Virus record (IMG/VR): IMGVR_UViG_3300025543_000268
Span: 1-21,176 of that record
Source: a virus
DNA length: 21,176 bases
Direction: 5' to 3' (one strand)
In this document: piece by piece, positions 1 through 21,176 of the stretch
How the letters are laid out: each line of letters opens with the position of its first letter
Position numbering within the stretch: position 1 is the first letter of the stretch
Position numbers and translations under genes: made by a program
The notes under the pieces: model-generated
Told to the model about the DNA's origin: nothing
Seen by the model: the letters and a program-made list of their open reading frames with translations, nothing else
Database searches by the model: none

Positions 1-1
1 A

Positions 2-592
2 ACAGGTGGCTCTCAAACTTTAAGTGTATCTTATCCTTCTAATCAAATTAACGAAGGAACATCTTATGTTAGATTCCAATCTGTTAAAGAAATAGTGGGA
101 GGTGTTGCAATTGCAACTTTAGAATTAGAAACAACTTTAAATGGTGCAATTAATGATACAGTCAACACTTTAACTTTAACTAGTTCTGCAGCATTTCCAA
201 ACGCTGGTTTTATTGTAATAGAAAAAGTGGATCAAGATGCAACTAGTGCAACTTTTGGAAAATACATAAATGAAACAATTCAATATACAGGTAACAATAC
301 AGGTACAGGAGTTTTATCTGGATTAACAAGAGGCACAGCTTCTCCATTTAGAGGAATAACTCCACCTAATACTACAGCAACAACTCACGCAAACGGAGCA
401 AAAGTTTTTGGATCATATCTAGCAACAGCAATTGCAACCACTGTAGAAGTTGGTCCTACATTACCAAACGGAACACAAGCAACAGAACAACAATTTAATT
501 CTATAACAGTGCCTCTAGTATCTAATGCTGGAAGCACAGCAACAGGAGGCGGTTTTCAGTGTACAATTGGACCCGTTAATGATAGAGGTTAA
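2..592 (+). CDS. Virion structural protein, 5' end outside the window
   Basis: The reading frame is open from the first complete codon at base 2 to TAA at 590-592, so this is the C-terminal part (196 codons) of a longer gene. A GTG at 95 is internal and is not needed as a start. The product is rich in Thr, Ala, Asn and Gly, with no Cys-rich or catalytic motif except a single late Cys, as is usual for a beta-rich phage structural protein. Bases about 130-410 encode a module (TTLNGA, LTLTSSAAFP, ETIQYTG, LSGLTRGT, THANGAKV) that recurs in the nozzle-like protein at 9469. The next gene is the tail adaptor, so a capsid-decoration, neck or tail role is likely. The exact role is unknown. Confidence 0.75.
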   Translation, partial: TGGSQTLSVSYPSNQINEGTSYVRFQSVKEIVGGVAIATLELETTLNGAINDTVNTLTLTSSAAFPNAGFIVIEKVDQDATSATFGKYINETIQYTGNNTGTGVLSGLTRGTASPFRGITPPNTTATTHANGAKVFGSYLATAIATTVEVGPTLPNGTQATEQQFNSITVPLVSNAGSTATGGGFQCTIGPVNDRG

Positions 593-594
593 TT

Positions 595-1329
595 ATGGCT
601 GGATATACTTACGCAAATTTAACAACAGATATTAGAAACTATACAGAAGTAGATGCTAATGTATTTACTGCTGCTGTTATAAATAGATTTTTAGAAAATG
701 CAGAACATAGAATTAATTTAGATATTCCAATGGATTCAGATAGAGTTCGAGCAGAAGCACAATTTGCTACAGATTTTAATAGTGTTACAGTTCCAACTAA
801 AGCTTTATTTATAAGAGGTGTTCAAGTATTTGATTCAACAACAGCTACTACAGGTGAGGGAGTATGGTTAGAAAGACGTGATCAAACTTTCATATCTGAA
901 TATGTAGGAGAGTTAACAGGCACTGAGGGGGGTACTGCAGCTCAAGATACAACAGGACTTCCCAAATACTATTCTATGTATGGGGGTGCCACAACCGGTA
1001 CTAATACAGCTACTTCAGGAGCGATATATGTAGCACCTACACCAGATAAAAATTACAAATATATTATTTATTATAACGCTCAACCAACTGGTTTAGAGAC
1101 TAATACGGGTGGAACTTATGTAAGTAATTACTTTCCACAAGGGTTATTATATGCTTGTTTAGTAGAAGCATTTATGTTTTTAAAAGGTCCAACAGACATG
1201 TTGACACTATATGAAAATAGATATAAAACAGAACTACAAAAGTTTGCAGCGATGCAAGTTGGAAGAAGAAGACGAGACGATTACACGGATGGAACAATAA
1301 GAATACCAATCGAGTCACCGCCTCAGTAA
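595..1329 (+). CDS. Head-to-tail adaptor / tail tubular A-like protein
   Basis: This 244-aa protein matches the pattern I know for phage adaptor proteins (T7 gp11-like and SU10-type adaptors). It has an N-terminal helical part with FLENAEHRI at residues 32-40 followed by an IPMDSDR segment. The middle is beta-rich, containing LPKYYSMYGG and an IYVAPTP strand. The C-terminus is helical, with a YACLVEAFMFLKGP segment and a basic GRRRRDDYTDGTIRIPI tail. Adaptors of this kind form a dodecameric ring under the portal and receive the nozzle, here probably the product of the gene at 9469. The ATG lies 2 bases after the previous stop, with AGAGG just upstream. The family call rests on recalled pattern, not on a search. 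Confidence 0.62.
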   Translation: MAGYTYANLTTDIRNYTEVDANVFTAAVINRFLENAEHRINLDIPMDSDRVRAEAQFATDFNSVTVPTKALFIRGVQVFDSTTATTGEGVWLERRDQTFISEYVGELTGTEGGTAAQDTTGLPKYYSMYGGATTGTNTATSGAIYVAPTPDKNYKYIIYYNAQPTGLETNTGGTYVSNYFPQGLLYACLVEAFMFLKGPTDMLTLYENRYKTELQKFAAMQVGRRRRDDYTDGTIRIPIESPPQ

Positions 1330-1343
1330 TTAGGAGATTTTTT

Positions 1344-1784
1344 ATGGCAATAACATCAGCAGTATGTAACAGTTTTAAAACAGAAGTTTTACAAGGCATA
1401 CATAATTTTACAGCATCGTCTGGAAACACATTTAATTTAGCTCTATACACAAGTAGCGCTACTTTAAATAAATCAACTACAGCTTATAGTTCATCAAACG
1501 AAATTTCTAACACGGCAGGTTCAGCTTATTCTGCAAAAGGAAAAGCACTAACAAGTGTAACTCCTGCTTTATCTACTGATACAGCTTGTTGTGATTTTGC
1601 AGATGTTTCTTGGACATCAGCTTCGTTTACAGCTAACGGTTGTTTAATATTTAATGATTCAGCATCAGGTGATCCAGCAGTTTGTGCAATCGCATTTGGT
1701 GGAGACAAAACAGTTTCTTCTGGAACATTTACAATTCAATTTCCTACAGCAGACGCATCTAACGCAATTCTTCGGATAGCATAA
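1344..1784 (+). CDS. Conserved small virion structural protein of marine phages
   Basis: The product is 146 aa. It belongs to a recognisable family of marine-phage structural proteins that start MAITSAVCxSFK and continue with FNLALYTSSATLNKSTTAYS, then KGKALTS, CCDFADVSWTSASFTANGC and a closing FTIQFPTADASNAILRIA. The alternating polar/hydrophobic pattern predicts a small all-beta domain and there is no signal peptide or membrane segment. It is usually found between adaptor or tail genes and fibre genes, as here, so a decoration or tail-accessory role is plausible; the biochemical role is not established. A Shine-Dalgarno element (TTAGGAG) precedes the ATG. Its stop codon lies inside the hairpin that covers the start of the next gene. 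Confidence 0.7.
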   Translation: MAITSAVCNSFKTEVLQGIHNFTASSGNTFNLALYTSSATLNKSTTAYSSSNEISNTAGSAYSAKGKALTSVTPALSTDTACCDFADVSWTSASFTANGCLIFNDSASGDPAVCAIAFGGDKTVSSGTFTIQFPTADASNAILRIA

Positions 1785-1800
1785 GGAGGGACTCCTTATG
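1780..1800 (+). promoter_or_regulatory. Perfect inverted repeat over stop codon, Shine-Dalgarno and start codon
   Basis: The arms CATAAGGAG (1780-1788) and CTCCTTATG (1792-1800) are perfect complements around a GGA loop. The stem therefore contains the TAA stop of the upstream gene (1782-1784), most of the AAGGAGG ribosome binding site and the complete ATG of the next gene (1798-1800). In RNA this would hide the initiation region unless a ribosome finishing the upstream gene melts it, a standard design for translational coupling. The structure is read directly from the bases; the regulatory effect is inferred. Confidence 0.6.
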
Positions 1801-2835
1801 GCATCTATCTGGGGTGGTGATAGTCCTTCAGTAGCGTGGAACGAAAATTCCTGGGCATCTAATACTGTTACAATTACTTTAACTGGTGTATCAGCAACCT
1901 CTAGTGTAGGTGAAGTAGCTGCATTTCCTGAACAAGGTTGGGGTAGACAACAATATGGCAACTCTGGTTGGGGTGTAGAATATTCTGTTGCACCAGCAGG
2001 CGTAAGTGCAACCTCTAGTGTTGGAAGTGTTACAGCTTCTCAAGTTATTACTGCAGAATTAACTGGTTTAAGCACAACGTCTTCAGTAGGATCACCAATT
2101 ACTGATCAACTTACTATAGCAGCACTAACAGGATTACAATCACAAACAGAACTTGGAAGTTTTGATAACGCAGGTACTTTAGTTGGTTGGGGTAGAAATG
2201 GTTGGGGTGAAGAACCTTACGGAGATTCATTTAATAAATTAGAACAACCTGCTGGATTAAGTGCAACATCTAGTGTTGGTGCATTAACTTTAGATTTAAC
2301 ATCGGTAATATCTCCAACAGGAGTTAGCGCAACAACTAATGTTGGTTCTTTAAGTTTTGTTATAGATTCTACACCTGTTATAACAGGTGTTAGTGCAACA
2401 TCTACTGTGGGAAGTATTTCTCCTGCGGATGTCGTGGGACTGACTGGAGTGAGTGCAACATCTAGTGTGGGATCTACTACAATAGAAACAGCTTATGACT
2501 TAACAGGAGTCAGTGCAACTTCATCAATAGGATCGATTGAAATAAATTCTTCACCTATTGTACTTCCAACTGGAGTAAGTGCAACTTCATCAGTAGGATC
2601 AATATCTCTTGCAGCTATGCAAGTAGGTTTAACCGGACTAAGTTCAACAGCTTCAACAGGTGCTATTTCTCCTACAGAAATGTTAATAGGATTAACTGGC
2701 TTAGAACTTGAAGCTAGTGTTGGTACAGGAGTAGCTTTTCCTGGTACCTATGAAAAATTAACGCCTAAAACTAGTACAGGATATACAGCACAAAGTCCTA
2801 AAACAAGTACAGGATACACAATTAAAACAGCATAA
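1798..2835 (+). CDS. Repeat-rich virion protein with (L/P)TGVSATSSVGS units
   Basis: This 345-aa protein is built almost entirely of repeats. The central Gly of a (L/P)(T/A)G(V/L)SATSSVG unit occurs near residues 30, 68, 90, 112, 153, 175, 197, 217, 237, 259, 280 and 301, giving about 12 copies with a 20-22 residue period. Two larger steps (30 to 68 and 112 to 153) hold Trp-Gly-rich blocks, GWGRQQYGNSGWG and GWGRNGWGEEPYGDS. The C-terminus carries a second short duplication, PKTSTGYT, twice. Such short Ser/Thr/Val/Gly repeats suggest an extended beta structure, for example a fibre shaft or particle decoration. There is no enzyme motif. The start is fixed by a strong AAGGAGG site that lies in a hairpin with the ATG. 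Confidence 0.68.
   Translation: MASIWGGDSPSVAWNENSWASNTVTITLTGVSATSSVGEVAAFPEQGWGRQQYGNSGWGVEYSVAPAGVSATSSVGSVTASQVITAELTGLSTTSSVGSPITDQLTIAALTGLQSQTELGSFDNAGTLVGWGRNGWGEEPYGDSFNKLEQPAGLSATSSVGALTLDLTSVISPTGVSATTNVGSLSFVIDSTPVITGVSATSTVGSISPADVVGLTGVSATSSVGSTTIETAYDLTGVSATSSIGSIEINSSPIVLPTGVSATSSVGSISLAAMQVGLTGLSSTASTGAISPTEMLIGLTGLELEASVGTGVAFPGTYEKLTPKTSTGYTAQSPKTSTGYTIKTA
1879..2730 (+). repeat. Tandem coding repeat, about 12 units of about 63 bases
   Basis: This stretch encodes the repeated (L/P)TGVSATSSVGS segment. At DNA level the units share cores such as GGTGTTAGTGCAACATCTAG with mainly synonymous changes. Unit spacing is 60-66 bases, except for two steps of about 115-125 bases where a Trp-Gly block is present. 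The repeats stay in frame. They look like protein evolution by duplication and are not a CRISPR or a replication origin. Confidence 0.65.
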
Positions 2836-2841
2836 TTATGT

Positions 2842-2870
2842 TTGACTTAAAACTAAATAAACAATATAAA
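2842..2870 (+). promoter_or_regulatory. Candidate sigma70-type promoter before the tail-fibre gene
   Basis: TTGACT at 2842-2847 is separated by exactly 17 bases from TATAAA at 2865-2870. This is five of six matches to each consensus hexamer at the optimal spacing. It lies in the 59-base gap at 2836-2894, one of the longest gaps in the window. A start near 2877 would leave a short leader with the AAGGAA ribosome site ahead of the ATG at 2895. The A+T-rich background makes TATAAA cheap, but the paired -35 is less likely by chance. No experimental support is available. Confidence 0.5.
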
Positions 2871-2894
2871 TAACAAAAATAAGGAATATAAATA

Positions 2895-3581
2895 ATGGCT
2901 TCAACATACACAGATCTTGGTATAGAACTAATGGCAACTGGTGAAAACGCCGGTACATGGGGAACAAAAACTAACGCAAATTTAAATCTTATAGAACAAT
3001 TAACAGGTGGCTTTGCTACTGTATCTATTGCTGGTGGAGCAGGAACAACTCCTTTAGATGTTGATAATGGTGCTTTAACAGGTACGGCTCAATCAAGAGT
3101 TATAGAATTTACAGGATCAATAACTGGAAATAGAATTGTTACAATTCCAAATGATGTAGAAACTTTTTACATATTAAAAAATTCTACTTCTGGAGCTTAC
3201 ACAGTTCAATTTAAATATGCTACTGGTTCAGGAACAAGCACAACTTTTTCAACTACAGATAAAGGAATTAAAATTGTTTATGCAACAGCTAATGATGGAA
3301 CTAATCCTGACATTGTAGATGTTATGGCTAATTCTTCAGAAATTGCCGTAACTAATAGTAATCCAATAAAATTTAAAGATGCTGATGACTCAGCATCTGT
3401 AGGTATAAAAGCACCTGCAACAGTTAGTGGTTCTTATACTTTAACACTACCAGCAGCTGTAGGATCTACTTCTCAAGCTTTAGTAACAACAGATGGTTCT
3501 GGAACTTTAGGGTTTACATCAACATCAACTTTTGGTATATCAACAGGAAAATCTATTGTAATGGCAATGATTTTCGGTTAA
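2895..3581 (+). CDS. Tail-fibre-like protein
   Basis: The product is 228 aa and starts with MASTYTDLGIELMATGENAG followed by TWGTKTNANLNLIEQ (residues 21-35). I recognise this N-terminus as common to many tail-fibre-like proteins of marine phages; it probably attaches the fibre to the tail. The rest is beta-rich, with repeated GxxTxxxP turns such as ITGNRIVTIPNDVETF and GSYTLTLPAAVGSTSQALVTTDGSGTLGF. The latter resembles a phage-fibre repeat domain. The hydrophobic C-terminus, GKSIVMAMIFG, is also typical. It probably takes part in host recognition together with the glycine-rich protein at 4549. A candidate promoter and an AAGGAA ribosome site lie upstream. Confidence 0.72.
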   Translation: MASTYTDLGIELMATGENAGTWGTKTNANLNLIEQLTGGFATVSIAGGAGTTPLDVDNGALTGTAQSRVIEFTGSITGNRIVTIPNDVETFYILKNSTSGAYTVQFKYATGSGTSTTFSTTDKGIKIVYATANDGTNPDIVDVMANSSEIAVTNSNPIKFKDADDSASVGIKAPATVSGSYTLTLPAAVGSTSQALVTTDGSGTLGFTSTSTFGISTGKSIVMAMIFG

Positions 3582-3605
3582 AAGAAACACAGAGGAATAT
3601 AAAAT

Positions 3606-3971
3606 ATGTCAGCACCAAATTTAGCAAATGTTTCAACAATAACAGCAAAGTCTGCTCAAGCAGCATTAACCACTACTTTAACAACTGAAGTTTTAGCAAA
3701 CGCTGGTTCTTCAGGAAAAGTTTTCAAAGTAAATAACATTATCGTAGCAAATATAGATGGTTCATCAGCCGTAAATATATCTGTCTTTATAACTAAATCA
3801 GGTGGCTCACCAATTGCAATTGCAAGCACAATATCATGTCCTGCGGATGCAACTTTAGTAGTCGTAGATAAAAATACTGCTTTGTATTTAGAAGAAGGCG
3901 ACAATATTGAAGCTGGAGCAAGTGCAAACTCAGATGCAACTATCACTATAAACTACGAGGAATTAAGTTAA
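3606..3971 (+). CDS. Small beta-sandwich structural protein
   Basis: This 121-aa protein contains a run of alternating hydrophobic strands: KVFKVNNIIVANIDG (residues 38-52), AVNISVFITKSGG, LVVVDKNTALYLEEGDNIEAGA and ATITINYEEL at the end. The pattern of strands and the Glu/Gly-rich turn before the final strand resemble the 111-aa product at 12691 (LIVEGGKAFTVQAS, then FDVAISYLNI), so the two may share a fold, although identity is low. No catalytic motif, signal peptide or membrane span is visible. It lies between a fibre-like gene and another virion gene, so a tail or particle accessory role is likely. A GAGG ribosome site precedes the ATG. Confidence 0.62.
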   Translation: MSAPNLANVSTITAKSAQAALTTTLTTEVLANAGSSGKVFKVNNIIVANIDGSSAVNISVFITKSGGSPIAIASTISCPADATLVVVDKNTALYLEEGDNIEAGASANSDATITINYEELS

Positions 3972-3986
3972 GGAGGGTCATAATTT

Positions 3987-4538
3987 ATGGCACACTTTGC
4001 TGAATGTAGGGTAGATAATAACGAAGTAATCAGAGTTATTGTTGTATCAGATCAAGACGTTGCTAATAACGGTGGTAACAATTCAACTCAAACAGAACAA
4101 TGGGTTAAAGATAATATTCCCCAAGGTATTAGATTAAAAGCTGCGTATGAAGCTGCAGGAGAAACTTATCCAGATACTTTTTGGAAGCAAACTTATAAAA
4201 CTTCTGAGAGAGGTATATACGCTGGACCTGGTTGTCTATGGAATTCTACTCATAACATTTTTACAGATAAACAAACATACCCAAGTTGGATATTAAACAC
4301 TACATCAGGATTACATGAAGCACCTATTGCAGCTCCATCTGGGGATATTCAAAACTATAGATTAACTGACGATTTAGATGACAATGGAGATAGAATTGGA
4401 ATTTTTGACTTTTATGCACCAGAGTGGAATGAAAGTTTAACAAATTGGATTTGTAAAAAAAATCCACTTTCTGAAAACAAAATGAGAAGATGGGAAGAAT
4501 CAAGTTCTTCTTTTCTTCCAGAAGAAGATATAGTATAA
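3987..4538 (+). CDS. Marine-phage virion protein of the MAHFAE / WKQT type
   Basis: The protein is 183 aa. It starts MAHFAECRVDNNEVIRVIVV and carries WKQTYKT (66-72), YAGPGCLW (78-85) and PSWIL (99-103). This series is recognisable from a structural protein family common in cyanophages and other marine phages, where the motifs read approximately WKQTSYNT, YAGIGYTYD and PSW. The C-terminal part (about 115-183) is polar, with a Trp-rich WNESLTNWICKKN segment and an acidic end. Family members occur in tail-fibre or baseplate gene groups and their exact function is unknown. A strong AAGGAGGG ribosome site starts at the end of the preceding gene. Confidence 0.65.
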   Translation: MAHFAECRVDNNEVIRVIVVSDQDVANNGGNNSTQTEQWVKDNIPQGIRLKAAYEAAGETYPDTFWKQTYKTSERGIYAGPGCLWNSTHNIFTDKQTYPSWILNTTSGLHEAPIAAPSGDIQNYRLTDDLDDNGDRIGIFDFYAPEWNESLTNWICKKNPLSENKMRRWEESSSSFLPEEDIV

Positions 4539-4548
4539 GGAGATTATT

Positions 4549-5511
4549 ATGGCAAATGGCGGAATTATAGGACCAATTAATGAACCAACAACAGGAGATG
4601 TAATAACACCTTTTTCATCACCTGGAACTTTTGTAGCTAAAAAAACACAAAACGTAGGTTTATTAGTTGTAGCTGGTGGCGGCGGTGGAGGTCACAGAAC
4701 TCAAGCAAACGGAAGTGCTGGAGGCGGCGGAGGTGTTAGATTACTTCCAGCTCACCCAGTGACTGCAGGACAACCTGTATCTGTTACAATTGGAGCAGGA
4801 GGAACAGGACTTAGCTTAAATGGTCAACCTTTTGCAACTGGTCAAGGAGATGATAGTTCTTTTGGACCTATCAGTGCTACTGGAGGTGGTTCTGGTATGG
4901 GACAAGGTCTAGGTGGTCAACCTAATTTTCCTAATACAAATAGTTTAGATGGTGGAGCTGGCGGAGGTTCTGCTTCTTCTCCAGAAAATCCATACACTGG
5001 TAATGGTAATGCTGGAGGTTTTTCACCACCAGAAGGAAGTGATGGTGGAGCAACCAACTCTTCATCTATACCTGGCGGCGGTGGTGGAGCTGGAAGCGCA
5101 GGCGGCACTGGAACGGGATCTGGCGCTGGAGGTGGCGGTGGTAACATAGATCCTTCACCAGTATTTGGAAGCGCACCTCAACCTTATTATTGGGGTCCAA
5201 ACGGAAGATATGGAGGCGGCGGCGGAGGCGGCTGTAGACCTGATAATGGAAGTGCTGGAAGTGGTAATGCCGCTGGAGGCGGCGGAAACGGTGGTTCAGG
5301 AAATCCTAGTGGACCTGGCCAACCAGGTGTAGATGGTTCAGGCGGCGGTGGTGGCGGCGCTGGAGAACAAGGAGCAGTAGGCGCACAAGCTGGAAGTGGC
5401 GGTGATGGAACTGTTATTGTTAAAGAAGTTGATGTTGTTACAGGAGCTTCAGGAGTTTGGACTATGCAAGACGTATTCGCAAATCAAAAAGCAGGTACCT
5501 GGACTAACTAG
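4549..5511 (+). CDS. Glycine-rich tail adhesin / receptor-binding candidate
   Basis: The product is 320 aa, of which residues about 43-288 are dominated by poly-Gly runs (GGGGGG, SAGGGGGV, GAGGGG) separated by short polar loops. The N-terminus has a TFVAKKTQNVGLLVVAGGGG strand and residues 286-293 form a GTVIVKEV strand. It closes with GVWTMQDVFANQKAGTW, a C-terminal pattern I associate with glycine-rich phage proteins. The family resembles adhesins built of packed polyglycine helices, such as the tip adhesin of Salmonella phage S16, whose loops contact the receptor. Four Pro-Gly sites are present (P25, P175, P256, P259), including a collagen-like GPGQPGVDG stretch. The next gene encodes a prolyl-hydroxylase-like enzyme. 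Many Gly codons are GGC/GGT, which raises local G+C. Confidence 0.66.
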   Translation: MANGGIIGPINEPTTGDVITPFSSPGTFVAKKTQNVGLLVVAGGGGGGHRTQANGSAGGGGGVRLLPAHPVTAGQPVSVTIGAGGTGLSLNGQPFATGQGDDSSFGPISATGGGSGMGQGLGGQPNFPNTNSLDGGAGGGSASSPENPYTGNGNAGGFSPPEGSDGGATNSSSIPGGGGGAGSAGGTGTGSGAGGGGGNIDPSPVFGSAPQPYYWGPNGRYGGGGGGGCRPDNGSAGSGNAAGGGGNGGSGNPSGPGQPGVDGSGGGGGGAGEQGAVGAQAGSGGDGTVIVKEVDVVTGASGVWTMQDVFANQKAGTWTN

Positions 5512-5530
5512 ACTTTTATTTTAATTAATA

Positions 5531-5536
5531 TATAAA
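5531..5536 (+). promoter_or_regulatory. Candidate -10 element at the head of the oxygenase cassette
   Basis: TATAAA lies 10 bases before the ATG at 5547. A partial -35, TAGACT (5509-5514), is 16 bases upstream. Transcription would begin near 5543, leaving only about four bases before the ATG. The region before the ATG (CTCTCTAGA) has no Shine-Dalgarno sequence, so a leaderless or nearly leaderless message is possible. A+T-rich sequence produces such hexamers by chance. Confidence 0.3.
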
Positions 5537-5546
5537 ACTCTCTAGA

Positions 5547-6173
5547 ATGAATATAGAGAATAGTTATTGGTATTTTAGGGATGTTATTCCAAAAAATATT
5601 TGTGATGATATAATTAAATTTGGACTTCAACAAAATAAAGAAAAAGCTATTATTGGTGATGCAAAACTCAACGATAAAATTAGAAAATCTAATGTAGCTT
5701 GGTTAGATGAAAAATGGATTTATAATGAAATCCATCCTTATATTTTAAGAGCAAATGAAAACGCTAGGTGGAATTACGATTTAAATTGTAGTGAACATTG
5801 TCAGTTTACTATTTATGATCCAGGACAATATTATGATTGGCACGTAGATGCTTGGACTTTACCTTATTTACCACGAAATCAAAAAACTAGAAATAATGAA
5901 AAAAGTGCACCATTTGACGATGTAGTAGGTTTAATAAGAAAAGTTTCTGTTACTGTCTGTTTAAATGATTACACAGAATATCAAGGAGGAGAACTAGAAA
6001 TAGCTATGGACGGCCCTCCACATTTACCTAAAAAAGTTCACGATTTAAGAAACATAGCTTCTAAAGGAACTGTAATTGTGTTTCCTTCTTTTGTCTGGCA
6101 TAGAGTAAAACCCGTGACTTCAGGCACAAGATATAGTTTGGTAATTTGGACAGATGGAAAGCCATATAGATAA
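5547..6173 (+). CDS. 2-oxoglutarate/Fe(II) dioxygenase, prolyl 4-hydroxylase-like (HxD)
   Basis: This 208-aa protein is about the size of a single double-stranded beta-helix dioxygenase. The iron triad is visible: H99 and D101 in YYDWHVDAW, and H185 in VFPSFVWHRVKPV. R195 (GTRYSLVIW), ten residues later, is the expected 2-oxoglutarate carboxylate binder. VSVTVCLNDYTEYQGGELEI gives the CLN...GGEL core strand of the prolyl 4-hydroxylase/PKHD group. The enzyme should couple oxidative decarboxylation of 2-oxoglutarate to hydroxylation of a protein or other substrate. It is the first of seven related genes and sits just after the glycine-rich adhesin. All key residues are present, so it is probably active. 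Confidence 0.86.
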   Translation: MNIENSYWYFRDVIPKNICDDIIKFGLQQNKEKAIIGDAKLNDKIRKSNVAWLDEKWIYNEIHPYILRANENARWNYDLNCSEHCQFTIYDPGQYYDWHVDAWTLPYLPRNQKTRNNEKSAPFDDVVGLIRKVSVTVCLNDYTEYQGGELEIAMDGPPHLPKKVHDLRNIASKGTVIVFPSFVWHRVKPVTSGTRYSLVIWTDGKPYR

Positions 6174-6664
6174 TGGATTACGAAATAAAAAATAATTTTT
6201 TACCTAAAGAAAATTTAGATATGTTAAAAAAAGAAATATTTAGTAATTATTTTCCGTGGTATTTTCAAGATGAAGTAAATATACATCACAAAAATCACGA
6301 AGAAGATTTAAGTTATTACATGACACATAATGTATTTAATAACAACGTTGCAAGTCAGTATTGGAACTTATTTACAAAAAATTTATTATCTTTCATACCA
6401 TCCACTAAGGTTATAAGAATTAAAGTAAATTTATATCCTAGAACAGAAAAGATAATTAAAAATAAAATACACGTAGATTATCCCTACAAACACAAAGCAG
6501 CTTTGCTTTCTTTAAACACATGTGATGGTTTTACTTCATTTGAAAACAAACAAATTAATTCTGTAGAAAACAGAGTTTTATTTTTTGAAGGACATAAGGA
6601 ACACGCCAGTTCAACTTGTACAAATGTTAAAGCAAGATTTAATATAAATATAAACTACAAATAA
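6173..6664 (+). CDS. 2-oxoglutarate/Fe(II) dioxygenase-like protein (HxD), compact form
   Basis: The product is 163 aa. The candidate iron ligands are H100 and D102 (NKIHVDYPY) and H144 (or H141) in FFEGHKEHASS. R155 in KARFNINI is the likely 2OG-binding residue. The N-terminal FLPKENLDMLKKEI and FPWYFQDEVN segments are typical of a group of small phage dioxygenases that begin with a FLP...FPWY pattern. The gene overlaps the previous stop by one base (TAATG), so it is probably translated by re-initiation. Base composition is extremely A+T-rich (8 G/C of 60 in 6181-6240 by hand count), unlike the gene before it. The substrate is unknown. Confidence 0.75.
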   Translation: MDYEIKNNFLPKENLDMLKKEIFSNYFPWYFQDEVNIHHKNHEEDLSYYMTHNVFNNNVASQYWNLFTKNLLSFIPSTKVIRIKVNLYPRTEKIIKNKIHVDYPYKHKAALLSLNTCDGFTSFENKQINSVENRVLFFEGHKEHASSTCTNVKARFNININYK

Positions 6665-7224
6665 TGGAAACTTTTATAAAATCATACAATTTAAAAAATA
6701 TAGATTTATGTGATAAATTTATAGAGTATCATAAAAATAACTTTGAGTACAAAGGTGAGGGACACACGTATGGGGGGTTGGATAAAAAAATTAAAAATTC
6801 AATAGATGTTACTTTTTTTAATAATAACAAAAACCTTTTTATACAAGAATATTTTGCGGAAATATCTGTATTTATAAATGATTACATGAATTATTATGGC
6901 ATAGGGGGATATTTAAGAACTAATGAAGAAGGAACTAATATTCAATATTATCCTTCTAAAGAAGGTGGTTTTTTTCAATACCATTATGAAAGAGGGTCTA
7001 TGCAAGATGTCAATAGACAAGTTGTTTTTATGACATACTTAAATGATATAGAGGAGGGAGGAGAAACAGAATTTCTTTTTCAAAAAATTAAAGTAAAACC
7101 AAAAAAAGGTTTAACTGTTTTATGGCCTTCTGATTTTACTCACACTCACAAGGGGTTACCTTGTAATTTTGAAAAATGGATTGTGACAGGCTGGTTCTGT
7201 CATCGCATAGAAAAAAATGATTAA
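6664..7224 (+). CDS. 2-oxoglutarate/Fe(II) dioxygenase-like protein with HxE motif
   Basis: This 186-aa protein has a prolyl-hydroxylase-like core: FFQYHYERGS with H107 and E109, RQVVFMTYLNDIEEGGETEF (residues 118-137), and KPKKGLTVLWPSDFTHTHKG with H160 or H162 as the distal ligand. K171 in FEKWIVTGWF occupies the place of the usual 2OG-binding Arg. The order of strands and the YLND...GGETEF and WP..FTH.H.G signatures are clear. The HxE pair replaces the usual HxD; Glu is known to serve in some dioxygenases and is replaced in related halogenases by a small residue, which is not the case here. It is translationally coupled by a TAATG overlap. Confidence 0.82.
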   Translation: METFIKSYNLKNIDLCDKFIEYHKNNFEYKGEGHTYGGLDKKIKNSIDVTFFNNNKNLFIQEYFAEISVFINDYMNYYGIGGYLRTNEEGTNIQYYPSKEGGFFQYHYERGSMQDVNRQVVFMTYLNDIEEGGETEFLFQKIKVKPKKGLTVLWPSDFTHTHKGLPCNFEKWIVTGWFCHRIEKND

Positions 7225-7684
7225 TTTTACTATTTCATACATTGATAAAAAAGTTAATAATAATATTAAAAACTTTATATATAAAGAAAAAGATAAATGG
7301 GCAAAAAAATTAAATTCAGTAGAAGCAAGGACTTCGGGATTTAATCCAAGCTATCGTTTTTTTAAAATATTAGAAAAAGACATCTGTGAAAATTTGTTTA
7401 GAATTACTAATAAAAAATGGGCAATGAAATGTTATTGGATTAACTTTTATGAAAAAGGAGATCATGCAAAACTGCATGATCATAGAAAAGATGCTATAAG
7501 TTCTGTATTAATAATTAAAGCTTCTAAATATAATCCCTTGATTTTTTATGATTTAAATAATAAATTGATCCCAATACCTGAAAGAGATGGAATGTTAGTA
7601 TTATTTAATTCACAAACACCACACAGTGTTATGAAATGTAAAGAAAAAAGAATAACAATAGCCATGGATTTTAAAGAATTATGA
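7217..7684 (+). CDS. Putative 2OG/Fe(II) dioxygenase-fold protein with HxH motif, short
   Basis: The product is 155 aa. KGDHAKLHDHRKD holds H87 and H89, followed by a hydrophobic SSVLIIK strand. The distal part reads MLVLFNSQTPHSVMKC with H136, then KRITIAMDF with R145, nine residues on. The arrangement (HxH, a strand, a LFxxxxPH turn, an Arg strand) fits the 2OG-FeII_Oxy_5-like families, here in a reduced form without a clear SGVYY segment. Because the third candidate ligand is His and not Asp/Glu, activity is less certain than for the HxD genes. It overlaps the previous gene by 8 bases. The DNA coding for the HxH motif is itself an inverted repeat (7460-7481). Confidence 0.62.
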   Translation: MINFTISYIDKKVNNNIKNFIYKEKDKWAKKLNSVEARTSGFNPSYRFFKILEKDICENLFRITNKKWAMKCYWINFYEKGDHAKLHDHRKDAISSVLIIKASKYNPLIFYDLNNKLIPIPERDGMLVLFNSQTPHSVMKCKEKRITIAMDFKEL

Positions 7685-8268
7685 AGGTAGAAAATTTAAA
7701 TTTATTTGCAGAACCTATATTAAAATATAAATTTAATTTAGACTGTGACGAAATATTAGATGTTTTAAAAAACTTAACATATGTTCCTATCGAAGGCAAA
7801 GATTGTTTAAGAAGTTCTGATTGTAAATCATTGTTAGATCAAATACCTAATTTAAAAAAAAGTGTTATGCAAGCTTGTGATGATTGGTTAAATGATAAAA
7901 TGAAATTAAATGTAGAATTTAAAATTATTGAAACTTGGGCCACTAAAACTAAAACAGGGGGGTATTCATCAATGCATAAACATTCTCATTGTATTTTAAG
8001 TGGTGTTTTTTATTTAAAAGATAGTAATCAAATAAAAATACATAAACCATATGAAAGTGATTTTTGGAATATAGAACCCACGGAATATAATCAATACAAC
8101 TCTTTATCTTATTATATTGAAAGTAATAAAAATGAAATGATTCTTTTTCCTAATTATATCTATCATCAAATAAACAAATATCATGGAAAAGAAGATAGAT
8201 ACTCAATAGCTTTTAATGTACTACCTAAAGGGGACTTGAGTGGTCCAACATCAAAGGTAACACTATGA
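7681..8268 (+). CDS. 2OG/Fe(II) dioxygenase-like protein, 2OG-FeII_Oxy_5 type (HxH)
   Basis: This 195-aa protein shows the pattern of the family known as 2OG-FeII_Oxy_5 (PF13759). It has an N-terminal LFAEPILKYKF segment (residues 8-18), TWATKTKTGGYSSMHKHSH with H99 and H101, then the LSGVFYLK strand (106-113). ILFPNYIYHQI carries H162 and EDRYSIAFNVLPKG carries R173, eleven residues later. The FN..P.G ending is also typical. The family is common in marine phages; its substrates are, to my knowledge, not established. It starts within the previous stop (ATGA). Confidence 0.78.
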   Translation: MKVENLNLFAEPILKYKFNLDCDEILDVLKNLTYVPIEGKDCLRSSDCKSLLDQIPNLKKSVMQACDDWLNDKMKLNVEFKIIETWATKTKTGGYSSMHKHSHCILSGVFYLKDSNQIKIHKPYESDFWNIEPTEYNQYNSLSYYIESNKNEMILFPNYIYHQINKYHGKEDRYSIAFNVLPKGDLSGPTSKVTL

Positions 8269-8858
8269 CACATTTCACTATGTTTTCTACACCCGTTTTT
8301 ATAAAAGACGTTATAGATACAGATTCTGAAAAAGAAGCTTTAATAAAATTAGCTTACAAAATGAAATCTAGAGAACCTTCTCAAGAAAAAACAAATGTAG
8401 GAGGTTATCAAACTGGGGCGATGCATAAATCTACTGAATTCTTAAACCTGATAGCCAAACTACAACAAAACATAAATGAAAATTTAAATACTTATGCATT
8501 TGATCAAAAATTAGAAATTAAAGTTAGAAATGCTTGGATAAATATAAATAATAAAGATGCTTTTAATAGACCACATGTTCACCCTAGTTCAGAGTTTGCA
8601 TGTATTTTTTATTTAAAGATTCCAGAAAATTCTGGTAATGTTGTTTTCATAAAAGACTCTATGTATAGAATGGACGGCATATGTGATTTACCTGCTAAAG
8701 AGTCTAACATATTAAATTGTCTAAGCTTTTTTATAAAACCAGAAGAAAATAGATTTGTGATGTTTCCTTCATATGTTGAACATTTTGTAGAAGAAAACAA
8801 ATCAACAGAGGACAGAATTAGTTTATCATTTAACTTGTCTGTAACGCCAAAACAATGA
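8265..8858 (+). CDS. 2OG/Fe(II) dioxygenase-like protein, 2OG-FeII_Oxy_5 type (HxH)
   Basis: The protein is 197 aa and is built like the preceding one: an N-terminal MFSTPVFIKDV segment, RNAWININNKDAFNRPHVHP with H104 and H106, then FACIFYLKIPENSGNVVFIKD (111-131). FVMFPSYVEHFV carries H173 and EDRISLSFNLSV carries R184. The PENSGNVVF strand is a strong family signature, clearer than in the gene before it. Despite the common fold the two products differ along most of their length, so they are old paralogues or separate acquisitions and not a recent duplication. It is coupled through ATGA to both neighbours. Confidence 0.8.
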   Translation: MTHFTMFSTPVFIKDVIDTDSEKEALIKLAYKMKSREPSQEKTNVGGYQTGAMHKSTEFLNLIAKLQQNINENLNTYAFDQKLEIKVRNAWININNKDAFNRPHVHPSSEFACIFYLKIPENSGNVVFIKDSMYRMDGICDLPAKESNILNCLSFFIKPEENRFVMFPSYVEHFVEENKSTEDRISLSFNLSVTPKQ

Positions 8859-9451
8859 CCTTTAAAATAAACAATTATTCTATTATAAAAAATGCAGTTA
8901 GTTCAGAAATAGCTAACTTTGCCTATGAATATCTATTACTAAAAAGACAAGTCTGTAAAACTTTGTTGGACACAACTTATATATCTCCTTTTAACAAATA
9001 CTTTGGAGAATGGGAGGATTCTCAGGTTCCTAATACTTATTCTATATATGGCGATGTTGCGATGGAAACATTGCTTATGAAAGTAAAACCTTTGATGGAA
9101 AAAGAAACAGGCTTAAATTTAATTCCTACTTATGCTTATGCTAGAGTATACAAAAGAGGAGATGTTTTAAAAAAACATATAGACAGACCTAGTTGTAAAA
9201 TATCTACTACAATGAATTTAGGAGGTGAAAAATGGCCTATATATTTAAAAACAGACAAAGTTGTTAAAATAGAATTATCTCCTGGAGATATGTTGATATA
9301 TTCTGGATGTGAGTTAGAACACTGGCGAGAACCGTTTGAAGGTGAAAATTGTGGTCAAGTTTTCTTACATTATAACGATATAGACACACAAGGAACTGAA
9401 AATAGATTTGATAAGAGGCTTCACCTTGGTCTTCCTTTTGATGTTAAATAA
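8855..9451 (+). CDS. 2OG/Fe(II) dioxygenase-like protein (HxD, possible non-Arg 2OG site)
   Basis: This 198-aa protein has an N-terminal INNYSIIKNAVS entry. ARVYKRGDVLKKHIDRPSCK carries H108 and D110. STTMNLGGEKWPIYL forms the core strand. LSPGDMLIYSGCELEHWREPFEG gives H156 as the distal ligand. In the strand that normally presents the 2OG-binding Arg or Lys (CGQVFLHYND) a Gln is found near residue 168, with R158 as another candidate. I recall this CELEHWREPF...QVFLHYN pattern from other phage dioxygenases, so the change is probably a family trait. It is the last gene of the cassette, ending 17 bases before the nozzle-like gene. Confidence 0.78.
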   Translation: MTFKINNYSIIKNAVSSEIANFAYEYLLLKRQVCKTLLDTTYISPFNKYFGEWEDSQVPNTYSIYGDVAMETLLMKVKPLMEKETGLNLIPTYAYARVYKRGDVLKKHIDRPSCKISTTMNLGGEKWPIYLKTDKVVKIELSPGDMLIYSGCELEHWREPFEGENCGQVFLHYNDIDTQGTENRFDKRLHLGLPFDVK

Positions 9452-9460
9452 TGTTATAGT
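9452..9460 (+). promoter_or_regulatory. Candidate extended -10 element before the nozzle-like gene
   Basis: TGTTATAGT (TG at 9452-9453, TATAGT at 9455-9460) resembles an extended -10 promoter. No good -35 is seen at 16-18 bases. The ATG at 9469 lies eight bases after the hexamer, and TTAGCCGCT has no Shine-Dalgarno sequence, so a message starting near 9467 would be leaderless. This parallels the arrangement at 5531-5547. It is only a sequence match. Confidence 0.3.
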
Positions 9461-9468
9461 TAGCCGCT

Positions 9469-11688
9469 ATGCTACAAAAACTAGGTTTTTTACCAGGATT
9501 CAATAAACAAGTTACATCTACCGGAGCTGAGTCACAATGGACAGGCGGTCAAAATGTGCGTTTTAGATATGGCACACCTGAAAAAATAGGTGGCTGGAAC
9601 CAATTAGGTGCTTCTAAATTAACAGGTGCAGCTCGAGGTTTGCATCATATGGTTAATAAATCAGGTATTAAATATGCAGCTATTGGAACTAATAGAATAT
9701 TGTATGTTTATTCTGGACAAGTATATTATGACATTCATCCTTTAGTCAATCCATTAGGCACAGCCATTACAAATGCATTTAGCACAAGCAATGGGCAACC
9801 CGATGTGACTATTACGTTTGGTGGTGCACATAGTTTTCAAGCTGGCGACATTATTTTGTTTGGTGACACAACTACATTTAGCGCTATTACAGGATCTAAT
9901 TTTGGTGCTTCAGATTTTTGTGATAAAAAATTTATGGTAACATCTGTGCCAAGTGCTACTACTATAACTATTACAATGCCAAGTAATGAAAGTGGAGCCG
10001 GAGCCACAACTTCTGGAGGCATAACTTACTTTCAATATTATCATGTAGGACCACCTGATCAAGTTGGAGTTTTTGGATGGGGTATATCTCAATATGGAGG
10101 AACATCTACTGCTCCTCAAACAACAACTTTAAATGGTGCATTATTAAATGACGCTAATGGTACTGGTGGATCAGGAACTAGTATTACTCTAACATCCACA
10201 CTCAATTTTCCAACAACAGGAACAAATTTTATTCAAGTGGGTACTGAAGAAATTTCTTACACCGGTGTATCTGGAAATGATCTAACAGGTATTACAAGAG
10301 CCGTTCGAGGAACAACCAGAGCAGCTCATAGCAATGGTGCTGTTGTAACCGATTACAGTGATTATTCTGGTTGGGGTCAATCATCAGCTAACACAGACAC
10401 TGTTGCTGACCCCGGTATGTGGTCTTTAGATAATTTAGGTAGTACTCTTATCGCTTTAATTTTTAATGGAGAGTGTTTTCAATGGGATGCTGATGCAATA
10501 AATGCAACAGCAACAAGAGCAACTATTATAACTGGTGCTCCGACAGCGTCACGTGATATGCTGGTGTCAACACCGGATCGTCACTTAGTATTTCTTGGAA
10601 CAGAAACAACTATTGGAGATAAAACTACACAAGACGATATGTTTATAAGATTTTCTTCTCAAGAAAATATTAATGATTATGCACCAACAGCTGAAAACAG
10701 TGCTGGTACACAAAGACTGGCCGCCGGATCACGGATCATTGGTGCTAAACTTGGTAGAAATGCAATTTATGTTTGGTCTGATACATCTTTATTTACCATG
10801 CGTTTTGTTGGAACACCTTTTACATTTGCTTTTGAACAAGTAGGTAATAACTGTGGTTTGATTGGTAAGAACGCAGCTGTTGAAGTTGACGGCGCTGCTT
10901 ATTGGATGTCTGATAATGGTTTTTTTAGATACACTGGTAAACTAGAATCAATGGATTGTTTGGTTGAAGATTATGTTTATGACAATCTTAACACCACATC
11001 TAATCAAATGGTTTATGCAGGCATTAACAACTTGTTTGGAGAAGTAATATGGTTTTATCCAGAAGCTAACTCTAATGTTAATACTCAGTCAGTCACATAT
11101 AGTTATCTAGATTCTACTGCTAAACGACCTATATGGTTTGTTAATGCAAGTCCTTTGTTTATTAGAACAACGTGGCAAGATTCTGCTGTTTTTGGTTTAC
11201 CTCATGGAACTCAATATGATGCAGATACAGATACTTCTTTTGACGTAACAGGAAACACTGAAGGAGTTTCATATTACTATGAACATGAAACAGGTGTTAA
11301 TCAAGTAAGACTAGGGGTAACAACAGCCATACCAGCTGATATTACATCTGGAGATTACGACATTACACAAAAAGTTGTAAGAGGGGCTGCAACTAATCTA
11401 GGTGACCTTAGAGGTGATGGTGAAAATATTATGAGAGTTAGTAGGATTATTCCTGATTTTATATCTCAACAAGGAAACGCTGTTATACAATTAGATTTAA
11501 GAAATTATCCTAATGATACAGCAGCAAGTTCATCACTGGGTCCTTTTACTGTAACATCTTCTACCGATAAAGTAGACACACGTGCAAGAGGAAGAGCAAT
11601 AGCTCTTACAATATCAAACACTGCAGTAGATACTAGTTGGAAATTAGGAACTTTTAGGTTAGACATACACGCTGGAGGAAGACGATAA
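9469..11688 (+). CDS. Tail nozzle / hub-like structural protein
   Basis: The product is 739 aa, near the size of podovirus nozzle (T7 gp12-like) or P22 gp10-like hub proteins. The N-terminus reads MLQKLGFLPGFNKQVTSTGA, then QNVRFRYGTPEKIGGWNQL (about 28-46). The NVRFR.G.PEK.GGW pattern is the recognisable signature of these beta-propeller tail proteins. Residues about 218-285 hold an extra module (TTTLNGA, ITLTSTLNFP, EEISYTG, LTGITRAVRGT, HSNGAVV). It is bracketed by GWG motifs and repeats the module found in the first gene of the window. The C-terminal half has SLFTMRFVGTPFTFAFEQVG and AAYWMSDNGFFRYTG, blade-like strands. It should attach to the adaptor (595-1329) and form the tail channel. 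The start has no clear ribosome site. Confidence 0.68.
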   Translation: MLQKLGFLPGFNKQVTSTGAESQWTGGQNVRFRYGTPEKIGGWNQLGASKLTGAARGLHHMVNKSGIKYAAIGTNRILYVYSGQVYYDIHPLVNPLGTAITNAFSTSNGQPDVTITFGGAHSFQAGDIILFGDTTTFSAITGSNFGASDFCDKKFMVTSVPSATTITITMPSNESGAGATTSGGITYFQYYHVGPPDQVGVFGWGISQYGGTSTAPQTTTLNGALLNDANGTGGSGTSITLTSTLNFPTTGTNFIQVGTEEISYTGVSGNDLTGITRAVRGTTRAAHSNGAVVTDYSDYSGWGQSSANTDTVADPGMWSLDNLGSTLIALIFNGECFQWDADAINATATRATIITGAPTASRDMLVSTPDRHLVFLGTETTIGDKTTQDDMFIRFSSQENINDYAPTAENSAGTQRLAAGSRIIGAKLGRNAIYVWSDTSLFTMRFVGTPFTFAFEQVGNNCGLIGKNAAVEVDGAAYWMSDNGFFRYTGKLESMDCLVEDYVYDNLNTTSNQMVYAGINNLFGEVIWFYPEANSNVNTQSVTYSYLDSTAKRPIWFVNASPLFIRTTWQDSAVFGLPHGTQYDADTDTSFDVTGNTEGVSYYYEHETGVNQVRLGVTTAIPADITSGDYDITQKVVRGAATNLGDLRGDGENIMRVSRIIPDFISQQGNAVIQLDLRNYPNDTAASSSLGPFTVTSSTDKVDTRARGRAIALTISNTAVDTSWKLGTFRLDIHAGGRR

Positions 11689-12527
11689 TGTCAATTACAA
11701 GATTACAACAAGCTAGACAGATGTATGCAATGGGCCAAAGAGTTTCAAGAGCTTTTGGTGGTGTTATGGGTATGGATGGCAGACGTCAATACGGTGGTGG
11801 TTCTGATGCTGGTAAAGATGGTGGCTATGGTTATCAAGGTGGTGGTACAAACACAGCAGGTGTTGCTGGAACAGGACCAGCAAGTGAAGGTTATGGTGGT
11901 GGTAATACTCCTAGTAATGATGGTCCTGATAACAGTCCTCATATTCACACTGGCCCGACTTACTCGCCTCCTACTACAGTTTTAGAAGATGAAGTTGCAT
12001 TAACTGGATTTGGCACAGTTCCAGATGTTGATTATAGGTATGTAGGTCCAGATTCTCAGTTTGCAAAAAACACATATTTAACAAATAATTTTCCAGACTA
12101 TTCATTTAACAGTAAAATTCCTAGTATAAATTTTATAGGTAACACGTTAGGTAAATTTGCTTACAATACGAATACAAATTTTTTTAAAAAAAATAATATT
12201 GGAGGAAAAATAAATCCTAAAACAGGTGAACCTTTTGGTTATGGAATAGATGGTTACAAAGCTTACATGGAACAAAGATCACTTGGAAATGTTGGAGCTT
12301 ATGGTGGCACAGAATTAAGTCAAAATGCAATTAATGCGCGTTCTGGACAAGATGGTATTATGGACGTAGCTGTTAATGATACTACTGATGATGGTACTGA
12401 TGATGGTACTGATGATACTAGTGATACTACAACGGATGTTGATTTTTTTTCAAGATATTTACAAAACCAACCGGAAGATATTAGAAAAGAAATTGAAGCA
12501 AGAATGAAAAATTATTACACAGTATAA
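11688..12527 (+). CDS. Virion-associated protein with GGVMGMDGRRQYG motif
   Basis: This 279-aa protein has a short helical N-terminus, then GGVMGMDGRRQYGGG at residues 24-38, a motif repeated in the 13206 gene. A long Gly/Asn-rich, low-complexity part follows to about residue 95, then a more ordered region with FAKNTYLTNNFPDYSF and GKINPKTGEPFGYGIDGYKAYMEQ. An acidic DDGT repeat (about 230-247) precedes a C-terminal helix, EDIRKEIEARMKNYY. There is no recognisable enzyme motif. Such proteins occur between the nozzle and the internal virion proteins of marine phages and may be packed inside the head or tail. The start overlaps the upstream stop (TAATG). Confidence 0.58.
   Translation: MSITRLQQARQMYAMGQRVSRAFGGVMGMDGRRQYGGGSDAGKDGGYGYQGGGTNTAGVAGTGPASEGYGGGNTPSNDGPDNSPHIHTGPTYSPPTTVLEDEVALTGFGTVPDVDYRYVGPDSQFAKNTYLTNNFPDYSFNSKIPSINFIGNTLGKFAYNTNTNFFKKNNIGGKINPKTGEPFGYGIDGYKAYMEQRSLGNVGAYGGTELSQNAINARSGQDGIMDVAVNDTTDDGTDDGTDDTSDTTTDVDFFSRYLQNQPEDIRKEIEARMKNYYTV
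12377..12436 (+). repeat. Short in-frame TGATGATGGTAC repeat coding for DDGT
   Basis: Units of TGATGATGGTAC and variants recur within the 11688 gene and encode an Asp/Gly/Thr-rich acidic stretch (residues about 230-247). The 12-base period keeps the reading frame. It looks like slippage-prone low-complexity sequence that gives a flexible acidic linker. Confidence 0.55.
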
Positions 12528-12691
12528 TGGCAAAGATAGTACAATCATTAACTAGAGCAAGCTCAGAGTATGAAGAAGATGTAGCACAGTCTTTAGTTAG
12601 AGATTTAGATGCGGTGTTGGAAAAACTTAACACTACATTTCAAGAAGAATTAAAACAGGAGATAGAAGCTAGAAGCTTCTTTTTAGATTAA
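12527..12691 (+). CDS. Small coiled-coil protein, 54 aa
   Basis: The frame starts with MAKIVQSLTRASSEYEEDV and ends in EIEARSFFLD. It is entirely helical in appearance, with heptad-like hydrophobic spacing (V, L, L, L, F, L) and many Glu and Lys residues. Its ATG overlaps the previous stop and its TAA overlaps the next ATG (both TAATG), which strongly supports that this short frame is translated. The middle part, DLDAVLEKLNTTFQEELKQEIEA, could be a dimerising coil. No function can be assigned; a chaperone-like or minor virion role fits the context. Confidence 0.72.
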   Translation: MAKIVQSLTRASSEYEEDVAQSLVRDLDAVLEKLNTTFQEELKQEIEARSFFLD

Positions 12692-13026
12692 TGGCAGTAG
12701 TAAACCAATATAAATTTGTAGGTATAGATAATAATACAACAGGTGGAGCACTTACACCATTAGGGTCTGGTATTCCCGCAGTCAATGAAACTATTGTTAT
12801 TAAATCTATACTTGTTACATCTGCTGGTACACCTACAGTGACAATTACAAACAACAGTATTACAGCTATTAAATCTGCACAGTTAACAGCAAACACAACA
12901 ACAGAATTATTAACACAGCCGTTAATAGTAGAAGGTGGTAAAGCTTTTACAGTACAGGCAAGCACGTCAGACTCGTTTGATGTAGCTATTAGTTATTTAA
13001 ATATTAAAAAAGAGGTAACAACATAA
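12691..13026 (+). CDS. Small beta-rich structural protein
   Basis: This 111-aa protein consists of short strands: NQYKFVGIDNN, TIVIKSILVTSAG (residues 34-46), TPTVTITNNS, ELLTQPLIVEGGKAFTVQAS and FDVAISYLNIKKE. The order, with an EGG turn before the last two strands, resembles the product at 3606 and suggests a beta-sandwich of the kind used in decoration or tail-interface proteins. The two genes lie more than 9 kb apart, so if related they are not a local duplication. TAATG overlaps occur at both ends. The function is unknown. Confidence 0.65.
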   Translation: MAVVNQYKFVGIDNNTTGGALTPLGSGIPAVNETIVIKSILVTSAGTPTVTITNNSITAIKSAQLTANTTTELLTQPLIVEGGKAFTVQASTSDSFDVAISYLNIKKEVTT

Positions 13027-13193
13027 TGAAAGTATATGACGCTAAAGTAGAAGAAACCTACAGACACAAAGAAACTGGAGAGGTTTTTAAAACAAGAAAA
13101 GACTGGGAAACTAAAGGGTACAAAGCGGAAGAGATGGCGCAAGACGTAAAAGTTATTATGCCTCCTCTTGATTTGTTCTCAAAAACAAAGTAA
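13026..13193 (+). CDS. Conserved small marine-phage protein, 55 aa
   Basis: The frame begins MKVYDAKVEETYRHKETGEV and ends with AQDVKVIMPPLDLFSKTK (residues 38-55). I recall this short protein as recurrent in uncultured marine phages, with the C-terminal AQDVKVIMPPLDLFSKTK as its most constant part. It is charged, with a probable beta-hairpin at the N-terminus and a short helix at KAEEMAQDV, and has no signal peptide or membrane span. Its ATG overlaps the previous stop (TAATG). The constant tail suggests that it docks to another virion protein. Its role is unknown. Confidence 0.72.
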   Translation: MKVYDAKVEETYRHKETGEVFKTRKDWETKGYKAEEMAQDVKVIMPPLDLFSKTK

Positions 13194-13205
13194 ACTGACA
13201 AAACC

Positions 13206-14666
13206 ATGGGAATAGAAGATATACAAATTTCAGAAGAATTAGAAACTAACGCACCATCTATAAAATATAGAGGGGGTGAAGGTCCTAAGTCTCCACAAGA
13301 AATAGAGCAAATGATGATGGCTCAACTAGAAGAAGAGTATCTAAAATACGTTGATGAAATGATAGAGATGGGAAGAGAACCTATGTCTATGCAACAATTT
13401 ATGGAACAAGCAATGGCCGAAGGACAAATGTCAGGTGGCAATCCTTTACCACAAGATCCAACAAAACCAGTTAATCCTTTTCAACCAAAACCTACAGGAC
13501 CAGTATTACCTGACAGACAAATGGCAGCGTATGGTGGTATTATGGGTATGGATGGTAGACGTCAATATGGTTTAGGAAGTTCACTTAAAAAAAGATTTAG
13601 AAAAATTATACCTAACGAAGTAGCAGAGATTGCAGTTAAGGCTGCACCATTCGTTGCACCGTTTAACCCGCTAGCTGCAGGTTTAATGTCAGGTATAGGT
13701 AGTTTTGATCAAACAGGTAGAATAGGTTCATCACTTAAATCAGGATTAATGAATTATGGTATGGGTCAATTATCTAGAGGTATTGGTGGTGGTATGGATA
13801 ACTTACAAGGTATGTCTTTAAAAGTTCCTGGAGGTGGTGAAGGGTTTAAATCTTATTTTAGTAATCCTATTCAAGACACTGGTGGACTAGGAAAATATTT
13901 TAAAGAAAATTTTACAGATAAACTTTCTACAAGTGGTGGAAGCATGGTTGAAGGTGTTGATGAAGTAGAATTACAAAAAATAGTTGATGCAGCAGCTGAT
14001 AAAAATTTATCTACTCCAGAATTAATTTCTAAAAAAGCGCAAGAAGCTTTTATTAAAAATAGTCAACCAAAAAATTTAAACTTTTTACAAAAAGCTTTGG
14101 GTTATGCTAAAGAACATCCTTTTAAAACAGGTTTTGCAGGTGCAACGGCAATATCTGCTTTAATGAGTATGGGGCCAGATGAAACTGTAAATGAAATAAT
14201 GGACCGTGGTGAAGGATTAGATCTTGCTGCTATTAGAAAAGAAGTACAAGAAGCTTTTGCAGACACAACCGGTGAAAAACTATCAGCATTAAGAGTTAAG
14301 TATCCTTATCTAGGAAGAATGGATACTAAAGATTTTGCTATGGGTGGTAGAATAGGTAAAGCTGAAGGTGGAATCATGGACCTTGGTGGTATGGAAAAAG
14401 ATTATAGAGCTGAAGGTGGGTTTGTACCTATCGGAAAAGCAGAAAAAGCAGACGATGTGCCTGCAAGATTAAGTGTAAATGAGTTTGTATTTACCGCAGA
14501 TGCTGTTAGAAACGCAGGTGGTGGAGATATAGATAGAGGCGCAGAAGTTATGGAGAACATGATGAAAAATTTAGAAGCTGGCGGACAAGTGTCTGAAGAG
14601 TCACAAGGTATGGCTGGCGCACAACAGATGTTTGAAACATCAGAACGATTAAGCGAGGTAATATAA
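13206..14666 (+). CDS. Internal virion / ejection-type protein with GG(I/V)MG and ADDVPARLSVNEFV motifs
   Basis: The product is 486 aa. Residues 1-75 are acidic and Met-rich and helical. Residues 109-124 carry GGIMGMDGRRQYGLG, the motif shared with the 11688 gene. An Ala/Gly-rich region with hydrophobic stretches follows (VKAAPFVAPFNPLAAGLMSGIG, 144-165). From about residue 377 there are three GG repeats (MGGRIGKAEGGIMDLGG, then RAEGGFVPIG). These lead into KADDVPARLSVNEFVFTADAV and NAGGGDIDRGAEVMENMMKN, a C-terminal block that I recognise as widely conserved in marine podovirus genomes. That block may be a DNA- or portal-facing domain. The start at 13206 lacks a clear Shine-Dalgarno sequence. 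Confidence 0.62.
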   Translation: MGIEDIQISEELETNAPSIKYRGGEGPKSPQEIEQMMMAQLEEEYLKYVDEMIEMGREPMSMQQFMEQAMAEGQMSGGNPLPQDPTKPVNPFQPKPTGPVLPDRQMAAYGGIMGMDGRRQYGLGSSLKKRFRKIIPNEVAEIAVKAAPFVAPFNPLAAGLMSGIGSFDQTGRIGSSLKSGLMNYGMGQLSRGIGGGMDNLQGMSLKVPGGGEGFKSYFSNPIQDTGGLGKYFKENFTDKLSTSGGSMVEGVDEVELQKIVDAAADKNLSTPELISKKAQEAFIKNSQPKNLNFLQKALGYAKEHPFKTGFAGATAISALMSMGPDETVNEIMDRGEGLDLAAIRKEVQEAFADTTGEKLSALRVKYPYLGRMDTKDFAMGGRIGKAEGGIMDLGGMEKDYRAEGGFVPIGKAEKADDVPARLSVNEFVFTADAVRNAGGGDIDRGAEVMENMMKNLEAGGQVSEESQGMAGAQQMFETSERLSEVI

Positions 14667-15532
14667 TGGCTGTACAACAAACACAAGCACTCCCACCACA
14701 ATACGTAGAAGATCTACAACGAGATTTAGGAACACAGTTAACCGCGTTAACTGCTGCACCATTAGCCACCGATAAATTTGCACCTACAGTTGCTGGTCAA
14801 GACCCTGCTCAACAAGCAGCATATCAAATGGCTACAACACAAGGCCAAGGTATTGGTGCGTTTCAACCATATATCACACAAGCAGGAGCATACGACACTG
14901 CAGCAGCTGGTTTATCAGGAGCTGGAGCTTACCAACCTTTTATGTCTCCGTATCAACAAGATGTAATTGATGCAACATTAGCAGAATATGATTCACAAGC
15001 TGCACAAGGTTTGGCAGGTATAGGTCAACAAGCAGCTATGTCTGGTAATTTAGGCGGAGGTCGTGAAGGTGTTATGAGATCACAATACCAAAACAAATCT
15101 GACATGAACAGAGCACTGTTACAATCAGGATTATTACAACAAGGATTTACTCAAGCAAATCAATTAGCTAATCAAGCCTTTGGTCAACAAATGCAATTAG
15201 GACAAAACCAACAAGGTCTAGCTCAACAAGTTCCAGGATTATATGGACAAGACATTGGTACTTTAGGATCAGCGGGCGCCGGTCAACAAGCACAACAACA
15301 AGCAGTCTTAGATGCTACGAGAGAACGAAACAGACTAAGAGCTTACGAACCATATGAAAGATTAGGTTTCCAACAAACAGGTATAGCAAGTATTGCATCT
15401 GGAGCACCGGGACAATATCAATCTATGGTAACACCTAACCCTACGCCGTTGCAGAATGCGTTAGGAATAGCTGGAGTTGCTGGAGGATTAATGGGTAACT
15501 ACGGTGATTATTTAAGAGGAAAAAACGCTTAA
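14666..15532 (+). CDS. Gln/Ala-rich internal virion protein
   Basis: This 288-aa protein is rich in Gln, Ala and Gly. It carries FMSPYQQDVIDATLAEYD (92-109) and GNLGGGREGVMRSQYQ (128-142), a pair of motifs (MxPYQQxVID and GGxREAxM-like) that recurs in internal or ejection-type proteins of many short-tailed phages. Most of the chain should be helical, with heptad-like Gln-Leu repeats such as ANQLANQAFGQQMQLGQNQQ. The C-terminus, NALGIAGVAGGLMGNYGDYL, is a hydrophobic Gly/Ala segment that could contact the membrane during DNA ejection. It is coupled by TAATG to both neighbours. The role is inferred from context and composition. Confidence 0.62.
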   Translation: MAVQQTQALPPQYVEDLQRDLGTQLTALTAAPLATDKFAPTVAGQDPAQQAAYQMATTQGQGIGAFQPYITQAGAYDTAAAGLSGAGAYQPFMSPYQQDVIDATLAEYDSQAAQGLAGIGQQAAMSGNLGGGREGVMRSQYQNKSDMNRALLQSGLLQQGFTQANQLANQAFGQQMQLGQNQQGLAQQVPGLYGQDIGTLGSAGAGQQAQQQAVLDATRERNRLRAYEPYERLGFQQTGIASIASGAPGQYQSMVTPNPTPLQNALGIAGVAGGLMGNYGDYLRGKNA

Positions 15533-16326
15533 TGAATAATAATAACTTATATAAAAGACCTATGTTTAGAAAAGGTGGATCTGCTGAAGGCGGTATCACA
15601 TCTGGTCTACAAAGCAGACCTGGTTACAAAATAGGTGAAAGAGTTACAGAAGTCATGGATGAAATGAGAACGGTTATGCCTCAAAGAAATACACCTAAAC
15701 GTAGATTTAATGATTTCTTAATTGACTTTGGTATAGACATTGCAACTAGACCACCTATGGGACCAGGAGTAGGTGGAGCAATAAGCACAGCACTTGCATC
15801 AGCTAAAGATCCTTTTGATAAATTTAAACAATCAAGAGCAGGAAGTGAAGGTTTTGAAGACAAGTTAGCTCTTGGTGCATATGATGTAGTCAAAGGTGAG
15901 CAAGCTGCTGAAAAAGAATTTGGACAAAAAAAAGAATTAATTGAATTAGAAGCAGAACTTAATCCTAAACTTAAAAAAGTATTTAGAGAAGAGATACCGG
16001 AAGTTAGAATAAATAACTATGCAGACTCTTTACAAGAAAGTGATTTTGATTTTATTTCAAATAACTCTATGGAAATTGCAGAAGACATAGTTACGTTTAA
16101 TGTATTTAAAGAAAAAAATCCTGACTCTGGTCCAGCTAAGAAAAATTTTAGAGGTATACTTCCTTATGAGTATGATAAAAAAGGAAAACCGGTACCTAAC
16201 TATGAGAGTATTACAGTAGGACAAGTTTTTTATAATCCTGAAGACGGACTATTCTACGAAAGAGTAGCTGAAGAGGGTATAATCGGAACAGATTTTAAAG
16301 CACTTGATCCTTTCACATATGAATAG
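15532..16326 (+). CDS. Virion-associated protein with N-terminal RKGG motif
   Basis: The product is 264 aa. The N-terminus MFRKGGSAEGGITSGLQSRP (residues 11-30) followed by GYKIG belongs to a type of GG-rich leader common on structural proteins of uncultured marine phages, and it echoes the AEGGIMDLGG segment in the 13206 product. It continues with FLIDFGIDIATRPPMGPGVGGAISTALASAKDPF, which is partly hydrophobic, and a charged helical middle. The C-terminal part (about 170-264) looks like a small mixed domain ending in IGTDFKALDPFTYE. No enzyme motif is seen. The next gene encodes the giant internal virion protein, so it is probably part of the same internal complex. Confidence 0.58.
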   Translation: MNNNNLYKRPMFRKGGSAEGGITSGLQSRPGYKIGERVTEVMDEMRTVMPQRNTPKRRFNDFLIDFGIDIATRPPMGPGVGGAISTALASAKDPFDKFKQSRAGSEGFEDKLALGAYDVVKGEQAAEKEFGQKKELIELEAELNPKLKKVFREEIPEVRINNYADSLQESDFDFISNNSMEIAEDIVTFNVFKEKNPDSGPAKKNFRGILPYEYDKKGKPVPNYESITVGQVFYNPEDGLFYERVAEEGIIGTDFKALDPFTYE

Positions 16327-16334
16327 GAGATTAA

Positions 16335-19300
16335 ATGGCGTTAAGATCAGGTATTGGAATCACCGAAGAAACAGAAAAACAAAAAAATAAAACTGTTACA
16401 AGAAAAGTACGTGGTAGTGATATCAAAACTACTGAAATTGGTGACACAGAAGTTGGTGGAGTAACATCTGCTGTAGCTGGTGTTGGTTCAGGTATTGTTA
16501 AAACTGTAGAAGGAGTCGTGTCTCTTGGAGCAGAGCTCATGGACCTCGGACTTACAGAAAACGCTGCTGACGAAGTAGAATCTTTTTTTGATACAATAAA
16601 CATTTTTGAAGACACAGCAAACGCTAGAGCGGCTGGTAAAATCACACAAGCATTAGTACAAATAGGTACACCTGCAGCAATAGGTTCTAAGATTGCATTA
16701 AAGCTAGCTAACAAAGCATTACAAGCTAAAAAAACTGGTAAGTATGCTAATGTCATGAGTAAGAATGCTCAAAAAGGAATTAAGAAAGCTAAAGAATTAA
16801 ACAAACTTACAGGTAAAAAAAGATTTGGTGCATTAGTTTTAGGTGGTGCAGCTGGTGAAACATTAGTAGGTGACACTGAAGAGATAGGTTCTTTTGGTGA
16901 TGTGTTTGAAGCAGGACCAACACAATTAGATAGAGAAGTAAGAGAAGATTCATCAGAAGATGCAGTTAGAAAACTTATGAATAGAACTAAGTTTGCATCA
17001 GAGTCTATATTTGTTACACCTTTTGTATATGGTATTGGAACCGGTGCTAAAGCATTAGCTAAAAAAGGAAAAGAATTAGCATATAGTAATTCTAAAATTG
17101 CTAGAGGACTGGATAAATTTGGTGCAATCTTTAGACCTAGATCAAGTAAACCTGAAGAAGTATTTTTATCTAAGATGCAAGAAAACGCACGTAAGATGGC
17201 AGACACTAATTTTTCTATGGAACAAGTAGCAAGGATAGATAAAATAACTAACAAATATTTTCCAGCTACTAAAAAGTTTTTAGATAAGACAGGTGAGTCT
17301 GGAAGAAAAAAGTTTTTAGCTGATCTAGATAAAACTTTATTTAAAGGTGATCTTAACAAAGAAGGTTTAGATAAAACTTTACAAGCATCATTATTAAAAC
17401 AAATGAAAACAGCTGACGTGCCTGTGCCTGATCAATCTATTATATTTAAAGGATTAAAAGACACACGAAATAAGTTTAAAGAACTATTAGAAATTACAGC
17501 TGGTGGACCAGGAGCTAAAGTAGATTTACCTGCAGGTGTTGGAGTGGATCTTAGAGCTTTAATGGGAGATAGAATTAAAAATTACATAGGTAATACTTAC
17601 GCCATGTTTCAAAACAAAGAGGCAGGTTTGTTTAATCAATTTAAACCAGCTGCAAAAGATAAAGAAATGGTGGCTAATATGTTTATGAGATATGCTGCTA
17701 AAAATAAAAATCCTATTAATGACTTTGAAGCAGATCAAATGGTTGATGAATTAATTGCATCTGCCAGAAACATGGATCCTAAAAAAGATACATTACCTAC
17801 GTTTGCATATCAAAACTTAACTAAAAGTGCAGAAGACGCATATAATATCAAAACGTTTGCACAAACATTAACTAAAGAAACAACTGATGGAGACAAAACA
17901 TTGAAGGTTATAGGTAAAGGTAGTAAAAATTTTAGAAAATTATTTGGTGAAGTAGAGGATGTAAGACACTCTATTTACGAAGGAGTTAATAGACTGTCTG
18001 TAGTTGCTAGAAAAAATCAATTGTTTGATGAAATATTAGATACTGATGAGGCTATGAAAGCTGCAACAAAAGCTGACACTCCTCCTGGTCAAAGAGGGTT
18101 TTTTCACTCAACACCACTAGAAGCACGTAGAGCATTTGGTGATATCCCTGGTGATGAGATTGTAAAAATAGATCCTTATGTAAAAGATTATTTTAAAGAT
18201 GGTGTATTAGTAAATAGATTACAAGGTATGTACACAACACGAGCAATAGCTGACGGTTTTTCTAACGTATCAAAAATACAAGAATTTATGAGAGGTGAAA
18301 CTGGTGGTGCGCTTGGTAAAACTTTTTCATGGGCATGGCGTAACTTATTGTTAACACCTAAAGCTGGTGCACAGTATGCTAAAACAATTTTATCTATACC
18401 AACACACATAAGAAACTTTTTAAGTTCTGGTGCATTTGCATTGGGTAATGGTACATTATTTGAAAATCCTCAATTGATGAAAGAAGCCATGCAAAGAGCA
18501 GGAGCAACCATACAAGTTGGAATTAGAAATCCATTGGCTATGGAACGTTACAGAAGATATTTAGAACTTGGTGTAACAAATACAAACACAAGACTTGGTG
18601 ATCTTAGAAACCTAATGAAAGATATTAGATTTGGTGATGGTAATATTGCAACAGACAGTGTGCTTAGACCTATGTTAAATTCTTTAGGAGTTTTAGGTAA
18701 AGGAGTTAAAAAAGGTGCTAAGTTTATGCAAGATGCATATGTAGCTGAAGATGATTTTTGGAAAGTGTTTAATTTTGAAGTAGAGTATGGAAGATTATTT
18801 AAATTAAATAAAGATAAACTATTAAAGATGTCTAATGAACAGATGGAAGAAATGGCAGCTAAAATAGTAAGAAATACTGTACCTAACTATGCGTATGTTG
18901 GTGAATTTGTAAGAGCTGCACGTATGTCACCGTTTGGTAATTTCATGTCATGGCCGTCAGAAGTTTATAGAACTGGTGTAGGTATTGTACAACAAGCATT
19001 AGATGAAATAGCTGATCCTATTACTAAAAGTATTAACCCTGTTACAAGTAAAAATCCTATGAAATCTATAGGAATGAAAAGATTAACTGGAATGACTATG
19101 GCAACATTAGCGCTTCCTTATGGCGCTATTAAAGGATCACAAGCAATCTTTGGTGTATCAAACGAAGAAGCGGATGCGGCTAATGATTTTGTAGCACCTT
19201 GGGCAAGAGACTCACAAAAAATATACATGAGAGATCCAGAAACAGATGAGTTGTATTATATGGATTACAGTAAGAACAATGTTTACGATACACTATCAAG

Positions 19301-20324
19301 ACCTTTTCAAACATTATTAAACAGTATTCAACAAGGTATAGAAGATGAAGAAGTATTATTAAAAGGATTTACTGAAGGTATTGCAAGAGCAGCAGGGCAA
19401 GTAGCAGAACCTTTTGTATCTGAGTCTATGTTTACAGAAGCTTTTATGGATATATGGTCTAGAGGTGGTGTAACAAAAGAAGGTGTAGAATTATATTCTG
19501 AACAGACACCTACTTCCGAAAAATATCAAAGAATATTTAAACACCTTGGTGTAACTTTAATGCCTACAACAAAACCTTTTCAAAGATTAGGAAAAGCACT
19601 TACTGAAACACCTAGTGAAACAGGTGAGTTTTTTGAAGTCAGTAAAGAAATGGCTGGTATCATGGGATGGAGACCTGTTAAAGTTGAACCAGAAAAAGCC
19701 TTGGGTTTTTATATTTATGATTTTCAACGAGGTATATCTAAAGCAAGAAAAGAATTTACTGGTGGACCTGAAGGATTATTAAAAGGTGGACCTAAAACTC
19801 CGCAATCAGTTATTGAAAGATATTTTGTAGCTAACAAAGGTATGTTTGAAGTACAAAAAGAAATGTTAAGACATTTTCAAAACGCACAAAAAATTGGTTT
19901 ATCTAGAAATCAAATTAAAAAATCATTAGAAAAAAGAGGTATACCTGAATCTACTATTGATGATTTATTTAAAGGTAAATTTAAATTCTACTATCCATCA
20001 GAAGATATACAGGAAAGATTTAAAGACATTTCAAGAGAAACAGGAACACCAAATCCTTTCTTACAATCTAAAGGAATTATAAATGGTATGAGAAATGCTT
20101 TTAAAGGTTTAAGTTTATATAGAGATTTCCCAATAGAGCTTAGTGACTTTATGCCACCAAGTGACGCGTATGATGACCAATCTAAAGCACCTCCATTAGG
20201 TAATACACCTATGCCTGCGCAAACTAGCACAAACATAGCACAAAAAAATCCACAAACTAACTTGACACAGACAGAGGAAGCATTACTATCACCAACTGAA
20301 AAGGTAATAGCAAGTAGAACATAA
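16335..20324 (+). CDS. Large internal virion protein, DNA-ejection candidate
   Basis: At 1329 aa this is by far the largest product, matching the size and place of the giant ejection proteins of short-tailed phages (T7 gp16 analogues). The first quarter has several Gly/Ala/Val-rich hydrophobic stretches (about residues 41-70, 164-178 and 225-240) that could insert into a membrane. Long charged helical regions follow. Near residues 920-940 TMATLALPYGAIKGSQAIFG is another such segment. The C-terminal third holds PWARDSQKIYMRDPETDELYYMDYS and FGVSNEEAD, motifs I recognise from uncultured marine phage homologues. The extreme C-terminus reads TQTEEALLSPTEKVIASR, also recurrent. I see no lysozyme or transglycosylase signature, although T7 gp16 has one. 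A GGAG ribosome site precedes the ATG. Confidence 0.66.
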   Translation: MALRSGIGITEETEKQKNKTVTRKVRGSDIKTTEIGDTEVGGVTSAVAGVGSGIVKTVEGVVSLGAELMDLGLTENAADEVESFFDTINIFEDTANARAAGKITQALVQIGTPAAIGSKIALKLANKALQAKKTGKYANVMSKNAQKGIKKAKELNKLTGKKRFGALVLGGAAGETLVGDTEEIGSFGDVFEAGPTQLDREVREDSSEDAVRKLMNRTKFASESIFVTPFVYGIGTGAKALAKKGKELAYSNSKIARGLDKFGAIFRPRSSKPEEVFLSKMQENARKMADTNFSMEQVARIDKITNKYFPATKKFLDKTGESGRKKFLADLDKTLFKGDLNKEGLDKTLQASLLKQMKTADVPVPDQSIIFKGLKDTRNKFKELLEITAGGPGAKVDLPAGVGVDLRALMGDRIKNYIGNTYAMFQNKEAGLFNQFKPAAKDKEMVANMFMRYAAKNKNPINDFEADQMVDELIASARNMDPKKDTLPTFAYQNLTKSAEDAYNIKTFAQTLTKETTDGDKTLKVIGKGSKNFRKLFGEVEDVRHSIYEGVNRLSVVARKNQLFDEILDTDEAMKAATKADTPPGQRGFFHSTPLEARRAFGDIPGDEIVKIDPYVKDYFKDGVLVNRLQGMYTTRAIADGFSNVSKIQEFMRGETGGALGKTFSWAWRNLLLTPKAGAQYAKTILSIPTHIRNFLSSGAFALGNGTLFENPQLMKEAMQRAGATIQVGIRNPLAMERYRRYLELGVTNTNTRLGDLRNLMKDIRFGDGNIATDSVLRPMLNSLGVLGKGVKKGAKFMQDAYVAEDDFWKVFNFEVEYGRLFKLNKDKLLKMSNEQMEEMAAKIVRNTVPNYAYVGEFVRAARMSPFGNFMSWPSEVYRTGVGIVQQALDEIADPITKSINPVTSKNPMKSIGMKRLTGMTMATLALPYGAIKGSQAIFGVSNEEADAANDFVAPWARDSQKIYMRDPETDELYYMDYSKNNVYDTLSRPFQTLLNSIQQGIEDEEVLLKGFTEGIARAAGQVAEPFVSESMFTEAFMDIWSRGGVTKEGVELYSEQTPTSEKYQRIFKHLGVTLMPTTKPFQRLGKALTETPSETGEFFEVSKEMAGIMGWRPVKVEPEKALGFYIYDFQRGISKARKEFTGGPEGLLKGGPKTPQSVIERYFVANKGMFEVQKEMLRHFQNAQKIGLSRNQIKKSLEKRGIPESTIDDLFKGKFKFYYPSEDIQERFKDISRETGTPNPFLQSKGIINGMRNAFKGLSLYRDFPIELSDFMPPSDAYDDQSKAPPLGNTPMPAQTSTNIAQKNPQTNLTQTEEALLSPTEKVIASRT

Positions 20325-20518
20325 TGAGTAAAAACGCACTACAAAAAATAGAAGATCATGAGAAGCTTTGCAGAATTATGCAGAAGCAGACGCACGACAA
20401 AATTCACAAGATAGAAAATCAAATAAATAGATTAGAAAAAATTGTATTAGTATCAGCTGGCATGTTAATCATGGGTATGGCTAATATGATTTTTATGTTA
20501 TTATCAAACACTCAATAA
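20324..20518 (+). CDS. Holin-like small membrane protein (XhlA-like layout)
   Basis: This 64-aa protein has an amphipathic helical N-terminus (about residues 5-39, KIEDHEKLCRIMQKQTHDKI followed by HKIENQINRLEK). A single hydrophobic span covers residues 40-60 (IVLVSAGMLIMGMANMIFML) and a short polar end follows. The coil-then-membrane layout is that of haemolysin XhlA-type lysis proteins. The gene stands immediately before the endolysin, the usual place for a holin. It would collect in the host inner membrane and allow release or activation of the endolysin. An accessory lysis protein such as a spanin subunit cannot be excluded. It is coupled to the upstream gene by TAATG. Confidence 0.62.
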   Translation: MSKNALQKIEDHEKLCRIMQKQTHDKIHKIENQINRLEKIVLVSAGMLIMGMANMIFMLLSNTQ

Positions 20519-20524
20519 AAAATT

Positions 20525-21001
20525 ATGCAGCTATCGCGAAATTTTTCTCTTCAAGAGCTTATTAAATCAGACACGGCCATACGTAAAGGTATTGATAACA
20601 ATCCTAATGCAGATCAGATTGAAAAGTTAAAAGCATTGTGTGAAAATATATTACAACCCGTTCGGGACCATTTTGGCAGAGTAAAAATTACCAGCGGATA
20701 CCGTTCACCAGAATTATGTACAGCAATCGGCAGCTCTGTAAATTCACAGCACGCTAAAGCTGAGGCCGCAGACTTCGAATGTGTTGGAGTTGACAATGCT
20801 GAACTTGCTGATTGGATTAATAGAGAGCTTTCCTATGATCAATTGATCGTCGAATACTATACGCCAGGCGAACCTAACTCAGGATGGATACATTGTAGTT
20901 GGATCGCGGAGCAACCAAGAGCTAGTTTTTTGTGGGCTTACAAATCTGAAGGTAAGACTAAATATAAACCAATACTAGGTAAAGCAAAAGACCTGGTTTA
21001 A
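20525..21001 (+). CDS. Endolysin, peptidase M15 family (zinc D,D/L,D-type peptidase)
   Basis: The product is 158 aa, a complete single-domain M15 peptidase of the peptidase_M15_3 type. KITSGYRSPELCTAIG (54-69) is the characteristic SGYRS loop. SQHAKAEAADF gives zinc ligands H76 and D83, and GWIHCSW gives H123; E110 in QLIVEYY is a candidate catalytic or structural acid. The enzyme should cleave peptide cross-links of peptidoglycan at lysis. There is no signal peptide, so it needs the holin-like neighbour or another route across the membrane. Hand count gives 131 G/C in 300 bases (20641-20940, 44%), well above neighbouring phage genes, which suggests a different origin. The start has no good Shine-Dalgarno sequence and lies six bases after the previous stop. 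Confidence 0.85.
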   Translation: MQLSRNFSLQELIKSDTAIRKGIDNNPNADQIEKLKALCENILQPVRDHFGRVKITSGYRSPELCTAIGSSVNSQHAKAEAADFECVGVDNAELADWINRELSYDQLIVEYYTPGEPNSGWIHCSWIAEQPRASFLWAYKSEGKTKYKPILGKAKDLV

Positions 21002-21033
21002 AAAATTACAGCGCGCGTCGCATGTATATCCTA

Positions 21034-21176
21034 TTAAATCCATGACCTCAATTCTTCTCCTAAAACTTCTGATGCTATATTTATTTTTTTGCGTAGAGCT
21101 TGCACGATTTTTTCATCCACTGTATCGTCCGCCATTAAATCAACATAAGTTACCGATTTTTTTTGGCCGATTCTGT
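21034..21176 (-). CDS. SNF2-like DNA helicase, C-terminal end only
   Basis: On the minus strand a frame enters from the window edge (first whole codon 21174-21172) and ends at TAA, complement of 21034-21036, giving 46 residues. It begins RIGQKKSVTYVDLMADDTVD and continues EKIVQALRKKINIASEVLG. RIGQ is the end of helicase motif VI of SNF2/RapA-type superfamily 2 ATPases. The following V.YVDLMA.DTVDEKI..AL..K..IA..VLGEELR segment is the usual extension after that motif in phage SNF2-like helicases. The body of the gene lies beyond the window. It converges with the lysis genes, so it probably marks the start of a replication module in the opposite orientation. Confidence 0.82.
   Translation of the reverse strand, partial: RIGQKKSVTYVDLMADDTVDEKIVQALRKKINIASEVLGEELRSWI

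Follow-up and report, generated by a model that had tools for sequence, protein, structure and literature searches.

Between a glycine-rich putative tail adhesin and the tail nozzle gene, the viral DNA analysed here (the window, 21,176 nucleotides in length) carries an array of seven translationally coupled genes for small non-haem iron oxygenases that resemble prolyl hydroxylases, and in this lineage the array has been exchanged between phages as one block together with the adhesin. Because of this joint exchange, the enzymes may chemically decorate the virus particle. Few unexplained genes are as common in marine phages as those for 2-oxoglutarate (2OG) oxygenases, which have mostly been interpreted as metabolic helpers; linking them to a tail-adhesin cassette, in relatives of the phages that infect the highly abundant ocean bacteria SAR11, gives them a concrete and testable target. 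The features concerned are as follows.

3598 to 9467, + strand: exchangeable cassette of a 121-aa protein, a phrog_7759 protein, the Gly-rich adhesin and seven oxygenases, delimited by contig comparison.
3606 to 3971, + strand: the cassette's 121-aa protein, 90-95% to cassette relatives, 40% or unmatched in backbone relatives.
3987 to 4538, + strand: phrog_7759 protein (9e-21), with no assigned function, typically located at the beginning of such arrays or close to it.
4549 to 5511, + strand: Gly-rich putative tail adhesin (PF21722, 5.9e-11; phrog_2295, 1e-33; Gly at 103 of 320 residues).
5547 to 6173, + strand: oxygenase 1 (g1), HxD...H...R, PKHD-type (PF13640, 2.5e-14; phrog_61; triad in 188/188 relatives).
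6173 to 6664, + strand: oxygenase 2 (g2), HxD...H...R (phrog_274, 8e-39; AlphaFold pLDDT 94.3).
6664 to 7224, + strand: oxygenase 3 (g3), HxE...H...K (PF13640, 4.7e-14; triad in 94/94 relatives).
7217 to 7684, + strand: oxygenase 4 (g4), HxH...H...R (PF13759, 2.1e-8; phrog_81, 1.4e-21).
7681 to 8268, + strand: oxygenase 5 (g5), HxH...H...R (PF13759, 5e-17; TIGR02466 above cut-off).
8265 to 8858, + strand: oxygenase 6 (g6), HxH...H...R (PF13759, 2e-20; TIGR02466, 4e-29; solved relatives 3bvc and 2rg4).
8855 to 9451, + strand: oxygenase-fold protein 7 (g7), HxD...H, with an invariant Gln replacing Arg (phrog_2954, 2e-52; AlphaFold pLDDT 94.7).
9469 to 11688, + strand: tail nozzle/stabilisation protein, the conserved downstream boundary (phrog_3287, 2e-93).

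The nozzle protein is 39.9-46% identical to its homologues in HTVC023P, HTVC027P and 023Pt_psg01, which places the window, as far as such similarity tells, with an HTVC023P-related podovirus near the HTVC023P-type pelagiphages; a SAR11 host is probable from these relatives. The seven open reading frames and their overlaps of 1, 1, 8, 4, 4 and 4 bases are exactly as the original prediction had described them, and its description of an oxygenase island within a virion module agrees with the domains, the modelled folds and the site between adhesin and nozzle. Pfam domain matches for five products and structure models for the other two assign all seven to the 2OG/Fe(II) double-stranded beta-helix superfamily. 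Against a curated cut-off of 27 bits, g1 and g3 scored 54.4 and 53.6 bits with PF13640, and g4, g5 and g6 scored 34.9, 62.5 and 73.2 bits with PF13759. For g2 and g7 there were no Pfam matches, PHROG families 274 and 2954 were matched strongly, and a PDB sequence search using their profiles gave no meaningful match. AlphaFold models of these two products, each built with 71 relatives, were compared with the PDB by Foldseek. The g7 model is a double-stranded beta-helix with the Pseudomonas putida prolyl 4-hydroxylase in complex with EF-Tu (4iw3) as best match (7e-10), and the beta-rich g2 model is of the same type, with the Dictyostelium prolyl hydroxylase and human PHD2 as best matches (about 4e-6). 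Structure prediction had been proposed as a check, with the loss of this fold in three or more products as the outcome that would tell against the array; both models were of the double-stranded beta-helix type, and g1 and g3-g6 carry the corresponding Pfam domains.

The PHROG names of g2 and g7, 'DNA endonuclease V' and 'ferrochelatase', look wrong in the light of these models. T4 endonuclease V (DenV) is all-helical, whereas g2 is without a Pfam match, is modelled as a beta-rich prolyl-hydroxylase-like protein and conserves HxD...H...R; g7, likewise without a Pfam match, is modelled as a double-stranded beta-helix resembling prolyl hydroxylases and was rejected as a ferrochelatase. This suggests that two widespread marine-phage annotations are ripe for correction, and with the 'ferrochelatase' correction the published iron/haem argument for partner genes would fall away. 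More broadly, cross-matches to oxygenase-fold proteins were seen for phrog_2954, phrog_3531, phrog_274, phrog_2297 and phrog_1644, families whose names include 'minor coat protein' (DUF6445) and 'DNA endonuclease' besides 'ferrochelatase' and 'DNA endonuclease V'; the fold was modelled for members of phrog_2954 and phrog_274. A role in DNA or nucleotide modification, whether repair or hypermodification, could be read from the deposited names 'DNA endonuclease V' and 'DNA endonuclease', and DNA hypermodification genes are described for HTVC023P-type phages (PMC9599517). The fold, however, contradicts those names, no match to the TET/JBP or AlkB families was found, and the array sits among tail genes, so that we regard such a role as very improbable.

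The active-site residues, checked on relatives, are H99-D101-H185-R195 in g1, H100-D102-H144-R155 in g2, H107-E109-H162-K171 in g3, H87-H89-H136-R145 in g4, H99-H101-H162-R173 in g5, H104-H106-H173-R184 in g6 and H108-D110-H156 in g7, where Gln168 occupies the Arg position. The four motif layouts read earlier from the sequence were thus recovered: HxD-H-R (g1, g2), HxE-H-K (g3), HxH-H-R (g4-g6) and HxD-H with Gln (g7). So was an Arg or Lys in six of the seven genes, which lies 9-11 residues past the distal His in g1-g6. Since the metal-site triad is kept in 998 of 1015 aligned full-length relatives, and the oxygenase profiles gave no matches to reversed open reading frames, the motifs are beyond chance. 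An HxD/E...H iron triad is present in g1, g2, g3 and g7. In prolyl 4-hydroxylase, Glu is reported to be the sole replacement of the Asp that keeps activity (PMC2767507), and by this analogy g3 may plausibly work as a normal enzyme. When a three-His site was engineered into prolyl 4-hydroxylase, activity was lost (PMC2767507); g4-g6 are a natural three-His family, the arrangement being found also in the solved relative 3bvc, and HxH...H is kept in 19/19 relatives of g4, 93/94 of g5 and about 237/245 of g6. In g7 relatives, Gln stands at +12 in 163/163 and Arg or Lys is absent there. Because g4-g6 have a three-His site and g7 is without the usual Arg, the chemistry of g4-g7 is uncertain, and their membership of the fold does not imply ordinary 2OG hydroxylase chemistry.

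Chimeric assembly, raised as a caution with the original prediction, was ruled out, as two independent contigs repeat the array: identity to the window is 99.2% over 1-13769 in L007 and 99.99% over 5700-13331 in L087, which comes from a different metagenome. With g3 set aside for its differing length in the relatives compared (L088 and L089), the other six genes gave dN/dS values of 0.07-0.34 and are, on these estimates, under purifying selection. The GC content of the array genes is 24-31%, against 34-50% in the adjoining structural genes. All-against-all BLAST relates one pair only, g5 and g6, at 26%; tandem duplication as the origin of the array was therefore rejected, and the array is best described as an assembly of distinct families with no recent tandem duplication. 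A promoter scan of 4400-9700 found fewer sites than in shuffled sequence and was uninformative; terminator-like sites in the same interval numbered 5 against 2.0 expected, with none at the array ends.

The original prediction had held a seven-gene run to be unusual, and this did not stand. Among loci fetched by the nozzle gene alone, 29 had at least 7 kb upstream; all 29 hold oxygenase genes between adhesin and nozzle, 3-11 each with a median of 5, and their order is variable, as emerged from the survey of related contigs that had been proposed. Uninterrupted runs of seven to nine occur in 29 of 253 loci, some of them near-copies of each other or of the window, and in the closest relatives (L089-L091, L166, L180) the array numbers eight genes, an additional g6-like one standing between g3 and g4. 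The nozzle gene lies directly 3' of 87 of the 196 arrays that have a same-strand downstream gene. Cultured phages agree: HTVC008M has five oxygenase genes consecutively, in a myovirus neck/baseplate region, and cyanophage S-SM1 (GU071094) has nine oxygenase-fold genes within the 11-gene stretch SSM1_051-061, including a 'denV' and two 'ferrochelatase' genes. The seven-gene run is thus within the normal range for the locus and for cultured marine phages.

S-SM1 resembles the window in that a Gly-rich phrog_2295 protein (3.5e-79) and a phrog_7759 protein (4e-37) precede its array; these two genes lie directly 5' of the 2OG array in both viruses, in varying order. It differs in being a Synechococcus myovirus, with another gene order and two unassigned genes inside the stretch. 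The adhesin-oxygenase module therefore crosses virus families. In the pelagiphages HTVC008M (gp072-068), HTVC023P (gp65-67), HTVC033P and 023Pt_psg01, g1-, g6- and g7-type genes are adjacent or near-adjacent, mostly beside Gly-rich genes, in arrays of three to five genes compared with the window's seven. Clusters of phage oxygenases are already published (PMC9599517, PMC9602691). Eight oxygenase types or auxiliary genes with 'ferrochelatase' partners are reported from HTVC023P-type genomes, the same phage group and gene families as the window; they are called nearby and non-adjacent, and the partner is taken as a ferrochelatase, whereas in the window its counterpart has an oxygenase fold; the sections consulted mention no adhesin cassette (PMC9599517). 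Cyanophage S-SCSM1 has 24 oxygenase genes, many of them, like the window's, members of PF13640 and PF13759 and some with neighbouring ORF numbers, but spread genome-wide and, in the sections consulted, with no link to an adhesin drawn (PMC9602691). What seems to be undescribed is the array as part of an adhesin cassette (phrog_2295, phrog_7759 and oxygenases) common to podoviruses and cyanomyoviruses.

A metabolic role, in which 2OG consumption or a rise in succinate would reprogram the host, has been proposed for cyanophages (PMC3037559), and host iron-uptake genes go up in middle and late HTVC027P infection (PMC12753301). A simple 2OG sink, however, has no need of many distinct conserved active sites, the array is located in a virion module, and the cyanobacterial NtcA argument may not transfer to SAR11; we hold this role to be highly unlikely.

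The limits of the cassette were found by comparing two sets of relatives. From gene 3606 through gene 8855, four contigs (L088, L089, L091, L166) share 83-97% amino-acid identity with the window, a value that drops to about 64% in gene 2895 and 62-67% in the nozzle. Two others (L008/L009) show the opposite pattern, with 92% in the nozzle and 22-47% in the array, and no counterpart matched to genes 3606 or 4549. In DNA, L061 is 98.6% identical over 1649-3597, has short weak matches until 9467, and is alignable again (83%) from 9468, one base ahead of the nozzle start codon. By these comparisons, 3598-9467 was replaced as a unit in the window's lineage, its breakpoints falling at gene borders; the exchanged block takes in the 121-aa and phrog_7759 proteins, the adhesin and all seven oxygenases. 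Co-transfer of array and adhesin is demonstrated for this lineage, with no fine matching of enzyme set to adhesin implied. Indeed, tight co-evolution of oxygenase repertoire and adhesin was rejected: a partial rho of 0.51 in the first analysis vanished in 42 de-duplicated forward-strand arrays (partial rho 0.03, p 0.37), and the overall correlation of 0.39 stems from close relatives and two architectural classes: arrays in forward orientation that follow Gly-rich/phrog_7759 genes, and inverted ones that follow a tail-collar-type module, as in HTVC027P. Nine arrays are inverted (L034, L038, L051, L068, L071, L083, L084, L086 and L171, the last being HTVC027P); in place of phrog_7759 they have a 129-aa protein and a tail-collar-type protein ahead of them.

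The locus could instead be a hot spot that gathers moron-type oxygenases with separate targets, such as host EF-Tu, ribosomal proteins or metabolites, and no common substrate. Array content, order and sometimes strand are scrambled among loci with nozzles more than 80% alike, g5 and g6 are the only recognisable paralogues, g7 has the P. putida hydroxylase-EF-Tu complex as its first-ranked structural match, and the array GC is below that of its flanks. Set against this are the recurrence of the Gly-rich gene upstream across different backbones, the precise co-exchange with the adhesin and the purifying selection, and we judge a hot spot of this kind unlikely.

That recurrence was measured in loci without the nozzle: in 24/32 cases there is a Gly-rich gene no more than two genes upstream of the array, compared with 1/22 downstream and 22/322 background pairs. 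With arrays merged at 75% identity the counts are 8/16 upstream and 1/12 downstream, and at 60% identity the association is weak (3/9 versus 1/10). In the relatives' arrays, oxygenase genes are adjoined by a tryptophan halogenase (PF04820) in 23/25 cases, a sulfotransferase (PF13469/PF00685) in 14/14 and a carbamoyltransferase (PF02543) in 13/23, counts from non-independent contigs whose p-values are nominal; in the window itself none of the three was recognised. Carbamoyltransferases and sulfotransferases of these families frequently act on sugars, and flavin halogenases usually on aromatics. The enzymes might modify receptor glycans or the cell surface of the host at a late stage of infection, for example against re-adsorption of released particles or for phage exclusion. 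The sugar-acting families of the partners (the carbamoyltransferase being 'Nol-like'), the neighbouring adhesin, which makes receptor chemistry pertinent, and the rapid change of array content fit such a role, while the lack of a recognised sugar-acting enzyme in the window, the protein hydroxylases among the nearest solved structures and the aromatic preference of the halogenases speak against it; on balance it appears rather improbable.

Position, fold, co-exchange and partner genes together favour late modification of the tail adhesin over metabolic or DNA roles. Our best explanation, held tentatively and with the substrate deduced from context, is that the array encodes late-expressed tailoring enzymes which would hydroxylate the adhesin. 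Made alongside the tail genes, they would act before assembly, hydroxylating the side chains of the adhesin or of neighbouring tail proteins and giving a chemically varied tip peculiar to each phage lineage; in relatives, this target may receive further groups from the halogenase, sulfotransferase and carbamoyltransferase encoded in these arrays, and a cassette swap would change adhesin and modification jointly. The beta-helix fold, the intact sites, the upstream Gly-rich gene, the gene order in S-SM1, the sharp exchange and the partner genes support this explanation. A protein target is further supported by the nearest solved structures, which include the P. putida hydroxylase with EF-Tu and PHD2. 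The closest solved relatives, 4iw3 for g7 by fold and the PKHD-type hydroxylases PiuC/YbiX for g1 by sequence, differ from the array in being single cellular genes of low identity. A search for prolyl hydroxylation of phage tails found no paper in the literature collection consulted. Adhesin modification is weakened by a repertoire that does not track the adhesin, by the weak Gly-rich association after 60% merging, by the partner enzymes unrecognised in the window, by the non-standard sites of g4-g7, and by four or more distinct enzyme types, which are many for a single target. It is possible, though doubtful, that an exchangeable 'chemical decoration' cassette is common to several families of marine phages. 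Its Gly-rich adhesin would travel with variable hydroxylases, joined in many relatives by halogenases, sulfotransferases and carbamoyltransferases, which would give the receptor-binding tip non-genetic chemical diversity, and the three-His and Arg-less forms would carry out new reactions.

Two further families accompany the oxygenase genes in related contigs. A 168-aa family (L246:5676-6182 and 21 relatives), weakly phrog_81-like, is beside them in 22/22 cases, and a 110-aa family (L020:1375-1707 and 25 relatives), with no Pfam or PHROG match, in 24/26, often just 5' of the nozzle. Elsewhere in the window, 16335-20324 encodes a 1329-aa protein with no PHROG match and a partial match in L008 (22%), the last of a presumed ejection-protein module. 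No holin was recognised near the endolysin-family gene at 20525-21001 (phrog_894, 2e-42), which lies beside phrog_38642 and whose counterpart in 023Pt_psg01 is annotated as a peptidase M15.
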